DNA of 64,000 nt, taken from contig NZ_JAHKQI010000005.1 of assembly GCF_018860975.1 (NCBI RefSeq), positions 558,001-622,000 on the forward strand, written 5' to 3'. The notes beneath the pieces are model-generated. The model was not told where the DNA came from. It saw only the letters and a list, made by a program, of their open reading frames with translations, and searched no databases. Below are positions 1 through 64,000 of this stretch, in pieces. Source of the DNA: Lentibacter algarum. Its GTDB lineage: Bacteria > Pseudomonadota > Alphaproteobacteria > Rhodobacterales > Rhodobacteraceae. Position 1 is the first letter of the stretch, and every line of letters starts with the position of its first letter. The translations under genes and the position numbers were made by a program.

Positions 1-294
1 AAAGGCGCAAGCGTTTTCAAAAAATGCGCCGCATGCCACTCGTTGGAAGCTGGTGAAACAAAAACGGGCCCGTCGCTGCACGGTATTGTCGGCAAATCTG
101 TCGCATCGACTGACGGGTTTGGCTATTCGGGCGCACTTAAAGCAGTTGCTGAGACATGGGGCACGGATGAGCTGAACGCTTTCCTGACCAAGCCAAAATC
201 TTTTGCACCGGGCACAGCGATGAGCTTCAACGGCCTTAAGAAAGACAAAGACCGCGCCAACCTGATTGCTTATCTTGAAAGCCTTGGCGGCTGA
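1..294 (+). CDS. Class I cytochrome c, 3' part (5' end outside window)
   Basis: The reading frame is open from base 1, so the start and any signal peptide or membrane anchor lie upstream. A heme-binding CAACH motif is encoded at bases 25-39, followed by a TGPSLHG segment. A GTAMSF segment near the end supplies the probable methionine axial ligand, and the protein ends in a C-terminal helix. This is the layout of mitochondrial-type class I c cytochromes (c2, c552 and the membrane-anchored CycM type), which carry electrons from the bc1 complex to terminal oxidases. A hairpin terminator follows, so it is transcribed apart from the ABC genes downstream. The missing N-terminus prevents choosing between soluble and anchored types. 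Confidence 0.9.
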   Translation, partial: KGASVFKKCAACHSLEAGETKTGPSLHGIVGKSVASTDGFGYSGALKAVAETWGTDELNAFLTKPKSFAPGTAMSFNGLKKDKDRANLIAYLESLGG

Positions 295-321
295 TCGCAG
301 CGCGCCATTGAGTATTGAAAA

Positions 322-354
322 CCGCTGGCCCGAAAGGCTGGCGGTTTTTGCGTT
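322..354 (+). terminator. Rho-independent terminator after the cytochrome c gene
   Basis: A 9-bp stem (322-330 with 336-344, two G-T pairs) closes a CGAAA loop and is followed by TTTTT and a second short T run. It lies 28 bases after the cytochrome stop codon. Confidence 0.85.
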
Positions 355-483
355 TTCGCCTACTCAATTTGAGGCGCAATCACGCCGTGCTCACAAAATC
401 TCAACTTGAATGTCATGCCCCAAGGAATTTAGGGTATCTTAACCATAAACAAGCTCAGATAAGAGTTGCGACAGGAGGCCATG

Positions 484-2421
484 ATGACCAGCAAAAAGCC
501 TAAACCAGCCACCCGCGCCCGCAGTTTGCCCGATCTGCGACCAATTGCGCTGTTGAGCCTCATTTTCCTTGGCCTCGCCAGTTTGGCCTTGAAAGCCGAG
601 GAAGAGATCATCAAGTCGCATGGTTTCTCCTATTATGGCGAATTGAGCTATCCGGCGGACTACCAGCATTTCAACTACGTGAACCCGGACGCACCCAAAG
701 GCGGGAGCATTTCGCTGGCCGCGGTGGGCACGTTTGACTCGATGAATGTTTATGCACGCAAAGGCAACGCCGACTCGCTGGCCAGCATCTTCTACGAGAG
801 CCTGCTGGGCGAGTCGCTCGTCAACGGTCAGCAGGTGCAATTGCCAGCAGATACCTTCGGCGAGTTCTACGGCTTGCTGGCGCACACGGTCGAATACCCG
901 AAAGACAAAAGCTGGGTGATTTTTCACATGCGTCCCGAGGCGCGGTTTTCTGACGGCACGCCACTGACGGCACATGATGTCGCGTTTTCGCACAACCTGC
1001 TGCTTGATCAAGGCCTGAAGTCTTATGCCGATGCGGTGCGCAAACGCATCCCGAAGACCGAAGTGATTGATGATCACACGATCAAGTTCTACTTCACCGA
1101 CGGCATCTCGCGGCGCTCGCTGATTGAGCAAGTCGCGACTGTGCCGGTGTTCTCCAAGGCATGGTATGAAGAAACGGGCGCGCGGCTTGACGAGGCACGG
1201 CTGACGGCTTCGCCCGGCTCGGGGCCATATGTGCTTGATGATGTCGATGTGAACCGCCGCGTGGTTTACAAGCGCAATCCCGACTATTGGGGCAAGGACC
1301 TGCCGATCAACCGCGGTCGCCACAACTTTGATGAAATCCGTATTGAGTATTTTGGCGACAGCACCGCAGCTTTTGAGGCTTTCAAGGCGGGTGAAGTCAC
1401 CTTCCGTGCAGAAGGCCAGTCTGCGATTTGGGCCAAGGGCTATGACTTTCCCAAAGTTAAAAAAGGGCAGGTGAAACGCGAAGAACTGCCTAACGGATCA
1501 GTGCCGAACTCGGTTGGCTTTGTGTTTAACCTCGGCTCCGAGCAACTCAAAGACAAGCGCGTGCGGCAGGCTATTTCGCTTGGCTACAACTTCGAGTGGA
1601 CGAACACCTCACTGCAACACAGCCTGTTCGCGCAACGCACGTCGTTTGTGCAAAACACCGACATGATGGCCACGGGCCTGCCGCAAGGTGCTGAACTGGC
1701 ATTTTTGCAAAGCTTGGGTGATGTCGTGCCTGCCGAGATTTTCTCGGAAGAGGTGACGCTGCCGCATACCTCAAAGCCTGACCGATTGAGCGATCGCCGC
1801 AATCTGCGGCGTGCGATGAAGTTGCTTGATGACGCCGGTTGGCCCGTTGGCAGTGACGGCAAGCGCCGCAACGACAAGAACGAGCTGCTGACAGTGAACT
1901 TTGTCGTTAACTCGGTGAGTTCGCCGAACCTTGTTGCTATCATCGAGAACTACGTGAGCAACCTTAAGGGCATGGGCATTAATGCGTTGATTGATTCAGT
2001 CGACTCGGCGCAGTTTTCGACGCGCCGGCGCGACCGTGACTATGACATGATCTATGGTGGCTACCGTTCGTTTCAGGACACCGGCACAGGCCTGATGCAG
2101 TTCTTCGGTTCTGAAGTTGCGCCGTTCAGCCTGTTCAACCCTGCCGGCTTCTCAAGCCCGTTTGTCGATGCACTGATCGAAGCTTCGCTGGCAACAGAGA
2201 CGCTGGAGGAAGAAAAAGCCTCGATCATGGCGCTCGACCGCGCTTTGCGGCACGAGCATTTCATTGTTCCGACTTGGTTTAACAAAGATCACTGGGTTGC
2301 TTACTATGACATCTATGAGCACCCAGACGAGATCCCTCCGTTTGATTTGGGTCAGCTGGATTTCTGGTGGTTCAACGCTGAAAAGGCGGCCGACCTCAAA
2401 GCACAGGGGGTGCTGAGGTAA
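484..2421 (+). CDS. yejA: YejA-type extracellular peptide-binding protein (solute-binding family 5)
   Basis: This is the periplasmic substrate-binding component of a YejABEF-type ABC importer; the E. coli system imports microcin C and peptides. The product is 645 residues. The hydrophobic segment at about residues 14-36, ending in ALKA, is a likely Sec signal. The mature N-terminus ([13 protein letters not shown], then [13 protein letters not shown]) matches the YejA subfamily rather than OppA/DppA. ATG 484 is chosen because AGGAGG at 473-478 is five bases upstream; ATG 481 and TTG 466 are in frame but badly spaced. Four bases separate it from yejB. The true substrate cannot be read from the sequence. 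Confidence 0.93.
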
Positions 2422-2425
2422 GCGC

Positions 2426-3514
2426 ATGGGCGGGTATATTTTAAGGCGGCTTTTGCTGATCATCCCGACACTGCTCGGCATTATGCTGGTCAACTTCGCT
2501 CTGGTGCAATTCGTGCCCGGCGGCCCTGTTGAGCAAGCGATCGCGCGGATTACCGGCGAGGGCAATGTCTTCGGCGGTTTTGACGGCTCTTCGGGCACTG
2601 GCAACAATGATCTCAACATGGGCTCTGACAGCACATATGTCGGGGCGCGGGGCCTGCCGCCCGAGTTTATCGCCGAACTTGAGAAGGAGTTCGGCTTTGA
2701 CAAGCCGCCAGTCCAACGCTTCCTGCTGATGCTTGGCAACTACGCGCGCTTTGATTTTGGCGAGAGTTACTTTCACTCGAAGAGTGTGATCAGTCTGATC
2801 AAGGAAAAGCTGCCTGTTTCGATCACCCTTGGCCTTTGGTCGACGCTGATCGCATATATGATCTCGATCCCGCTGGGCATCCGCAAGGCGGTGAAAGACG
2901 GCACGCCCTTTGACACCTGGACAAGCGGCGCGATCATTGCCGGCTATGCTATTCCCGGGTTTTTGTTCGGCATTATGCTGTTGGTTTTGTTTGCGGGCGG
3001 TTCGTATTGGCAGATATTCCCGCTGCGTGGGCTGACCAGTGAAGATTTCGAGACATTCACCACTTGGGGCAAGATCAAAGACTATGTTTGGCACATTACT
3101 TTGCCGGTGATAGCCTCGACGATTGCTGGCTTTGCGACACTCACTTTGCTGACCAAAAACAGCTTTCTTGACGAGATGAAAAAGCAATATGTGATCACGG
3201 CACGGGCCAAGGGCCTTTCAGAAAGTGCGGTGCTTTACGGGCATGTTTTCCGCAACGCGATGCTGATCGTGATCGCAGGGTTCCCGTCGGTTTTCATCGG
3301 CGTGTTTTTTGGGGCCTCGCTGATCATCGAGACGATTTTTTCGCTTGATGGCTTGGGGCGGCTCGGGTTTGAGGCGACGGTGGCGCGCAACTATCCGGTG
3401 GTGTTCGGCACTTTGTTCATATTCGGGCTGATCGGCCTCGTCGTCGGCATTCTGTCTGATCTCATGTATGTGCTGGTTGATCCGCGGATCGACTTTGAGC
3501 GGAGGGAAGGCTAA
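2426..3514 (+). CDS. yejB: YejB-type ABC transporter permease
   Basis: Inner-membrane permease of the peptide importer, 362 residues. The N-terminal membrane helix ([18 protein letters not shown]) and the FVPGGPVE motif are standard for DppB/YejB permeases. A long insert at about residues 40-80 before the core domain is usual for YejB, which is longer than DppB. Several further membrane helices follow, with an EAA-type loop ([13 protein letters not shown]) that contacts the ATPase. The stop codon overlaps the yejE start by one base, so the two are probably translationally coupled. Confidence 0.93.
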
Positions 3515-4620
3515 TGGCGCTTTCAGCGATCAACGCACGGCGCTGGCGAAACTTTAAGGCCAACCGCCGGGCTTACTGGAGCCTTTGGATTTTCGCGGTG
3601 CTTTTCGGCCTGAGCCTTTGCGCCGAGTTGCTGGCTTACGACAAGCCGATATTGGTGCGTTACCAAGGACAGTTTTACACACCGATCTGGAAGTTCTACC
3701 CTGAAGAAGCCTTCGGCGGTGACTTCGAGACTGAGGCCGTCTACCGCGACCCCGAGGTGCAATGTCTGATCAAGTCGGGCGGCTTGACTGAGTGTTTGGA
3801 TGACCCGGAGCCAATGCTTGAAAGCATCGACGCGGGCACTTTTGAAGCAGAAGGCTTTGTCAAAGGCTGGACGCTTTGGCCGCTCATTCCTTACTCCTAT
3901 GACACCGCTGTTGACAGGCCCGGCGCAGCGCCTTTGCCGCCCAACCGGCAGAACCTGCTTGGCACCGACGGCACCAAACGCGACGTGCTGGCAAGGGTCA
4001 TTCACGGCTTCAGGCTGTCGATCCTGTTCACGTTGATTGTAACCTTGGCGTCCTCGGTTCTCGGGATTATTGCCGGAGCAGTGCAAGGCTATTTCGGTGG
4101 CTGGGTTGATCTTATCTTTCAGCGGGTTATCGAGATATGGCAAGCAACGCCGCAGCTCTATGTGATCATCATCATGTTCGCCGTTCTGGGCCGCAGTTTC
4201 TGGCTGTTGGTCGGGCTTATGGTGCTGTTCGGCTGGATGGCTTTGGTCGGGGTTGTCAGGGCCGAGTTTTTGCGGGCGCGCAACCTTGAGTATGTGCGCG
4301 CCGCGAAGGCGCTGGGCGTGTCCAATGGTGTTATCATGTTCCGCCATATGCTGCCCAATGCGATGGTCGCGACGGTGACGATGCTGCCGTTCATTGTAAC
4401 CGGCACGATCTCGTCGCTGGCGGTGCTTGATTTCCTCGGGTTCGGCTTGCCAACGAGCGCGCCGAGCCTTGGAGAACTGGCGCTGCAAGCCAAACAGAAG
4501 CTAGAGGCTCCCTGGCTGGCGTTCACGGCGTTTTTCACCTTTGCGATTATGCTGTCGACGCTGGTGTTCATCTTTGAAGGCGTGCGCGATGCGTTTGATC
4601 CAAGAAAGACATTTCAATGA
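3514..4620 (+). CDS. yejE: YejE-type ABC transporter permease
   Basis: Second permease of the peptide importer, 368 residues. One N-terminal helix (about residues 20-40) is followed by a large periplasmic segment of about 130 residues containing QFYTPIWKFYPEEAFGG, characteristic of YejE and absent from DppC. The core has five or so helices and the EAA loop (VRAAKALGVSNGVIMFRHMLPNA). The start overlaps the yejB stop by one base and the stop overlaps the yejF start by four bases, giving a single translationally coupled yejABEF unit. Confidence 0.93.
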   Translation: MALSAINARRWRNFKANRRAYWSLWIFAVLFGLSLCAELLAYDKPILVRYQGQFYTPIWKFYPEEAFGGDFETEAVYRDPEVQCLIKSGGLTECLDDPEPMLESIDAGTFEAEGFVKGWTLWPLIPYSYDTAVDRPGAAPLPPNRQNLLGTDGTKRDVLARVIHGFRLSILFTLIVTLASSVLGIIAGAVQGYFGGWVDLIFQRVIEIWQATPQLYVIIIMFAVLGRSFWLLVGLMVLFGWMALVGVVRAEFLRARNLEYVRAAKALGVSNGVIMFRHMLPNAMVATVTMLPFIVTGTISSLAVLDFLGFGLPTSAPSLGELALQAKQKLEAPWLAFTAFFTFAIMLSTLVFIFEGVRDAFDPRKTFQ

Positions 4621-6206
4621 ACCTGCTTGATGTCAAAGGGCTGAACGTCACTTTCCGCCAAGACGGAAAGGCCAACCACGCGGTGCGCGATGTGTCGTTT
4701 CATGTTGACCGTGGCGAGACAGTTGCCTTGGTCGGGGAGAGTGGCTCTGGCAAGTCGGTAAGCGCGCTCTCTACGGTGTCTTTGCTGGCTGGAAGTGCCG
4801 AAGTGTCCGGCTCGGTTACCTACGATGGCAAGGAAATGATCGGTGCCTCAGACCGGTTGTTGCGACAAGTCCGTGGGAACGACATTAGCTTTATCTTTCA
4901 AGAGCCTATGACATCTCTCAACCCGCTGCACACAATCGAGAAGCAGCTTGGCGAGAGCCTTGAATTGCACCAAGGGGTCGGCAAAAACGCGGCGCGGGGG
5001 CGTATTCTTGAACTGCTTGAGAAAGTCGGTATCCGCGATGCTGCAAGCCGGCTGAATGCCTATCCGCATGAGCTTTCTGGCGGACAGAGGCAACGGGTGA
5101 TGATCGCGATGGCGCTGGCCAACAAGCCGGACATCCTGATCGCTGACGAGCCGACAACCGCGCTTGACGTGACCATTCAGGCGCAAATTCTGGAACTGCT
5201 CAACGAGCTGAAAGCCTCGGAAAACATGGGGCTTTTGTTCATTACCCATGATCTTGGCATCGTGCAGAGGTTTGCTGATCGTGTTTGTGTGATGCGTCAG
5301 GGCGAGATCGTCGAGCAAGGAAAAACCGCTGACATTTTCGCCAATCCACAGCATGATTACACCAAAATGCTGCTCGGAGCGCGGGCCACTGGTGTGCCGG
5401 CTGATGTGCCGGAAAATGCGAAAGAACTGGTCAAAACCAATGACTTGAAGGTTTGGTTTCCGATCAAACAAGGGTTCTTGCAACGCACCGTTGATCATGT
5501 GAAAGCGGTTAACGCGGCCAATATTTCTGTGCGCGCGGGCGAGACACTGGGCATCGTTGGCGAGAGCGGATCAGGCAAAACCACACTGGCTTTGGCGGTG
5601 ATGCGGCTGATCGCGTCAGAGGGCGAAATCACCTATGACGGACAGGATGTAAGGGCCTGGAGCACCAAGAAACTAAGGGCTTTGCGCAGCGAAATGCAGA
5701 TCGTTTTTCAGGATCCCTACGGCTCTTTGAGCCCGAGAATGAGCTGTGCGCAGATCATTGCCGAGGGGCTTGGAGTGCATGGGAATGAAAGCGGAAAAAG
5801 CGAACGGGACCTGGTCAGCGAAGTGATGGTCGAGGTCGGACTCGACCCGGCGACGATGGACCGCTACCCGCATGAGTTTTCAGGTGGACAACGCCAGCGC
5901 ATCGCGATTGCACGGGCGATGATCCTGCGGCCAAAACTGGTTGTGCTTGATGAGCCTACGTCAGCGCTGGATATGACGGTGCAGGTGCAAATTGTTGATT
6001 TGTTGAGGAAATTGCAGGAAAAATACGGGTTGGCATACCTGTTTATCAGTCATGACCTCAACGTTGTGCGCGCCATGAGCCACAAAATGATCGTTATGAA
6101 GCAGGGCGACGTGATTGAGGCCGGAGAGGCGCAAGCGCTGTTTGAGAACCCGCAAACCGACTATGCAAAAACGCTGCTGGCCGCGACGATGGACGTGCAA
6201 GTGTAA
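4617..6206 (+). CDS. yejF: YejF-type ABC transporter ATPase with two nucleotide-binding domains
   Basis: This ATPase energises the YejBE permease pair. It is 529 residues with two complete ABC cassettes in one chain. The first has Walker A GESGSGKS near residue 40, signature LSGGQRQR near 158 and DEPTTALD near 180. The second has GESGSGKT near 322, FSGGQRQR near 420 and DEPTSALD near 445. Oligopeptide-type C-terminal extensions follow each cassette. Length and duplication match YejF. It is the last gene of the operon; downstream is a convergent hemN and a 12-bp repeat array, with no clear terminator hairpin. Confidence 0.94.
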
Positions 6207-6261
6207 ACGCGGCGCGCGGTATGGTTAACGCCACAAAAGGCTAAACAACAGGCCTACACAC

Positions 6262-6319
6262 TGCGTGCATACCACAGTGCATACCACAGTGCATAAACAC
6301 ATGCATAATGCGTGCAGAC
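6262..6319. repeat. 12-bp-period TGCAT array, copy A
   Basis: TGCAT occurs at 6266, 6278, 6290 and 6302, exactly 12 bases apart, with TGCAG at 6313 (11-base step). The array opens with TGCGTGCATAC and closes with TGCGTGCAGAC. The octamer GGTTAACG occurs on both sides (6223-6230 and 6350-6357). It sits between the convergent yejF and hemN genes. A second copy with the same opening, closing and downstream GAAATTG lies at 30369-30414. No function is assigned. Confidence 0.8.
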
Positions 6320-6365
6320 AGTTTTTGTGGCCAGTCACGGCGCGAAATTGGTTAACGGCGCGGTT

Positions 6366-7721
6366 TTAGATCGCCGAGCTGTGACCGGCTTTGCTGAGGT
6401 CGTAGGCGTCAAAGTGACGGGCGATCAGGCGCGTAAGCGGGCGCATGTCGGGCGGGATGCCAAGGCCGAGGGGCGTGAGCGAGAGCCGCCCTTCAAACGC
6501 GGCATTGGCCTCGGTGAGCAGCGCCTGAAGCGCGGGTTTAGAAATGTCGAAATTGCTGAGCACCTCATGGTTGCGAATTTCAAAATCACACATCAGCATT
6601 TCGATCAGACGGGCGCGCAGCTTGTCGTCGGCTGACAGGGCGTGGCCCTTGTGCGTGGCAAAGCGGCCTTCGCCGATGGCCTTGGTATAGGCCGAGGTCG
6701 CGGGGGCGTTTTGCGTGTAGCCCTGCGGAAAGCGCGAGATTGACGAGGCACCGAGGCCGATGAGCACTTCGGCGGGATCATCGGTGTAACCTTGAAAGTT
6801 GCGACGCATAGCACCCGAATGTTGCGCCTTGGAGAGGCTGTCTTCGGGGGTCGCAAAGTGGTCGATGCCGATCTCCTGATATCCGTCCCAGACAAACAGG
6901 CGGCGGGCGGTTTCAAACAGATCGAGCCGTTGCTCGGGGCTTGGCAGCGCGTCTTCGGGAATAAGCTGTTGCCGCTTGGCCATCCACGGCACATGGGCGT
7001 AGCCATAAAGCGCCACGCGATCAGGCGCGAGGGCGAGCAGTTTTTGCACGCTTTCGGTGATGCGGGCGTTTGACTGATGCGGCAGACCGAAGAGGATGTC
7101 GGCGTTGAGCGAATGCACACCACGTGCGCGGATCATCTCGGCGGCGTCGCGGGTGATCTCGTAGCTTTGCAGACGACCGATGCTTTGCTGGATTTGCTCG
7201 TCGAAGTCTTGCACGCCGATAGAGGCGCGGTTCATGCCTGCAGCAGCAAGTGCATCGCAGCGCGCTTCGTCTATTTCGTTGGGGTCGATCTCGACGGAGA
7301 ACTCGTAGTCGTCAGCGAAGGGTGCGACGTCCGATATCGCTTGCGCCAGCTCTGTCATAAGCGCGGGGGAGAGCAGGGTTGGTGTGCCGCCGCCCCAGTG
7401 CAAACGCGACAGTTGCACGCCAGCGGGCAAGATTGCTGCAAGCATCGCAAGCTCGGCTTTGAGCACGTCTACATAGGCGATAACGGGAGCGTCTTTTGTT
7501 GTGCCTTGGGTGCGGCATGCGCAGAACCAGCAGAGGCGGCGGCAAAAGGGCACGTGAATATAGAGCGAGATTTTGCCGCCCTCGGGCACCGCTTTGACCC
7601 AGTTGGTAAAGGAGCCGGCGGGAAATGTCGGCGCGAAGTGCGGCGCTGTCGGGTAGCTTGTATAACGCGGCACTTTTGCGTCAAAAAGCCCCATGCTGGC
7701 GAGTTGTGTTCTGTTTGTCAT
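6366..7721 (-). CDS. hemN: Oxygen-independent coproporphyrinogen III oxidase
   Basis: A radical-SAM enzyme that decarboxylates coproporphyrinogen III to protoporphyrinogen IX without oxygen, for heme synthesis at low oxygen. The product is 451 residues, normal for HemN. The N-terminal YTSYPTAPHF segment and the cluster motif IHVPFCRRLCWFCAC (CxxxCxxC plus the extra HemN cysteine) are present, followed by GGGTPT and EIDPNE. ATG 7721 gives the standard N-terminus; an in-frame extension upstream to 7787 would run through the FNR box and is unlikely. It is divergent from fnrL across an FNR-like box, so anaerobic induction by FnrL is the obvious inference. Confidence 0.95.
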   Translation of the reverse strand: MTNRTQLASMGLFDAKVPRYTSYPTAPHFAPTFPAGSFTNWVKAVPEGGKISLYIHVPFCRRLCWFCACRTQGTTKDAPVIAYVDVLKAELAMLAAILPAGVQLSRLHWGGGTPTLLSPALMTELAQAISDVAPFADDYEFSVEIDPNEIDEARCDALAAAGMNRASIGVQDFDEQIQQSIGRLQSYEITRDAAEMIRARGVHSLNADILFGLPHQSNARITESVQKLLALAPDRVALYGYAHVPWMAKRQQLIPEDALPSPEQRLDLFETARRLFVWDGYQEIGIDHFATPEDSLSKAQHSGAMRRNFQGYTDDPAEVLIGLGASSISRFPQGYTQNAPATSAYTKAIGEGRFATHKGHALSADDKLRARLIEMLMCDFEIRNHEVLSNFDISKPALQALLTEANAAFEGRLSLTPLGLGIPPDMRPLTRLIARHFDAYDLSKAGHSSAI

Positions 7722-7755
7722 GGGCCTAGGATTGGTCTGAAGACCGGAAATTTCT

Positions 7756-7769
7756 TTGACACAGATCAA
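7756..7769. promoter_or_regulatory. FNR/FnrL box between hemN and fnrL
   Basis: TTGAC-ACAG-ATCAA matches the FNR consensus TTGAT-N4-ATCAA with one mismatch. It lies 34 bases from the hemN start and 17 bases before the fnrL start, so it could serve both genes and allow autoregulation of fnrL. Confidence 0.8.
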
Positions 7770-7786
7770 GCGCGCGAAGTGAAACA

Positions 7787-8533
7787 ATGCACAAGACGAT
7801 GACGGCCCAGATTCCGCGTGATTGCGGAGAATGCCCTATCCGGCACCGCGCGGTCTGTGCGAGTTGCGAGGCCGACGAGTTGGCGCAACTCGACGAAATC
7901 AAGTATTACAAGAGCTTTGAAGCGGGCCAGACGATCGTTTGGTCGGGCGAGAAGATGGAGTTTGTCGGCTCTGTGGTGAAGGGTGTTTCCTCGCTGACAC
8001 AAACGATGGAAGACGGGCGCCGCCAGATGGTTGGCTTGTTGCTGCCCTCTGATTTTGTTGGCCGGCCAGGGCGCGAAACGGCGGCCTATGATGTGACTGC
8101 GACCAGCGATGTAGTGATGTGCTGCTTTCGCAAGAAGCCGTTTGAGAAAATGATGGTGCAGACACCACATATTGCGCAACGCTTGTTGCAGATGACACTG
8201 GACGAGCTAGACGCGGCGCGCGAGTGGATGTTGGTTCTGGGCCGCAAAACAGCACGCGAGAAGATCGCCTCGTTGCTGAGCATCATTGCGCGGCGGGATG
8301 CGACGCTGCACATGAAGGCCGGCAGCGACAGCTTCGAGTTTGACTTGCCGCTGACGCGGGAAGCTATGGCCGACTACCTTGGGCTGACGCTTGAAACTGT
8401 CAGCCGACAGATATCGGCTCTCAAGCGGGACGGTGTTATCGGGTTGCAGGGCAAGCGACATGTGCTTGTGCCTGATTTCGAGCGTCTGCTGGCGGAAGCT
8501 GGCGATGATGCAGACGGTGGGATGTTGGCGTAA
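7787..8533 (+). CDS. fnrL: FnrL, Crp/Fnr-family oxygen-sensing regulator
   Basis: A global regulator that binds DNA when its oxygen-labile 4Fe-4S cluster is intact. The product is 248 residues. The N-terminus has CGECPIRHRAVCASC, giving the cysteine cluster typical of FnrL, and a further internal pair of cysteines lies at VMCC. The cyclic-nucleotide-binding fold follows. The C-terminal helix-turn-helix contains REAMADYLGLTLETVSRQ, whose E-x-x-S-R reads FNR boxes. The start may instead be ATG 7799; no good Shine-Dalgarno decides this. Its targets are visible nearby: boxes precede hemN/fnrL, ccoN and ccoG. Confidence 0.94.
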   Translation: MHKTMTAQIPRDCGECPIRHRAVCASCEADELAQLDEIKYYKSFEAGQTIVWSGEKMEFVGSVVKGVSSLTQTMEDGRRQMVGLLLPSDFVGRPGRETAAYDVTATSDVVMCCFRKKPFEKMMVQTPHIAQRLLQMTLDELDAAREWMLVLGRKTAREKIASLLSIIARRDATLHMKAGSDSFEFDLPLTREAMADYLGLTLETVSRQISALKRDGVIGLQGKRHVLVPDFERLLAEAGDDADGGMLA

Positions 8534-8555
8534 GCCGGCCCGAAACCGCAAGTTT

Positions 8556-8569
8556 TTGACACAGATCAA
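8556..8569 (+). promoter_or_regulatory. FNR/FnrL box upstream of ccoN
   Basis: TTGAC-ACAG-ATCAA is identical over 14 bases to the hemN/fnrL box, including the spacer. It is 93 bases before the ccoN start codon, a distance suitable for activation of the ccoNOQP promoter. Confidence 0.82.
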
Positions 8570-8662
8570 AGCGCATGGGGGCTTGTCGCGAGAAAACCCC
8601 GCAAGGCAAACTCTTTTTACGGGCGAATTGCGATTCGGCGTAGGAAGCTGAAGGGACAGAAA

Positions 8663-10270
8663 ATGAGTAACTACATAAAATTGGTTGTGCTGGGGGTGGT
8701 CACGTTATTCGCGCTGATCGCTGCCAGTTTTGGGCGGGATCTGGCGTATCAGGTGAACCTGACCACATTTGCACTCGCGGCGTTTGTGACGTTTATTTAC
8801 ACGCTGCGTCAGACGGACGAGCCTGTTTACAACGTCGATCTCTCGGGAGAATACCTGGACGGTGTCGTGAAGGCCGGTGTGATCGCGACCGCGCTTTGGG
8901 GCGTTGTCGGCTTTCTTGTCGGGGTAACGATTGCCTTTCAGCTCGCGTTTCCGGCGCTCAATTTTGAGTGGGCCGAGGGGTATGCGAACTTCGGACGTCT
9001 GCGCCCGCTACACACCAGTGCTGTTATCTTTGCCTTTGGTGGCAACGCGCTGATCGCGACCTCGTTTTATGTTGTGCAACGCACATCTGCGGCGCGGCTT
9101 TGGGGCGGCAACCTTGCCTGGTTCGTGTTCTGGGGCTTTCAGCTTTTTATCGTGCTGGCGGCGACGGGCTATTTGCTTGGTGCTACGCAGTCAAAAGAAT
9201 ACGCCGAGCCTGAGTGGTATGTTGACCTCTGGTTGACCGTTGTTTGGTTGGCTTATCTCGCGGTGTTCGTTGGCACTCTGGTGAAGCGCAAAGAGCCGCA
9301 TATCTATGTGGCGAACTGGTTTTACCTGTCGTTCATTATCACTGTGGCGATGCTGCATGTGGTGAACAATTTGAGCATTCCGGTAAGCATTTACGGTTCC
9401 AAGTCGGTTCAGGTGTTCTCGGGCGTGCAAGACGCGATGGTGCAGTGGTGGTATGGCCACAACGCCGTGGGCTTCTTCCTCACTGCGGGTTTCCTCGGGA
9501 TGATGTATTACTTTGTTCCCAAACAAGCAGGGCAACCTGTTTACAGCTACAAACTCAGCATTATTCACTTCTGGGCGCTGATCTTCCTTTATATCTGGGC
9601 TGGCCCGCACCACCTGCATTATACGGCGCTGCCTGACTGGGCATCAACGCTGGGCATGGTGTTCTCGATCGTTCTCTGGATGCCTTCATGGGGCGGGATG
9701 ATCAACGGCCTGATGACGCTTTCAGGCGCATGGGACAAGCTGCGCACCGATCCGGTTATCCGCATGATGGTGATCTCGATCGGCTTTTACGGCATGTCGA
9801 CTTTTGAAGGGCCGATGATGTCGATCCGAGCCGTGAACTCGTTGAGCCACTACACTGACTGGACAATCGGACACGTGCATTCCGGTGCGCTTGGCTGGAA
9901 CGGGATGATCACCTTTGGCGCGCTCTACTTCCTTGTGCCAAAACTGTGGAACCGCGAGCGGCTTTACAGCCTCAGCCTTGTAAGCTGGCACTTCTGGCTC
10001 GCCACGATCGGTATCATTCTCTATGCGGCGAGCATGTGGGTGACGGGCATCATGGAAGGCCTGATGTGGCGCGAAGTTGATGCCAACGGCTTCCTTGTGA
10101 ACTCGTTTGCCGACACCGTGGCCGCCAAAAAGCCGATGAACATCGTGCGTGGTCTGGGTGGGGTTATGTTCCTCACTGGCGCGATCATCATGTGTTACAA
10201 CCTGTGGATGACAGTGAGAAAGGCGCCGGCAACTGAAGCCAGCACCAACTCACTTGTTCCCGCTGAATAA
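8663..10270 (+). CDS. ccoN: cbb3-type cytochrome c oxidase subunit I
   Basis: Catalytic subunit of the high-affinity cbb3 oxidase, which reduces oxygen to water and pumps protons at low oxygen. It is 535 residues with about 12-14 membrane helices. Visible metal ligands are the histidine of [12 protein letters not shown] (low-spin heme b), WYGHNAVGF and GPHHLHY (CuB), and [12 protein letters not shown] (both hemes). The ccoO gene begins 11 bases downstream. The perfect FNR-like box upstream implies FnrL control. Confidence 0.97.
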
Positions 10271-10281
10271 GGGGCTGGGAT

Positions 10282-11010
10282 ATGTCTATTCTCGATAAAC
10301 ACGGAACACTCGAGCGCAATGTGACGCTGCTTGCTGTCTTCGCTTTTCTGGTGGTCAGCATCGGCGGTATGGTGCAAATCGCACCGCTGTTCTGGCTCGA
10401 AAACACCATCGAAGAGGTTGAGGGCATGCGCCCATACACCCCGCTGGAACTCACCGGACGTGACATCTATGTGCGCGAAGGCTGCTATGTCTGTCACAGT
10501 CAGATGATCCGCCCGATGCGCGACGAAGTGGAACGCTACGGCCACTACAGCCTTGCGGCCGAAAGCAAGTATGACCACCCGTTCCAATGGGGGTCAAAGC
10601 GCTCCGGGCCAGACCTTGCACGGGTTGGCGGGCGCTACTCTGACGATTGGCACGTTGACCATTTGCGCAACCCGCAGTCGGTTGTGCCTGAGTCGATCAT
10701 GCCCAAATACGGCTTTCTCGAACACACGATGATCGAGGGCGAATACGTGCAAGACCTGCTCGCGACGCATGCCTTTGTCGGTGTGCCATACAGCGAAGAG
10801 ATGATCGCCAGCGCGCAGGCCGACTTCAAGGCGCAGGCCGACCCCGACAGTGATTATGACGGGTTGCTCGAGCGTTACGGAGATAAGGTAAGCGTGCGCA
10901 ATTTTGACGGCCAGGCCGGGATCTCGGAAGCCGACGCACTGATCGCATACTTGCAAATGCTTGGCACGCTGGTTGATTTCTCGACCTTCACTGCCGACGA
11001 AAGCCGATAG
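10282..11010 (+). CDS. ccoO: cbb3-type cytochrome c oxidase subunit II (monoheme)
   Basis: Membrane-anchored monoheme c subunit that passes electrons to CcoN. It is 242 residues with one N-terminal membrane helix (about residues 12-35). The [14 protein letters not shown] segment provides the CxxCH heme site and the ESIMPKY segment the probable methionine ligand. Length is normal for CcoO. It lies 11 bases from both ccoN and ccoQ in a compact operon. Confidence 0.97.
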
Positions 11011-11021
11011 GGGGAGATACG

Positions 11022-11222
11022 ATGGAAACCTACTCACTCCTACGCCAGTTTGCCGATAGTTGGATGCTGCTCTCGCTCTTCACCTTTTTTGTGGTGATGG
11101 CAGCTTGGGTGTTCTTCCGGCCCGGCAGCAGCAAAACCTATGAAGATGTGGCGAACATACCGTTCCGGCACGAAGACAAGCCCGCGAGCATCAAGACTGC
11201 CGCTGGCAAGAAGGAGGCCTAG
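11022..11222 (+). CDS. ccoQ: cbb3-type oxidase small subunit CcoQ
   Basis: A 66-residue protein with a single membrane helix at about residues 14-30 (LLSLFTFFVVMAAWVFF) and the downstream FRPGSSKTYEDVANIPFR segment typical of CcoQ/FixQ. In relatives CcoQ stabilises the oxidase and modulates redox signalling. It sits between ccoO and ccoP, its invariant position. Confidence 0.93.
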   Translation: METYSLLRQFADSWMLLSLFTFFVVMAAWVFFRPGSSKTYEDVANIPFRHEDKPASIKTAAGKKEA

Positions 11223-11225
11223 GAT

Positions 11226-12089
11226 ATGGCCAAGAAGCCTGTAAAAAAAGAGCCCGTAAAGACAACCGGTCACAGCTGGGACGGGATCGAAGAATACGAC
11301 AACCCGATGCCGCGTTGGTGGCTTTGGACGCTTTATGCCTGCATCATTTGGGCGATCTGGTATTCGATCGCCTACCCTGCATGGCCGGGCATAACCAGCG
11401 CAACCAAGGGCTATCTCGGGTATTCGACCCGAGCCGAAGTTGCAGCGGATATTGCCGAAGTCGAGGGCCGCAATGCGGCGATCAATGCGAAGCTCGCGAG
11501 CGTTGATCTTGCGGCAATTGCGGATGACCCCGAGCTTGGCGGCTACGCCACATCGGCGGGTGCTGCGGTGTTTGCGACATGGTGTGCGCAGTGTCACGGC
11601 TCTGGTGCCGAAGGAAGCAAGGGCTATCCGAACCTTCAGGACGATGACTGGCTCTGGGGCGGCTCTGTCGAGGCGATCCACCAGACAATCAGCCACGGCA
11701 TCCGACAGGAAAGCGACGACGACACGCGCTTTTCGGAGATGCCAGCCTTTGGCGACGACTATCTTGAAGACGATGAGATCGCAGCGGTTGTGAACCACGT
11801 TATGTCACTTTCCGGCACGCCGAATGACGCCAGTCTCGTGAGTGCAGGCGCTGTTGTTTTTGAAGACAACTGTGCCTCGTGTCACGCCGCAGACGGCACC
11901 GGTGACCGCGAGCAAGGCGCTCCGAACCTGACCGATGCGATCTGGTTGTTTGGCGGCGATTACGACACGCTGATCGAGACTGTGACTTACTCGCGCAAAG
12001 GTGTGATGCCGGATTGGAACGAGCGTCTGACTGAAGCGCAGATCCGCGCCGTCGCGACCTATGTTCACCAACTCGGCGGCGGTGAATAA
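11226..12089 (+). CDS. ccoP: cbb3-type cytochrome c oxidase subunit III (diheme)
   Basis: Diheme c subunit that receives electrons from soluble cytochrome c. It is 287 residues. The N-terminus has [17 protein letters not shown], a CcoP hallmark, leading into a membrane helix at about residues 35-55. Two class I heme domains follow, with CAQCH near residue 120 and CASCH near 219 and methionine-containing ligand segments after each. It is the last structural gene; a strong terminator lies about 100 bases downstream. Confidence 0.97.
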
Positions 12090-12187
12090 AGAAATTCCGG
12101 CGGCCTTAGGGCCACCGGAGTAGGGCACCGGCCATTCTGTCCTGTTCGCGCGTTTCCGGAAGGTCGGTGCCTTTTAATAGATCAAAG

Positions 12188-12219
12188 AGGGGCAGGGCCG
12201 CAAGCCGCTGCCCCTTTTT
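12188..12219 (+). terminator. Rho-independent terminator after ccoNOQP
   Basis: AGGGGCAG at 12188-12195 pairs perfectly with CTGCCCCT at 12208-12215, followed by a T run to 12219. The 12-base loop can form a further short stem. Confidence 0.85.
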
Positions 12220-12441
12220 GCTATCGGCGCTCGGAGGGCTTTGTCCTACGCCTCCCGCGCCAGAACGAGCGGTTTTGCCTTTCGGGCAGCAAGTGACGCG
12301 GTCTGTCAAGAAACGGGCCAATCATTTTCGTGCTCCCGGTTGTTGTGGTTTTCCTTTCCAGTGGGCTGGCGCCCTGTTGCCAAGGCTTTTGCTGCGTGGA
12401 TACGCCACGTTGCGAAGAAAAGGTAAGTTTGAGATGCTGAT

Positions 12442-12455
12442 TTGATGCAGGTCAA
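12442..12455 (+). promoter_or_regulatory. FNR-like box upstream of ccoG
   Basis: TTGAT-GCAG-GTCAA keeps the left half of the FNR consensus exactly and differs at one base of the right half. It is 62 bases before the ccoG start, so the assembly operon ccoGHIS probably has its own oxygen-responsive promoter. Confidence 0.7.
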
Positions 12456-12517
12456 AGAGTATTTGACTGCCGCTTGAGAAAAGAGCGCAAGTGCAACCCC
12501 ATTGTCGGAGTGATTCC

Positions 12518-13939
12518 GTGTCTGAACCACAATTAGAGCTATACGCTGCGCGCGAGCCGGTCTTTCCCAAGAAAGTCTATGGCAAATTCCGTAATCTCAA
12601 GTGGGCGATCCTTTCGTTTGCACTGGCGGTTTACTACCTTGTGCCTTGGATCAGGTGGGACAGGGGGCCAAGTCTGCCTGATCAGGCGGTGCTTCTTGAT
12701 CTGGCAAACCGGCGGTTCTATTTCTTCTGGATCGAAATCTGGCCACACGAGTTTTATTTTGTTGCCGGCTTGCTTGTTATGGCGGGCCTTGGGCTGTTTC
12801 TGTTTACCTCGGCTTTGGGGCGTGTGTGGTGCGGCTATGCTTGCCCACAGACGGTTTGGACGGATTTGTTCATTCTTGTCGAGCGCTGGATAGAAGGCGA
12901 CAGGAATGCCCGATTGCGGCTGCACCGGCAAAAGAAGTGGGACCTACACAAGCTCCGGCTGCGGCTGACAAAATGGGTTGTTTGGGCGCTGATTGGGCTC
13001 GCGACGGGCGGGGCGTGGGTGTTTTACTTCACCGACGCGCCGACGCTTCTGAACGATCTTCTGCATGGCACCGCGCATCCGGTCGCTTATTCCACGATCT
13101 TCATTATGGCGGCGATCACCTTCGGGTTTGGTGGTTTCGCGCGTGAACAGATTTGTATCTACGCCTGCCCGTGGCCGCGGATTCAGGCGGCGATGATCGA
13201 CGAAGACACGCTGATTGTGGGCTACCGCGAGTGGCGGGGCGAGCCGCGAGGCAAGCTGAGCCGAGATGCAAACGACGAACAGGGCGACTGCATTGACTGT
13301 ATGGCTTGCGTCAATGTCTGCCCGATGGGCATTGACATCCGAGACGGGCAGCAGCTTGCGTGCATCACCTGTGCGCTTTGCATTGATGCCTGTGATGAGA
13401 CCATGGACAGGATTGGCAAGCCGCGCGGTTTGATCGACTATATGGCGTTAACCGACGAAAGCCGCGAACGCGAAGGCAAGGCACCCAAGCCCGTTTGGCA
13501 GCATGTGTTCCGCCCGCGCACCATTATGTATACAACACTTTGGTCGCTTGTCGGGGTGCTGCTTCTCGTGGCGCTGTTCATGCGCGCTGATGTTGACATG
13601 ACTGTTGCCCCCGTGCGCAAACCAACGTTTGTGACGCTCTCTGACGGCTCGATCCGCAATGTTTACGAAGTGCGCCTGCGCAACAAACACGGCGAGGCGC
13701 GCAGCTTTCAACTCGGGGTGGAAGGCGAAACGGCGTTCAAGCTGACGCTTGAAGGCGCTGAGGCTGATGTTATTGTTGTGCCTGCCGATAGCACCAAACT
13801 TGTGCGCACCTATGTTGTTGCCCCCAAAGGCAGCGAAGCCGCCGCAAGCGAGCGAGTTGACTTGCTGATCTGGGTGCAAGACACGGGCACAGGCGAGCGC
13901 GCCGAAAAGGCGACGATCTTTAACGGTAGGGCAAACTGA
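12518..13939 (+). CDS. ccoG: Cytochrome c oxidase accessory protein CcoG (RdxB/FixG)
   Basis: Membrane iron-sulfur protein needed for cbb3 oxidase copper delivery and assembly. The product is 473 residues. It has several N-terminal membrane helices, the motif VWCGYACPQTVW, and a double 4Fe-4S segment (CIDCMACVNVCPMGI then CITCALCIDACD) near residues 265-300. An Ig-like C-terminal domain follows a last helix near residue 345. GTG 12518 is chosen because GGAG at 12507-12510 is seven bases upstream; an in-frame GTG at 12491 has no such site. It shares its last base with ccoH. Confidence 0.95.
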   Translation: MSEPQLELYAAREPVFPKKVYGKFRNLKWAILSFALAVYYLVPWIRWDRGPSLPDQAVLLDLANRRFYFFWIEIWPHEFYFVAGLLVMAGLGLFLFTSALGRVWCGYACPQTVWTDLFILVERWIEGDRNARLRLHRQKKWDLHKLRLRLTKWVVWALIGLATGGAWVFYFTDAPTLLNDLLHGTAHPVAYSTIFIMAAITFGFGGFAREQICIYACPWPRIQAAMIDEDTLIVGYREWRGEPRGKLSRDANDEQGDCIDCMACVNVCPMGIDIRDGQQLACITCALCIDACDETMDRIGKPRGLIDYMALTDESREREGKAPKPVWQHVFRPRTIMYTTLWSLVGVLLLVALFMRADVDMTVAPVRKPTFVTLSDGSIRNVYEVRLRNKHGEARSFQLGVEGETAFKLTLEGAEADVIVVPADSTKLVRTYVVAPKGSEAAASERVDLLIWVQDTGTGERAEKATIFNGRAN

Positions 13940-14640
13940 TGACCACAGCAGCAGCAAACAATCCTGTTGGAAAGGGCTTTGTCTACTTCGCGGGCCTGTC
14001 TGTGCTGGGAGTTGTGGCAACTTTCGTGGGGCTTTATGTCGGCTACAAGTTGGGGGTTAACGCCAACAAAGTGCTGATCAGGATGGGCGTATCTTTTGGC
14101 TCCTATGGCGGGATCGTGCTGCCGTTCCTCATGGCTGTTTTGCTCTGGGGGATCGCTGCTGCTGCTGTGATTGGTGGCTCGGTGTCGCGGATCGGGCGGT
14201 TTATGGGCGGGCATATGTTCGTGACAGTGCTTCTGGCGTTCACGACAATCATCGGAGCAAACCTGGCGTTGGCGTATAGCGCCGTTGCGACTTTTCCTGG
14301 CCTCGAAGTGAGCAACTCCTATGTCGCCAGCCAGGAGTTTAACGCTCGCAAAGCCGAGCAAGTCGCGCTTGGCTGGAGCGTGAGCGCGAGCCACGCTGAC
14401 GGCGTGCTCAGCCTTGAGATACTCGGCGCTGATGGCACGCCCGTGCAGCCCGCAAGGCTTGAGGCTGTGCTAGGCCGTGCGACACATGTGAAAGACGATA
14501 AAGACCTGAGCTTTACCTTTGACGGGAACGCATTTGTGACGCCTGTCGAATTGGCAAAAGGTAACTGGAACATCCGCATGAAGGCTGTTGCCGAGAACGG
14601 CGCTGCCTTTCAAAAGCGGCTTGTTTTGCATCTGAAATGA
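13939..14640 (+). CDS. ccoH: FixH/CcoH family oxidase assembly protein with extra N-terminal membrane domain
   Basis: CcoH helps insert CcoN/CcoO into the mature cbb3 complex. The C-terminal part (from about residue 88) has the usual single helix (92-114) and the conserved LEVSNSYVASQEFN segment followed by a periplasmic beta domain. The protein is 233 residues, longer than the roughly 150-170 usual for the family. The first 85 residues add two predicted membrane helices (about 13-35 and 57-79). The start overlaps the ccoG stop by one base and the stop overlaps ccoI by four, so the extension is inside a coupled reading frame and not a start error caused by a gap. Its role is unknown. Confidence 0.88.
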   Translation: MTTAAANNPVGKGFVYFAGLSVLGVVATFVGLYVGYKLGVNANKVLIRMGVSFGSYGGIVLPFLMAVLLWGIAAAAVIGGSVSRIGRFMGGHMFVTVLLAFTTIIGANLALAYSAVATFPGLEVSNSYVASQEFNARKAEQVALGWSVSASHADGVLSLEILGADGTPVQPARLEAVLGRATHVKDDKDLSFTFDGNAFVTPVELAKGNWNIRMKAVAENGAAFQKRLVLHLK

Positions 14641-16832
14641 GCGGGGCTTCTGCCAGCTTTTCGGCCTGTCCTGCTTGTAGCGCAGCGCCCTCTGCTGTTG
14701 ATATCGCGGCGCGAACGGCCCAGAAAGATGCGAACCTCGCGCTATCGGTTCCGGGCATTCATTGCGCGGCCTGCATCTCTACAGTCGAGCGCTGCCTAAG
14801 CAAGGTTGACGGCGTTAAAAGCGCACGGGTGAACCTGACTTTGAAGCGCGCTACGGTTGAGGCCGCCGCTGATGTAACCGCCGCGATGTTGGTTGAAGCG
14901 CTGAGCGAAGTCGGCTTTGAAGCACACGAGCTTGACGCAGGCGCTTTGAGCGCAACGAGCACAGACAAAGCCGCGCGCGAACTTCTGATGCGTTTGGCGG
15001 TTGCCGGTTTTGCCTCGATGAATGTCATGCTTTTGAGCGTTGCGGTTTGGGCCGGAGCAGCGGATGCAACCCGCGATATGTTTCACTGGATATCGGCGGC
15101 GATCACTTTGCCGACGGTCATTTTTTCGGGTCAGCCCTTCTATCGCAGTGCTTGGGGCGCTCTGCGCGCGGGGCGGCTCAACATGGATGTGCCTATTACA
15201 TTGGCGATATTGCTGGCAGTGGCCACATCGCTTTGGGAAACGGCTTTGTCCGGCGAGCATGCCTATTTTGACGCAGCTTTGACGTTGACGTTTTTCTTGC
15301 TGGCGGGGCGGTATCTTGATCATCGCACGCGAGCGGTTGCACGTTCGGCGGCTGAGGAACTTGCGGCGCTAGAGGTGCCGCGCGCTATTGTCTGGCAAGA
15401 CGGGCAGGAGCGTGAACTGCGCACTGCCGAGCTTAGGGTTGGCGACATTATTGTTGTGCGGGCCGGTGGGCGTATGCCGGTTGACGGGGTGATCGTTGAA
15501 GGCACTTCGGAGCTTGACCGCTCGCTGTTAACGGGTGAGAGCCTGCCGGTTTTTGCCGAAGTCGGGCAGGCGGTATCGGCGGGAGAAGTGAACCTGACGG
15601 GGCTGTTGAAAGTTGAAGCCAGTGCAGTTGGCGAGGAGACATCTTTGCACCGCATGGCTGACTTGGTGGCCATCGCCGAGAGCGGGCGTTCGAAATACAC
15701 CTCGCTGGCGGATGCCGCGGCGAAGCTCTACGCGCCGGGGGTTCATATCCTGTCGGCATTGGCATTTTTGGGCTGGCTGGTCTACTCAGGCGATATGCGT
15801 GTGGCGCTCAACATTGCAGCGGCGGTGCTGATTATCACCTGTCCCTGCGCGCTTGGTTTGGCGGTTCCGGCTGTTACCACGGCCGCAAGCGGGCGGCTGT
15901 TTCGGGCGGGTATGTTGATCAAACATAGCACCGCGCTGGAGCGGTTGGCGCAGGTTGATACTGTGGTGTTTGACAAGACCGGAACCCTGACCCGCGGAAC
16001 GCCCGAGCTGAGCAACTTTGCGGATGTTTCAGCGGAAGATCTGGCGATGGCCTATGGGCTTGCTGAAGGGTCTTCACACCCGTTGTCGCGGGCAATCGTT
16101 GCTGCGGCCAAGGACGCCGGCGTTGCGGCTGCACCTGTGCAAGATGTCAGCGAAGTTGCGGGTTACGGAACCAAGGGCACACTCCACGGCCAAGAGCTGC
16201 GCTTTGGGCGCGCATCCTGGACGGGGGCAACTGCTGGTGAGGGCACTGCTGCGTGGCTTAAGCTGGGCGATGCGGAGCCTGTGACGTTTGCCTTCAACGA
16301 CAGCTTGCGCGAGGGGGCGGCGCAGGCTGTGCGCTCTTTGCAAGCGGCTGGAAAACATGTTTGCCTGATGTCTGGCGACAACGAGGGTGCCGTCAAGGCT
16401 ATGGCCATGCGGCTTGGTATTGAGGACTGGACGGCTGAAGCCTTGCCCGCCGAAAAAGCCGCGCGCATTCAGCAAATGAGCGCTGAAGGCCACAAGGTTT
16501 TGATGGTTGGAGACGGGCTGAACGATACGGCGGCGCTGACGGCGGCGCATGTGTCGATTTCGCCGGCGAGCGCTCTGGATGCGGCGCGGGTTGCAAGCGA
16601 TATCGTGCTGCTGGGTGCTGACTTGTCACCTATCCCCGCGGCGATGACCACGGCCAGCAAAGCGGTCAAGCGCATCAAGGAGAACTTCCGCATTGCCACG
16701 CTTTACAACGTGATCGCGGTGCCTTTGGCCGTTGCAGGCCTTGCCACACCACTGATTGCGGCTGTGGCTATGTCGACTTCGTCAATCACAGTGTCGCTCA
16801 ATGCATTGCGGCTGAGAGGGGCGGGAAAGTGA
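14637..16832 (+). CDS. ccoI: Copper-translocating P-type ATPase of cbb3 assembly
   Basis: Exports copper for CuB loading of the cbb3 oxidase. The product is 731 residues. The N-terminus has a CPACS segment and a heavy-metal domain with GIHCAAC near residue 42. Eight membrane helices are expected; the ion-path motif TCPCALG is near residue 401. Phosphorylation motif DKTGTLT is near 444 and the hinge GDGLNDTAAL near 627. The actuator TGES is also present. It is translationally coupled to ccoH upstream and ccoS downstream by four-base overlaps. Confidence 0.96.
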   Translation: MSGASASFSACPACSAAPSAVDIAARTAQKDANLALSVPGIHCAACISTVERCLSKVDGVKSARVNLTLKRATVEAAADVTAAMLVEALSEVGFEAHELDAGALSATSTDKAARELLMRLAVAGFASMNVMLLSVAVWAGAADATRDMFHWISAAITLPTVIFSGQPFYRSAWGALRAGRLNMDVPITLAILLAVATSLWETALSGEHAYFDAALTLTFFLLAGRYLDHRTRAVARSAAEELAALEVPRAIVWQDGQERELRTAELRVGDIIVVRAGGRMPVDGVIVEGTSELDRSLLTGESLPVFAEVGQAVSAGEVNLTGLLKVEASAVGEETSLHRMADLVAIAESGRSKYTSLADAAAKLYAPGVHILSALAFLGWLVYSGDMRVALNIAAAVLIITCPCALGLAVPAVTTAASGRLFRAGMLIKHSTALERLAQVDTVVFDKTGTLTRGTPELSNFADVSAEDLAMAYGLAEGSSHPLSRAIVAAAKDAGVAAAPVQDVSEVAGYGTKGTLHGQELRFGRASWTGATAGEGTAAWLKLGDAEPVTFAFNDSLREGAAQAVRSLQAAGKHVCLMSGDNEGAVKAMAMRLGIEDWTAEALPAEKAARIQQMSAEGHKVLMVGDGLNDTAALTAAHVSISPASALDAARVASDIVLLGADLSPIPAAMTTASKAVKRIKENFRIATLYNVIAVPLAVAGLATPLIAAVAMSTSSITVSLNALRLRGAGK

Positions 16833-16987
16833 ACATTCTGACCGTGCTCATTCCGGTGTCTCTTGTGCTTGGCGGTGTTGGGCTGCTGTTCTTTGTGTTC
16901 ACCCTAAAGAGCAACCAATACGAAGACCCTGACGGCGACGCACAGCGGATTTTGTCGGATGAGTTTGACGACAAGCCGAAGAGTTAA
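16829..16987 (+). CDS. ccoS: cbb3-type oxidase assembly protein CcoS
   Basis: A 52-residue protein starting at GTG 16829, overlapping the ccoI stop by four bases. A single membrane helix covers about residues 4-25. It is followed by the conserved SNQYEDPDGDAQRIL segment and an acidic tail, which is the CcoS/FixS pattern. CcoS is required for heme/copper insertion into the cbb3 oxidase. It completes ccoGHIS. Its stop codon overlaps by four bases the stop codon of the convergent Hint-domain gene. Confidence 0.92.
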   Translation: MNILTVLIPVSLVLGGVGLLFFVFTLKSNQYEDPDGDAQRILSDEFDDKPKS

Positions 16988-17997
16988 GCGGCTGTTGGCT
17001 GGGTGATCATCTCAGTGATCGCATAGGAAGTTTCGGCACTTGAAAGCACCATACGCGCTGCCGGCATGCGAAGCTGGCAAGCAAACTGACGTTGCAAAAC
17101 ACGCCGCACTTGTGGGCAGAACCCGAGCAACGCCATTTGCCCGAGGTGCAGGCTTTCGCTTGAAAGGCCCTCGGAGACAATAACCTCGTGCTGGGCAAAA
17201 AGCAGGTGATGAAACGCCAAGCCTGCGCTCACCGGAACCTCGCGGATACCGGCCCAGCCGACCAAAGCCTTGGCGGGTGCTAGCACCTCTGCCTCGCCAA
17301 ACCTGAGCTCGATTTCGGGGCCGCTCAACAAGATGCAATGATTGCGTGAGACGGTGAGGGGGCGTGACGGGCCCATGTGTCCGAAGGCTGCAACGGGAAT
17401 GCGAACTGCCGAGTTCGCGCGCTCAAACGAAGTAAGCTCGCGGCGACCTGCCCAAAGCACCGGCTGCGGGCCGTTGTCGCGGGTGTGCACGATATCACCG
17501 ATCTTCAAACCCTCGACGGGGCGGGGGCCTGTGCTTGTTTCGATCATCGTTCCGGTGAGAAAACAGGGCACGGTTCCGGCAGTTGGTGTTGTCGTGGCTG
17601 TGTAGTTTGTGCCATCGGTTGACTCAAAGCTGCCGCCAGAGGCAGTGGTTCCGAGCACAGTTGAGGTTGTTCCCGATGCTGGGCCAGCCGAAGCCGTGAC
17701 AGGCCCGTTGAACGAGAAGAACCCTGTGACGACACCATTGTCGACGATCGCGACCGCGCCGTTAGCATTCAGGCCGTTGAACGTTCCGGAGGTCGCGGTA
17801 TCTATCACATAGACATCGGTTCCAGCGATGGTGTTGTCGAGCGTTCCGAGTGTGTTTGTCGAGCGCACAGTGCCGTTGGGGTTGTAGATCACAATCGAAA
17901 TGTTGGAGACATTTGTGCCAGCATCAACCGCGACTTCAACAAAATCTGTGCTGGCTGCGCCAAGATACCTGATTTCAGAAATGTAAGGTGCTGGCAT
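16984..17997 (-). CDS. Hint-domain protein with N-terminal lamin-tail-like domain
   Basis: A 337-residue protein with no recognisable signal peptide. Residues 1-100 (SEIRYLGAASTDFVEVAV, then SIVIYNPNGTV) resemble a lamin-tail (LTD) beta domain. A low-complexity Thr/Ser/Gly linker spans about 101-141. A Hint (hedgehog/intein) domain begins at Cys145 in VPCFLTGTMIET and includes VSRNHCILLSG, the usual histidine block. Hint domains of this Rhodobacteraceae type are predicted to self-cleave before the cysteine; that is inference. It starts 21 bases after the dacA-type gene on the same strand and may be co-transcribed. Confidence 0.82.
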   Translation of the reverse strand: MPAPYISEIRYLGAASTDFVEVAVDAGTNVSNISIVIYNPNGTVRSTNTLGTLDNTIAGTDVYVIDTATSGTFNGLNANGAVAIVDNGVVTGFFSFNGPVTASAGPASGTTSTVLGTTASGGSFESTDGTNYTATTTPTAGTVPCFLTGTMIETSTGPRPVEGLKIGDIVHTRDNGPQPVLWAGRRELTSFERANSAVRIPVAAFGHMGPSRPLTVSRNHCILLSGPEIELRFGEAEVLAPAKALVGWAGIREVPVSAGLAFHHLLFAQHEVIVSEGLSSESLHLGQMALLGFCPQVRRVLQRQFACQLRMPAARMVLSSAETSYAITEMITQPTAA

Positions 17998-18018
17998 GCG
18001 GGGCCTCGCTTTGTGGGG

Positions 18019-19488
18019 TTAAGGGCCGATCAGGATACAAGTCACGTTACGGGCTTGCAAACGGCGACAGGCGAGTTCGGCGCGCTCGCGGGATAGGCCG
18101 TTGAAGTTGGCCTCGAACCCTCTAGGACGTTTGACAACTTTGCGCAGGCTTCCGTCGAGAGTTTCCATTTCGTTGAGAGCTGTTTTGAGCAGCGCGCGTT
18201 CGGCTTTATACTTGGTGGTATAGCGACCAACGTTGATGCCCCAGTGCTTGCCGCCAGATGTTGACACACGGGTGACAACCTCGCGCACGATCTTTTGGGT
18301 CTGGTCTTGAACGACTTGCGGCTTGGGCGCGGCTGCGGGTGTCTGAACACTCGCGAGCACAACGGATTCCGGGCGCGCGTGCGGCTTGACTGCAGGTGCC
18401 TCTGCCGGAGCAAGCTCCGTGGTTTCAACCGGTGTTGCTTGCGCTTCTGCGAGGGCCTCGGTGATGTCGTCTTTCATAGCCAGGATCACAGGATCCGGCT
18501 GTGCCGCTCCTGGCCGTTGTTTGGGGCGCAGGCTTTTGCGCACGGCCGTAACGAGGCGGATGGTTTTGCCTTTGGCTGTTGGGGCCGCCGAATTGTTGGA
18601 AGCAACCACAACGCTTTTTGCGCCAGGGTTATAGGCGGGCAGTGATGGCTTGCGCAGCCGTGCGCGGCTGGGCGCGCGCTTGAATCCCAAGTCGAGAAGC
18701 TCGGCCACTTTGGCGTTACGCGAGGCCGTTGAGCGGCCACCAAACACGGTTGCGATGATGCGCTCGTTACCGCGCTCGGCAGAAGCGACAAGGTTAAAGC
18801 CAGCGGCACGGGTGTAGCCGGTTTTGATCCCGTCAGCGCCCTTGTAGGAGGCCAGCATGCGGCGGTTTGTGTGATAGACTTTCGCAACGCCAGCGTCAGC
18901 CGAGCGGCGGCTAAACAGATTGTAATACTGCGGATAGTCGTAGATCACGTGACGGCCCAGCAGGGTCATGTCATTGGCTGTCGACAAATGGCCGCTCTCG
19001 GTAAGGCCGTGAGCGTTTTTGAAGGTTGTGCGGGTCATGCCGAGAGATTTTGCTGTGTTGTTCATCCGGCGGGCGAAGGCGGCTTCTGATCCGGAGATGG
19101 CTTCGCCTATGGCCGTTGCGCAGTCGTTGGCTGATTTCACCGCTGCTGCGCGTATGCAGTAACGGAGTTTGATGCGCTGGCCGGCGACGAGTCCGAGCTT
19201 TGACGGTTGTTCGGAGGCGGCTTTCTTGGAAACTTTCAACAGTGTGTCGAGGCTGATCTCGCCATTCTCGATCGCTTGGAACGCGATATAGAGCGTCATC
19301 ATCTTGGTCAGGGAAGCAGGGTGCAGGCGGGTGTCTGCATTGCGCGAATGGAGCACCTTGCCGGTGCGCGCGTCTATGACCATCGCGGCGTAGGGAGCTG
19401 CCACCGCAGCCATTGGAGCGATAACTAGCATCCACACGGATGCAACGAGTGTCAGGCCCAAACGGGCCGCTGTGCTGGGATTCTGCAC
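18019..19488 (-). CDS. D-alanyl-D-alanine carboxypeptidase (PBP5/6 family) with SPOR domain
   Basis: A periplasmic serine peptidase that trims the terminal D-Ala of peptidoglycan stem peptides. It is 489 residues. A signal peptide ends near residue 30 (AAVA). The catalytic motifs are SLTK (Ser59, Lys62), SAN (Ser119) and KTG near residue 222. A Pro/Ala-rich linker leads to a C-terminal SPOR domain (about 410-489) that binds denuded glycan strands at division septa. In enterobacterial PBP5 the C-terminus is an amphipathic anchor instead; the SPOR replacement suggests septal targeting and is common in alphaproteobacteria. Confidence 0.93.
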   Translation of the reverse strand: MQNPSTAARLGLTLVASVWMLVIAPMAAVAAPYAAMVIDARTGKVLHSRNADTRLHPASLTKMMTLYIAFQAIENGEISLDTLLKVSKKAASEQPSKLGLVAGQRIKLRYCIRAAAVKSANDCATAIGEAISGSEAAFARRMNNTAKSLGMTRTTFKNAHGLTESGHLSTANDMTLLGRHVIYDYPQYYNLFSRRSADAGVAKVYHTNRRMLASYKGADGIKTGYTRAAGFNLVASAERGNERIIATVFGGRSTASRNAKVAELLDLGFKRAPSRARLRKPSLPAYNPGAKSVVVASNNSAAPTAKGKTIRLVTAVRKSLRPKQRPGAAQPDPVILAMKDDITEALAEAQATPVETTELAPAEAPAVKPHARPESVVLASVQTPAAAPKPQVVQDQTQKIVREVVTRVSTSGGKHWGINVGRYTTKYKAERALLKTALNEMETLDGSLRKVVKRPRGFEANFNGLSRERAELACRRLQARNVTCILIGP

Positions 19489-19692
19489 GGGTCTGCCTTT
19501 TTCTGCCTCAACGCCGCCGATTTGTTCGACTGACTTTTTTGAATTGCATTTAGGCTAACATATGAAGGGATTTGACGAAAGTTTTCATTTCCCAAAGTTG
19601 GCAGCTATTTTTCACCAGATGTTGTATGGGTGGAGAAAATACGGGCTACATGCTGCATTATGGCGAGAATGTGGCGGAGAAATGTGCGGAAT

Positions 19693-19717
19693 AAGGCGGA
19701 GGATACTGCCCCCGCCT
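19693..19717 (-). terminator. Possible terminator after the ligase/thioesterase/reductase operon
   Basis: On the minus strand AGGCGG pairs with CCGCCT across a 13-base loop, followed by TTATT. The stem is short and the T run imperfect, so this is a weak call. Confidence 0.4.
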
Positions 19718-19750
19718 CATCAGGATTTCGCACCGTTTGAGGCTGCAAAC

Positions 19751-20788
19751 TCAGCCGATTTTGACGATCTGTTTGCCGACGTTTTTGCCCTCAAGCAGGC
19801 CCATAAATGCACGCGGGGCGTTTTCCAGACCTTCGGTTATGTCTTCGAGCACGGCGATTTCGCCTGTGGCGACCAGCGGGGCAACCTCAGCGAGGAACTT
19901 GCCGTAGTGGTCGTAGTGGTTGGAGATGATGAAGCCGTTGACCGACATTTGCTTGACCAGGATAGAGCTCCAAAGAGCGGGGAGCCTGTCTGGCCCGCTT
20001 CCTGCGACACCGCCGAGACGACCGGCGTTGTAGCCTGCGATCATACCGCAGACGGGGATGCGCCCGAAGGTGTTCATCATTGGCAGGACGGCCTCGAAAA
20101 TTTTGCCGCCGACATTTTCAAAGTAGATGTCGATGCCTTTGGGCGCCGCTTCCTTGAGAGCCGCGCGCAGGGATTTGGCGTCGGGGTAGGCGTAGTGATC
20201 AAGTGCCACATCAAAGCCGAACTTCTCGGTGGCGAGTTTGCATTTGTCAGGGCCACCAGCGATAGCAACTGTGTGCAGCCCGCGGGCCTTGGCGATTTGC
20301 CCGACCATCGAGCCGACGGGGCCCGTTGCTGCCGCAACCACGAGGGTTTCGCCAGCTTTCGGGCGGCCCAGCTCGGTGAGGCCATACCATCCGGTGAAGC
20401 CGGGCATGCCGAGCACGCCGAGGGCTGTTGTGAGCGGCAAGCTGTCGTCGAGTTTGCGCATTTCCTTTGCGGGCAGGCAGCCGTGCGAGGCCCAGCCGAA
20501 CATACCAAAGGCTTTGTCGCCCACGGCAAAATGCGGTGAGTTTGAAGCGATAACTTCGCCGACGCCGCCGGCTTCCATCACGCCGCCGATGGGCACGGGG
20601 GCGGCGTAGGACTTGGCGTCATCCATGCGGCCGCGCATGTAAGGGTCAAGCGACATATACTGCACGCGCACCAGCACTTCGCCTTCGGCAGGTGTTGGCA
20701 GAGGGGCCTGGACGAGCGCGAAGTCGCTGTCTTTTGGCGCGCCTTCGGGGCGGGCGGCGAGGGTGATCTGATGCATGGTTTCGGTCAT
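19751..20788 (-). CDS. NADP-dependent enone reductase, medium-chain dehydrogenase family (CurA/PTGR-like)
   Basis: A zinc-free medium-chain reductase that reduces alpha,beta-double bonds of enones (leukotriene B4 dehydrogenase / prostaglandin reductase group; CurA in E. coli). It is 345 residues. SLDPYMRGRM near residue 46, GVLGMPGFTGWYGL and the nucleotide motif AAATGPVGSMVGQIAK near 150 are subfamily signatures. Zinc-ligand cysteines of alcohol dehydrogenases are absent. The start overlaps the thioesterase stop by four bases. The substrate is unknown; the operon suggests CoA-ester or lipid-derived aldehyde/enone metabolism. Confidence 0.9.
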   Translation of the reverse strand: MTETMHQITLAARPEGAPKDSDFALVQAPLPTPAEGEVLVRVQYMSLDPYMRGRMDDAKSYAAPVPIGGVMEAGGVGEVIASNSPHFAVGDKAFGMFGWASHGCLPAKEMRKLDDSLPLTTALGVLGMPGFTGWYGLTELGRPKAGETLVVAAATGPVGSMVGQIAKARGLHTVAIAGGPDKCKLATEKFGFDVALDHYAYPDAKSLRAALKEAAPKGIDIYFENVGGKIFEAVLPMMNTFGRIPVCGMIAGYNAGRLGGVAGSGPDRLPALWSSILVKQMSVNGFIISNHYDHYGKFLAEVAPLVATGEIAVLEDITEGLENAPRAFMGLLEGKNVGKQIVKIG

Positions 20789-21204
20789 GTAGTTTCTCCT
20801 GATTTTGACTTTCCGCGATACCGGAACACAGCTGTCGCGGTCGCGATGATATTACCGCTAGTGTCTTCGATCCGGCCCTCGGCGAAGGCGGTTGAGCGTC
20901 CGCCGCCTGTTTTGTGGCCAATGGCGATGAGCTCGTCGCCCGTGGCCACGCCGAGGTAGTTGACGTTGAGCGACAGGGTCATCACCAGTTGCTTATTGTC
21001 GGCATCACCCGTGTAGGACACAGCAAAGCCCATGGCCGTATCAAGCAGCGTCGCGTGAACGCCGCCGTGCAAGATGCCGTAGCGGTTACCGAGGTGTGGC
21101 TTGAGAGGCAGGCGCAGGGTTGCGTTGCCATCTCGCCAGTCTTCAATAGCAAAGCCCACGGTTTGCTGAAATGGGTAGGGCTCTTCTATCAGGTCGTTGC
21201 TCAT
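20785..21204 (-). CDS. PaaI-family acyl-CoA thioesterase (hotdog fold)
   Basis: A 139-residue hotdog-fold protein. The segment GNRYGILHGGVHATLLDTAMGFA is the PaaI-type active-site signature (HGG plus downstream Asp). The C-terminal half has the usual LNVNYLGVATGDELIAIGHKTGGGRSTAFAEG pattern of central strands. Such enzymes hydrolyse acyl- or aryl-CoA. It is translationally coupled by four-base overlaps to the acyl-CoA ligase upstream and the enone reductase downstream, so it probably acts on the same pool of thioesters. Confidence 0.9.
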   Translation of the reverse strand: MSNDLIEEPYPFQQTVGFAIEDWRDGNATLRLPLKPHLGNRYGILHGGVHATLLDTAMGFAVSYTGDADNKQLVMTLSLNVNYLGVATGDELIAIGHKTGGGRSTAFAEGRIEDTSGNIIATATAVFRYRGKSKSGETT

Positions 21205-22835
21205 GTGCGCAGATCAGGCAACTGATAGTCGGCGAGTTGCTTACGCAGGTTGAGTTTTGAAACCTTGCCTGTCGCCGTCATTGGCAACTCGTCGAGCCAG
21301 ACCACGTCGTCGGGCAACTGCCATTTGGCGAAGTGCTCTGACATGAGGTCATGCAGCTCTTGCAAGCTTGGGCGCGCATCGCCGGAGGCCACGGCAACCA
21401 GCACAGGGCGCTCGTCCCATTTCGGATGGGGAATGGCGATGACTGCGCAATTGGCGATTTGCTCATGCGCCATTGCCACGTTTTCAAGATCAATCGAGCT
21501 GATCCATTCACCACCTGATTTCACCAGATCTTTGGCGCGATCCTGAATGTTGAGAAACCCTTTTTGGTCAATGCTGGCCACGTCACCTGTGCCAAACCAG
21601 CCCTCGGCGTCGAACGCGGTTTTGCTGGCTTCTTCGTTGTTATAGTAGCCCGAGACAACTGCATTGCCGCGCACGAATAGCTCACCCACGGCCTCGCCAT
21701 CATGAGGCAATCTGTTGCCGTCTTCATCGCTGATCTTGAGATCAACGCCAAACACGCGGCGGCCTTGCAGCGACTTTTTGTCGATCTGCTCTTTGCTGCT
21801 CAGGGATTTAACCCAAGGTGGCATTTTGCCGTGGGTGCCGAGCGGGCTCATTTCTGTCATGCCCCAAGCGTGGATGACATCAACGCCTTGGTTCTCGAAG
21901 CCTTCGATCATGCTGCGGGGAGCTGCCGAGCCACCGACGACAACCTCAGAGAAGTTCTCAGGCTTGCGGCCTTGTGCTTTGATCTCGTTTGAGAGGCCAA
22001 GCCAGACAGTCGGGACGCCCCAAGCCGAGAGGACTTTTTCGTCGTCCATGAGCTTGAACAGGCTTGGGCCATCGAGAGCAGCGCCGGGCATGACAAGCGA
22101 CGTGCCCATGAGCGGTGCGGAGTAAGGCAGGCCCCATGCGTTGACATGAAACTGCGGCACAACCGGCAGTATCTTGTCACCGGGCTTGTAGCCATTGCCC
22201 AGAACCAGCGAGGCATAGAGCGCATGCAAAACGGTTGAGCGGTGCGAGTAGAGCGCGCCTTTGGGGTTGCCTGTGGTGCCGGAGGTGTAGCAGAGGCCCG
22301 CGGCGGTGTTCTCGTCAAACTGCGGCCAGTCGATATGCGTGTCGTTGCCCTCAAGCAGTTCTTCATAGCAAAGCGCGCCCAACGTGTTGTCAGGCATATG
22401 GGCGCGGTCGGTCATGACAACATATGTAAGGTCTTTGGGCAGGTGGTCTTTTACCGCCTCCAGCAGCGGCACAAAGGTAATGTCGGTAAATATCACTTTA
22501 TCAGCGGCATGATTGACGATGTAGATCAGCTGTTCGGGTGAGAGGCGCGGGTTGATGGTGTGACAGATCGCACCAATGCCGGAGATCGCGTAGTAGAGCT
22601 CGAAATGGCGGTAGCCGTTCCACGCCAGTGTTGCGACCCGATCGCCGAGTTTGACGCCGAGGCCTTCAAGACCATGCGCGAGTTGTGCTGTGCGGGCGTG
22701 CGCCTGATGGTATGTCTGGCGGTGTATGTCGCCCTCGGTGCGCACCGAGATGATCTCACTGTCGCCGTGTGCTTCGGCTGCATATTTAAGAATATCGCTG
22801 ATCAGCAGCGCTTGGTTCATCATCATACCCTGCAT
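21201..22835 (-). CDS. Medium/long-chain acyl-CoA ligase of the AlkK/DmdB type
   Basis: An adenylate-forming ligase that activates a carboxylic acid to its CoA thioester. It is 544 residues. The AMP-binding signature YTSGTTGNPKG is near residue 180, with WGMTEMSP near 328, GWFGTGDVA near 415 and the C-terminal lysine motif TGKVSK near 522. The N-terminus (MMNQALLISDIL, then CHTINPRLSPEQLIYIVNHA) resembles AlkK and DmdB ligases. In roseobacters DmdB activates methylmercaptopropionate, but this cannot be told from fatty-acid activity here. ATG 22835 has GGGAGG eight bases upstream. Confidence 0.9.
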   Translation of the reverse strand: MQGMMMNQALLISDILKYAAEAHGDSEIISVRTEGDIHRQTYHQAHARTAQLAHGLEGLGVKLGDRVATLAWNGYRHFELYYAISGIGAICHTINPRLSPEQLIYIVNHAADKVIFTDITFVPLLEAVKDHLPKDLTYVVMTDRAHMPDNTLGALCYEELLEGNDTHIDWPQFDENTAAGLCYTSGTTGNPKGALYSHRSTVLHALYASLVLGNGYKPGDKILPVVPQFHVNAWGLPYSAPLMGTSLVMPGAALDGPSLFKLMDDEKVLSAWGVPTVWLGLSNEIKAQGRKPENFSEVVVGGSAAPRSMIEGFENQGVDVIHAWGMTEMSPLGTHGKMPPWVKSLSSKEQIDKKSLQGRRVFGVDLKISDEDGNRLPHDGEAVGELFVRGNAVVSGYYNNEEASKTAFDAEGWFGTGDVASIDQKGFLNIQDRAKDLVKSGGEWISSIDLENVAMAHEQIANCAVIAIPHPKWDERPVLVAVASGDARPSLQELHDLMSEHFAKWQLPDDVVWLDELPMTATGKVSKLNLRKQLADYQLPDLRT

Positions 22836-22939
22836 TGGGGCATCCTCCCTTTTGGTTTGGTTAGAACCTAACCTCGCCCGCGGGGGGAGGCCAAGCCAGT
22901 TCGTTTCGTGCTCAAAGTGACGTTACGGCGCGTTTGGTT

Positions 22940-25900
22940 TTACAAGTCGATCTCGATCACTCCATCGGCCTCGGCTGCGCGCGATTGGCAGAGGATGATC
23001 TCCCCCTCGCGTTGCTTTGCGGAGAGCACAAAGTCGCGGTGCTCAACCTCGCCCGAGATGAGCCCGCATTTGCAGACGCCGCAGATTCCATCGGAGCATT
23101 TGACGTCAACATGAATGCCGTTCTCGGCCAGCACATCGGTTGCTGTTTTGTCAGCGGGCACTTGCAGCGCACGGCCATCTTTGAGCTTGAGGGTGAAGTC
23201 GTGATTTTCATACTCGGGTTGTTCGGGAACCGAGAAATACTCAAGATGTCGCGCCTCGTCGGGGAAGCCTTGTCGGGTGGCGGCGTCGATAACGCCCTCC
23301 ATGTAACGCTCGGGCCCGCAGGTATAGACGTGCTGGCCTTCGGCGTAGTTCGCGAGCAGTTGATCAAGGTCTGCGCGTGTGCCTTCATCGGAGAAGTGGT
23401 AGTGAACTTTGTCGGCCCACGGCATGTTTGCGAGGTCTTCAAGGTAGCCCGCATTTTTGCGCAAGCTGCAAGAGTAATGCAGCGCAAAGTCGCGGCCCAA
23501 GGCGTGCAAACGGTGTGCAAAAGCGATCATCGGAGTGATGCCGATACCGCCACCCATGAGGAAGGTTTTTCTGGCGTCTTCCACCAGCTCGAAGTGGTTG
23601 ATCGGGTAGCTCACAAATACCTTGCGGCCTTCGGTGAATATCCGGTGCATGAGGGCAGAGCCGCCCCGGCCTTCATCCTCGCGCAGCACGCCGATCTGGA
23701 ACTTGCTGCTGTCGGCCGGGTTGCCCGACATCGAATACTGCCGCAAGAACTCGGGCGAGACCAAAACATCGAGGTGTGCGCCAGCCGTCCAAGCGGGCAG
23801 GGGCGTGCCATCATCGGTGCTGAACTCATACTTCGTTACATCAGCGTTCATTTTGTCGGCCTTGGAGAGCGTCAGGCGCATGACAGGCGACTCGGTGTCG
23901 TTGGTGTAGCGGTGGATCATGGTGGTATCGCCAGCCTTGAGCCGCTCCTGATACTCCTTGGCGGGGATCATACTTTCATAGGCCTTGATGCCCTCTTCGC
24001 GATCCATCGGGAAAGGGTATGGATAGGGGTGCGGGGCCAGTGGGGCGGGGTAAACGGCGAGCGTTTGGTCTTCAAACTTTAGGTCAAGATCAGTCTGCAA
24101 CGGGCGGCGGTTGACCTCATGCACAGTCGGGCGGTAGGCGCCGTCGTCTTGCAGTTCCAGATCCCACCACCACTTTTTAACATCACGCGGGTTGCCGTTT
24201 CCGGCCATGTCATCAAGCTTCGCCAACACCGGCGCGGCCTTGGGGATGTTGCTTGCGGCCCAGCGGAAAGGGGCCTCGCTGAACAGGCCTTCAAGGTTCC
24301 ACGGGCAGGTCTTCATGCAGCGCCCACACATCGCGCCGCCGGCTGTGCCGATACGGTAGCTGGTGCATTTCTGGCTGTCGGATTTCCATGTTTCATAGCC
24401 GTTGAACATCAGCTTCGGGCCGGCCGTTATTGCGCCGGAGGGGCACTCGCGGGCGCATTTGTTGCAGCTCTCGCAGAAGTTTTGCAGACCAAAGTTGATC
24501 GGCCTGTCATGCGCCATCGGCATGTCGCTGGTGACGACGCCCGACTTGAGGCGCGGCCCGAGATAGGGGTTGAGGATCACCTCGCCGATGCGGCTGACTT
24601 CCCCGAGGCCAGCGAGCAGCAAGAGCGGCGGTTGCAGCACTTCACCGTCCATCACCGTATGCGCTTTGGCCTTGTAGCCAAGGTTGCGAATTTGCTGCGC
24701 GATGACGCCGCCAAGCAGAGAGAAGCGCAGATAGGCGCGCATGCTCTGGGCAACTGCGATCCAGTCGTCACCGGAGCTGCCCTCGGTGGTGTCAAAGCCT
24801 TGGTCGATGATCATGCTGATCGCTTCCCCATGCGGCGGGATCAGCTCTTCACCGGTGGCGTCATGGCTATACCATGTCCAGTCCGGGCAGCGCGACAGGC
24901 CCACGGCATCGACGCTGAGAAAGTAGCTCGCGGCTTTGATGTTGTCGGCGTTTCGTTGTGCATCGGTGGGCTTTTCAACCGCTTTGCTTTCACCGTCTTG
25001 GAGCAAAACGAAAGCCCCCAAAGCGCGGCGCTGTGCAAAGGCAGGCGCGGCTTTGCGCACATAATGCCCGCCCTTGGCGTTGTCTTGCTGGGTCTTGCCC
25101 ATGTCACCGAACTGCGCGCGCGCAAACATGTCGGTGCGCTTGGGAACACGGGCGACATTGGCCTCGTCGATGTACGTTGTCGGGCTGTCCTGCCGCTTGA
25201 GTTTTTCAAACGGATGCGCACCGAGCACGTAGTCGCGTTTGGCGTAAGCGTCACGCCCGAGGGCTGACTTCGAGTGACCCTTGCCAAGCCACCAACCGGG
25301 CGCGAACTTGGCTTGATCGGCCCACTGCGCGAGGGGCTTGTCGTGGGCGAGGGGCATGTCTGTTGTCACCGCAGCAAGGCCAAAACGGGGGCCGAGCCAC
25401 GGTGCATGTGCTTCGCCATCTTCAATTGAGCAAAGCCCGGCGGCGACGGCGAGTTGGCCGAGGTCAACATCGGTCGAGGTTTCTGTGTGGCCACGAGCCG
25501 AGTAGCCAAGCAGGCGGATATAGTTTGACAACACGCTTGCGGCCTCGGCGCCCAGGAGGGCGGCGCGCTGGGCTTGTGCGTCGATGATCCACTCGCTGCC
25601 AGCCTCGTCAGGGCGCGGGTCACGGTTATATTCGATCACAAAAACCAGCGTATGTTTGTGGCTTGATATATCGCCCGGCTCGGCTTGCATGCTTTCGCGC
25701 AGGTCGGCCATGATCACGTCAATGCCCGAAGCAAGCGTCTTGGTCTGACGGGTTTTCAGCGCCTCGGAAAGCCGCGCAACATCGGGGTTTACTCGCGGCT
25801 CTGACAACCATGCAGAGGCAGGCAAAGGGCCGCAGCCGACCATCGACATATCGTTGAAGTAGCCAAAAGCCTTGAGGTGATCGGCGCGTTCAACAGGGCT

Positions 25901-26140
25901 GTCGGGGATGCCAGCCTTGGCGGGGTTCACAAAGCCGTCACGGATCGCGTCGAGCATGGCTTGAAACTCGCCCATGGCGTTGACGATGCTTTCGGGCTGT
26001 TCAGGGCGCTGAAAGCTAAGGTGCGGGCGCGCAGCGAGGCTTGTGAGGTCGGGGATATCAAGCACGCGCTTGAGGTTTTCGAGCGGGTAGGGGCCTTTGT
26101 GAACAGGCCGCTTGCGTGCGGAAAAGAACTTATGACCCAT
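22940..26140 (-). CDS. Catabolic reductive dehalogenase fused to flavin/2Fe-2S reductase
   Basis: A 1066-residue predicted cobalamin-dependent reductive dehalogenase of the cytoplasmic catabolic type (NpRdhA, BhbA). There is no Tat signal and no RdhB anchor gene. Residues 1-540 form the duplicated cobalamin-binding region, with Tyr424 in WTWYSHD at about the position of the catalytic Tyr426 of NpRdhA. Two 4Fe-4S motifs follow: Cys556/559/562/566 and Cys592/605/608/612. From about residue 740 there is a phthalate-dioxygenase-reductase-like module: RQYSMSG near 801, GGGIGITPM near 865, CGPERYM near 940, and a plant-type 2Fe-2S domain with Cys1015/1020/1023/1051. It would draw electrons directly from NAD(P)H. 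ATG 26140 follows AAGGAG by seven bases. It is divergent from the fructose-bisphosphatase gene. Confidence 0.92.
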   Translation of the reverse strand: MGHKFFSARKRPVHKGPYPLENLKRVLDIPDLTSLAARPHLSFQRPEQPESIVNAMGEFQAMLDAIRDGFVNPAKAGIPDSPVERADHLKAFGYFNDMSMVGCGPLPASAWLSEPRVNPDVARLSEALKTRQTKTLASGIDVIMADLRESMQAEPGDISSHKHTLVFVIEYNRDPRPDEAGSEWIIDAQAQRAALLGAEAASVLSNYIRLLGYSARGHTETSTDVDLGQLAVAAGLCSIEDGEAHAPWLGPRFGLAAVTTDMPLAHDKPLAQWADQAKFAPGWWLGKGHSKSALGRDAYAKRDYVLGAHPFEKLKRQDSPTTYIDEANVARVPKRTDMFARAQFGDMGKTQQDNAKGGHYVRKAAPAFAQRRALGAFVLLQDGESKAVEKPTDAQRNADNIKAASYFLSVDAVGLSRCPDWTWYSHDATGEELIPPHGEAISMIIDQGFDTTEGSSGDDWIAVAQSMRAYLRFSLLGGVIAQQIRNLGYKAKAHTVMDGEVLQPPLLLLAGLGEVSRIGEVILNPYLGPRLKSGVVTSDMPMAHDRPINFGLQNFCESCNKCARECPSGAITAGPKLMFNGYETWKSDSQKCTSYRIGTAGGAMCGRCMKTCPWNLEGLFSEAPFRWAASNIPKAAPVLAKLDDMAGNGNPRDVKKWWWDLELQDDGAYRPTVHEVNRRPLQTDLDLKFEDQTLAVYPAPLAPHPYPYPFPMDREEGIKAYESMIPAKEYQERLKAGDTTMIHRYTNDTESPVMRLTLSKADKMNADVTKYEFSTDDGTPLPAWTAGAHLDVLVSPEFLRQYSMSGNPADSSKFQIGVLREDEGRGGSALMHRIFTEGRKVFVSYPINHFELVEDARKTFLMGGGIGITPMIAFAHRLHALGRDFALHYSCSLRKNAGYLEDLANMPWADKVHYHFSDEGTRADLDQLLANYAEGQHVYTCGPERYMEGVIDAATRQGFPDEARHLEYFSVPEQPEYENHDFTLKLKDGRALQVPADKTATDVLAENGIHVDVKCSDGICGVCKCGLISGEVEHRDFVLSAKQREGEIILCQSRAAEADGVIEIDL

Positions 26141-26246
26141 TTTGCGACTCCTTTAGATGTTAACAATCTGCGCCGTTTGGTTAGGGGATTCAATTCCCTT
26201 TCAAAATCTGGGATATGTAGAGGCAGATTTGTAAAAGGAATCACCC

Positions 26247-27185
26247 ATGTCGCTTAGCCCCAAACGAATCCCTGCTGATTTGCTGCCCATCATGGATGCG
26301 CTGACCCGCATTGGCCGTGATGTCGCCGGCATTATTGCGCGGGGTGCATTGGGCGACAGCCTGAGTGTCGAAGTCGGCGAAAACAGTGACGGAGACGGGC
26401 AAAAGGCGCTTGACGTGATGGCCGACGAGCTTTTTGAAGCAGCGCTGCGCGAGACGGCTGTGAAGTATTATGCTTCCGAAGAGCAGGAGGTTGTGCTTGA
26501 TCTTGGTGAAGGCAAATACGCGCTGGCGATTGATCCGCTGGATGGCTCCTCCAACATTGATGTGAACGTCTCTATCGGCACTATCTTTTCCATTTTTGAA
26601 GCCAAGGACGGTGCGGAGGAGAGCTTTCTGAGGCCCGCCCATGAGCAGGTTGCTGGCGGCTACATCGTGTTTGGCCCGCAAACCGGTATGGCGGTGACGT
26701 TCGGCGACGGCGTGCTGATCTATGCGATGGACCCTGCGAGCGGCGAGTTTTTGCTGGTTGAAGAAGACAAACAGATAGTGCCGAGCAGCAAGGAGTTTGC
26801 GATTAACGCGAGCAACCGTCGGCACTGGGTGAAGGGTGCGCGCAGCTACATCGAGGAATGTGAAGCAGGCGAGACCGGCAGTAAGGGCAAGAACATGAAC
26901 ATGCGCTGGGTCGGCAGCCTTGTGGCCGAGGCGCACCGGATTTTGACCCGAGGCGGCGTGTTTCTTTACCCGGCTGACGAGCGCAAAGGCTACGAGAACG
27001 GGCGGCTGCGGATGACCTACGAATGCGCGCCGATTGCGTTTTTGATCGAGCAGGCAGGCGGTGAGGCACATGACGGTGTGACGCGAATACTCGACAAGAC
27101 TGCACCCGAGCTGCACGCACGCACGCCGCTGGTGTTTGGCTCGGTTGAGGAAGTGCGCAGTGTGAAGGCCCACTACGAGGCTTGA
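26247..27185 (+). CDS. fbp: Class I fructose-1,6-bisphosphatase
   Basis: Hydrolyses fructose-1,6-bisphosphate to fructose-6-phosphate in gluconeogenesis or the Calvin cycle. It is 312 residues, slightly shorter than typical. The metal-site signature DPLDGSSNIDVNVSIGTIF is near residues 97-115, and the substrate-binding RWVGSLVAEAHRIL and YECAPIAFLIEQAGG segments are present. AAGGA precedes the ATG. It is followed by aldolase and epimerase genes, the order seen in cbb clusters, but no Rubisco or phosphoribulokinase is in the window. Confidence 0.95.
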   Translation: MSLSPKRIPADLLPIMDALTRIGRDVAGIIARGALGDSLSVEVGENSDGDGQKALDVMADELFEAALRETAVKYYASEEQEVVLDLGEGKYALAIDPLDGSSNIDVNVSIGTIFSIFEAKDGAEESFLRPAHEQVAGGYIVFGPQTGMAVTFGDGVLIYAMDPASGEFLLVEEDKQIVPSSKEFAINASNRRHWVKGARSYIEECEAGETGSKGKNMNMRWVGSLVAEAHRILTRGGVFLYPADERKGYENGRLRMTYECAPIAFLIEQAGGEAHDGVTRILDKTAPELHARTPLVFGSVEEVRSVKAHYEA

Positions 27186-27248
27186 GAATTACAGCTCAGG
27201 CATGATAGTGCCTGCGCTAACTTTACAAACAAACATCACGAGGTTCCG

Positions 27249-28304
27249 ATGGCTCTTATTACGCTCCGCCAACTGCTCGATCATGCTGCCGAAAACGACT
27301 ACGGCGTGCCGGCTTTTAACGTTAACAACATGGAGCAGGGGCTGGCCATTATGCGCGCCGCCGAGAAGGCCAACGCACCGGTGATTATGCAAGCTTCACG
27401 CGGGGCGCGGGCCTATGCGGGTGATGTGATGCTGGCACATATCATCAAGGCGCTGAGCGAGATGTTTCCGGCGATACCGCTGTGCATGCACCAAGACCAC
27501 GGCAACAACGAAGCGACGTGCCTTTCGGCGGTGAAGCACGGCTTTACTTCGGTGATGATGGACGGCTCGCTTGAAGCGGATATGAAGACGCCTGCGGACT
27601 GGGATTACAACGTTGATATCACCGCGCGGGTCGCCAAGATGGCGCATTGGGTTGGGGCCTCGGTTGAGGGCGAACTCGGTGTTTTGGGCAGCCTTGAGAC
27701 AGGGCAAGCGGCGGAGGAAGACGGCTCTGGCGCGGTAGGAAAGTTGAGCGAAGACCAGCTTTTGACCGACCCTGACGAGGCAGCGGAGTTTGTGAAGTTG
27801 ACGCAAGTTGACGCTTTGGCGATTGCTTGTGGCACCTCGCACGGGGCTTACAAGTTCTCGAAAAAACCAACCGGTGAAACGCTGGCGATCAAGCGGATCG
27901 AAGAGATCCATGCCAAGATACCCAATGTGCATTTGGTGATGCACGGATCGTCAAGCGTGCCGCAGTATTTGCAAGACCTTATCAATGAATATGGCGGGGA
28001 CATGCCGCAAACGTATGGCGTGCCTGTGGAAGAGATCGAACGCGGCATCAAGTCGGGTGTGCGCAAGGTGAACATCGACACTGATAACCGCATGGCGATC
28101 ACCGGAACTTGGCGCAAAATTGCCAAGGAAATGCCTGCCGAGTTTGATCCGCGCAAGTTTATGATCCCTGCGATGGAGGCTATGCAAAAAGTCTGCCTTG
28201 ACCGTTTCGAGCGCTTCGGAACCGCCGGACAAGCGAGCAAAATGACGCCTGTTTCGATGGACGATATGGCGGCGCGCTATGCCAGCGGTGCACTTGATGT
28301 TTGA
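27249..28304 (+). CDS. fba: Class II fructose-bisphosphate aldolase (CbbA type)
   Basis: Zinc-dependent aldolase interconverting fructose-1,6-bisphosphate with dihydroxyacetone phosphate and glyceraldehyde-3-phosphate. It is 351 residues. The motifs HQDHG (near residue 81, catalytic Asp and zinc His), [17 protein letters not shown] and the phosphate-binding GSSSVPQ are all present. It lies 63 bases after fbp and its last eight coding bases overlap the rpe start, so the three are probably one transcript. Confidence 0.95.
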
Positions 28305-28980
28305 TCGTTCCATCAAGATTGCGCCGTCGATTTTGAGCGCTGATTTTGCCAACTTCGGGCAGGAAATTCAGGCGATCGAGGCGCAGGGTGCTGACTGGGT
28401 GCATGTGGATGTGATGGACGGGCATTTTGTGCCCAACCTCACCTTCGGGCCGATGGCTGTAAAGGCGTTTCGCCCGCATGTGAAAACGGTGATGGACGTG
28501 CATTTGATGATCTCTCCGGTGGATCAATACATCGACGCATATGCTGACGCTGGCGCTGATGTTTTGACCGCGCATATCGAGGCCGGGCCGCATATTCACC
28601 GCACGTTGCAAGCCATTCGCGGGGCGGGAATGAAGGCCGGTGTTGCGCTTAACCCGGGCACGCCGGCGGAGGCCGTTGAGCACTTGCTGGAGCTGACTGA
28701 TCTTATCTGTGTGATGACGGTAAACCCCGGATTTGGCGGGCAAAAATACATTGATATGACAGCCAAGGTGCGCAAGTTGCGGGCGATGATCGGTGACCGA
28801 GACGTGCATGTCGAGATCGACGGTGGCATGGATGTGAACACCGCACCGCTGATGGCTGAAGCGGGGGCCGATGTGCTGGTCGCGGGGTCGGCTGTTTTCC
28901 GTGGTGGCTCGGTTGATACGCCCGAGGTTTATGGCGAGAACATTCGCAACATTCGGGCGGCTGCTGAAGGCGCAGCTTAA
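28297..28980 (+). CDS. rpe: Ribulose-phosphate 3-epimerase
   Basis: Interconverts ribulose-5-phosphate and xylulose-5-phosphate in the pentose phosphate and Calvin pathways. A TIM barrel of 227 residues. The motifs [40 protein letters not shown] and VEIDGGM carry the metal ligands and catalytic Asp residues. ATG 28297 is used, giving the standard N-terminus and an eight-base overlap with the aldolase gene. An in-frame ATG at 28279 would add six residues and is less likely. Confidence 0.95.
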
Positions 28981-29036
28981 CGGGTCTTGAACAGTGTTGC
29001 TTTGCTCAGCATAGTGCGGGAGTTAGGAGCACTCTC

Positions 29037-30335
29037 ATGAATATTGCCACACGACTAAGCGAAGAAATAGACGCGCGGCGCGATGATCTGATCGCGTTGT
29101 GTCAGGATTTGATAAAGATTCCGACATTGAACCCGCCCGGTGAGAATTATCGCGAGATATGTGACTATCTTGATCGCAGATTGTTAAGAAGTGGTTTCCA
29201 CACAGAACTGATCCGCGCCAAGGGGGCGATTGGCGACACCGACAAATACCCGCGCTGGAACATTGTTGCCCGCAAGGAAGGTGCGCGCGCGGGGGAGTGT
29301 GTGCATTTCAACAGCCATATCGACATTGTTGAGGTTGGCCGCGGTTGGACGACCGACCCCTTCGGCGGCGAAGTGATCGACGGCAAGATCTATGGGCGCG
29401 GAGCCTGCGACATGAAGGGCGGCCTTGCTTCCTCCATCATCGCGGCGGAGGCTTTCATTGCGGTTTGCCCTGATTTTCAAGGCGCTATCGAGATTTCCGG
29501 CACGGCGGATGAGGAATCCGGCGGCTTTGGCGGGGTGGCTTATCTGGCGGAGAAGGGCTTCTTTAACCCCGAAAAAGTGCAGCATGTGATCATCCCCGAA
29601 CCGCTCGGGCACGACAGAATTTGCCTTGGTCACAGGGGTGTTTGGTGGGCCGAGATCGAGACATATGGCGAGATCGCGCATGGCTCGATGCCGTTTCTGG
29701 GCGATTGTGCTGTCAGGCATATGGGTGCGGTTATGACCGAGATGGAGCGCACGCTTTTCCCTGCCTTGGCGAAGAAACGCACGGATATGCCTGTGGTGCC
29801 CGACGGAGCCAAGCAAAGCACGATGAACATCAACTCCGTTCACGGCGGCGAGAACGAGCAACCGGAAGATTATACTGGTTTGCCAAGCCCTTGCGTGCCG
29901 GACAGTTGCCGGATGGTGATCGACCGGAGGTTTCTGATCGAGGAAGATATCGACGAGGTTCAGGAGGAAATCCACGGGTTGTTGCGGCATGTGCAGGAAG
30001 GCCGCGAGAACTTCACTTATGACGTGCGCGAGTTGCAACGGGTGCTGCCAACGATGACCGAAAAGAGCGCGCCTGTAGTGCAATCTGTCGCGAAAGCGAT
30101 TGGCGAAGTCATGGGCAAGGAGGCGGAATATGTTGTGTCTCCAGGGACTTACGACCAAAAACATATTGACCGTATCGGGCGTTTGAAAAACTGTATCGCC
30201 TATGGGCCAGGGATTTTGGACCTTGCGCATAAGCCGGATGAATATGTCGGAATCGACGAAATGGTGCAAAGCGCACAGGTTATGGCGCGCAGCCTGTTTG
30301 ATCTGCTGGGCGGCGGCAGCGAACGGTCGGGTTGA
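29037..30335 (+). CDS. M20-family metallopeptidase / deacylase (ArgE-DapE-like)
   Basis: A dizinc amidohydrolase of 432 residues. Zinc-ligand motifs are NSHIDIVEVG near residue 97, the bridging Asp in GACDMKGG near 127, and DEESGG near 162 (catalytic Glu and ligand). The insert region and late ligands (SPGTYDQKH) fit the ArgE/DapE family. Family members hydrolyse N-acyl amino acids, succinyl-DAP or related amides; the substrate here is unknown. AGGAG lies eight bases before the ATG. It precedes a peptide-type ABC importer and an aldehyde dehydrogenase, which suggests it deacylates an imported compound. Confidence 0.88.
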   Translation: MNIATRLSEEIDARRDDLIALCQDLIKIPTLNPPGENYREICDYLDRRLLRSGFHTELIRAKGAIGDTDKYPRWNIVARKEGARAGECVHFNSHIDIVEVGRGWTTDPFGGEVIDGKIYGRGACDMKGGLASSIIAAEAFIAVCPDFQGAIEISGTADEESGGFGGVAYLAEKGFFNPEKVQHVIIPEPLGHDRICLGHRGVWWAEIETYGEIAHGSMPFLGDCAVRHMGAVMTEMERTLFPALAKKRTDMPVVPDGAKQSTMNINSVHGGENEQPEDYTGLPSPCVPDSCRMVIDRRFLIEEDIDEVQEEIHGLLRHVQEGRENFTYDVRELQRVLPTMTEKSAPVVQSVAKAIGEVMGKEAEYVVSPGTYDQKHIDRIGRLKNCIAYGPGILDLAHKPDEYVGIDEMVQSAQVMARSLFDLLGGGSERSG

Positions 30336-30368
30336 CGCCTCGTTGAACTCACAAAGCCCTCTGTGACT

Positions 30369-30414
30369 TGCGTGCATACTGCAGTGCATATGGCAGTGCA
30401 TAATGCGTGCAGAC
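30369..30414. repeat. 12-bp-period TGCAT array, copy B
   Basis: TGCAT occurs at 30373, 30385 and 30397, exactly 12 apart, with TGCAG at 30408. Opening (TGCGTGCATAC) and closing (TGCGTGCAGAC) are the same as copy A at 6262-6319, with one unit fewer. GAAATTG with TTAACG just beyond it lies about 23 bases downstream, as in copy A. It sits between the M20 gene and the solute-binding-protein gene. Function unknown. Confidence 0.8.
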
Positions 30415-30575
30415 GGGCTTGAGCCCGCGTTGCTCGAGAAATTGTCTTAACGCGGCGTGCGGTGCAGAGGGAGCGCGCTGCCCTTCGGGGCAAGAAAAGC
30501 TTGAAGACTCAGGGCTTTGCAGGGCAGACTTGCAAAAAGGGCTGCGATGACGGCCGGTTGAAATGGAGAACTGCC

Positions 30576-32054
30576 ATGAAATTTATGACGAAACTGAGCA
30601 CGGTCAGCGCTTTGGCGATGACGGTTGCGAGCGGAGCACTTGCTGCGGGCGACATGACTGTGGCGCTGCAACTCGAGCCGCCGCATCTTGACCCGACGAG
30701 CGCCGCAGCCGGCGCGATTGATAGTGTTCTTTACGCCAACGTCTTTGAAGGCCTGACACGGTTTACGTCGGACGGGAGCATCATTCCGGGCCTCGCGAAG
30801 AGCTGGGAAATCTCGGAAGACGGGCTGACGTATACGTTCATGCTCGCTGAGGGTGTAACCTTCCATGATGGCACGACGATGGACGCAGAAGATGTGAAGT
30901 TCAGCCTTGATCGCGCGCGTGCCGAGGACAGCGCCAATGCCCAGAAAGCGCTTTACGCGGGCATTACCTCGGTTGATGTGGTTGACCCGCTGACAGTGAA
31001 GCTGACTCTCGCCGAGCCGAACGGCTCGATGCTGTTCAACCTCGCTTGGGGTGACGCTGTTATCGTGGCTCCAGAGAGCATTGAGGGCATCAAGCAGCAG
31101 CCTGTTGGCACCGGCGCTTTCAAGTTTGGAAGCTGGGTGCAGGGTGACAGCATCACGCTTGAGAAGAACGACGCATACTGGGGCACGCCTGCGGTGCTTG
31201 ATAATGTGACCTTCAAGTTTATCTCCGACCCGAGCGCGGCTTTCGCCGCTGTTATGGCCGAGGATGTTGATGTGTTCTCGGGCTACCCGGCGCCAGAGAA
31301 CGTGCCGCAGTTTGAGGCTGATGCGCGTTTTCAGGTGCTGATCGTGGACACCGAAGGCGAGACCATCCTGAGCACCAACAACAAGATGCCGCCGTTTGAC
31401 AATGTGATGGTGCGCAAGGCGATGTCACATGCGATTGACCGTCAGGCTATTATTGACGGAGCGATGTTTGGCCTTGGCACGCCGATCGGCACGCATTTTG
31501 CGCCGCACCACCCTGACTATGTTGATCTGACGGCTGGGAGCAATTATGACCCCGAGCTGGCCAAGAAGATGCTTGCCGAGGCGGGCTATGCTGACGGCTT
31601 CAAGACGACACTGAAGCTGCCGCCGCCCTCTTATGCGCGCCGTGGCGGTGAGATCATTGCTGCACAGTTGCGCGAAGTTGGCATTGAGGCCGAGATCAGC
31701 AACCTTGAGTGGGCGCAGTGGCTTGAGCAAGTGTTCAAGGGCAAGGATTTTGGCCTGACGATTGTCAGCCACACCGAGCCGATGGACATCGGCATTTATG
31801 CGCGGCCTGACTATTACTTCCAGTATGACAAGCCGGAGTTTCAGGCTTTGAACACCTCGCTGGAAGCCGAGGCCGATCCTGCCAAGCGCAAGGAGCTGGC
31901 TGTAGCGATGCAAAAGATGATCGCCGAGGACGCAGTGAACGGCTACCTGTTCCAGCTTGCTGTTCCGACGATCGCCAAGGCCGGTGTTGTTGGCCTTTGG
32001 GAAAGTGCGCCAACGCAGGCGACAGACATGACAGCGGTTCACTGGAAAGAGTGA
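30576..32054 (+). CDS. ABC transporter peptide/nickel-type solute-binding protein (family 5)
   Basis: Periplasmic receptor of 492 residues for a Dpp/Opp-type importer. The signal peptide at residues 1-23 ends ALAA. The family signature SAAAGAIDSVLYANVFEGLTRF and the helix-rich C-terminal lobe (AKKMLAEAGYADGFKTTL) are present. ATG 30576 is used because GGAG at 30565 is seven bases upstream. It is followed after 82 bases by its permease genes. Family 5 includes receptors for dipeptides, oligopeptides, nickel, glutathione and opines, so the ligand is not predictable. Confidence 0.9.
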   Translation: MKFMTKLSTVSALAMTVASGALAAGDMTVALQLEPPHLDPTSAAAGAIDSVLYANVFEGLTRFTSDGSIIPGLAKSWEISEDGLTYTFMLAEGVTFHDGTTMDAEDVKFSLDRARAEDSANAQKALYAGITSVDVVDPLTVKLTLAEPNGSMLFNLAWGDAVIVAPESIEGIKQQPVGTGAFKFGSWVQGDSITLEKNDAYWGTPAVLDNVTFKFISDPSAAFAAVMAEDVDVFSGYPAPENVPQFEADARFQVLIVDTEGETILSTNNKMPPFDNVMVRKAMSHAIDRQAIIDGAMFGLGTPIGTHFAPHHPDYVDLTAGSNYDPELAKKMLAEAGYADGFKTTLKLPPPSYARRGGEIIAAQLREVGIEAEISNLEWAQWLEQVFKGKDFGLTIVSHTEPMDIGIYARPDYYFQYDKPEFQALNTSLEAEADPAKRKELAVAMQKMIAEDAVNGYLFQLAVPTIAKAGVVGLWESAPTQATDMTAVHWKE

Positions 32055-32136
32055 GGCCAAAAGCCAGCGCCTGCTTGATTGGCGGGCGCTGGATTTGAAC
32101 TTTTACACAAAGACAAAACATGGGGTTTAGGAGCGC

Positions 32137-33084
32137 ATGCTGAGGTTTGTTCTCAAGCGGTTGGTGTCGCTCTGGCTGTCACTGGTGGTTGCCAGTGTGG
32201 TGATCTTCCTGTTTGTCGAGGTCGTTCCGGGCGATCCGGCGGCTTATATGCTCGGGATGAATGCGCAGGAAGACACGCTCAATGCCTTGCGTGAGCAGCT
32301 TGGGCTGAATGGCAGTTTGCTGGAGCGGTATCTGAGCTGGGTTGGCGGGATGTTGCGCGGTGATTTTGGCACCTCTTATACGTACCGAACGCCTGTGAGC
32401 GAGATGATCGGCGAGCGCATGTGGATTTCGCTGCCGCTGGCGGTGTTTGCTTTGGCGCTGAGCACTTTGATAGCGTTTCCGGCGGGGATCTGGGCGGCGA
32501 GCAAGCGCGGCAGCATTGCTGATGTGAGCGTGATGAGTCTGACGCAGCTTGGCGTGGCGATCCCCAACTTCTGGTTTGCGATGCTAATGGTGCTGCTGTT
32601 TGCCGTGAACCTGCGCTGGTTTAGTGCTGGCGGTTTTGCGGGCTGGGACGTTGGGTTTTTGCCTGCGATGAAGAGCCTGACGTTGCCTGCCGTGGCGCTG
32701 GCTTTGCCGCAGGCGAGTATTCTTGCGCGGGTGATGCGCAGCTCGCTGTTGGATACTTTGGGCGAAGATTACATCAGAACGGCGCGGGCCAAGGGGCTGA
32801 GCCGGCGGCAAGCCTTGTGGAAGCACGCGCTCAGGAATGCGTTGATCCCTGTGCTGACGATCATTGGTTTGCAGTTTTCCTTTCTCATGGCGGGGGCGAT
32901 CATCATTGAGAATGTGTTCTTTTTGCCGGGGCTAGGGCGGCTGGTGTTTCAGTCGATCTCGGCGCGGGATTTGATTGTTGTCGAGAGCGTGGTGATGCTG
33001 CTCGTTTTCGCGGTGATCTTGGTGAACTTCTTGGTTGATGTGGCCTATGCGCTGGTTGATCCGCGCTTGCGGGTGCGGTCATGA
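32137..33084 (+). CDS. ABC transporter permease, DppB type
   Basis: A 315-residue permease with six predicted membrane helices. The N-terminus (MLRFVLKRLVSLWLSLVVAS) and VPGDPAAYMLG motif are DppB-like, and the EAA loop ([25 protein letters not shown]) contacts the ATPase. It overlaps the next permease gene by four bases. The upstream receptor and downstream fused ATPase complete the importer. Confidence 0.92.
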   Translation: MLRFVLKRLVSLWLSLVVASVVIFLFVEVVPGDPAAYMLGMNAQEDTLNALREQLGLNGSLLERYLSWVGGMLRGDFGTSYTYRTPVSEMIGERMWISLPLAVFALALSTLIAFPAGIWAASKRGSIADVSVMSLTQLGVAIPNFWFAMLMVLLFAVNLRWFSAGGFAGWDVGFLPAMKSLTLPAVALALPQASILARVMRSSLLDTLGEDYIRTARAKGLSRRQALWKHALRNALIPVLTIIGLQFSFLMAGAIIIENVFFLPGLGRLVFQSISARDLIVVESVVMLLVFAVILVNFLVDVAYALVDPRLRVRS

Positions 33085-33896
33085 ACCGCGCTTTGATCAT
33101 CGGGGCGGTGCTGAGCGGGGCGTTTGCTTTGGCGGCGCTGATCAGTTTTGTTTGGGTGCCATATGATGTCACGGGTGTAGACATTGCCAACCGTTTGAAG
33201 GCGCCGAGCTTGGGGCATCTGTTTGGCACAGATCATTTCGGGCGTGATATTTTCAGCATGATCATGGTGGGGGCGCGCACGTCGATTGCTGTGGCTGTTG
33301 TGGCTGTTGGCATTGGCATGCTTATTGGCATTCCACTCGGGCTGGCAGCGGCGGCGCGGAAAGGCTCATTGCTCGATGAGTTGATCATGCGCGGCAATGA
33401 CTTGGTGTTTGCCTTCCCGAGTCTGTTGATTGCGATCATGATCACGGCGGTGTTTGGCGCCAGTGCTGTGAACGCGATTGTCGCGATCGGGATATTCAAC
33501 ATTCCGGTGTTTGCGCGGCTGGTGCGCGGTGCGGCTTTGAGTCTTTGGACAAAGGACTATGTGCTTGCGGCACGGGTGTCGGGCAAGGGTGCGGCGCGGA
33601 TCAGCTTCGAGCATATCCTGCCGAATGTGACCAACTTGTTGATCGTGCAGGGAACGATCCAGTTCTCGCTTGGCATCCTGGCCGAGGCCGGCTTGTCTTA
33701 TGTTGGCCTTGGCGCGCAACCGCCGACGCCGAGTTGGGGCCGGATGCTGGCCGAAAGCCAGACGATGTTCAGCTTTGCGCCGCATTTGGCGATCTTTCCG
33801 GGGTTGGCGATATTGCTGACAGTGCTGGGGCTGAACCTGATGGGGGACGGGCTGCGCGATGTGCTTGACCCTCGCTTGCGGAGGGCGCGGCGATGA
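33081..33896 (+). CDS. ABC transporter permease, DppC type
   Basis: A 271-residue permease with about five to six membrane helices. FGTDHFGRDIFSMIMVGARTS is the DppC signature near residue 50, and the EAA loop (AARVSGKGAARISFEHILPN) is near 160. ATGA overlaps link it to both the upstream permease and the downstream ATPase, implying coupled translation and equal stoichiometry. Confidence 0.92.
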   Translation: MNRALIIGAVLSGAFALAALISFVWVPYDVTGVDIANRLKAPSLGHLFGTDHFGRDIFSMIMVGARTSIAVAVVAVGIGMLIGIPLGLAAAARKGSLLDELIMRGNDLVFAFPSLLIAIMITAVFGASAVNAIVAIGIFNIPVFARLVRGAALSLWTKDYVLAARVSGKGAARISFEHILPNVTNLLIVQGTIQFSLGILAEAGLSYVGLGAQPPTPSWGRMLAESQTMFSFAPHLAIFPGLAILLTVLGLNLMGDGLRDVLDPRLRRARR

Positions 33897-35488
33897 GTTT
33901 GCTGAAGATCGAGAACCTGAGCTTGAGTATTTACGGCACGCCGATTTTGAAGGGTGTGAGCCTGAGCATCGAGGCGGGGCAGATTGTCGGGATCATCGGC
34001 GAGAGCGGCTCGGGAAAGTCGATGACGGCGCTGTCGGTGATGCAGCTTTTGCCCGAGGGTAGCACGGCGACGGGGCGTGTTTGCCTTAGTGGAAACGAGA
34101 TGCTGGAACTGCCTGAGGCCAGGCTTTGCGGGCTGCGCGGCGATGAAGTCGGCATGGTGTTTCAAGAGCCGATGACGGCGCTCAACCCCATCCAGCCGAT
34201 CGGCGCGCAAGTGGCCGAGACGATCTTGATCCATCAGAATGTCAGCCGTGCGGAGGCGATGAAGCGCGCGCGTGAGGCGCTTAACCGCTGTGAGTTGCCG
34301 GAGGACAAGTTCCCGATGAGCCGCTATCCGCATGAGCTTTCGGGGGGGCAGAGGCAGCGGGTTGTGATCGCGATGGCGATTGCATTGCAGCCTAAACTTT
34401 TGATCGCGGATGAGCCGACGACGGCGCTTGACGTGACGACGCAGGCCGAGGTGCTCGCGCTGCTCAAGCGGTTGACCCGCGAGGACGGTATGGGGCTGAT
34501 GCTGATCACCCATGACCTTGCTGTCGTTGCGGATATGGCCGATGAGATCGTGATCATGCGGCATGGCGAGGTTGTTGAAAGCGGCCCGTGCCCCGAGCTG
34601 TTTGACACCATGCAGCACCCTTACTCGCTGGCGCTCTTGAAGGCGTCTGACCACCAGCCGGAGCGCGAAGAGCACAGCGGCACGGCGCCACTATTGAGCG
34701 TGCAGAATGTTGTGCGCGACTATGCTTTACCGCGTGAAAAGCTGTTTGCCGGCCAACAGTATTTTCGGGCTGTGAAAGGCGTGAGCTTTGACATCAGACG
34801 CGGTGAGAGCCTCGGGCTTGTTGGCGAAAGCGGCTGCGGAAAATCTACGCTTACGCGGGCGATTTTGGGGTTGGAGCAGGTGCAGAGCGGCAGCATCATG
34901 CTTGACGGTGAGCCGGTGTTTGCGGGCAAGAAGCCCAACCGCGATGTGCGGCGCAAAATGCAGGTTGTTTTTCAAGACCCCTACGGCAGCTTCAACCCGC
35001 GCTGGAAAGTGTCGCGGCTGGTGGCGGAACCGTTTCATTTGCTCGATGATGCACCGGTTGGCCGGGCGCGTGAAGCGGCGATTGCCGAGGCGCTAGAAAG
35101 CGTCGGGCTGAGCGCCGGTGATGCCGATAAATATGTGCACGAGTTTTCGGGTGGGCAAAGGCAGCGGATCGCGATTGCGCGAGCACTGATTATCAAGCCG
35201 GAGCTTATTATTCTCGACGAAGCCGTGAGTGCGCTCGATGTCAGTATCAGGGCGCAGATAATTGACCTTCTGGCAGACCTTGGCACGCAGCTCGGGCTGA
35301 CGTATCTGTTCATCAGCCACGACTTGAGCGTGGTGCGAAATGTGACGGATCGTTGCCTTGTGATGCAGCACGGCGAGATCGTTGAAGAGGGTGTGACAGC
35401 GGATGTTTTCGAGCGGCCGCAGCATGCTTATACGAAACAACTTATAGCGGCGGTGCCGACATTGCCGACCCAAGAGGAGCCAGCGTGA
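33893..35488 (+). CDS. ABC transporter ATPase with two nucleotide-binding domains (DppDF-type fusion)
   Basis: A 531-residue protein with two ABC cassettes. The first has GESGSGKS near residue 38, LSGGQRQR near 150 and DEPTTALD near 173. The second has GESGCGKS near 310, FSGGQRQR near 420 and DEAVSALD near 443; the change from the usual DEPxSALD keeps the catalytic Glu. Oligopeptide-type C-terminal motifs follow each. It is a paralogue in architecture of the yejF gene at 4617-6206 but clearly divergent. Its stop overlaps the aldehyde dehydrogenase start region. Confidence 0.92.
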   Translation: MSLLKIENLSLSIYGTPILKGVSLSIEAGQIVGIIGESGSGKSMTALSVMQLLPEGSTATGRVCLSGNEMLELPEARLCGLRGDEVGMVFQEPMTALNPIQPIGAQVAETILIHQNVSRAEAMKRAREALNRCELPEDKFPMSRYPHELSGGQRQRVVIAMAIALQPKLLIADEPTTALDVTTQAEVLALLKRLTREDGMGLMLITHDLAVVADMADEIVIMRHGEVVESGPCPELFDTMQHPYSLALLKASDHQPEREEHSGTAPLLSVQNVVRDYALPREKLFAGQQYFRAVKGVSFDIRRGESLGLVGESGCGKSTLTRAILGLEQVQSGSIMLDGEPVFAGKKPNRDVRRKMQVVFQDPYGSFNPRWKVSRLVAEPFHLLDDAPVGRAREAAIAEALESVGLSAGDADKYVHEFSGGQRQRIAIARALIIKPELIILDEAVSALDVSIRAQIIDLLADLGTQLGLTYLFISHDLSVVRNVTDRCLVMQHGEIVEEGVTADVFERPQHAYTKQLIAAVPTLPTQEEPA

Positions 35489-36939
35489 TGAGCCTAGATG
35501 ACCTGTGGTTTGACCCGAGCAAATGTTTGATTGATGGGGAGTGGATTGCGCCTGCGAGCGGCAAAACCCTTCCGTTGGTAAACCCCTCTGACGGCACGCA
35601 GATCGGCGAGATTGCCCGCGGCGGGCAAGCCGATATTGATGCCGCCGTCGAGGCAGCGCGGCGGGCCTATGACAGCACTTGGAGCCGTGTTCCGGCGGCA
35701 GAGCGGGGGCGCATTCTGGCCAAACTCGGGCGCTTGGTTGAGGCCAAGGTTGACGCGCTTGGGCGGCTTGAAGCGCTGGATGTTGGCAAGCCGCTTAAAC
35801 AGGCACGGGCTGATGCTGTTGCCTTGGCGCGTTACTGCGAGTTTTACGGTGGTGCGGCAGATAAGTTGATGGGCGATAGCATACCTTATCTGGACGGCTA
35901 CACAGTTTACACCCTGCGCGAGCCGCACGGCGTGACAGCGCATATCGTGCCTTGGAACTACCCTATGCAGATCATCGGGCGGTCTGTCGGGGCTGCCTTG
36001 GCTGCGGGCAACTGCTGTGTGCTCAAACCCGCCGAAGACGCGTGCCTCACGGCGCTGGCTTTTGCGGATATGGCCAAGGAAGCGGGCCTGCCTGACGGGG
36101 TGCTGAATGTGGTTCCGGGCTTGGGCTCGGAGGCCGGCGCGGCGCTGTCGGAGCATGACGGGATTGACCACATTTCTTTCACCGGATCAGTCGCCACGGG
36201 CAGCATGATTCAGGCCTCGGCGGCGCGGCATGTGAAGCCTGTGACACTGGAACTTGGCGGCAAGAGCCCGCAGCTTGTCTTTGATGATGCAAACCTTGAC
36301 ACAGCGCTGCCGTTTCTGGTGAACGCGGGTATCCAGAATGCGGGGCAGACGTGTTCGGCGAGTTCACGCATTCTTGTTCAGCGCGCAGTTTACGACGAGG
36401 TCGTTGCGCGCATGGCGGAGCGTTACGGACAGCTGCAAGTCGGACAGGCGATGAGCGACCTGGACCTCGGGCCGCTGATCAGCGCCAAGCAAAAGGGGCT
36501 GGTTGAGGGTTTCATCGGGCAGGGTGCCGACCTGGAGACTGCCGCGCGCGGTGTGTTGAATGATGCGCCGGAGGGCGGCAACTATGTGCTGCCGACGTTG
36601 TTTGCAGGGGTTAAGCCCGCGCATGCATTGGCGCGTGACGAAGTGTTCGGCCCTGTGCAGGTTATTATCCCGTTTGACGATGAGGCCGAGGCGATCAGCA
36701 TTGCCAACGGCACGGACTACGGCCTTGTTGCTTCGATCTGGAGCGAGAACGGCGCGCGGCAAATGCGGGCGGCGAAGGCGATACGTGCGGGGCAGGTGTT
36801 TATCAACAACTACGGCGCGGGCGGCGGTGTTGAGCTGCCGTTCGGCGGCATCGGAAAGAGCGGACACGGGCGCGAAAAAGGCTTTGAGGCGCTCTATGGC
36901 TTTACCACGCTCAAGACCGTTGCGGCGCTGCACGGTTAG
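35488..36939 (+). CDS. NAD(P)-dependent aldehyde dehydrogenase (betaine/aminobutyraldehyde group)
   Basis: Oxidises an aldehyde to the carboxylic acid. It is 483 residues. Motifs in order are VPWNYPMQ near residue 150, FTGSVATG near 230, LELGGKSPQLVFDDAN (general-base Glu) near 252, GQTCSASSR (catalytic Cys) near 287 and DEVFGPV near 385. The closest resemblance is to betaine-aldehyde and gamma-aminobutyraldehyde dehydrogenases. ATG 35488 has AGGAG eight bases upstream; GTG 35485 is an alternative that would overlap the ATPase stop by four bases. Context suggests it handles an aldehyde derived from the imported substrate. Confidence 0.9.
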   Translation: MSLDDLWFDPSKCLIDGEWIAPASGKTLPLVNPSDGTQIGEIARGGQADIDAAVEAARRAYDSTWSRVPAAERGRILAKLGRLVEAKVDALGRLEALDVGKPLKQARADAVALARYCEFYGGAADKLMGDSIPYLDGYTVYTLREPHGVTAHIVPWNYPMQIIGRSVGAALAAGNCCVLKPAEDACLTALAFADMAKEAGLPDGVLNVVPGLGSEAGAALSEHDGIDHISFTGSVATGSMIQASAARHVKPVTLELGGKSPQLVFDDANLDTALPFLVNAGIQNAGQTCSASSRILVQRAVYDEVVARMAERYGQLQVGQAMSDLDLGPLISAKQKGLVEGFIGQGADLETAARGVLNDAPEGGNYVLPTLFAGVKPAHALARDEVFGPVQVIIPFDDEAEAISIANGTDYGLVASIWSENGARQMRAAKAIRAGQVFINNYGAGGGVELPFGGIGKSGHGREKGFEALYGFTTLKTVAALHG

Positions 36940-36950
36940 GTGGGAACAAG

Positions 36951-37727
36951 ATGAACAGGCTCATGACAGTGCGGGCAGTTATTCTCACCGGGTTGATGCT
37001 GGTGGGCACGCTGGCCTTTGCAGCGCCAAGCCGCGATGACGTGATCGACTTTTTGGGGCGTGTTTACACCGAAGAAGGCCTGCGCCGGGAGCTTACGGGC
37101 CACGGCTTTCGCGGAGAGAACCTTGCGCTTTCTATGGCGCATGTCAGGCGGGTTATGAACGACCGCGTGGTAACAGGCGCGATTGCAGACAGGCTGATCG
37201 CTGCCGGGCAGGGCAAGCTTGAGCCGACTGGCTCTGCAGACGGGTTTTTGATGCCAATCGTCGAGCGCGGGCTGACACGGCTGCCAGCACCGGAGCTGAG
37301 CTATTACTACAAGGTCGAGGCGACGGTGTTTAAAGCCCTGCCCACGCGCGAATGCGGGCTTGAACTGAAGGGGCGTTTGCACCCGGCTGCGATGAGCCAC
37401 CTGGCGGCGAATGCAACCTCGAAGTTGAACACGCCAGCGCTGAAGGAATACTACCGGATTGTGCACAAGGCGGCGCGGCTCGGAGCGACACGCAAGCCGG
37501 TGCAGCTCGGTCAGGCCGAGCAGGCGAAACGTGGCAAAAGGCTGTTTGCGGCGATGCAAGCCGAAGCGGCAAAACGCAGCAATGGTGCTGCGCTGATGCG
37601 TGCCTATGAGAACGAATGGAAAGTGAGCAATGCCGTCGCCTGCGAGGCTGGTTTGCTGCTGTTTGATACGATTTTGACGCTGCCTGCGGGTGAGCGACAC
37701 CGAATGCTGGTGATGATCAGCCAATAG
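36951..37727 (+). CDS. Exported hypothetical protein, unknown function
   Basis: A 258-residue protein I do not recognise by family. A signal peptide is clear at residues 1-24 (helix ILTGLMLVGTLAFA followed by APSRDD). The rest is mainly helical and basic, with two cysteines (CGLELKG near 136 and VACEAG near 232) that could form a disulfide. It starts 11 bases after the aldehyde dehydrogenase gene and ends 11 bases before an SDR gene, so it belongs to this operon. The helical signal-bearing layout is compatible with a periplasmic accessory protein, but no catalytic motif is visible. Confidence 0.75.
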   Translation: MNRLMTVRAVILTGLMLVGTLAFAAPSRDDVIDFLGRVYTEEGLRRELTGHGFRGENLALSMAHVRRVMNDRVVTGAIADRLIAAGQGKLEPTGSADGFLMPIVERGLTRLPAPELSYYYKVEATVFKALPTRECGLELKGRLHPAAMSHLAANATSKLNTPALKEYYRIVHKAARLGATRKPVQLGQAEQAKRGKRLFAAMQAEAAKRSNGAALMRAYENEWKVSNAVACEAGLLLFDTILTLPAGERHRMLVMISQ

Positions 37728-37738
37728 AGGAGAAGGTT

Positions 37739-38485
37739 ATGAGACTAGAAGGAAAAACAGCGATTGTGACCGGAGCCGCGAGCGGTTTTGGCGCTGGAAT
37801 TGCCCGCAAGTTTGCCGCCGAGGGCGCGCAGGTGATGGTTGTGGATATGAATCACGACGGGGCGATGGGCGTGGCCGGAGACCTTGATCACGGCGCGTTC
37901 GGGCATGTGTGCAATGTCGGCGATGCAGCGCAGGTGAAAGAGACTGTCGAGACGGCGCTACGGATCATGGGCGGCGTTGATATTCTGGTGAACAACGCTG
38001 GTGTGACGCATTTGCCCAAACCTATGGAGACGGTTGACGAAGACGAGTTTGACCGTGTTTTCGCGGTCAACTGCAAGTCGATCTATCTGTTTGCCAAGGA
38101 GCTTGCTCCGGCGATGAAGACCCGCGGCAGCGGTGTGATTGTCAATGTGGCCTCGACGGCGGCTGTGAGCCCACGGCCGAACCTGAGCTGGTATAACGCG
38201 TCAAAGGGCTGGGTGAACACGGCAACCAAAGCTATGGCAGTTGAGCTGGCGCCGATGGGCGTGCGGGTAAATGCGCTGAACCCGGTTGCGGGCGAGACGC
38301 CGTTGCTCAAGAGCTTTATGGGCGAGGACACGCCGGAAGTTCGCGCCAAGTTTTTAGCGACGATCCCGCTTGGGCGGTTTTCGACGCCTGAGGACCTTGG
38401 CAATGCGGCGTGTTTTCTGGCCAGCGACGAGGCGAGCATGATCACAGGTGTTTGCATGGAAGTTGACGGCGGGCGGGTGATCTGA
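37739..38485 (+). CDS. Short-chain dehydrogenase/reductase (SDR)
   Basis: A classical SDR of 248 residues. The nucleotide motif TGAASGFGAGIA is near residue 13, NNAG near 86, the catalytic Ser in NVASTAAVS near 140 and YNASK (Tyr and Lys) near 155. The C-terminus CMEVDGGRVI is typical of 3-oxoacyl-reductase or glucose-dehydrogenase-like members. GAGGAG precedes the ATG. It is in the operon with the importer and aldehyde dehydrogenase; its alcohol or ketone substrate is unknown. Confidence 0.88.
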   Translation: MRLEGKTAIVTGAASGFGAGIARKFAAEGAQVMVVDMNHDGAMGVAGDLDHGAFGHVCNVGDAAQVKETVETALRIMGGVDILVNNAGVTHLPKPMETVDEDEFDRVFAVNCKSIYLFAKELAPAMKTRGSGVIVNVASTAAVSPRPNLSWYNASKGWVNTATKAMAVELAPMGVRVNALNPVAGETPLLKSFMGEDTPEVRAKFLATIPLGRFSTPEDLGNAACFLASDEASMITGVCMEVDGGRVI

Positions 38486-38490
38486 TTTCG

Positions 38491-38572
38491 ACCCAAGCTT
38501 TGCTTGGGCCGACCCGTTGAGGGGGCCAGCCCCCTCAAACTCCCCCGGGATATTTAGAACAAGAAAAAGAGC
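38491..38572. repeat. Two hairpins plus GATATTT tail, REP-like intergenic element
   Basis: Two perfect hairpins lie side by side: a 7-bp stem (38492-38498 with 38502-38508) and a 10-bp stem TTGAGGGGGC/GCCCCCTCAA (38517-38526 with 38529-38538). They are followed by CTCCCCCGGGATATTTAGAACAAG. From general familiarity this G-run hairpin followed by CCCGGGATATTT resembles a dispersed intergenic element of roseobacters. It may also end the upstream operon, though no T run follows. Confidence 0.55.
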
Positions 38573-38583
38573 AGGGCTTAGGG

Positions 38584-39762
38584 ATGCGGATTGATTTGGT
38601 GCTTTTGTGCGCAGCCTATGTGCTGAGCCAGTTTTACCGCGCGTTTTTAGCTGTTTTGACGGATGTGCTTGAGCGCGACGTCGGGGCCAGTGCTGCGGAT
38701 TTGGCGAGTGCGTCGGGGTTCTGGTTTCTGGCCTTCGCAGCGATGCAGATACCGGTTGGATGGGCTTTGGACAAAGTCGGGCCAAGGCGCACGGCGGCGG
38801 TGTTGTTGATGCTTGGTGGTGCGGGCGGTGCGGCGGTGTTTGCTTCGGCCACGGCTCCGGCGCATATCTCGCTGGCGATGGTGCTCATTGGCATTGGCTG
38901 CTCGCCGGTTTTGATGGCGTCATACTACATTTTTGCGCGGGTTTACTCGCCTGCCGTGTTTGCGACATTGGCGGCTGTGATCCTCGGGATCGGTTCGGTT
39001 GGCAACCTCGCGGCAGCATTGCCGACCACGCTGGCGGTTGAGGCCTTTGGCTGGCGCGCGGTTGTTTGGGGGACGGCGGCGGCGAGTGCTTTGATGGCTG
39101 TCGGCTTGTGGTTTTTGGTGCGTGATCCCGAGCGTGTTAAAAGCGAGCAGCGCGGTTCGGTGTTTGACTTGCTGAAAATGCCGGCGCTTTGGCTGATCTT
39201 TCCGCTGATGGCCTTTCAGTATGCGCCAGCGGGGGGTGCGCGGGGCTTGTGGATCGGGCCATACTTTCGTGAGGTGTTTGGCGCCGGGGACGGGCTTGTT
39301 GGCACGATCACGCTTGTCATGGGCGCGGCGATGATAGCTGGCACCTTTGCTTATGGGCCGCTTGATCGGGTGTTTGGCACGCGTAAATGGGTGATTGTTG
39401 GCGGCAACACGCTGTCGATGCTGGCGTGCTTTACGCTTGGGTTTATCAGCTTGCAGACTATGTGGTTCGCCGTCTTTTTGTTTGCGGCGATCGGGTTTTT
39501 CGGGGCGAGCTTTCCGCTGATGATGGCGCATGGGCGCTCGTTTTACCCGCCGCATCTGGTTGGGCGTGGTGTGACGCTGATGAACCTGTTTGGCATCGGC
39601 GGTGTTGGGGTAATGCAGATGCTGAGCGGGCGGCTGTTTGCGAGTGTATCGAACGGGGCGCAAACGGCGGCACAACCGTTCCAGATGTTGTTTGCGTTTT
39701 ACGGCGCACTTGTTGCTGTTGGGTTGTGTATTTACCTGTTCTCGCTGGATCGCACCGACTAG
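38584..39762 (+). CDS. Major facilitator superfamily transporter
   Basis: A 392-residue secondary carrier with about 12 predicted membrane helices. The first loop has GWALDKVGPRR, the usual MFS A-like motif between helices 2 and 3. The half-repeat GPLDRVFGTRKWV occurs at the corresponding place in the second half. Substrate cannot be predicted; the sequence is of the nitrate/sugar-phosphate/unknown MFS sort. It follows the SDR gene across the hairpin element, so it may be separately transcribed. Confidence 0.85.
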   Translation: MRIDLVLLCAAYVLSQFYRAFLAVLTDVLERDVGASAADLASASGFWFLAFAAMQIPVGWALDKVGPRRTAAVLLMLGGAGGAAVFASATAPAHISLAMVLIGIGCSPVLMASYYIFARVYSPAVFATLAAVILGIGSVGNLAAALPTTLAVEAFGWRAVVWGTAAASALMAVGLWFLVRDPERVKSEQRGSVFDLLKMPALWLIFPLMAFQYAPAGGARGLWIGPYFREVFGAGDGLVGTITLVMGAAMIAGTFAYGPLDRVFGTRKWVIVGGNTLSMLACFTLGFISLQTMWFAVFLFAAIGFFGASFPLMMAHGRSFYPPHLVGRGVTLMNLFGIGGVGVMQMLSGRLFASVSNGAQTAAQPFQMLFAFYGALVAVGLCIYLFSLDRTD

Positions 39763-39826
39763 GGCTTTAATCCCAAGGCTGGCTGGGCTATTGGGCGACG
39801 TCCTCTGACATAAAGGAGTCGTCTTA

Positions 39827-40849
39827 ATGGGCTATAAAATTGTTGTCGTTGGTGCCACTGGCAATGTGGGCCGCGAAATGCTGAACATTCTTGAGGAACG
39901 CGCGTTCCCTATCGAACAGCTTGCCGTATTGGCAAGTCGCCGTTCGCTTGGAACGGAAGTCAGCTTTGGCGACAAGACGCTCAAAACGCAGGATTTGGAC
40001 ACGTTTGATTTTACCGGCTGGGACATGGCGCTGTTTGCTGTCGGCTCGGAAGCGACGAAGCAATATGCACCGCTGGCTGCGAAAGCTGGCTGTGTGGTGA
40101 TTGATAACTCATCGCTCTACCGATACGACGCTGATGTTCCGCTGATCGTGCCGGAAGTGAACCCCGAGGCTGTGCACGGCTACGCCAAGAAAAACATCAT
40201 CGCCAACCCGAACTGCTCGACGGCGCAGATGGTTGTTGCGCTGAAGCCTTTGCATGACCGTGCGCGCATCAAACGGGTTGTTGTGAGCACCTATCAGTCG
40301 GTTTCTGGTGCCGGCAAAGCGGGCGCTGACGAGCTTTGGGACCAGACCAAAGCGATTTACAACCCAACCGACAACAAGCCACCGAAAGTGTTCAGCAAGC
40401 AGATCGCGTTCAACGTGATTCCGCATATTGATGTGTTCATGGATGACGGCACCACCAAAGAAGAGTGGAAGATGGTTGCCGAGACCAAGAAGATCGTTGA
40501 TCCCAAGATCAAAGTCACGGCAACTTGTGTTCGTGTGCCGGTTTTTGTTGGTCATTCTGAGGCGATCAACATCGAGTTTGAAGACCATCTCGATGAAGAT
40601 GAAGCGCGTGACATTTTGCGTCAGGCGCCTGGTATCATGGTGATCGACAAGCGCGAAAACGGCGGCTACGTGACGCCTGTTGAATGTGTTGGCGACTTTG
40701 CGACATTTATCAGCCGGATCCGCCAAGACAGCACGATTGATAACGGGCTGAACCTGTGGTGTGTGTCGGACAACCTGCGCAAGGGTGCTGCTTTGAATGC
40801 GGTGCAGATTGCTGAGCTGTTGGGCCGTGAAGTGCTTAAAAAGGGCTGA
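39827..40849 (+). CDS. asd: Aspartate-semialdehyde dehydrogenase
   Basis: Reduces aspartyl-phosphate to aspartate semialdehyde in lysine, threonine, methionine and DAP synthesis. It is 340 residues. The N-terminal VVGATGNVGREML NADP motif, the catalytic Cys in NPNCSTAQM near residue 129, VSTYQSVSGAG, and the FVGHSEAINIEFE segment with the catalytic His are all present. AAGGAG precedes the ATG by nine bases. A good terminator follows, so it appears to be transcribed alone. Confidence 0.96.
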   Translation: MGYKIVVVGATGNVGREMLNILEERAFPIEQLAVLASRRSLGTEVSFGDKTLKTQDLDTFDFTGWDMALFAVGSEATKQYAPLAAKAGCVVIDNSSLYRYDADVPLIVPEVNPEAVHGYAKKNIIANPNCSTAQMVVALKPLHDRARIKRVVVSTYQSVSGAGKAGADELWDQTKAIYNPTDNKPPKVFSKQIAFNVIPHIDVFMDDGTTKEEWKMVAETKKIVDPKIKVTATCVRVPVFVGHSEAINIEFEDHLDEDEARDILRQAPGIMVIDKRENGGYVTPVECVGDFATFISRIRQDSTIDNGLNLWCVSDNLRKGAALNAVQIAELLGREVLKKG

Positions 40850-40869
40850 GGCTTTTTGAATTTTACGAA

Positions 40870-40900
40870 AGGGGGCTGGCGGAGACGCTGGCCCTTTTTT
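40870..40900 (+). terminator. Rho-independent terminator after asd
   Basis: GGGCTGGCG pairs with CGCTGGCCC (two G-T pairs) across a GAGA loop, followed by six T residues ending at 40900. It lies about 20 bases after the asd stop codon. Confidence 0.85.
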
Positions 40901-40988
40901 GCTTTAAGGTGAATAGCTGCCTGATTTTCGGGGGCGTTGGCAGGATCGCACCGCGCGAGCAAAGCGCGGCCGATTGCAGCACGGTTTG

Positions 40989-41016
40989 AGGCATAGTCCT
41001 AGGCATAGTCCTAGGC
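40989..41016. repeat. 12-bp tandem repeat AGGCATAGTCCT (2.3 copies), array C
   Basis: AGGCATAGTCCT occurs at 40989-41000 and 41001-41012, followed by AGGC. Each junction makes the palindrome CCTAGG. The unit differs from the TGCAT arrays A and B but has the same 12-base period and the same intergenic setting. It lies about 90 bases upstream of the DUF4139 gene. Confidence 0.75.
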
Positions 41017-41074
41017 GGAAATTTGCCTGACATTTTGCCATGGGGCTTGCACATTGCCGGGCTTTGCGGCAAAA

Positions 41075-41093
41075 GATGTGCAAATTACACATC
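41075..41093. promoter_or_regulatory. Inverted repeat just upstream of the DUF4139 gene ribosome-binding site
   Basis: GATGTG at 41075-41080 and CACATC at 41088-41093 form a perfect 6-bp inverted repeat around an AT-rich 7-base centre. It ends two bases before the GGAG ribosome-binding site. It could be an operator or an mRNA hairpin; there is no direct evidence for either. Confidence 0.4.
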
Positions 41094-41107
41094 ATGGAGT
41101 TCGTCTT

Positions 41108-42757
41108 ATGAAATTTGCCTTTGCCGTTATCGGCCTTTTCCCGACAGTTCTTATTGCCGAGACCTTCCCGCTGGAGAGTGATGTCACCTCTGCAACGCTC
41201 TATCCGCAGGGCGCAACACTGGTGCGCGAGGTGCCTTACAGCATCCCTGCTGGCAAGCACGAGCTTGTGCTGACCGACCTGCCGCGCGGCACGCCGCTTG
41301 AGTTGGTTCGGGTTGAGCTGAGCGCAGGTAAGCTCGGATCTGTGACGGGGCGGACCGACTTTGTGCCGCCGCGCGACGAAGCCAAGAGCGCTGAGATCGA
41401 AGCGGCAGAAGGCGAAGTCGAACGGCTAGAAAGTGCTTTGCGGGTTGCCGAGCAGGAAGTGCTGCTGATCCGTGTCGAGATCGACGGAACCAACGCGCGG
41501 GTCGAATTCTTGAAAAAACTGGGCGCGGGGGAAACCACGGCTGGCAAAAATGCAGCCGAGTTGCAGGCGCTGGCGCTGATGATTGACGAGCAGACGCTGG
41601 CCGCCCGCCGCGCCGCTCATGAGGCACACTTCAGGGCTGGTGAGGCTGACCGCGCTTTGAAGGATTTGCGCGAAGATTTGGACAAGGCGCGCCAAACTTT
41701 GGCCGCGCTGCAAACCGGCGGCACCGACTACGCGATGCTCAGTGTCACGGCGAGTGCTGATGCGCCTGTGACGGGCGTTATGAAGGTGAGTTATTTGGTG
41801 AACTCTGCCAGCTGGCAGCCGATTTATGACATGCGGCTTGATAAGGACGCTGGCAAACTCAGCGTCGAGCGCGGGGCTTTCATCGGCCAGTATACGGGCG
41901 AAGACTGGGGCGATGTTAAGCTCACTTTGTCGACTGTGCGGCCAAGCCAGCAGGTTGAGCCGCGTGAGATATTTGCCTGGCAGCGCAGCGTAACTGATCC
42001 GCAGGTCGCTTTGCCGAAATCGAGGGTGCAGGTTGAGGCGAGCAGCCTTTCAAAACGCGCAGTTAGTGATGAAAGCGTAGTTGCAGGGGCACCAATGGAA
42101 GAACCTGTCTTTGCAGGTGCGACGGCAAGCTATGACGGCCTCGCGGTGACCTATGACTACCCCGAGCGCGTTAATGTCGCCAACCGCGCCGATAATCTGC
42201 GCATCACTTTGGGCGAGGTGACAACCGATGCCAATGTGCAGGCCTTTGCTGCGCCTTTGTATGACGAAACGGGCTTTCTGATGGCGAGCATCACCAACGA
42301 CATGGGCGAGCTGATTTTGCCGAGCTCGCAAGTGAGCCTGTTCCTTGACGGGCGCTTTGTTGGCCAGACGCAACTTGCTGATGTGATCCCTGTTGGTGGC
42401 GAGGCGGACATCCCGTTTGGCGCGATTGACGGCTTACGCCTGAAGCGCACTGTGAAAAGCCGCAACGAGGGCGACAGGGGTATGATCTCGCGCAGCACCG
42501 AGCTGAGCGAAGAGGTGACCATCGAAGTTGAAAACCTGACGGGTGAAACATGGCCTGTGCAAGTGTTTGACCGTGTGCCATTCTCCGAGCAGGAAGAGCT
42601 TGAGATTTCGTATATTGCCAACCCGCGCCCGAGCGTGGAAGACTACGACGACAAGCGCGGTGTGCTGCAGTGGAGCTTTGATTTGAAGCCTGGCGCGACG
42701 CAGAGCATCAGCCTTAAGCATGAGCTTGAATGGCCAGAAGGCAAGGTGCTGAAATAA
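41108..42757 (+). CDS. Exported DUF4139 (MuiA-like) protein
   Basis: A 549-residue protein with a short signal peptide (about residues 1-17, FAVIGLFPTVLIAE). The N-terminal DUF4140-type domain (VTSATLYPQGATLVREV) precedes a long coiled coil at about 100-215. The C-terminal DUF4139 domain begins near VSYLVNSASWQPIYDMRLD and ends in LKHELEWPEGK. The family is called mucoidy inhibitor MuiA-like and has no defined biochemical role. ATG 41108 is used with GGAG at 41096. The downstream cupin gene starts nine bases after its stop and is probably co-transcribed. Confidence 0.85.
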   Translation: MKFAFAVIGLFPTVLIAETFPLESDVTSATLYPQGATLVREVPYSIPAGKHELVLTDLPRGTPLELVRVELSAGKLGSVTGRTDFVPPRDEAKSAEIEAAEGEVERLESALRVAEQEVLLIRVEIDGTNARVEFLKKLGAGETTAGKNAAELQALALMIDEQTLAARRAAHEAHFRAGEADRALKDLREDLDKARQTLAALQTGGTDYAMLSVTASADAPVTGVMKVSYLVNSASWQPIYDMRLDKDAGKLSVERGAFIGQYTGEDWGDVKLTLSTVRPSQQVEPREIFAWQRSVTDPQVALPKSRVQVEASSLSKRAVSDESVVAGAPMEEPVFAGATASYDGLAVTYDYPERVNVANRADNLRITLGEVTTDANVQAFAAPLYDETGFLMASITNDMGELILPSSQVSLFLDGRFVGQTQLADVIPVGGEADIPFGAIDGLRLKRTVKSRNEGDRGMISRSTELSEEVTIEVENLTGETWPVQVFDRVPFSEQEELEISYIANPRPSVEDYDDKRGVLQWSFDLKPGATQSISLKHELEWPEGKVLK

Positions 42758-42766
42758 GGAGCGTGC

Positions 42767-43330
42767 ATGACGTTTGAAGTTTTAGACGCCTTGGTAGCGA
42801 AAGCACGTAATGCGGCGGCGGGGGAAGACCCTACCGCCGCTTTGCGCGTTGTTTTGCAGGACAGTTTTGCCGAGCAGAGCGCTTTGGCGGAGGCGGTAGA
42901 GGCGCAACCCGAGGACGAGGTGCTGCTGTTTGAAGACGAGACCTGCTCGATCTGGACATGCCGCTTTGACCCAGCCGTTGTTGTGCCTCCGCATGAGCAC
43001 CTGATGAACGCGCATATTGCTGTGTATCGCGGTTGCGAGGTTGAGGTGTTGTTTCACCGCAAGGACATTGGCGAAGCCGACGGTTTGCGCCACGCCAAGA
43101 ACCGGGCTGTGAACGCGGGTGAGGTGCTCACGCTTGGGCCGGATGTTGTGCATGCGGTCACGGCGGAAGGCACAGCACCTTGCCTTGCTATCCACATTTA
43201 CCAAGGGCCGCTCAGCAAGGTCGAACGGGCGCTGTTTGACTGGGACACAGGGCGTGAAGTTGCCTTCACGATGGACAAGTTTAACGCCATGTTGACGCCC
43301 CGCGGTGAGCTGAGCGACTTGGGCCTTTAG
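42767..43330 (+). CDS. Cupin / cysteine-dioxygenase-like metal protein
   Basis: A 187-residue double-stranded beta-helix protein. PPHEHLMNAHIAVYRGCEVEV gives a metal-binding histidine pair near residues 75-77 and a further His near 82. The second cupin motif GPDVVHAV supplies another histidine near 129. This resembles the predicted metal-dependent enzymes of the cysteine dioxygenase superfamily; the thiol substrate role is inference from the family only. AAGGA precedes the ATG. The stop overlaps by four bases the stop of the convergent carbonic anhydrase gene. Confidence 0.75.
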   Translation: MTFEVLDALVAKARNAAAGEDPTAALRVVLQDSFAEQSALAEAVEAQPEDEVLLFEDETCSIWTCRFDPAVVVPPHEHLMNAHIAVYRGCEVEVLFHRKDIGEADGLRHAKNRAVNAGEVLTLGPDVVHAVTAEGTAPCLAIHIYQGPLSKVERALFDWDTGREVAFTMDKFNAMLTPRGELSDLGL

Positions 43331-43974
43331 ACCGGTTTGAAACCGTTATCTTCGGGCGAATACTGCTCGATCGCACCTTCGCCGATGTCATGCCAGAGGC
43401 CATGCAGGGTAATCTTGCCGCTTTTCACATCGTCCGCGACGAAGGGGAAAGTCATTAGGTTATTGAGCGAGACAAGCACCGCTTCTTTCTCAAGGGCGGC
43501 GGGTTGCTCGGCTTCGGGCATATCTTTGATGTTCTCGTAACCGGGGCGCAGAATATCCATCCAACGGCCAACAAAGCTTGTCTTTTCTTCTAGCTCGGGC
43601 GCGCGGCCTGTGCACATGTTAAGGCAGCCCTCGACGCCGCCGCAGCTTGAGTGCCCCAACACGATAATATGCGCAACTTTAAGCGCTTTAACCGCATATT
43701 CGACAGCGGCCGAGGTGCCGTGCTGCGCGCCGTCGGGCTTATAGGGCGGCACGAGGTTGGCGATGTTGCGGTGCAAGAAGAACTCGCCGTTGTCAGCGCC
43801 GAAGATTGACGTCACATGCACACGGCTGTCGCAGCAGGAAACAACCATAGCGCGCGGGTTCTGACCGTTGTCTGCAAGGCGCCGATACCAGCTTTCGTTC
43901 TCGGAATATGTTGTCGCTTTCCAGCCGTGAAAGCGCTGAACGAGGTAGTGGGGCAGTAGTTTTGCGTTGTGCAT
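43327..43974 (-). CDS. Beta-class carbonic anhydrase
   Basis: Zinc enzyme interconverting CO2 and bicarbonate. It is 215 residues. Zinc ligands are in SCCDSRVHVTS (Cys and Asp-Arg dyad near residues 43-46) and GHSSCGGVEG (His and Cys near 106-110). The remaining beta-class segments, NIANLVPPY and AVEYAVKALKV, are present. It stands alone on the minus strand, convergent with the cupin gene. A housekeeping role in bicarbonate supply is likely. Confidence 0.94.
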   Translation of the reverse strand: MHNAKLLPHYLVQRFHGWKATTYSENESWYRRLADNGQNPRAMVVSCCDSRVHVTSIFGADNGEFFLHRNIANLVPPYKPDGAQHGTSAAVEYAVKALKVAHIIVLGHSSCGGVEGCLNMCTGRAPELEEKTSFVGRWMDILRPGYENIKDMPEAEQPAALEKEAVLVSLNNLMTFPFVADDVKSGKITLHGLWHDIGEGAIEQYSPEDNGFKPV

Positions 43975-44134
43975 CGGGTCAAGGTTTCCTTGGTGTTGGT
44001 CACACTGTTGGCAATCTGAATAGTCTGCATTCGCAGAGAATTCGAGAGAAAACGCGCTTGGGGGTAAACCATTTCAGAAGTTTTTTGCCCCATACACGCT
44101 GGCAGAAGTGGGGCCAGAACCGAGGGGTGAGACC

Positions 44135-44551
44135 ATGGGTGAGATTGTAAGTAGGACTTTTGACCGACCCGTTGAGCAAGTTACCTTGCTCGCGATGAGT
44201 GAGCCAGTGCAGCTTGATGCGGATAAACTGGAAGAACTGTATGAACAACTCGGAGACAGCGCGGCAGAAGATGTTGTGTGCCGTGCGATGGAAGAGCTTG
44301 CAGTGCGTCTTGCGCAGGCCGAGCGGCTTTACCGTGCCGGAAAGGTGCCCGATATGCGCAAATGTGTTCGCTCATTGGGCGCCATTGCAACGCAGGTTGG
44401 TATGAGTGCGCTGACACGTGTGGCCCGCGACGTTGTTGCCTGCATTGACAGTTGCGATGCTAACGCATTGGCCGCTGTTCATCAGCGACTTCTGCGCACG
44501 GGAGAAAGCTCTTTGACAGAAATCTGGGAACTTCAGGATATGTCTATCTAA
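44135..44551 (+). CDS. Small helical protein resembling a degenerate Hpt domain
   Basis: A 138-residue helical protein not firmly recognised. Residues 30-125 read like a histidine-phosphotransfer four-helix bundle: helix-loop-helix, then RSLGAIATQVGMSALTRVARDVVACIDSCDANALAAVHQRL. The place of the phospho-accepting His (in HxLKG) is taken by Arg79 in RSLGA, so it would not accept phosphate. ATG 44135 has GAGG upstream; an in-frame upstream start at 44108 is less likely. It lies between the divergent carbonic anhydrase gene and the aminopeptidase gene with its own upstream gap. A binding or decoy role in a phosphorelay is speculation. Confidence 0.6.
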   Translation: MGEIVSRTFDRPVEQVTLLAMSEPVQLDADKLEELYEQLGDSAAEDVVCRAMEELAVRLAQAERLYRAGKVPDMRKCVRSLGAIATQVGMSALTRVARDVVACIDSCDANALAAVHQRLLRTGESSLTEIWELQDMSI

Positions 44552-44651
44552 GAACCGGTTCGGGGTGCCGGGCTGTTTCCAATAGGAGGTTTCCTTTGAG
44601 CGGAACTTTACATTAGGCTGGCAGCAGAACCCGATTTTGGAGCTTGATACC

Positions 44652-46034
44652 GTGCCTGCCATTTTTGCTGAAAACCACGATGATGTGACACCGCTTTTTC
44701 TGTTGGAGCCTGAGACGCTTGAGACTTGGCTGAAGGCGCAGCCCTCTGATGTGCAGGCTTGGGTGAAGGCCTCGGGCTTTGCCGCGGGGCTAGGGCAGGT
44801 GCTGACCTTGCCAGCGCCGGATGGCAGCATAAGTGCCGCATTGGCGGGCTATGGAACGCAGGCCAAGCGCAAACGCGGGCGGTTTCATCTTGCGGGAGCG
44901 GCGGCGAAGCTGCCGGCTGGCGACTACCGGCTGGTAACTGAACTTGACGGGGATGAGCTGAGTGTCGAGGCACTTGGCTGGTTGATGAGCCACTATGCGT
45001 TCGCCCGTTATGCAAAGGCAGAAGGCACCAAGGCGCGGCTGGTTGCCCCCGAGGGTGTTGATGCCACGCGCCTTGAAGTGATTGCCGCTGGTGAGGAGCG
45101 CATCCGCGATCTGATCAACACGCCGACAAACGACATGGGGCCGATCGCCCTTGAGGCCGTTGCAAGCGAGATTGCTACTGCGCAGGGAGCAAGTTTCAAG
45201 GTGATCCGCGGCGAGGCTTTGCTTGAAGAGAACTTCCCGCTGATTCACACGGTCGGCCGTGCCAGCGCCGAGGCACCGAGGCTACTTGATATACGCTGGG
45301 GCGAGAGCGGCCCGAAGCTGACGCTGGTGGGCAAAGGTGTTTGCTTTGACACCGGTGGTTTGAACCTCAAGCCGGGTGCGTCGATGGGCCTGATGAAAAA
45401 GGACATGGGCGGCGCAGCGACGGTGCTTGGGCTTGCGCAGATGATTATGACGCTGGGCCTCAAGGTGCAACTGCGGGTGTTGATACCGGCGGTTGAAAAC
45501 GCGGTGAGCAGCAACGCGTTCAGGCCAGGCGACATTCTGACCAGCCGCGCTGGCATGACTGTCGAAATCAACAACACCGACGCCGAGGGGCGGTTGGTTC
45601 TGGCTGACGCATTGGCTTACGGGGCGGAAGACGCACCTGACTTGATGCTGTCGATGGCCACACTTACTGGCGCGGCGCGGGTGGCTGTCGGGCCTGACCT
45701 TTCGCCCTACTTTTGCGATGATGCAGGCTTTGCCCAAGCGCTTGAAATGGCGTCAACGCGGGTTGCTGATCCGGTGTGGCGCTTGCCGTTTTGGGACGCC
45801 TACGAAAGCATGATCGAACCCGGGATTGCAGACCTGGACAATGCCCCAAAGGGCGGCTTTGCGGGGGCGATCACGGCGGCGCTGTTCTTGCGGCGCTTTG
45901 CGGGTGATGTGCCTTACGCACATTTTGACATTTACGGCTGGAACCCGAGTGCCAAGCCCGCCCGCACAAAAGGCGGCACCGGTATGGGGGCGCGGGCTTT
46001 GCTTGAGGCGCTGCCCGTGATGTTAAAGCTATGA
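44652..46034 (+). CDS. Leucyl aminopeptidase family protein (M17)
   Basis: A dizinc/manganese cytosolic aminopeptidase of 460 residues. The catalytic domain contains VGKGVCFDTGGLNLKPG (Lys and Asp ligands) near 225, KKDMGGAA near 250 and the M17 signature NTDAEGRLVLAD near 305. GTG 44652 is chosen since GGAG lies nine bases upstream; a TTG at 44637 is also in frame. Its stop overlaps by four bases the start of an NlpC/P60 peptidase gene. The pairing suggests cell-wall peptide degradation, an inference from context. Confidence 0.92.
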   Translation: MPAIFAENHDDVTPLFLLEPETLETWLKAQPSDVQAWVKASGFAAGLGQVLTLPAPDGSISAALAGYGTQAKRKRGRFHLAGAAAKLPAGDYRLVTELDGDELSVEALGWLMSHYAFARYAKAEGTKARLVAPEGVDATRLEVIAAGEERIRDLINTPTNDMGPIALEAVASEIATAQGASFKVIRGEALLEENFPLIHTVGRASAEAPRLLDIRWGESGPKLTLVGKGVCFDTGGLNLKPGASMGLMKKDMGGAATVLGLAQMIMTLGLKVQLRVLIPAVENAVSSNAFRPGDILTSRAGMTVEINNTDAEGRLVLADALAYGAEDAPDLMLSMATLTGAARVAVGPDLSPYFCDDAGFAQALEMASTRVADPVWRLPFWDAYESMIEPGIADLDNAPKGGFAGAITAALFLRRFAGDVPYAHFDIYGWNPSAKPARTKGGTGMGARALLEALPVMLKL

Positions 46035-46825
46035 GCGTGTTGCCTGCGGGCGGCGAGCTCATGCAGGTTATCCACCCGAGCACTACGATCTTTAGTGAAA
46101 GCGGCAGGCGCGAACGTGAGGTGTTGTTTGGGCAGACTGTCGTTGTGACGGATAAAACCCCCGACGAGGCGGGGCGTGTTGTCGGGCATTCACTGGGCAA
46201 TGGTTACGCCGGTTTTTTTGATCTCGGTGCTTTGGATAATGTGACAGAGGCGGCGACACATGTTGTCAGCGCACGGCTGAGCTATGCGCTTGATATCCCT
46301 GACTTTAAAACCCAAGGCGAGCATTTCCCCTTGAGCCTTGGTGCGCGGGTGTTTGTTGTCGGCACTGAGGGGCGCTGGAGCGAGATCAGCTGCGGCAGTT
46401 TGCGCCGCTTTGTTCCGACAGCGCATTTGCGCCCCGTGTCGGACGCTGAAACTGACCCTGTCAGTGTTGCGGAGAGGCTGTTGGGAACGCCCTATGTTTG
46501 GGGCGGTGACAGCGCGTTTGGCATTGATTGCTCGGGGCTTGTGCATGCGGGGTGTATGGCCTGTGGCATACCGTGCCCCGGTGATTCCGGCCCGCAGGAG
46601 GCCGAGTTGGGCGTGGCTTTGACGCAGGGCGCAGCCTTAAAGCGCGGTGACGTGCTTTTCTGGAAGGGGCATGTTGCCTGGGTGTCGGATAGCGAGACCT
46701 TGCTGCATGCAAATGCCTATCACATGAATGTAGCCTATGAGCCGATCAAAGCCGCGATTGCACGGATCAAGGCGCAGGGAGACGGCCCTGTAACGGCGCG
46801 TAAACGAGTAGGGAGAGAGACATGA
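46031..46825 (+). CDS. NlpC/P60-family cysteine endopeptidase
   Basis: A 264-residue protein. Residues about 15-135 form SH3-like cell-wall-binding domains. The C-terminal NlpC/P60 domain has YVWGGDSAFGIDCSGLVHAG with catalytic Cys167, GHVAWV with His214 and LLHANAY with His226 as the polar third residue. Family enzymes cut the gamma-D-Glu to diamino-acid bond in peptidoglycan stem peptides. There is no obvious signal peptide, so it may act on muropeptides in the cytoplasm. It is translationally coupled to the aminopeptidase upstream and the agmatinase-family gene downstream. Confidence 0.92.
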   Translation: MSVLPAGGELMQVIHPSTTIFSESGRREREVLFGQTVVVTDKTPDEAGRVVGHSLGNGYAGFFDLGALDNVTEAATHVVSARLSYALDIPDFKTQGEHFPLSLGARVFVVGTEGRWSEISCGSLRRFVPTAHLRPVSDAETDPVSVAERLLGTPYVWGGDSAFGIDCSGLVHAGCMACGIPCPGDSGPQEAELGVALTQGAALKRGDVLFWKGHVAWVSDSETLLHANAYHMNVAYEPIKAAIARIKAQGDGPVTARKRVGRET

Positions 46826-47781
46826 GTGATACATTTTTTCAGCCGGTTTCGGGCATGGACTTGCCGCGCTTTGCGGGCATTCCCACATTCATGCGTCTGC
46901 CGCATGTGCCGCTTGACCATGCACGGCTTGGCGAGGTTGAAGTGGGCATCATCGGTGTGCCTTGGGACAGTGGAACGACCAACCGACCCGGGCCGAGGCA
47001 CGGGCCGCGCCAGCTGCGTGATGCCAGCACCATGATCAGGGCCGAGCACGCGGTGAGCGGGATGCGCCCGTTTGAGGCGCTGCGCTGTGCTGATTTGGGC
47101 GATGTGGGGCCGAATCCTGCGGACATTCAAGACAGCATGAAGCGGATTACGGCGTTTTATGACGCAGTGATAGACGCCGGAATCCTGCCGCTAACGGCAG
47201 GGGGCGACCACCTTTCAAGCCTGCCTGTTTTGCGATCGGTCGCCGCTGAGGCTCCTGTCGGGATGATCCATTTTGACAGCCACACCGACCTCTATCACTC
47301 CTACTTTGACGGGATGATGTATACCCACGGCACCCCGTTCAGGCGCGCTTGTGAAGAGGGGTTGCTTGATCCGAAGCGCGTTGTGCAGATCGGCATTCGC
47401 GGCACACAGTATGATAGCGAGGATCGCGACTTCGCCCGCGCCGAGGGCATCAGGATTATCCCGATCGAGGAGTTTCATGCACGCGGGCCTGACGATGTGA
47501 TGGCTGAAGCGCGCGAGATTGCAGGAACCGGCGAGACATATGTGAGCTATGACATCGACTTTGTTGACCCGACTTTCGCGCCGGGGACGGGCACGCCGGA
47601 AGTTGGCGGGCCGAACTCTTACCAAGCACTTCAGGTTGTGCGCGGGTTGAGTGGTGTCAACATCGTTGGCGCTGATGTTGTTGAGGTGTCGCCCCCGTTT
47701 GATCCTTCGGGAGCGACTGCGTTTTTAGGTGTTTCGATCATGTTCGAGCTTCTGTGCCAAATGGCGGCAAATAAAGCTTAA
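46822..47781 (+). CDS. Agmatinase-family ureohydrolase
   Basis: A dimanganese ureohydrolase of 319 residues. Metal-ligand motifs are GGDHLSSLP near residue 128, HFDSHTDLY near 150 and SYDIDFVDPTFAPGTGTPE near 232. The family hydrolyses agmatine, guanidinobutyrate, guanidinopropionate or similar guanidino compounds to urea plus an amine. Length and motifs fit agmatinase best but do not fix the substrate. It is coupled by an ATGA overlap to the NlpC/P60 gene, an unusual pairing. The divergent-end neighbour znuA is convergent with it. Confidence 0.88.
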   Translation: MSDTFFQPVSGMDLPRFAGIPTFMRLPHVPLDHARLGEVEVGIIGVPWDSGTTNRPGPRHGPRQLRDASTMIRAEHAVSGMRPFEALRCADLGDVGPNPADIQDSMKRITAFYDAVIDAGILPLTAGGDHLSSLPVLRSVAAEAPVGMIHFDSHTDLYHSYFDGMMYTHGTPFRRACEEGLLDPKRVVQIGIRGTQYDSEDRDFARAEGIRIIPIEEFHARGPDDVMAEAREIAGTGETYVSYDIDFVDPTFAPGTGTPEVGGPNSYQALQVVRGLSGVNIVGADVVEVSPPFDPSGATAFLGVSIMFELLCQMAANKA

Positions 47782-47790
47782 CAGGAGTGC

Positions 47791-48768
47791 TTAGCGCGGT
47801 GTCAGGCACTTTTCGAAGCCGTCAGCGAAGTTGTTGAGAAGTGCGCTGTAGTTGTCGGCGCCAAGCGGGATATCTCTTCCCAATGGGTCGATCACGACAT
47901 GTGGGATGTCGAGTGTTTCGCTGACCAGCTTGATGGTCGCCGGTGATGTTGTTGTCTCGGTGACGAAGCAACCCAAGCCAGGCGAGTTTTCAAGCACTTC
48001 ACGCAGATGTGCGGGGCCTGCGTCTTGGTCTTCGCTGTCGGTGATAGCCGCGTGTGACGTCAGGCCGAAACGCACTTCGAAATACTGATAGGCGTCGTGG
48101 GCTGTCAGGAATTCGCGCTCTGACAACGGCTTGAGGCGTGCTTCGATTTCGGCAGACTGGGCGGTGATCGCTTTGGCAGCTTCAGCGGCGTTTGCGCGGT
48201 AGGCCTCGGCGTTGGCCGGGTCTTTCTTGGCGAGGTCTTCAGCGATCACTGCAAGCCAGACAACAGCGTTGTCGGGGCTAAGCCAAGCGTGCGTGTCGTG
48301 ACGTTCTTCGCCTTCGTGGTCGTCGTCGGCGTGCTCTTCGTGGTCATGTCCTTCGTGATCGTGGTCATCATGCTCTTCTTCATGAGCATGTTCTTCATCG
48401 CCGTGGTCATGATCATGATGGTGGGCGCCACGCTGTGCGAGCAGGGTGGTTCCTTCGGCTTTAAGCAAAGGCAGGCTGGCAGCGTTTGGTGCCATTTCAT
48501 GAATAGCCTCGGCAAGCCAAGGGGATAAATCCGGGCCAAGCCAGATGACCATATCGGCAGATTGCAGGCGCTGTGCTTCAGATGGGCGTAGCGCGTGGTT
48601 GTGTGGCGAGGTTCCCGGCTTGGTGAGCAGTTCGGGTGTGCCCGTTTCACCCATCACTTGTGTCGTGAGCGAGTGCAATGGAGGGATGTCGACGACAACA
48701 CGCAGATTGTCAGCCTGAGCGACAGCGGGTATGCAAAGAAGGAGAGGAAGTGAGAGGTGCTTGAGCAT
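47791..48768 (-). CDS. znuA: Zinc ABC transporter substrate-binding protein
   Basis: Periplasmic zinc receptor of 325 residues. The signal peptide ends near residue 19 (AVAQA). Zinc-ligand histidines are in SPHNHALRPS (near 58) and HDTHAWLSPDN (near 160), with the later HAAITDSEDQDAGP segment. A His/Asp/Glu-rich loop spans about 116-160, typical of ZnuA and probably a zinc-collecting loop. The gene is divergent from zur, with a Zur-like palindrome in the 45-base gap, so repression by zinc-loaded Zur is expected. Confidence 0.95.
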   Translation of the reverse strand: MLKHLSLPLLLCIPAVAQADNLRVVVDIPPLHSLTTQVMGETGTPELLTKPGTSPHNHALRPSEAQRLQSADMVIWLGPDLSPWLAEAIHEMAPNAASLPLLKAEGTTLLAQRGAHHHDHDHGDEEHAHEEEHDDHDHEGHDHEEHADDDHEGEERHDTHAWLSPDNAVVWLAVIAEDLAKKDPANAEAYRANAAEAAKAITAQSAEIEARLKPLSEREFLTAHDAYQYFEVRFGLTSHAAITDSEDQDAGPAHLREVLENSPGLGCFVTETTTSPATIKLVSETLDIPHVVIDPLGRDIPLGADNYSALLNNFADGFEKCLTPR

Positions 48769-48792
48769 GGTTTTTGCCTTTACCGTTCAATT

Positions 48793-48813
48793 GAAACGTT
48801 ATAACATAACAGC
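48793..48813. promoter_or_regulatory. Zur-like operator between znuA and zur
   Basis: GTTAT-AAC-ATAAC at 48798-48810 is an inverted repeat inside GAAACGTTATAACATAACAG. It resembles the Zur consensus, which centres on GTTATA/TATAAC half sites. It fills the short gap between the znuA and zur starts, so one site could control both units. The zur start codon follows three bases after it. Confidence 0.75.
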
Positions 48814-49317
48814 ATGACAGAAAATGCAACCCCGAAAACAACCGCAAAATCACCTGTTGGTTTTGGCAAGCACGATCACGCCCATTGCAAAACCTACGGG
48901 TTGAGCCGTGCCGAGGCGGTGTGTGAGGCCGCTGGCGTGCAGTTCACGCCCATTCGCCGGCGCGTGCTTGAGATCTTGCTGGAAGCGCATGAGGCGCTCG
49001 GGGCTTATGATGTGCTCGCAAGGCTGAGTGCCGAGGGGCTTGGCTCAAAGCCGCCCGTGGCTTACCGCGCGCTCGGTTTTTTGGTGGACAACGGCCTCGC
49101 GCACCGGATCGAGAAACTGAATGCATATATTGCCTGTGCCCACCCTGGTGAAGCGCATGATGCGGCATTTATGATCTGCCGTGCTTGCGGAACTGTGGCC
49201 GAAGCCGAACCGCGCGGTTTGTTCAAACGCACGGCGGGCGAGGCGGGCTTTCAGATCGAAACATTGGTGATCGAGGCTGAAGGGCTTTGCCCTGACTGCG
49301 GCGAGGCCAGTGTATGA
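48814..49317 (+). CDS. zur: Zur, Fur-family zinc uptake regulator
   Basis: A zinc-responsive repressor of 167 residues. The N-terminal winged helix includes VQFTPIRRRVLEILLEAHEALGAYDVL. The structural zinc site uses CRACGTVAE and CPDCG, and further metal-binding residues include the histidine-rich KHDHAHCK near residue 20. The start codon directly abuts the operator with no Shine-Dalgarno, so the message may be leaderless or start inside the palindrome. Its stop overlaps the znuC start by four bases, placing the regulator in the zinc-uptake operon. Confidence 0.93.
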   Translation: MTENATPKTTAKSPVGFGKHDHAHCKTYGLSRAEAVCEAAGVQFTPIRRRVLEILLEAHEALGAYDVLARLSAEGLGSKPPVAYRALGFLVDNGLAHRIEKLNAYIACAHPGEAHDAAFMICRACGTVAEAEPRGLFKRTAGEAGFQIETLVIEAEGLCPDCGEASV

Positions 49318-50063
49318 GTCTGATCGAAGCGCAAGGCCTAGAACGGCGGTTTGGCGGCGAAACGGTGTTGCATGGAGTCAATCTGAGCGTTGAGCGCGGA
49401 GAGATTGTTACCATTGTCGGGCCGAATGGCTCGGGCAAGTCGACGCTGCTGCGGATGCTGGCGGGGGCGCTGACGCCGAGCAGTGGCACCGTGACTCACG
49501 CCAAGGGCTTGGTGATCGGATATGTGCCACAGAAGCTGACGCTGGAAACGGGTTTGCCGATGAGCGTGCGGCGGTTTCTGGATGTGCCAAAGCGGCAAAG
49601 TGATGCTGATGTCATCCACGCGCTCAAACGGGTGTCAGCGGAGACCCTGAGCGCGCGGCAGCTTGAGGGGCTTTCGGGCGGGCAAATGCAGCGCGTCTTG
49701 TTGGCGCGGGCGTTGCTGCAAAAACCCGATGTGCTTATGCTTGACGAGCCGACGCAGGGGCTTGACCAGACGGGGCAGGCCGACTTTTACCGAATGATCG
49801 AAGAGCTGCGACAGGAGCTTGGATGTGCGGTGATGATGGTCAGTCACGAACTGCACGTGGTGATGAGCGCCTCCGACAGGGTGATTTGCCTCAACGGGCA
49901 TATTTGCTGTCAGGGCACGCCGGAGATTGTGCAGTCAGCGCCGGAGTACCGCGCGCTGTTCGGCACCGGAACCCACGGCACGCTGGCGCTATACCGGCAC
50001 GAACATGACCACACCCACGACCACGTGCATGACGAAAACTGTGCTCATGGTGAGGACGCCTGA
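49314..50063 (+). CDS. znuC: Zinc ABC transporter ATPase with His-rich tail
   Basis: ATPase for zinc import, 249 residues. Walker A GPNGSGKS is near residue 37, LSGGQMQR near 120 and LDEPTQGLD near 143. The C-terminal 25 residues are rich in His, Asp and Glu (HEHDHTHDHVHDENCAHG), a likely cytoplasmic zinc-binding tail. It is coupled to zur and to znuB by overlapping start/stop codons. Confidence 0.95.
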   Translation: MSLIEAQGLERRFGGETVLHGVNLSVERGEIVTIVGPNGSGKSTLLRMLAGALTPSSGTVTHAKGLVIGYVPQKLTLETGLPMSVRRFLDVPKRQSDADVIHALKRVSAETLSARQLEGLSGGQMQRVLLARALLQKPDVLMLDEPTQGLDQTGQADFYRMIEELRQELGCAVMMVSHELHVVMSASDRVICLNGHICCQGTPEIVQSAPEYRALFGTGTHGTLALYRHEHDHTHDHVHDENCAHGEDA

Positions 50064-50848
50064 TGCTGGATGATTTTGCGGCGCGCGCGCTTTTTGCGGC
50101 ACTGGGTGTTGCCATGGCAGCAGGACTTATCGGGCCTTTTGTCGTGTGGCGGCGGATGGCTTATTTCGGTGATGCGATGGCCCATGCCGCGATCCTTGGT
50201 GTGGCGCTTTCGTTTGGCTTTGCGATATCGGTGTTTTCGGGTGTTCTGCTGAGCGCCTTGCTGGTTGCGGTTTTGTTTCTAACACTCACGCATCGCAACC
50301 AGACAAGTGATTCGGCGCTTGGTGTGATCGCGCACTCGGCGCTGGCCTTTGGTCTCGTTGCCGTGGCGATGAGCCGTCAGGCTGTCAACGTCGAGACCTA
50401 TTTGTTCGGGGATGTGCTGACTGTTGCGCGCTCTGATCTGGCGATGATCTGGCAGGTGCTCCTCGTCGTGGCGGCTTGGCTTATCTGGCGTTGGCGCGCC
50501 TTGGTAACCTGGATTGTCAGCGACGATCTGGCGCTCACCAGCGGCTATCACCCCAAGCGTGAGGAACTCGGCTTGATACTGGCTTTGGCACTGGTTGTGG
50601 CCGTGGGCATCAAGGCTGTTGGTGCGCTGCTGATCACGGCGATGCTGATCATACCGGCGGCCAGCGCGCGGCCACATGTGCGCAGCCCTGAAGCTATGGT
50701 ACTGCTCTCGGTTGTCTTTGCGGGGGTGTCTGCGTTTGGCGGGCTCAAGGCCGCGTTCATGTTTGACACGCCAGCGGGGCCGAGCATTGTTTGCGTTGCG
50801 GCGGTGCTGTTCATTTGCTCGCTACTGGTGAGCGTAATCCGGCGATGA
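50063..50848 (+). CDS. znuB: Zinc ABC transporter permease
   Basis: Permease of the ABC-3 (manganese/zinc) family, 261 residues, with seven to nine membrane helices. The family hallmarks GPFVVWRRMAYFGDAMAHAAILG near residue 20 and ALLITAMLIIPAASAR near 200 are visible. Its start overlaps the znuC stop by one base and its stop overlaps the next gene by four bases. Confidence 0.95.
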   Translation: MLDDFAARALFAALGVAMAAGLIGPFVVWRRMAYFGDAMAHAAILGVALSFGFAISVFSGVLLSALLVAVLFLTLTHRNQTSDSALGVIAHSALAFGLVAVAMSRQAVNVETYLFGDVLTVARSDLAMIWQVLLVVAAWLIWRWRALVTWIVSDDLALTSGYHPKREELGLILALALVVAVGIKAVGALLITAMLIIPAASARPHVRSPEAMVLLSVVFAGVSAFGGLKAAFMFDTPAGPSIVCVAAVLFICSLLVSVIRR

Positions 50849-51513
50849 GCGGCATGACCTACCGCCGCTACGCTATCTTCTTTTGCCCTGATGCCGGCTT
50901 GGGCGCGGTTGGTGCGCGTTGGCTCGGATGGGACAGCGCGCTTGGGCGGGAACATGTTCCGGAGCTTGAGGTGCTGACACGGCGGCCGCGCAAATACGGT
51001 TTTCATGGCACGATCAAACCGCCCATGCGGCTGGTTGACGGGAGCTCGGAGGCCGACCTACTGCAGGCTGTTGCCGCGTTGTGTGAAGGCATGCAGCCTG
51101 TTGCGCCGATTAAGCTGACGCTGAGCCGGATCGGCGGGTTTCTGGCGCTGACTCCTGCCGACGATTTGCCTGACTTGGCGGTGCTTGCCAGCAATGTGGT
51201 GCGCGGGCTTGACCCTTTTCGCGCCGCGCCAGACGAGGCCGAGCTTGCCCGCCGCCGCAAAGCCAACTTGAGCGCTCAGGAAGAGGAGAACCTTGCGCGT
51301 TGGGGCTATCCTTATGTGCTGAGTAGGTTTCGCTTTCATATGACGCTGACTGGCCCCGTTCCACGAGGCAGGTTTGACGAGGTTTTGGCCAAAGCGCAGA
51401 CGCATTTTGCCGCAGCTATCGCCGAGCCGGTGCCGGTGACGGAACTATGCCTGATGGGCGAGGCGCAAGATGGCCGTTTTTACCAGATAGAGCGGTTCAA
51501 ACTGAAAGGGTAA
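50845..51513 (+). CDS. DUF1045 family protein (2H phosphoesterase-like)
   Basis: A 222-residue protein of the DUF1045 family, usually listed as a putative phosphonate-metabolism protein. Two H-x-T motifs, HGTIKPP near residue 50 and HMTLTGP near 160, mark a 2H phosphoesterase-like fold that could act on cyclic phosphates. It is fused by an ATGA overlap to the end of zur-znuCB, although no phn gene is present. Whether it serves zinc physiology or merely shares the transcript is unknown. Confidence 0.82.
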   Translation: MSGMTYRRYAIFFCPDAGLGAVGARWLGWDSALGREHVPELEVLTRRPRKYGFHGTIKPPMRLVDGSSEADLLQAVAALCEGMQPVAPIKLTLSRIGGFLALTPADDLPDLAVLASNVVRGLDPFRAAPDEAELARRRKANLSAQEEENLARWGYPYVLSRFRFHMTLTGPVPRGRFDEVLAKAQTHFAAAIAEPVPVTELCLMGEAQDGRFYQIERFKLKG

Positions 51514-51514
51514 G

Positions 51515-51611
51515 GTGAGAGGCTGGACAACGACCCAAACGGGACTCGTTACGGTTGCTTCCTTCCGGATCTGGCCGGGTTGGCGAGGCGTTCGCCCGCG
51601 CCAACCTCTCA
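51515..51611 (-). ncRNA. ffs: Signal recognition particle 4.5S RNA
   Basis: The minus strand carries the invariant SRP domain IV sequence AGATCCGGAAGGAAGCAAC (asymmetric loop plus GGAA tetraloop) flanked by complementary arms. The ends pair: GAGAGGTTGG at 51601-51610 with CCAGCCTCTC at 51517-51526 (minus sense). About 97 nt, the bacterial 4.5S size. The partner protein gene ffh is at the end of the window on the same strand. Confidence 0.95.
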
Positions 51612-51656
51612 AAACCCGATATAGGGCGCAGTTGCGGGATTCGCAAGAGTTTTGGC

Positions 51657-51998
51657 TTATTCGGGGTTGATACCGCCCGGACAGGTGAGTTTGGTGAACG
51701 CGCCGATGCACCATGTTTTCATTCCAAGGCCTTCGGCGCTGAATGTGCTGAACAATGTGTAGTCGTTGTATTGGCTGCTCAACTGTGTTTCGAGCACTTT
51801 CTGGCAGTCTTTCGGGCGCAACTTACACGCAATCAGAAGCGCGTTTCCGGCGGCTGATTTGTCTACCGATATGTCTTGTGAATTGATACCGGAGACCACC
51901 ATTTGCCCGAGGGCTGCTTCGGCGTTTTCTTCCGAAGGGTTGGTAAAAAATGCAGCAATCGCGCCGAGCGCCAGAACCATAAACAAAAACCGCCACAT
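51657..51998 (-). CDS. Small exported/membrane-anchored protein, DUF4359-like
   Basis: A 113-residue protein. The N-terminal helix (residues 2-18) is a signal or anchor, followed directly by FTNPSEEN, a segment typical of DUF4359 proteins. Four cysteines (CKLRPKDC and WCIGAF...TCPGG) could form two disulfides outside the membrane. It stands alone between the SRP RNA and the cpdB-like gene. Function unknown; the DUF4359 assignment is by resemblance of the NPSEE segment only. Confidence 0.65.
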   Translation of the reverse strand: MWRFLFMVLALGAIAAFFTNPSEENAEAALGQMVVSGINSQDISVDKSAAGNALLIACKLRPKDCQKVLETQLSSQYNDYTLFSTFSAEGLGMKTWCIGAFTKLTCPGGINPE

Positions 51999-52061
51999 AG
52001 ACTTACTCCCGCTGTTGACGCGCTAGATATGGCGTGAATATGCGCGCCTGTCGAGCGGTGT

Positions 52062-53927
52062 CTAGCCGAGCTTTAGGCGCATTCTTGCAAAGCCTTCGGG
52101 AGTTAGGCCAAGCGATGTGAACTCGGGCGGGCAAGTGTGAGCCGCCTCGGGTGCTGTCAAGAAACTGACCGTTGTCGAGGCGATAGGCGCAAAGCGCCAT
52201 GACGACTGCACATCTGTTGATACAGGCCCACAGGATGCGATGTAGTCTTCAAGCACGTCGCGGCAAGCGAGGTTGCTATCGAGCAGCAACTGGCGCCTTG
52301 CACTTATCGGTGGGTCGGCCGGAGGCCACGCACCGAAGGCCCGAAACGAGTTTACGGCGACAACGAATGTGTCACTATCGGCCACGGGCAGCCCCTTGTA
52401 GCGCAGGTCTTCGATACGGTGAGCATCGGGCGCTTGCAGCCTTCGGTGAACGTCAAAGCGCGCTGGTTGCGTGAGGTTGATGGCGTAGCTTAGTTGGGGG
52501 ATGACATCAAAGAAGTAGCCCGGAAAGGCGAGGTCAAGCAGCGGAGCGTCTTGTGCGCCGGGGGAGATTTGGTTGAAAACACTGGCGCTTTGCTCAAGCC
52601 ACGCGCGTAGACCGGCCCCTGTCATCCGCAAGACACAGAGCCTGTCGGCAAAGCCGTATAGGTCACTGATATCACGCTTTGTGATCGTGCCCGCCGCGAC
52701 CGCGCTGAAGTGTGTAGGGCCCGACTGCGCACCGGATTTGTAAGGTGTTGCCGCCGACAGAAGCGGTAGGTTTTGCAACGTGCTGTCGGCAAGTAGGTGT
52801 TGGGCTTTGGCCTTGAAGGCGGCGGCGATGAGTTGCAGGCTGACGTCGTTACCCACCAGTGAAAAGTAGCTGTCGATTTGCCCGGCTGTCTGGCCGATCG
52901 GCGCACTTAACTCGGCACGGGTAGCATCATGTGCGGAGCTTGCGTCGCGAATGATGGACAGGCATTCGTCGTTGTCTAGCGCAGGTTGTTGTCCCTTCAT
53001 GACGGGCAATGCGACTGCAGATTGTGAAGCGATTTCCCATTGTGGCGAGGTGCCGCGGTCGGCGGTTTCGCGCAGGCTTAAGTCAACCTGCCCGAGATAG
53101 GCGCCCCATGCACCGGCCATGACTACAGACCGCCCGTTAACCAAAGGGCACTCGCCGCTGCTGGCCTGCGGGAACACGCTATGGGTATGTCCGCCAAGAA
53201 TAACATCAACGTTGCACACTTGAGCAACGGTGTTGCGGATGGTTTCGCGGGTGTTGGAGGGTGTGTCGCCGCCGAGGCCGCAATGTGCCAGCACGACAAC
53301 AATGTCAGCGCCAAGGGCTTTGAGCTCGCGCGTGGCGCGTTCCAGCGCCGGGCCAACAGGGGCAACTTTGACACCAGCTTGCAGACACGGGCTACCGATC
53401 AGCGTGTCATAGGGCAGGCATCCGGTCACGCCGATCTTGATCAGCTTGCCTGTCTCGGGCGCGCGGCGTTCTAGTAGAACAAAACGTTTGAGCAACTTCT
53501 GTGCGGCATCTGGCAAAGTAATGTTTGCCGAAACCACGGGGAAGTCGGCTTGCGACAGGGCCTGAGCCAAATAGTCGGTTCCGAAATCAAGATCGTGGTT
53601 GCCAAGGGTAACGGCGTCATAGCCCAACAGGTTCATCGCGCTGATCACCGGATGTGTGGTGTTCTGGCTAGCTTCGTTGCGCGCGTGGTTGTCGGCCAGC
53701 GGCGAGCCTTGCAGAAAGTCACCGCTGTCAAACAGCATTGACAGGGGCACCATAGCACGGGCCTCACCGATCAGGGAAGCTGTGAGCGACAACCCGTGAG
53801 AACGAGAGGGAGCATCACGATAGTAATCATATGCCAGCACATGGCCGTGCAGATCTGTCGTTTGCAATATACGCAGGCAGGCCGCGGGTCGTGCAGTGAC
53901 GGGTTCGTCTGGCGTGGCGAGAGGCAA
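52062..53927 (-). CDS. CpdB-like 2',3'-cyclic-nucleotide phosphodiesterase / 3'-nucleotidase
   Basis: A two-domain metallophosphoesterase of 621 residues from the chosen start. The N-terminal catalytic domain has TTDLHGHVLAYDYY, FDSGDFLQGSP, TLGNHDLDFG, LAHCGLGGD and GGHTHSVFP, giving all dimetal ligands. The C-terminal half is the 5'-nucleotidase substrate-binding domain (LYGFADRLCVLRMTGAGLRAWLEQSA). TTG 53927 is chosen because AAGGA lies seven bases upstream; a TTG at 53975 is also in frame but lacks a ribosome site. Neither start gives a signal peptide, although CpdB normally acts in the periplasm. Confidence 0.88.
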   Translation of the reverse strand: MPLATPDEPVTARPAACLRILQTTDLHGHVLAYDYYRDAPSRSHGLSLTASLIGEARAMVPLSMLFDSGDFLQGSPLADNHARNEASQNTTHPVISAMNLLGYDAVTLGNHDLDFGTDYLAQALSQADFPVVSANITLPDAAQKLLKRFVLLERRAPETGKLIKIGVTGCLPYDTLIGSPCLQAGVKVAPVGPALERATRELKALGADIVVVLAHCGLGGDTPSNTRETIRNTVAQVCNVDVILGGHTHSVFPQASSGECPLVNGRSVVMAGAWGAYLGQVDLSLRETADRGTSPQWEIASQSAVALPVMKGQQPALDNDECLSIIRDASSAHDATRAELSAPIGQTAGQIDSYFSLVGNDVSLQLIAAAFKAKAQHLLADSTLQNLPLLSAATPYKSGAQSGPTHFSAVAAGTITKRDISDLYGFADRLCVLRMTGAGLRAWLEQSASVFNQISPGAQDAPLLDLAFPGYFFDVIPQLSYAINLTQPARFDVHRRLQAPDAHRIEDLRYKGLPVADSDTFVVAVNSFRAFGAWPPADPPISARRQLLLDSNLACRDVLEDYIASCGPVSTDVQSSWRFAPIASTTVSFLTAPEAAHTCPPEFTSLGLTPEGFARMRLKLG

Positions 53928-54104
53928 TTGATTGTCCTTGTTGAGATTTACGGGCCAATAGGCGAATACACGCAAAGGGGTTGCTTGACATCAAGTAAAC
54001 ACGTTTAGGTTGAGTAGATCAACTGACGATCAGGCCTGCGAACGCAACATCTGGTAAACACACTGTGTCGGATATAGAAATACTGAAAATGCGTTGGAGA
54101 CAGT

Positions 54105-55064
54105 ATGAAACTTGCCGAGACAGTGACATTCGGAGGCTCAGGACTTGACCGTGCGGCCGAGCTACGCGGTGACGCACAGGGGCTTGAAGCCGCACGCAAG
54201 AGCGGGCGGGCTGATATCATCGCGCATTGGCGTGGCAAGCCTTTGGTGCAAGGCGACACTTTGGTGCGGTTGCCCGCTGATCACCCGCTGTTTGTCGATC
54301 TTGGCGTCGCGCCGCTGCTTCTCGGGCGTGAAGGCGGGCGGCTACTGTTCGTGCATGATCTTTCGGCGTGGCAGCCTGATGATCTCGACAAAGATGCGAT
54401 GAACACATTTCTCGACCCCACTGAGCAGCACCATCCGTGCCTGCCCGATGACCAGAGGTTTGTAGAGTTGCGCGGCTGCATGACGCGGCTGAGCGCGAGA
54501 GACGCCGAACTGACAACAACCGCCAAGGCCGTTCTGAGCTGGCATCGTTCGCACCGCTTTTGCGCCGTTTGCGGGCAGGAAAGCACGCTGGCAATGGCCG
54601 GTTGGCAGCGATCTTGCGGCAGCTGCGGCGCGCAGCATTTTCCGCGCACTGATCCGGTTGTCATTATGCTGATCACCCGAGGCAACAACGTGCTGATGGG
54701 CCGTTCTCCGGGCTGGCCCGAGGGCATGTATTCGCTGTTGGCGGGCTTTGTTGAGCCGGGCGAGCCTATCGAAGCTGCCGTGCGCCGCGAAGTATATGAG
54801 GAGGCGGGTATCAGGGTTGGGGAGGTCAGGTATTTGTCGAGCCAGCCTTGGGCTTTCCCTTCATCACTGATGTTTGGATGCGCAGGCGAGGCTCTGGATG
54901 AGGAGATCACTATCGACCCTGTCGAGATCGAAGATGCGCGTTGGTTCAGCCGTGAAGAGATGGTTCAGGCCTTTGCTGGTGAGCATCCGCTCTTGAAACC
55001 GGCGAGGGAGGGCGCGATTGCGCATTTCCTGTTGCAAAACTGGCTTGCTGACAGGCTTGACTGA
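54105..55064 (+). CDS. nudC: NAD+ diphosphatase / RNA deNADding Nudix hydrolase
   Basis: Hydrolyses NADH/NAD+ to NMNH and AMP, and in E. coli removes NAD caps from RNA. It is 319 residues. A zinc ribbon (FCAVCG and CGSCG, near residues 149-172) precedes the Nudix domain. The Nudix box GFVEPGEPIEAAVRREVYEEAGI is complete, and the NudC-specific SQPWAFPSSLM tail follows it. It is divergent from the cpdB-like gene. The pairing of two nucleotide-degrading enzymes may be functional. Confidence 0.93.
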   Translation: MKLAETVTFGGSGLDRAAELRGDAQGLEAARKSGRADIIAHWRGKPLVQGDTLVRLPADHPLFVDLGVAPLLLGREGGRLLFVHDLSAWQPDDLDKDAMNTFLDPTEQHHPCLPDDQRFVELRGCMTRLSARDAELTTTAKAVLSWHRSHRFCAVCGQESTLAMAGWQRSCGSCGAQHFPRTDPVVIMLITRGNNVLMGRSPGWPEGMYSLLAGFVEPGEPIEAAVRREVYEEAGIRVGEVRYLSSQPWAFPSSLMFGCAGEALDEEITIDPVEIEDARWFSREEMVQAFAGEHPLLKPAREGAIAHFLLQNWLADRLD

Positions 55065-55123
55065 GCGACTGGCTTGCTTGAACACCTATTCCCGCGCATA
55101 ACGAAAGAAAATATGAGGCCCGA

Positions 55124-55591
55124 ATGCAGCTCATCACAAATCACGATATCGAAGCGCCGATAGAACATGTGTTCACGAGCGTCACCGACTTTGACGGCTT
55201 TGCCCGTCGGGCGTTGAGACGTGGCGCTGAAGTGAGCCGTGTCGACAGTTGCACAGAAGACGGTGAAGGCATGATCTGGGACACTGCCTTCGGGTTTCGC
55301 GGCAAGTCGCGGAAGATGCGCATTGAGCTGACAGAATTCGATGCTCCCAACAAGATCGCAGCGCAGAGCGAGATGACCGGATTGAACGGCATGCTGGTGA
55401 TGGACCTGGTGGCCCTGTCGCGCCAGCGCACTCGCCTGAGCATTGATCTCACGCTTGCGCCACAATCGCTTTCTGCGCGGCTATTGGTGCAGTCGTTAAA
55501 GCTGGCACGCGGCAACCTGACCAAGCGGCTTTCAAAGCGTCTGGCGCAGTTTGCGACCGAAATTGAAGAAGACTACAAGCGCAACGCATAG
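55124..55591 (+). CDS. SRPBCC (START-like) family protein
   Basis: A 155-residue protein with the helix-grip layout: an N-terminal ITNHDIEAPIEHVFTSVTDFDGF strand-helix and a long C-terminal helix (SLKLARGNLTKRLSKRLAQFATEIEEDYKR). These bind hydrophobic ligands in other SRPBCC proteins; no specific ligand can be inferred. It begins 59 bases after nudC and is immediately followed by a lipoprotein gene, suggesting a shared transcript. Confidence 0.8.
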   Translation: MQLITNHDIEAPIEHVFTSVTDFDGFARRALRRGAEVSRVDSCTEDGEGMIWDTAFGFRGKSRKMRIELTEFDAPNKIAAQSEMTGLNGMLVMDLVALSRQRTRLSIDLTLAPQSLSARLLVQSLKLARGNLTKRLSKRLAQFATEIEEDYKRNA

Positions 55592-55659
55592 TGCCTGCTC
55601 TTGTCGGGGTGCGGCGACTTCTGTATCTCGGGCGAAACCGGCTTTTGGGGGGAAGCAAC

Positions 55660-56361
55660 TTGACCACACAGTTTGACAGTTCAGCGCGCAAGATACGCGC
55701 CGCGATTGCGCTTGCCGCGGTTCTGCTTTTGCCAGCTTGCCTCGCTGAAAGCACAGCGTCCAATCAGGATGCAGCCAGGCCCTTTGCCTTCGGCAGCAGA
55801 ACATTGGTTGCGACGTCGATTGTGCCCGACAGGGTGACGGCCAAGGGGCCAAGAGGCTATTGCGTTGACAAACGTTCGGTGAAGACGGGGCGCGCCAGCG
55901 GTTTTGCTATGCTGGCGCCTTGCGCGGCTTTGGGCGGCAAGCCGACGGGCAGTGAAGAACCTGTCTTGCTAACCATTCAGGCACAACCCAAAGGTTTGCA
56001 GGCGGCATCGACAACGGCGGCAGGGCTGGCAGAAGCCTTTGCCGGACATGGCACGGTTCACAAGGAAACCGGTGACGGGCTGAGCCTTGTGCAGCTTCAG
56101 TCTGGCGGCGATGCCATTGTGCCGAACGGCGAGCCAAAGCATTGGCGCGCAACGCTGGCTTTCAACGGCTATCTTGTCGGGCTGGCGGTATATTCGGAGA
56201 AGGGCGGTGCAGCTGCAAACAAACGCGGCAAAGCACTGCTACTGGCCTTTGCAGAAGAGGTTCTTGAGGCAAGCCCGCTTTACTCGGCTGATCCGGCTTT
56301 GGCGCAAGCACAGACCACCACCAAGCCCAAAAACGCTAAACTCTTTGCTATTGTCGACTAA
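55660..56361 (+). CDS. Putative lipoprotein, unknown function
   Basis: A 233-residue protein from TTG 55660, which has a GGGGGA ribosome-like site six to seven bases upstream. This start gives a type II signal: basic residues, a hydrophobic stretch at 14-24 and lipobox LPAC with Cys27. Earlier in-frame GTG codons (55591, overlapping the SRPBCC stop, and 55609) would bury the signal behind an odd basic extension. The mature part has RGYCVDKRSVKTGRASGFAMLAPCAALGG with two cysteines. Family not recognised; it looks like conserved Rhodobacteraceae lipoproteins. Confidence 0.7.
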   Translation: MTTQFDSSARKIRAAIALAAVLLLPACLAESTASNQDAARPFAFGSRTLVATSIVPDRVTAKGPRGYCVDKRSVKTGRASGFAMLAPCAALGGKPTGSEEPVLLTIQAQPKGLQAASTTAAGLAEAFAGHGTVHKETGDGLSLVQLQSGGDAIVPNGEPKHWRATLAFNGYLVGLAVYSEKGGAAANKRGKALLLAFAEEVLEASPLYSADPALAQAQTTTKPKNAKLFAIVD

Positions 56362-56454
56362 ATTAACGCAATGAGACCTTTTCGTTAACTTTGTTTCCAT
56401 TATGATAACAGTCAACACCGTGATCCACCGCGAACCGTCTGGCAGTTGAACTCT

Positions 56455-57231
56455 ATGGCTCTTGCGAAAAACAGCTCGTTTTTGAAACGCAACCTTTACC
56501 GGCTTTCATTGCGGCGTTGGGCGAAGGCGGCGCGCAGTGCACGTGCTGCAAGCATTGAACAGTTGCGACAGGAACGCAACGAGGCGCGGAAGCTCAAGAG
56601 CCAGCTTGATAGGCTTATTCACGTCGCTGACGAGCGGTTGGCATTGCCGATGGTCGGCTCGTACTCCTTTGAGAAGCCGTTTGACTCTGACTGGGCGTGG
56701 CGGCCCGAGTTGTGGCGTGGGCCTTTGGCCAAAATCGGCATGAGTTCGGCCCAGAACAAAGAAATGCTGGGCAGTGAAGTGACGTTGTTTCACGATTGCC
56801 AGCACTCGGAACTGACACTGCGCCAGATCAGAAACACCCGCGAGGCGGATTTGGCGCCATACGGTCTGCGCCTTGATGTTTTCAAGTTTGACGGGTCTTT
56901 CCTGTCGGTCGTGGTCGATATGCCCGGGGAGGGCGCGCAGGGTTTGTTGAAGAAACACCTCATCCGTGTGCACACAATTGTCGAGTTTGAAAAGCCTCTC
57001 GAAATTTTTGCACGGCTGAACATCAAGAACGGGCCGAATGTTGAACAAATCGTGCGGGAAATGCCGCTCAATCAGCAGGATGTGGCTGTTGAATTTGACC
57101 TTGCCTATTCGAAGCTCAATGAAAAGCGGATCGAGAAAATCTGGCTTGATCTGATCTTCGAAGGCCCTGAAATGAACCAAGTGGTATTGCGTGACCTTAC
57201 CGTGTCGCGCAGACCACGAGCCGAGCTATAG
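56455..57231 (+). CDS. DUF6478-like hypothetical protein
   Basis: A 258-residue cytoplasmic protein of the kind found widely in Rhodobacteraceae (DUF6478-like by its N-terminal LRRWAKAARSAR region). A short coiled coil spans about 30-60. The body has SDWAWRPELWRGPL and a beta-rich section with LFHDCQHSELTLRQIRNT. It contains no known catalytic motif. ATG 56455 is used; an in-frame TTG lies three codons upstream. The next gene begins nine bases downstream. Confidence 0.7.
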   Translation: MALAKNSSFLKRNLYRLSLRRWAKAARSARAASIEQLRQERNEARKLKSQLDRLIHVADERLALPMVGSYSFEKPFDSDWAWRPELWRGPLAKIGMSSAQNKEMLGSEVTLFHDCQHSELTLRQIRNTREADLAPYGLRLDVFKFDGSFLSVVVDMPGEGAQGLLKKHLIRVHTIVEFEKPLEIFARLNIKNGPNVEQIVREMPLNQQDVAVEFDLAYSKLNEKRIEKIWLDLIFEGPEMNQVVLRDLTVSRRPRAEL

Positions 57232-57240
57232 AGGCAAGCT

Positions 57241-57621
57241 ATGAGTGATCTGATTGTTACAAAGCGCCGGTTGATCGAAGGCAAATGGGAGGGCGTTGTT
57301 TCCCGGGCCGATGGTGGCACGCAGCCTGAAACGCCGCGCATTTCGGTGACGCTTGAGGGCAAGCAGGTGGAAGGTATTGCGCTGAAACAAGGCGCGGGCA
57401 ACGACTGGGAGCTGTGTGTTCCAGTGCCTTCCGAGGCGATCTCGGACGGCTTGCGCACAGTGCTCGTTCAGGACAGTCAGGACGGCACGGTATTGGCGGG
57501 CATCGCTTTGCTGTGTGGCGAGGCGCTTGATGAAGATATCCGCTCCGAAGTTGAGCTGTTGCGGCAAGAGCTTGACATGTTGAAACGCGCCTTTAGGCGC
57601 CACTGTGTCGAGACCAGCTAA
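57241..57621 (+). CDS. Hypothetical protein with C-terminal coiled coil
   Basis: A 126-residue protein not recognised by family. The first 95 residues are predicted beta-rich ([27 protein letters not shown]), and the last 30 ([25 protein letters not shown]) form a helix with heptad leucines. It lies nine bases after the DUF6478-like gene and the two may work together, since both are cytoplasmic and of unknown role. Five bases separate it from the arsH start. Confidence 0.7.
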
Positions 57622-57625
57622 TTCA

Positions 57626-58339
57626 ATGACCGAAACAACCAACCTGAGTGAGGCGGCATTTAAGGCCACCGAAATTGACGCGTTGTTCCCGACAGAACGC
57701 AGCACCCACAGGCCGCGCATCTTGTTGCTTTACGGCAGTTTGCGCGAGCGCTCGTTTAGCCGTTTGGTTGCCGAAGAAGCTGCGCGCATTCTTGAAAAGC
57801 TCGGCTGCGAGGCGCGGCTGTTTAACCCTTCGGGTTTGCCTTTGGTCGATGACTGTGAGGACGGACACCCCAAGGTGCAGGAGCTGCGTGACTTGGTGAT
57901 GTGGTGTGAGGGCATGGTTTGGTCAAGCCCCGAGCGGCACGGTGCAATGACTGGCATTATGAAGACCCAGATTGATCACATCCCGCTGGCGCCCATCGGC
58001 GGTGTGCGCCCCACGCAAGGCAAGACGCTCGCTGTGATGCAGGTTGAGGGCGGCAGCCAAAGCTTTAACACTGTCAACCAGTTGCGCATTTTGGGCCGCT
58101 GGATGCGCCTGCTGACCATTCCCAACCAGTCATCTGTGCCCAAAGCATGGGACGAATTTGACGAGCAAGGCCGCATGAAACCCTCGCCGCTTTACAACCG
58201 CGTTGTTGATGTGATGGAGGAGTTGGCAAAGTTCACGCACCTCACACGCGACATCAAAGATCACTTGGTTGATCGCTACTCCGAGCGGGTTGAAAGCCGT
58301 GAAGAGTTGTCAAAACGGGTGAACAAAGCCAAAGACTGA
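57626..58339 (+). CDS. arsH: ArsH-type NADPH-dependent FMN reductase
   Basis: A flavodoxin-fold reductase of 237 residues. The FMN phosphate loop [15 protein letters not shown] is near residue 40, with [22 protein letters not shown] near 110 and [25 protein letters not shown] near 140; these define the ArsH group. In arsenic operons ArsH oxidises organoarsenicals, but no arsB, arsC or arsR is near, so the substrate may be a quinone or other compound. ATG 57626 gives the standard N-terminus. Confidence 0.9.
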
Positions 58340-58405
58340 CGCCGCGTTTGACGTGACTTGCGACGAGATTTGCAGCAGTTTCTGCGCAAACAAGGGAGTC
58401 GCCGA

Positions 58406-60433
58406 ATGTCACAGTATCCGAATATGCTTAAGTCGCTTGATCTGGGCCATACCACGCTGAAGAACCGCGTGATCATGGGCTCGATGCACACCAATCTTGA
58501 AGAGACCAAGAACTGGAACCGCGTTGCCGAGTTCTATGCGGAACGCGCCCGTGGCGGTGTTGCGCTTATGGTGACGGGCGGCATTGCACCCAACCACGAG
58601 GGCGGTGTCTTTCCCGGCGCGGCGGGGCTTTACACCGATGAAGATATTGCCAACCACAAGGTTGTCACCGACCGCGTGCATGACGCTGGCGGCAAGATCG
58701 CCATGCAGATTTTGCACGCCGGGCGCTATGCTTACGGGCCCGAATGCGTGAGTGCGTCACCGGTGAAATCACCGATCAGCCCGTTCCCGCCCAAGGAGCT
58801 TGATGAAGCCGGTATCGAGAAACAAATCGCTGACTTTGCGACTTCGGCAGTTAACGCCAAGAAGGCGGGATATGACGGTGTCGAGATCATGGGATCAGAG
58901 GGATATTTCATCAACCAGTTCCTCGTGACGCATGTAAACAAGCGCACGGATGGTTGGGGCGGCTCGTATGAAAACCGCATGCGCCTGCCAGTTGAGATCA
59001 TGAAGCGGGTGCGGGCCGCTGTTGGTGCCGATTTTATCATCATCTATCGGTTGTCGATGATTGATCTCATTCCCAACGGCAGCACCTTTGAGGAAGTTGT
59101 GCAGCTTGCGCAGGCTGTTGAGGCTGCCGGTGCGGACATTATCAACACCGGCATCGGCTGGCACGAGGCGCGTATTCCGACGATCGCAACCAGCGTGCCG
59201 CGTGCGGGCTTTGCCTGGGTGACCAAGAAGTTGATGGGCAAGGTGAGCATCCCGCTGATCACGTCTAATCGCATCAATACGCCGGAAGTTGCGGAAGATG
59301 TTATTGCAAGCGGTTGCGCCGATATGGTGAGCATGGCGCGGCCTTTCCTTGCCGATCCGCATTTTGTTGCAAAGGCCGAAGCCGGACGCGCCGCTGAGAT
59401 CGCGCCTTGTATTGCCTGCAACCAAGCCTGCCTCGACCACACTTTCCAAGGCAAAGTGTCGAGTTGCTTGGTCAATCCACGGGCCTGCTATGAGACAGAA
59501 ATTCTGCTTGAACCTGTTAGCACGCCTAAGAAAGTCGGCATTGTCGGCGCGGGGCCAGCTGGCATGAGCACGGCGATTGCTGCCGCCGAGCGTGGCCACG
59601 ATGTGACGGTGTTTGACCGCGCTGATCAGGTTGGCGGGCAGCTCAATATGGCCAAGCAAATTCCGGGGAAAGAAGAGTTCTGGGGCTTTGTCGAGTGGTT
59701 TGAGACAATGGCGAAGAAGCACGGCGTGAAGCTTGAGCTTGGCCGTGAAGTTGGCGCGCCTGACTTGGCTGGGTTTGACGAGGTGATCATCGCAACGGGC
59801 GTTGTTCCGCGTGATCCGCAGATACCGGGGCAGGACATGAAGCATGTTGTTGACTACATCGACGTGCTGCGCGGCAAGGCCGAACTCGGCAAACGCGTGG
59901 CAGTGATTGGTGCCGGGGGTATTGGCTTTGATGTATGCGAATACCTGACGCAAGCCGGCGAAAGCCCGACGCTAAACCTTGAGGAATGGAAGGAAGAGTG
60001 GGGCGTTGGCGACCCGTCTGAAACCCGTGGTGGTTTGGCTGATGCGGGGCCAAAGCCGGAAGCTCCGGCGCGAGAAGTTGTGCTCTTGCAGCGCAAGGCG
60101 ACGCGGCATGGCAAGACACTTGGCAAGACGACGGGCTGGATCCACCGCGCGACTTTGAAGATGAAGGGTGTCGAGATGATTGGCGGTGTGAATTACGAGC
60201 GCATTGATGAAAGAGGCCTGCATGTGAGCTTTGGCGAGGCGCGTGAAAACCCGACTTTGGTTGAATGTGACAACGTGGTGCTTTGCGCGGGGCAAGTGAG
60301 CGAGCGCTCGTTGGCGGATGCGCTTGAGGGCACGGGCACCACTGTGCATGTGATCGGTGGCGCGGATGTGGCCTCTGAGCTTGATGCCAAGCGCGCGATC
60401 GACCAAGGCACAAGGCTTGCAGCCGCGCTCTAA
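58406..60433 (+). CDS. fadH: NADPH 2,4-dienoyl-CoA reductase (FadH)
   Basis: Reduces 2,4-dienoyl-CoA during beta-oxidation of polyunsaturated fatty acids. It is 675 residues, the FadH size. An old-yellow-enzyme barrel holds FMN; the catalytic Tyr lies in MGSEGYFINQF near 166 and the His in TGIGWHEARIP near 251. The 4Fe-4S cysteines are in CIACNQACLDHTF plus the following Cys near 346. A C-terminal FAD/NADPH domain starts at VGIVGAGPAGM near 375. ATG 58406 has AGGGAG seven bases upstream. It seems to be transcribed alone. Confidence 0.95.
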   Translation: MSQYPNMLKSLDLGHTTLKNRVIMGSMHTNLEETKNWNRVAEFYAERARGGVALMVTGGIAPNHEGGVFPGAAGLYTDEDIANHKVVTDRVHDAGGKIAMQILHAGRYAYGPECVSASPVKSPISPFPPKELDEAGIEKQIADFATSAVNAKKAGYDGVEIMGSEGYFINQFLVTHVNKRTDGWGGSYENRMRLPVEIMKRVRAAVGADFIIIYRLSMIDLIPNGSTFEEVVQLAQAVEAAGADIINTGIGWHEARIPTIATSVPRAGFAWVTKKLMGKVSIPLITSNRINTPEVAEDVIASGCADMVSMARPFLADPHFVAKAEAGRAAEIAPCIACNQACLDHTFQGKVSSCLVNPRACYETEILLEPVSTPKKVGIVGAGPAGMSTAIAAAERGHDVTVFDRADQVGGQLNMAKQIPGKEEFWGFVEWFETMAKKHGVKLELGREVGAPDLAGFDEVIIATGVVPRDPQIPGQDMKHVVDYIDVLRGKAELGKRVAVIGAGGIGFDVCEYLTQAGESPTLNLEEWKEEWGVGDPSETRGGLADAGPKPEAPAREVVLLQRKATRHGKTLGKTTGWIHRATLKMKGVEMIGGVNYERIDERGLHVSFGEARENPTLVECDNVVLCAGQVSERSLADALEGTGTTVHVIGGADVASELDAKRAIDQGTRLAAAL

Positions 60434-60475
60434 GGCGTAGGCTTGTGCTTTGAGTATTTAGGCAAATGGAAAGTA

Positions 60476-61273
60476 CTAAGGGGCGCTCTTTAGGAGGGCC
60501 TCTTTTTTTGCCTTGAGTTTGGATTCATTTTTGATGGTGCGGTTGAGCTTTAGAAACTCGGCTTGCAAGTCCTGGCTGTTGGCGGTGTTCTTTGGTGGCA
60601 CGGGATGCAGAGCCGCGCGGGTTTTTGGAGGGATGTTGAGCAGATCAAGCAAGGCCGCAGCGGGGCCTTCAGCGCGGTTCTGCGTGTCTTCTAGAGCGGA
60701 GGTAAACACAGGCCGCGGCGCAAGGGCCTTCGAGAGCTGCGCGGCTTCGCTTGCGGGACTGAGATTTTCGGGGAAACGGGCCTTGAAACCGTCGAACGTG
60801 TCAGTGAGGCGGATCGAGCGCAAGAGGTGTCCATAAACGGAGCGAAGCCAAGGCTCTCGGGCGCGGGTTGTGTAAAAGAAGGTGATGTCTACGTCTTTTC
60901 CAAAGCGGCGCTCAAGCTCTTGGATGATCACCGCTGCGAGGGCTTTTGCAGGGCGCACATATGACGTCATCAGCCCGCCAGTGACGCGGCGATGGCCTGG
61001 CATGCCGCCTGAGAATGTCTCGCGCGACAGGATGATAGTTTGATGATCGGGAATGTTGCTCAGGAAGCTGCGCAAAGCCAGCCGGAACTTACGGCGACGG
61101 TGCGGAAAGGGCCGTTGCGCGTAGATACGTGCATGAGCACCGGCTCGGTTGAAATCAAGCTTGCCATAATAGGCAAGGTGCGGCGCAAGGGCGGTTTTGT
61201 TTCTGCTGAAAAAGTCTTGCAGGCTGGTGGTGCCTGTCTTGTGAAAGCCTGCGTGGACGATCACTTTAGTCAT
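60476..61273 (-). CDS. Sulfotransferase-like P-loop protein
   Basis: A 265-residue protein. The N-terminal [16 protein letters not shown] is the PAPS-binding P-loop of sulfotransferase-family proteins, and the later [12 protein letters not shown] and FFYTTREREP-type strand ([18 protein letters not shown]) matches the 3'-phosphate-binding Arg/Ser region. Acceptor substrate unknown. Its start overlaps the rimM stop by four bases, an unusual partner for a ribosome maturation gene. The tail is Lys/Leu rich. Confidence 0.78.
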
Positions 61274-61776
61274 TCAAACAGGCCCTCGGGCGGGTCAGCG
61301 ATGATCCGGCCTGCGGCGAGATCAACGGTGGGCACTGCGGCTTTCGAGAAGGGCAGCAGCACCGAAGTTTTGAGGTTAGGGCTGTGGACTTCAAGCAAGT
61401 CGCCTGCTCCGTGGTTATGGACCGACTTCACTTTTCCCAGCTCGGTTCCGCCGGTGTCGAGCACAGTGAGGCCGATGAGGTCGGCATGATAGAACTCGTC
61501 ATCGGGCAGGCTTGGGAGTTGGTCACGGCGCGCGAAGAGCTTGATGCCGCGCAGCGCATCGGCCTGTTCTTTTGTGGCGACGCCCTCAACGCGGGCCGCG
61601 AAACCGTTGTTGATTTTCTGAGCAATGGTGAGGGTGATTTCCTCGCCGTCTTCCGTGCTCAAGGGGGAGTAATTTGCGATGTCTTCCGGCTCGGCAGTAA
61701 AGCTTTTGAGGCGCACTTCACCGCGCACGCCAAAAGCGCCAGCGATAGCCCCGACGCAGGTTGTTTGATCACTCAT
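61270..61776 (-). CDS. rimM: Ribosome maturation factor RimM
   Basis: Assists 30S head assembly by binding S19. It is 168 residues. The N-terminal [19 protein letters not shown] barrel and the C-terminal PRC-barrel ([36 protein letters not shown]) are standard, as is the ending DPPEGLFE. Its start overlaps by four bases a 50-codon membrane-protein gene that separates it from rpsP. Confidence 0.95.
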
Positions 61777-61925
61777 CTTTCAACTCCTCGGCAAAGGCCA
61801 CTTTGCGCGTCGCCGCCTGCGGCTTGGCATTTTTCGGAGGCACCTGCGCGTTCATAAAACACGCCAGCCAGAAATGTGCTGCCGATGAGTATGAGTGTTC
61901 GTATGGGGCGAAAGAGCATAGCCAT
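61773..61925 (-). CDS. 50-residue single-pass membrane protein between rpsP and rimM
   Basis: An open frame from ATG 61925 (or ATG 61919) to TGA overlapping the rimM start by four bases. The product has a helix at about residues 9-24 ([17 protein letters not shown]), then [19 protein letters not shown] and a second Cys (GLCRG), so two cysteines follow the helix. The overlap with rimM, the position directly after the rpsP terminator and the membrane-Cys layout support a real gene. Function unknown. Confidence 0.7.
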
Positions 61926-61936
61926 AATCCGGATAG

Positions 61937-61968
61937 AAAAGGGGCCGGAGGTTTACCCGTCCGGCCCG
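61937..61968 (-). terminator. Rho-independent terminator/attenuator after rpsP
   Basis: On the minus strand GGGCCGGA pairs perfectly with TCCGGCCC across a 10-base loop and is followed by CTTTTC. It starts about eight bases after the rpsP stop. Since rimM lies downstream on the same strand, it may give partial termination and lower rimM expression relative to rpsP. Confidence 0.75.
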
Positions 61969-61975
61969 CGTTTCT

Positions 61976-62398
61976 TTAGCTTTCGGCTGTTTCTTCAGCT
62001 GCGGCTTCTTCAACCGGAGCTTCTTCTGCTGGAGCAGGCGCTGCTGCAGCTTCGGCTGCTGCTGCGGCTTTGGCAGCTTTCTCTTCAACGCGCTCCTGGG
62101 CTTTCTTGCCTGGCAGACCTTTTTTCAGGTTGGCGCGTTCTTTCTTCTCAAGAACACCAGCCGCTTCGAGCATACGCGAGATACGGTCAGTTGGCTGTGC
62201 GCCTTCGCTGAGCCAATACTGGATGCGCTCCATGTTCATTTTCACGCGCTCTTCGCTGTCTTTTGGCAGGAGCGGGTTATATGTGCCGAGCTTTTCGATA
62301 AAGCGGCCGTCGCGTGGCATACGGCTGTCAGCCGCAACAATGCGATAGAAAGGGCGCTTTTTTGAGCCGCCACGGGCGAGACGAATTTTCATAGCCAT
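61976..62398 (-). CDS. rpsP: 30S ribosomal protein S16 with Ala/Glu-rich tail
   Basis: Ribosomal protein S16, 140 residues. The core ([20 protein letters not shown], then [12 protein letters not shown] and [13 protein letters not shown]-type segment) occupies the first 80-85 residues, the normal length of S16. The last 50 residues are an Ala/Glu/Lys-rich low-complexity tail, common in alphaproteobacterial S16. AAGGA lies nine bases before ATG 62398; a second ATG two codons in is less well spaced. Confidence 0.96.
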
Positions 62399-62410
62399 GA
62401 TAGTAATTCC

Positions 62411-62713
62411 TTAGGTGTTATCTTGATGAGATTGATGATGCTGAATGACTTCAGCGATGATGAAGTTGAGAAACTTCTTGGCGAATTCGGGGTCAAGTGA
62501 CGCCCGTTTTGCCAAATCTTCTAGCCGTGCGATCTGCGCCGTTTCGCGGGCAGGATCGGACGGGGGAAGGTCGTGTTCGGCTTTGAGTTTCCCCACTGCC
62601 TGAGTGTGCTTAAAGCGCTCACCGAGGGTGTAGACGAGGATGGCATCAAGCCGGTCGATGCTGTCACGGTGCTCCTTGAGCAGCTCAGCGGCGCGGATTG
62701 TTTCGGTGCTCAT
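62411..62713 (-). CDS. Chorismate mutase (AroQ class)
   Basis: Converts chorismate to prephenate for phenylalanine and tyrosine synthesis. It is 100 residues, the size of a monofunctional AroQ helical subunit. The motif HRDSIDRLDAILVYTLGERFKHTQAVGKLKAEH carries the active-site Arg and Lys positions, and ETAQIARLEDLAKRASLDPEF the central helix. Its start overlaps the GNAT gene stop by four bases. It lies 12 bases before rpsP. Confidence 0.9.
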   Translation of the reverse strand: MSTETIRAAELLKEHRDSIDRLDAILVYTLGERFKHTQAVGKLKAEHDLPPSDPARETAQIARLEDLAKRASLDPEFAKKFLNFIIAEVIQHHQSHQDNT

Positions 62714-63267
62714 GCGTAGGCCTCCATTCCGCCTTGCGCGGCGTCGTTTGGTGACAGGTGCCGCCAGACTTCGATCGGGCCATATTCGGGGTCGTCATAC
62801 ATCTGCTCAAAACTGGCCCCGAGGCGTTTGGCCACGGCTTTTGAGGCTTCGTTTGCTGGGTCGATCTGGCTGATGGCGGTGTCCCAGCCGAGAGCCTCAT
62901 AGGCATATGCGCGCGCTATGAAGGCGGCTTCGGTGGCGTAGCCTTTGCCTGTGGCGGTCGGCATCAATGTCCAGCCGATCTCGCGCTCAAGCCAGCCATG
63001 CGGGAACCAGAGGCCAACGCGGCCTTGGTAGGTTTTTGTTTCTTTGTCTTCGAGCGCCCAGAAGCCGAAACCGCGAATGGCCCAGTGGCCGATTATGGCT
63101 GCCATGAGGCGCCATGTTTCATGCGGTTTTTTCGGGCCGCCGACAAAGCGCGAGGCGTCAGAGCTGTAGAACGCGGCCTCTGCATCAAAGTCTGCTTCGC
63201 AGGGCGCGCGCAGCACCAGCCGCTCTGTCGTGAGCGTCGGAATTGTTATGGTGAGCGCGTCGGTCAT
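62710..63267 (-). CDS. GNAT-family N-acetyltransferase (RimJ/RimL-like)
   Basis: A 185-residue acetyltransferase. The N-terminal LTTERLVLRAPCEADF and central IGWTLMPTATGKGYATEAAFIARAYAYEALG (acetyl-CoA-binding loop) are RimJ/RimL-type. Possible substrates are protein N-termini or small amines; none can be inferred. It is three bases from ffh and overlaps the chorismate mutase gene by four bases, so ffh, GNAT, chorismate mutase and rpsP may be co-transcribed. Confidence 0.88.
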   Translation of the reverse strand: MTDALTITIPTLTTERLVLRAPCEADFDAEAAFYSSDASRFVGGPKKPHETWRLMAAIIGHWAIRGFGFWALEDKETKTYQGRVGLWFPHGWLEREIGWTLMPTATGKGYATEAAFIARAYAYEALGWDTAISQIDPANEASKAVAKRLGASFEQMYDDPEYGPIEVWRHLSPNDAAQGGMEAYA

Positions 63268-63270
63268 TGC

Positions 63271-64000
63271 TTATTTCTTTTTCCCGAAACCTGAGAGGCC
63301 AGAGGGCAGGCCCATGCCGCCTCCGAGGCCGGGGAGTTTGCCGGAGGCGCCGAGCTGCTTGGCGGCTTCTTCCATCGCTTTCGGATCCATGCCGGCGAGT
63401 TCTTTTGGCATGCCGCCTTTAGAGCCGAGCATACCCTTCATCGCTTGTTTGAGCATGCCGCCTTTGCCCTTGCCGAGCTTCTTCATCATGTCCGACATCT
63501 GGCGCTGCATTTTGAGCAGCTTGTTAAGCTCGCTCACTTCAAGGCCCGCACCCTTGGCGATACGCTTTTTACGCGAAGCCTGCAGGATCTGCGGGTTGGC
63601 GCGCTCGCGCTTCGTCATCGACTGGATCAGGGCGATCTGGCGTTTGATGATCTTGTCGTCAAAGCCTGCGTCTTGCACTTGCTTGGCCATTTTGCCCATG
63701 CCCGGCATCATGCCCATGACGCTTTCCATGCCGCCCATCTTCATCATTTGTTCAAGCTGCATCTTCAGGTCGTTCATGTTGAACTGACCCTTCTGGAAGC
63801 GCTTCATCATGCGTTCGGCTTGTTCGGCCTCGATGGTTTCTTGGGCTTTCTCAACAAGCGAGACAATATCGCCCATGCCAAGGATACGGCCAGCGATGCG
63901 TTCAGGCTCGAATGTCTCAAGCGCGTCCATCTTTTCACCGAGGCCAACAAAGCGGATCGGCTTGCCGGTGACGGCGCGCATTGACAGGGCAGCACCGCCG
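63271..64000 (-). CDS. ffh: Signal recognition particle protein Ffh, C-terminal part (5' end outside window)
   Basis: SRP54-type GTPase that recognises signal sequences together with 4.5S RNA. The visible 243 residues start inside the G domain (GGAALSMRAVTGKPIRFVGLGEKMDALETFEPERIAGRILGMGD). They continue through the methionine-rich M domain with QLEQMMKMGGMESVMGMMPGM and the RNA-binding SMTKRERANPQILQASRKKRIAKGAG helix-turn-helix. The Gly/Lys/Met-rich tail is usual. The frame stays open to the window edge, so the start and most of the NG domain lie beyond it. The 4.5S RNA gene is at 51515-51611. Confidence 0.96.
   Translation of the reverse strand, partial: GGAALSMRAVTGKPIRFVGLGEKMDALETFEPERIAGRILGMGDIVSLVEKAQETIEAEQAERMMKRFQKGQFNMNDLKMQLEQMMKMGGMESVMGMMPGMGKMAKQVQDAGFDDKIIKRQIALIQSMTKRERANPQILQASRKKRIAKGAGLEVSELNKLLKMQRQMSDMMKKLGKGKGGMLKQAMKGMLGSKGGMPKELAGMDPKAMEEAAKQLGASGKLPGLGGGMGLPSGLSGFGKKK

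What the first reader, a model, noticed from the sequence alone, without database searches (positions are those of the whole stretch)
22940..26140. Self-sufficient catabolic reductive dehalogenase in a roseobacter-type genome
One 1066-residue chain combines a duplicated cobalamin-binding domain, two 4Fe-4S clusters (Cys556-566 and Cys592-612), and an FMN/NAD/2Fe-2S reductase (2Fe-2S Cys1015-1051). It has no Tat signal and no membrane anchor gene, so it would act in the cytoplasm with NAD(P)H as donor, unlike organohalide-respiring enzymes. Tyr424 sits near the catalytic Tyr426 of NpRdhA. Related BhbA-type fusions are known, but the substrate and purpose in a probably aerobic marine bacterium are open; natural bromophenols are one possibility. 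No dehalogenation regulator or transporter is adjacent.
Basis: partly seen in the sequence, partly recalled or inferred. Interest (0 to 1): 0.75.

Follow-up and report, generated by a model that had tools for sequence, protein, structure and literature searches.

The report
Self-sufficient bromophenol-type reductive dehalogenase
This gene encodes an oxygen-tolerant type of enzyme that probably uses NADPH and vitamin B12 to strip bromine or iodine from phenolic compounds in a marine bacterium; it is a good example of an enzyme type that is already known and already tested in relatives.

Summary
The 1066-aa gene is real, open throughout and constrained (dN/dS about 0.1). It is an RdhA fused to a phthalate-dioxygenase-reductase module, 43.6% identical to crystallised NpRdhA (512 positions) and 49.4% to BhbA end to end. 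The equivalents of NpRdhA Tyr426/Lys488/Arg552 are Tyr470/Lys532/Arg596, invariant in the 34 sequences aligned. It is not QueG, which the genome has separately.

The kind is known: the self-sufficient enzyme of marine Jhaorihella thermophila was shown in 2023 to debrominate and deiodinate ortho-halophenols with NADPH, also aerobically, best with 3,5-dibromo-4-hydroxybenzoate. I counted full-length, split or cut copies in 112 of 295 family genomes. The genome also carries CobN, a pobA-pcaHG-type cluster and a short RdhA 75% identical to the assayed Roseobacter MED193 debrominase.

One point I did not meet in the papers I saw: rdhA lies directly beside pobA at three separate places on the rdhA tree. 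That supports halogenated 4-hydroxybenzoate as a natural substrate, the product passing to protocatechuate. In the window's genome the two genes are on different contigs. No structure model was obtained (ten attempts, machine busy).

The parts
22940..26140 (-). rdhA-PDOR fusion gene, 1066 aa
25241..26140 (-). N-terminal copy of the cobalamin-binding fold (residues 1-300), vestigial in known relatives; residues about 105-155 form an insertion against NpRdhA
   Evidence: self-match 158-270 to 434-548; residues 105-155 face only chain residues 99-106 in the alignment; vestigial status and fusion-specific insert from PMC10463259
23936..24955 (-). catalytic cobalamin domain with two 4Fe-4S clusters (residues 396-735); Tyr470, Lys532, Arg596, Ser466
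24731..24733 (-). codon of Tyr470, equivalent of NpRdhA Tyr426
   Evidence: coordinate computed from the ORF start
24545..24547 (-). codon of Lys532, equivalent of NpRdhA Lys488
   Evidence: coordinate computed from the ORF start
24353..24355 (-). codon of Arg596, equivalent of NpRdhA Arg552
   Evidence: coordinate computed from the ORF start
22943..23896 (-). phthalate-dioxygenase-reductase-like module (residues 749-1066; flavin, NAD(P)H, 2Fe-2S)
   Evidence: 2pia E 2.1e-52 over 749-1063; Fer2 989-1055

Best explanation
A cytoplasmic, self-sufficient catabolic reductive dehalogenase of the JtRdhA/BhbA kind. NAD(P)H gives a hydride to the flavin (FMN in the relative) of the C-terminal module; electrons pass one at a time through the 2Fe-2S cluster and the two 4Fe-4S clusters to base-off cobalamin; the ortho carbon-halogen bond of a phenol is cleaved with Tyr470 (paired with Lys532) as proton donor and Lys532, Arg596 and Ser466 holding the phenolic oxygen. 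Most likely substrates are natural brominated or iodinated 4-hydroxybenzoates and similar ortho-halophenols. The 4-hydroxybenzoate released can enter PobA and protocatechuate 3,4-dioxygenase, both encoded elsewhere in this genome. Shown here: architecture, residues, constraint, presence of the pathway genes, and linkage to pobA in some relatives. Inferred from relatives: electron path, activity, substrate and physiological role in this organism.
For: NpRdhA homology E 7.6e-155; TIGR02486 over its cut-off. Tyr470, Lys532, Arg596, Ser466, Met467 and Phe339 are identical to NpRdhA and invariant in 34 of 34 sequences (the query and 33 of the 80 loci) and in 35 of 35 roseo-type rows. These are the six residues reported conserved in assayed JtRdhA (PMC10463259), whose best substrate is 3,5-dibromo-4-hydroxybenzoate. 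CobN 1660.6 bits against a cut-off of 1235. PobA and, about 0.5 kb on, a protocatechuate 3,4-dioxygenase beta-subunit match over its cut-off lie on contig C11. Of 89 family genomes with both genes, rdhA and pobA are adjacent in 3 and within 20 kb in 6, those 3 included, against about 0.16 and 0.9 expected (Poisson P about 6e-4 and 3e-4, kinship ignored). pobA is directly downstream in 3 of 81 loci searched (L040, L058, L077). The five adjacent rows need at least 3 changes on the tree. On plasmid pOM-1 an rdhA 49.0% identical to the query lies 3.4 kb from pobA with ring-cleavage genes between. Carriers have PobA more often: 89 of 112 against 111 of 183, odds ratio 2.5, P 8e-4.
Against: The window's rdhA is on C8 and pobA on C11. 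In 83 of 89 genomes with both genes no linkage within 20 kb was seen, though draft contigs hide some. 23 of 112 carriers have no PobA hit at 1e-60, so PobA cannot be the universal next step. Three changes on the tree may also be one gain and two losses. Neighbourhoods vary: 83 representatives of immediate neighbours gave no family in more than 3. In 5 loci, mostly Shimia, the neighbour is instead a fumarylacetoacetate-hydrolase-family gene. The association test is not corrected for kinship. Pocket positions differ from NpRdhA and BhbA (Val463 for Ala/Ser, Val496 for Asn/Ala, Ala355 for Lys/Ser), so the preferred substrate could differ. The JtRdhA sequence was not in reach, so identity to it was not measured. 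No structure model.
Confidence: 0.85

Rival explanations
1. Detoxification rather than catabolism: the enzyme removes halogens from toxic algal or bacterial bromophenols, without carbon gain.
For: 23 of 112 carriers have no PobA hit; the gene stands in varied contexts; the relative JtRdhA also accepts bromophenols without a carboxylate, though at lower rates (PMC10463259 Table 1).
Against: Linkage to pobA in five loci at three places on the tree and to ring-cleavage genes on pBHB and pOM-1; best JtRdhA substrates are acids that feed aromatic catabolism.
Confidence: 0.35
2. The preferred substrate is another ortho-halophenol, such as 3-halo-4-hydroxyphenylacetate or a halotyrosine product, not a halogenated benzoate.
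For: JtRdhA takes 3-bromo-4-hydroxyphenylacetate at 99% of its best rate. Pocket residues differ from BhbA and NpRdhA in a way largely shared by the 35 roseo-type rows. A fumarylacetoacetate-hydrolase-family gene adjoins rdhA in 5 of 81 loci; two of these scanned show some likeness to HpaG of hydroxyphenylacetate breakdown (79.4 and 92.1 bits), but far under its cut-off of 276.4.
Against: pobA, which acts on 4-hydroxybenzoate, adjoins rdhA in scattered lineages, whereas the hydrolase-family gene is in five loci only and not assigned to a pathway. I did not search genomes for hydroxyphenylacetate genes, and one search shows only 25 of 81 neighbour families.
Confidence: 0.3
3. The gene works in one operon with the downstream CoA ligase, thioesterase and reductase (22835-19751), acting on CoA esters.
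For: Same strand, 104 bases after the rdhA stop, and 4-base overlaps among the three genes; the ligase is also downstream in L002 and L003.
Against: The ligase matches 3-(methylthio)propionyl-CoA ligase best (751 bits, under the cut-off of 822) and structure 6ihk (E 1.4e-174; a link to DMSP breakdown is recalled). The rdhA-ligase arrangement is seen in 3 of 81 loci, all of the window's own clade.
Confidence: 0.05
4. It is an epoxyqueuosine reductase (QueG) or a QueG-like protein.
For: Weak TIGR00276 similarity (26.3 bits, cut-off 200).
Against: A clear QueG lies elsewhere (C5, 422.2 bits); RDH model over its cut-off; NpRdhA catalytic residues conserved.
Confidence: 0.01

Closest known systems
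JtRdhA, Jhaorihella thermophila (WP_104007082; PMC10463259)
   Same: RdhA-PDOR fusion, duplicated cobalamin domain, no Tat signal, marine host (its roseobacter kinship is recalled); the same six active-site residues (F291, S422, M423, Y426, K488, R552 in NpRdhA numbering)
   Different: JtRdhA was assayed; this protein was not. Identity could not be measured because the JtRdhA sequence was not in reach.
BhbA, Comamonas sp. 7D-2 plasmid pBHB (WP_015585978)
   Same: Full-length fusion, 49.4% identity over the whole length; Tyr/Lys/Arg/Ser identical
   Different: On a plasmid typed as conjugative, beside ligAB and transporter genes; pocket residues Ser/Ala/Phe/Ser where this protein has Val463/Val496/Met338/Tyr360
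NpRdhA, Nitratireductor pacificus (PDB 4ras, 6zxu)
   Same: Catalytic domain, 43.6% identity over 512 aligned positions; active-site core identical
   Different: NpRdhA has no fused reductase (PMC10463259) and no counterpart to residues about 105-155
Ros_A3X954 type short RdhA (Roseobacter MED193; PMC13101508)
   Same: Non-Tat RdhA of a marine roseobacter; a 75% identical protein is encoded elsewhere in this genome
   Different: About 391 aa, too short for a duplicated domain or reductase; 27% identity to the window protein over 324 positions

Membership tests
Self-sufficient catabolic RdhA (RdhA-PDOR fusion) | RdhA domain followed by a PDOR-type reductase in one chain | tested here: met
   NpRdhA match 156-735, PDR match 749-1063; TIGR02486
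Self-sufficient catabolic RdhA (RdhA-PDOR fusion) | Duplicated cobalamin-binding domain | tested here: met
   37% identity over 115 positions, E 1e-15
Self-sufficient catabolic RdhA (RdhA-PDOR fusion) | Two 4Fe-4S motifs and one 2Fe-2S motif | tested here: met
Self-sufficient catabolic RdhA (RdhA-PDOR fusion) | Y426, K488, R552 of NpRdhA | tested here: met
   Y470, K532, R596
Self-sufficient catabolic RdhA (RdhA-PDOR fusion) | No Tat signal | tested here: met
   No RR in the first 60 residues, no hydrophobic segment; simple test, no signal predictor
Self-sufficient catabolic RdhA (RdhA-PDOR fusion) | No membrane anchor subunit | tested here: inconclusive
   The neighbouring genes scanned belong to other families, but no search for an rdhB-type gene was run
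Self-sufficient catabolic RdhA (RdhA-PDOR fusion) | Base-off cobalamin bound; NAD(P)H-dependent dehalogenation | not testable with these tools
   Needs purified protein; ten structure attempts met a busy machine
Respiratory RdhA | Tat signal for export | tested here: not met
QueG | TIGR00276 over its cut-off | tested here: not met
   26.3 bits against 200; separate QueG on C5
Pfam PF13486 (Dehalogenase) | Match over the curated cut-off | tested here: not met
   No PF13486 hit to P0001 at 0.001 and none at this place in the own-genome search; TIGR02486 and NpRdhA homology suggest a limit of that Pfam model

The most novel reading that the evidence does not exclude
In marine Rhodobacteraceae the RdhA-PDOR enzyme is the entry step of a widespread aerobic pathway in which naturally brominated or iodinated 4-hydroxybenzoates are dehalogenated to 4-hydroxybenzoate and passed to PobA. 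Its joining to pobA at separate places on its tree, its pocket signature shared across the clade (Val463, Val496 and Tyr360 in 35 of 35 rows, Met338 in 33) and its presence in about 38% of sampled family genomes (112 of 295) point to a common natural substrate in the ocean.
Probability: 0.4. Interest if true: 0.5.

Novelty: new member of a known kind. Interest (0 to 1): 0.27.

Why it matters
It shows that B12-dependent dehalogenation is an ordinary part of the gene pool of marine Rhodobacteraceae, not only of anaerobic organohalide respirers. That the kind is widespread in roseobacters and other aerobic marine proteobacteria is already in print (Chen et al. 2013 as cited in PMC13101508 and PMC5316534). 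What the linkage to pobA adds is a testable natural pathway: bromo- or iodo-4-hydroxybenzoate to 4-hydroxybenzoate to protocatechuate.

Tried and rejected
The operon with the downstream ligase was considered and put aside: the ligase looks like a methylthiopropionyl or fatty-acid CoA ligase and the arrangement is limited to the window's own clade. A tandem second RdhA seemed present in two loci, but this came from my script taking the longest plus-strand ORF as RdhA; one search showed one RdhA each. The same shortcut may have misplaced neighbours in a few loci. A conserved block upstream of the window gene (GGGAATTGAATCCC, exact in WIN, L002, L003, L004) was tested as a general operator: exact in 4 of 78 upstream regions (78 of the 81 I had; L074, L075 and L077 left out), so it belongs to one clade only. 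A promoter and terminator scan found about as many sites as shuffles (1 against 1.0, 6 against 4.7). Codon analysis by YN00 failed for all seven pairs and NG86 was saturated for L007; the other six NG86 ratios are 0.099, 0.090, 0.104, 0.093, 0.058 and 0.127 (L002, L003, L004, L005, L044, L058), the last three with dS over 2. Structure prediction never started. The long-branch warning led me to leave NpRdhA out. Rows dropped before the count of 112 carriers: G033 (RdhA without reductase) and fragments G096, G160 and G212; rows kept although split or cut: G099, G269, G102, G287.
Full report
What is there. The minus-strand ORF 22940-26140 encodes 1066 residues. By sequence it matches NpRdhA over residues 156-735 with a second stretch at 4-104 (E 7.6e-155), and phthalate dioxygenase reductase over 749-1063 (E 2.1e-52). 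NCBIfam's reductive dehalogenase model is over its cut-off (185.3 against 160.35) and QueG far under (26.3 against 200). Pfam's PF13486 does not hit it at 0.001, probably a limit of that model.

On the pairwise alignment, NpRdhA Tyr426, Lys488, Arg552 and Ser422 correspond to Tyr470, Lys532, Arg596 and Ser466, and a 39-row alignment agrees. All four are invariant in the 34 sequences (the query and 33 of the 80 loci), as are the twelve cluster cysteines. [quoted passage not shown] Around this core the pocket differs: Ala419 is Val463, Asn452 is Val496, Phe310 is Tyr360, Lys307 is Ala355 and Phe290 is Met338. In the 35 roseo-type rows including the query, Val463, Val496 and Tyr360 are in 35 of 35, Met338 in 33 and Ala355 in 32, while BhbA has Ser, Ala, Ser, Ser and Phe at these five. 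The JtRdhA authors likewise report the core as conserved, with minor changes near the second bromine site (PMC10463259 discussion).

Constraint and kin. dN/dS by NG86 is 0.099, 0.090 and 0.104 against L002-L004, and 0.093, 0.058 and 0.127 against L005, L044 and L058, where dS exceeds 2. The nearest relative is from an uncultured Lentibacter (87%), then Lentibacter sp. XHP0401 (84%), and the tree puts the query with these (99*). One scan of genome contigs found 241 relatives, of which the best 80 were kept. In 295 genomes of the window's family, 177 have some match at 1e-20, a good part of them to the reductase part only; I counted 112 with a full-length, split or cut fusion. Plasmid records carry it too: 8 of 72,556 cover at least 80% of it, among them Ruegeria TM1040, Tritonibacter, Yoonia and Jannaschia.

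Surroundings. Upstream and divergent lie fructose-bisphosphatase, aldolase and ribulose-phosphate epimerase genes; downstream on the same strand lie a CoA ligase, a thioesterase and an NADPH-dependent reductase. These do not point to dehalogenation. Across 81 loci the neighbours vary by genus, and 83 representatives of immediate neighbours (short or cut ones left out) showed no family in more than three. Some groups have a regulator beside rdhA: a LuxR-type gene in 8 loci, in 7 of them immediately upstream and divergent, and a LysR-type in 6 (one representative of each scanned), and MarR-type on two plasmids. Five loci, mostly Shimia, have a fumarylacetoacetate-hydrolase-family gene beside it; two of these scanned reach no NCBIfam cut-off.

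A lead to the substrate. Of the 89 family genomes with both genes, 3 have them adjacent and 6, those included, within 20 kb; I compared pobA positions for all 89 (68, 21 by eye), though different contigs of a draft cannot be compared. Simple Poisson expectations are 0.16 and 0.9 (P about 6e-4 and 3e-4); these take a 4 Mb genome and ignore kinship. On the tree the five adjacent rows need at least 3 changes, which could be three gains or one gain and two losses. On plasmid pOM-1 (rdhA 49.0% identical) pobA lies 3.4 kb from rdhA with ring-cleavage genes between, and on pBHB ligAB is next but one or two. Against this, the window's own pobA is on another contig, 83 of the 89 show no such linkage, and 23 of 112 carriers lack a PobA hit at 1e-60. 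PobA was looked for because a monooxygenase follows BhbA in the bromoxynil route (recalled at the time; PMC5316534 passages: nitrilase, BhbA, a monooxygenase, a protocatechuate dioxygenase).

The rest of the genome. CobN is present. pobA and a protocatechuate dioxygenase beta-subunit match (343.2 bits, cut-off 296.4), with a second weaker match behind it, lie together on C11. Three further members of the superfamily were found by the QueG model: QueG on C5, a 391-aa short RdhA on C6 and a 329-aa RdhA-like protein on C8, 17 kb outside the window. The short one is 75% identical to the MED193 protein whose cluster motifs lie at exactly the positions given for Ros_A3X954, the debrominase assayed in 2026. 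Short and fused types co-occur more than expected (28 of 40 short carriers also have the fusion; odds ratio 4.75, P 1.4e-5, no correction for kinship).

Literature. Read: PMC10463259 (abstract and introduction, sections on modelling, substrate scope and discussion), PMC13101508 (abstract, sections on screening and phylogeny, discussion), passages of PMC7565698 and PMC5316534. Chen et al. 2013 on BhbA was not read; it is known here only as cited. My paper searches showed no listing whose title or abstract start describes linkage of rdhA to pobA in roseobacters; I opened only four papers and subscription journals are mostly not held, so this is weak evidence of absence.

Verdict. An open, constrained member of a known and already assayed enzyme kind. 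The added value is the corrected residues, the spread in the family and a testable pathway.

Noticed in passing
L001 991-2166 (own genome, contig C6): A second, short RdhA of 391 aa, 75% identical to the assayed MED193 debrominase type; 40 of 295 family genomes have a match at 1e-30.
   Followed up: partly
L113 895-1884 (own genome, contig C8, 17 kb before the window): A 329-aa RdhA-like protein, 103.6 bits to TIGR02486 (under its cut-off of 160.35) and under the QueG cut-off; function unknown.
   Followed up: partly
window 26141-26246: The gap between rdhA and the divergent fructose-bisphosphatase gene holds GGGAATTGAATCCC, exact also in L002, L003 and L004 but in no other of 78 upstream regions; also an imperfect 18-nt inverted repeat at 26193-26241.
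   Followed up: yes
L013, L015, L016, L019, L029, L031, L035, L044, L060, L062, L066, L067, L079, 65-73 bases upstream of rdhA: A shared block resembling TCACTCATTCGGGTGACAGA upstream of rdhA in 13 of 78 regions; in L013, L016, L019, L029, L031, L035 and L044 a divergent LuxR-type gene lies next to it. A candidate operator.
   Followed up: no
G099:C4:333239-336432 and G269:C1:2006487-2009686: The fusion is split into two open frames near residues 330 and 400 of the query, within the RdhA part; natural split or frameshift not decided.
   Followed up: no
G193:C12:38798-40090: A second, partial rdhA copy (residues 638-1066, 66% identity) with two in-frame stops besides the full one in the same genome: a likely relic.
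   Followed up: no
L054 and L068: RdhA of Boseongicola sp. H5 and Rhodophyticola porphyridii are separated by very short branches despite different genus names; recent transfer or mislabelled record.
   Followed up: no
window 16987-17997: A 337-aa protein with a Hint domain, Hint_2, E 4.5e-42.
   Followed up: no
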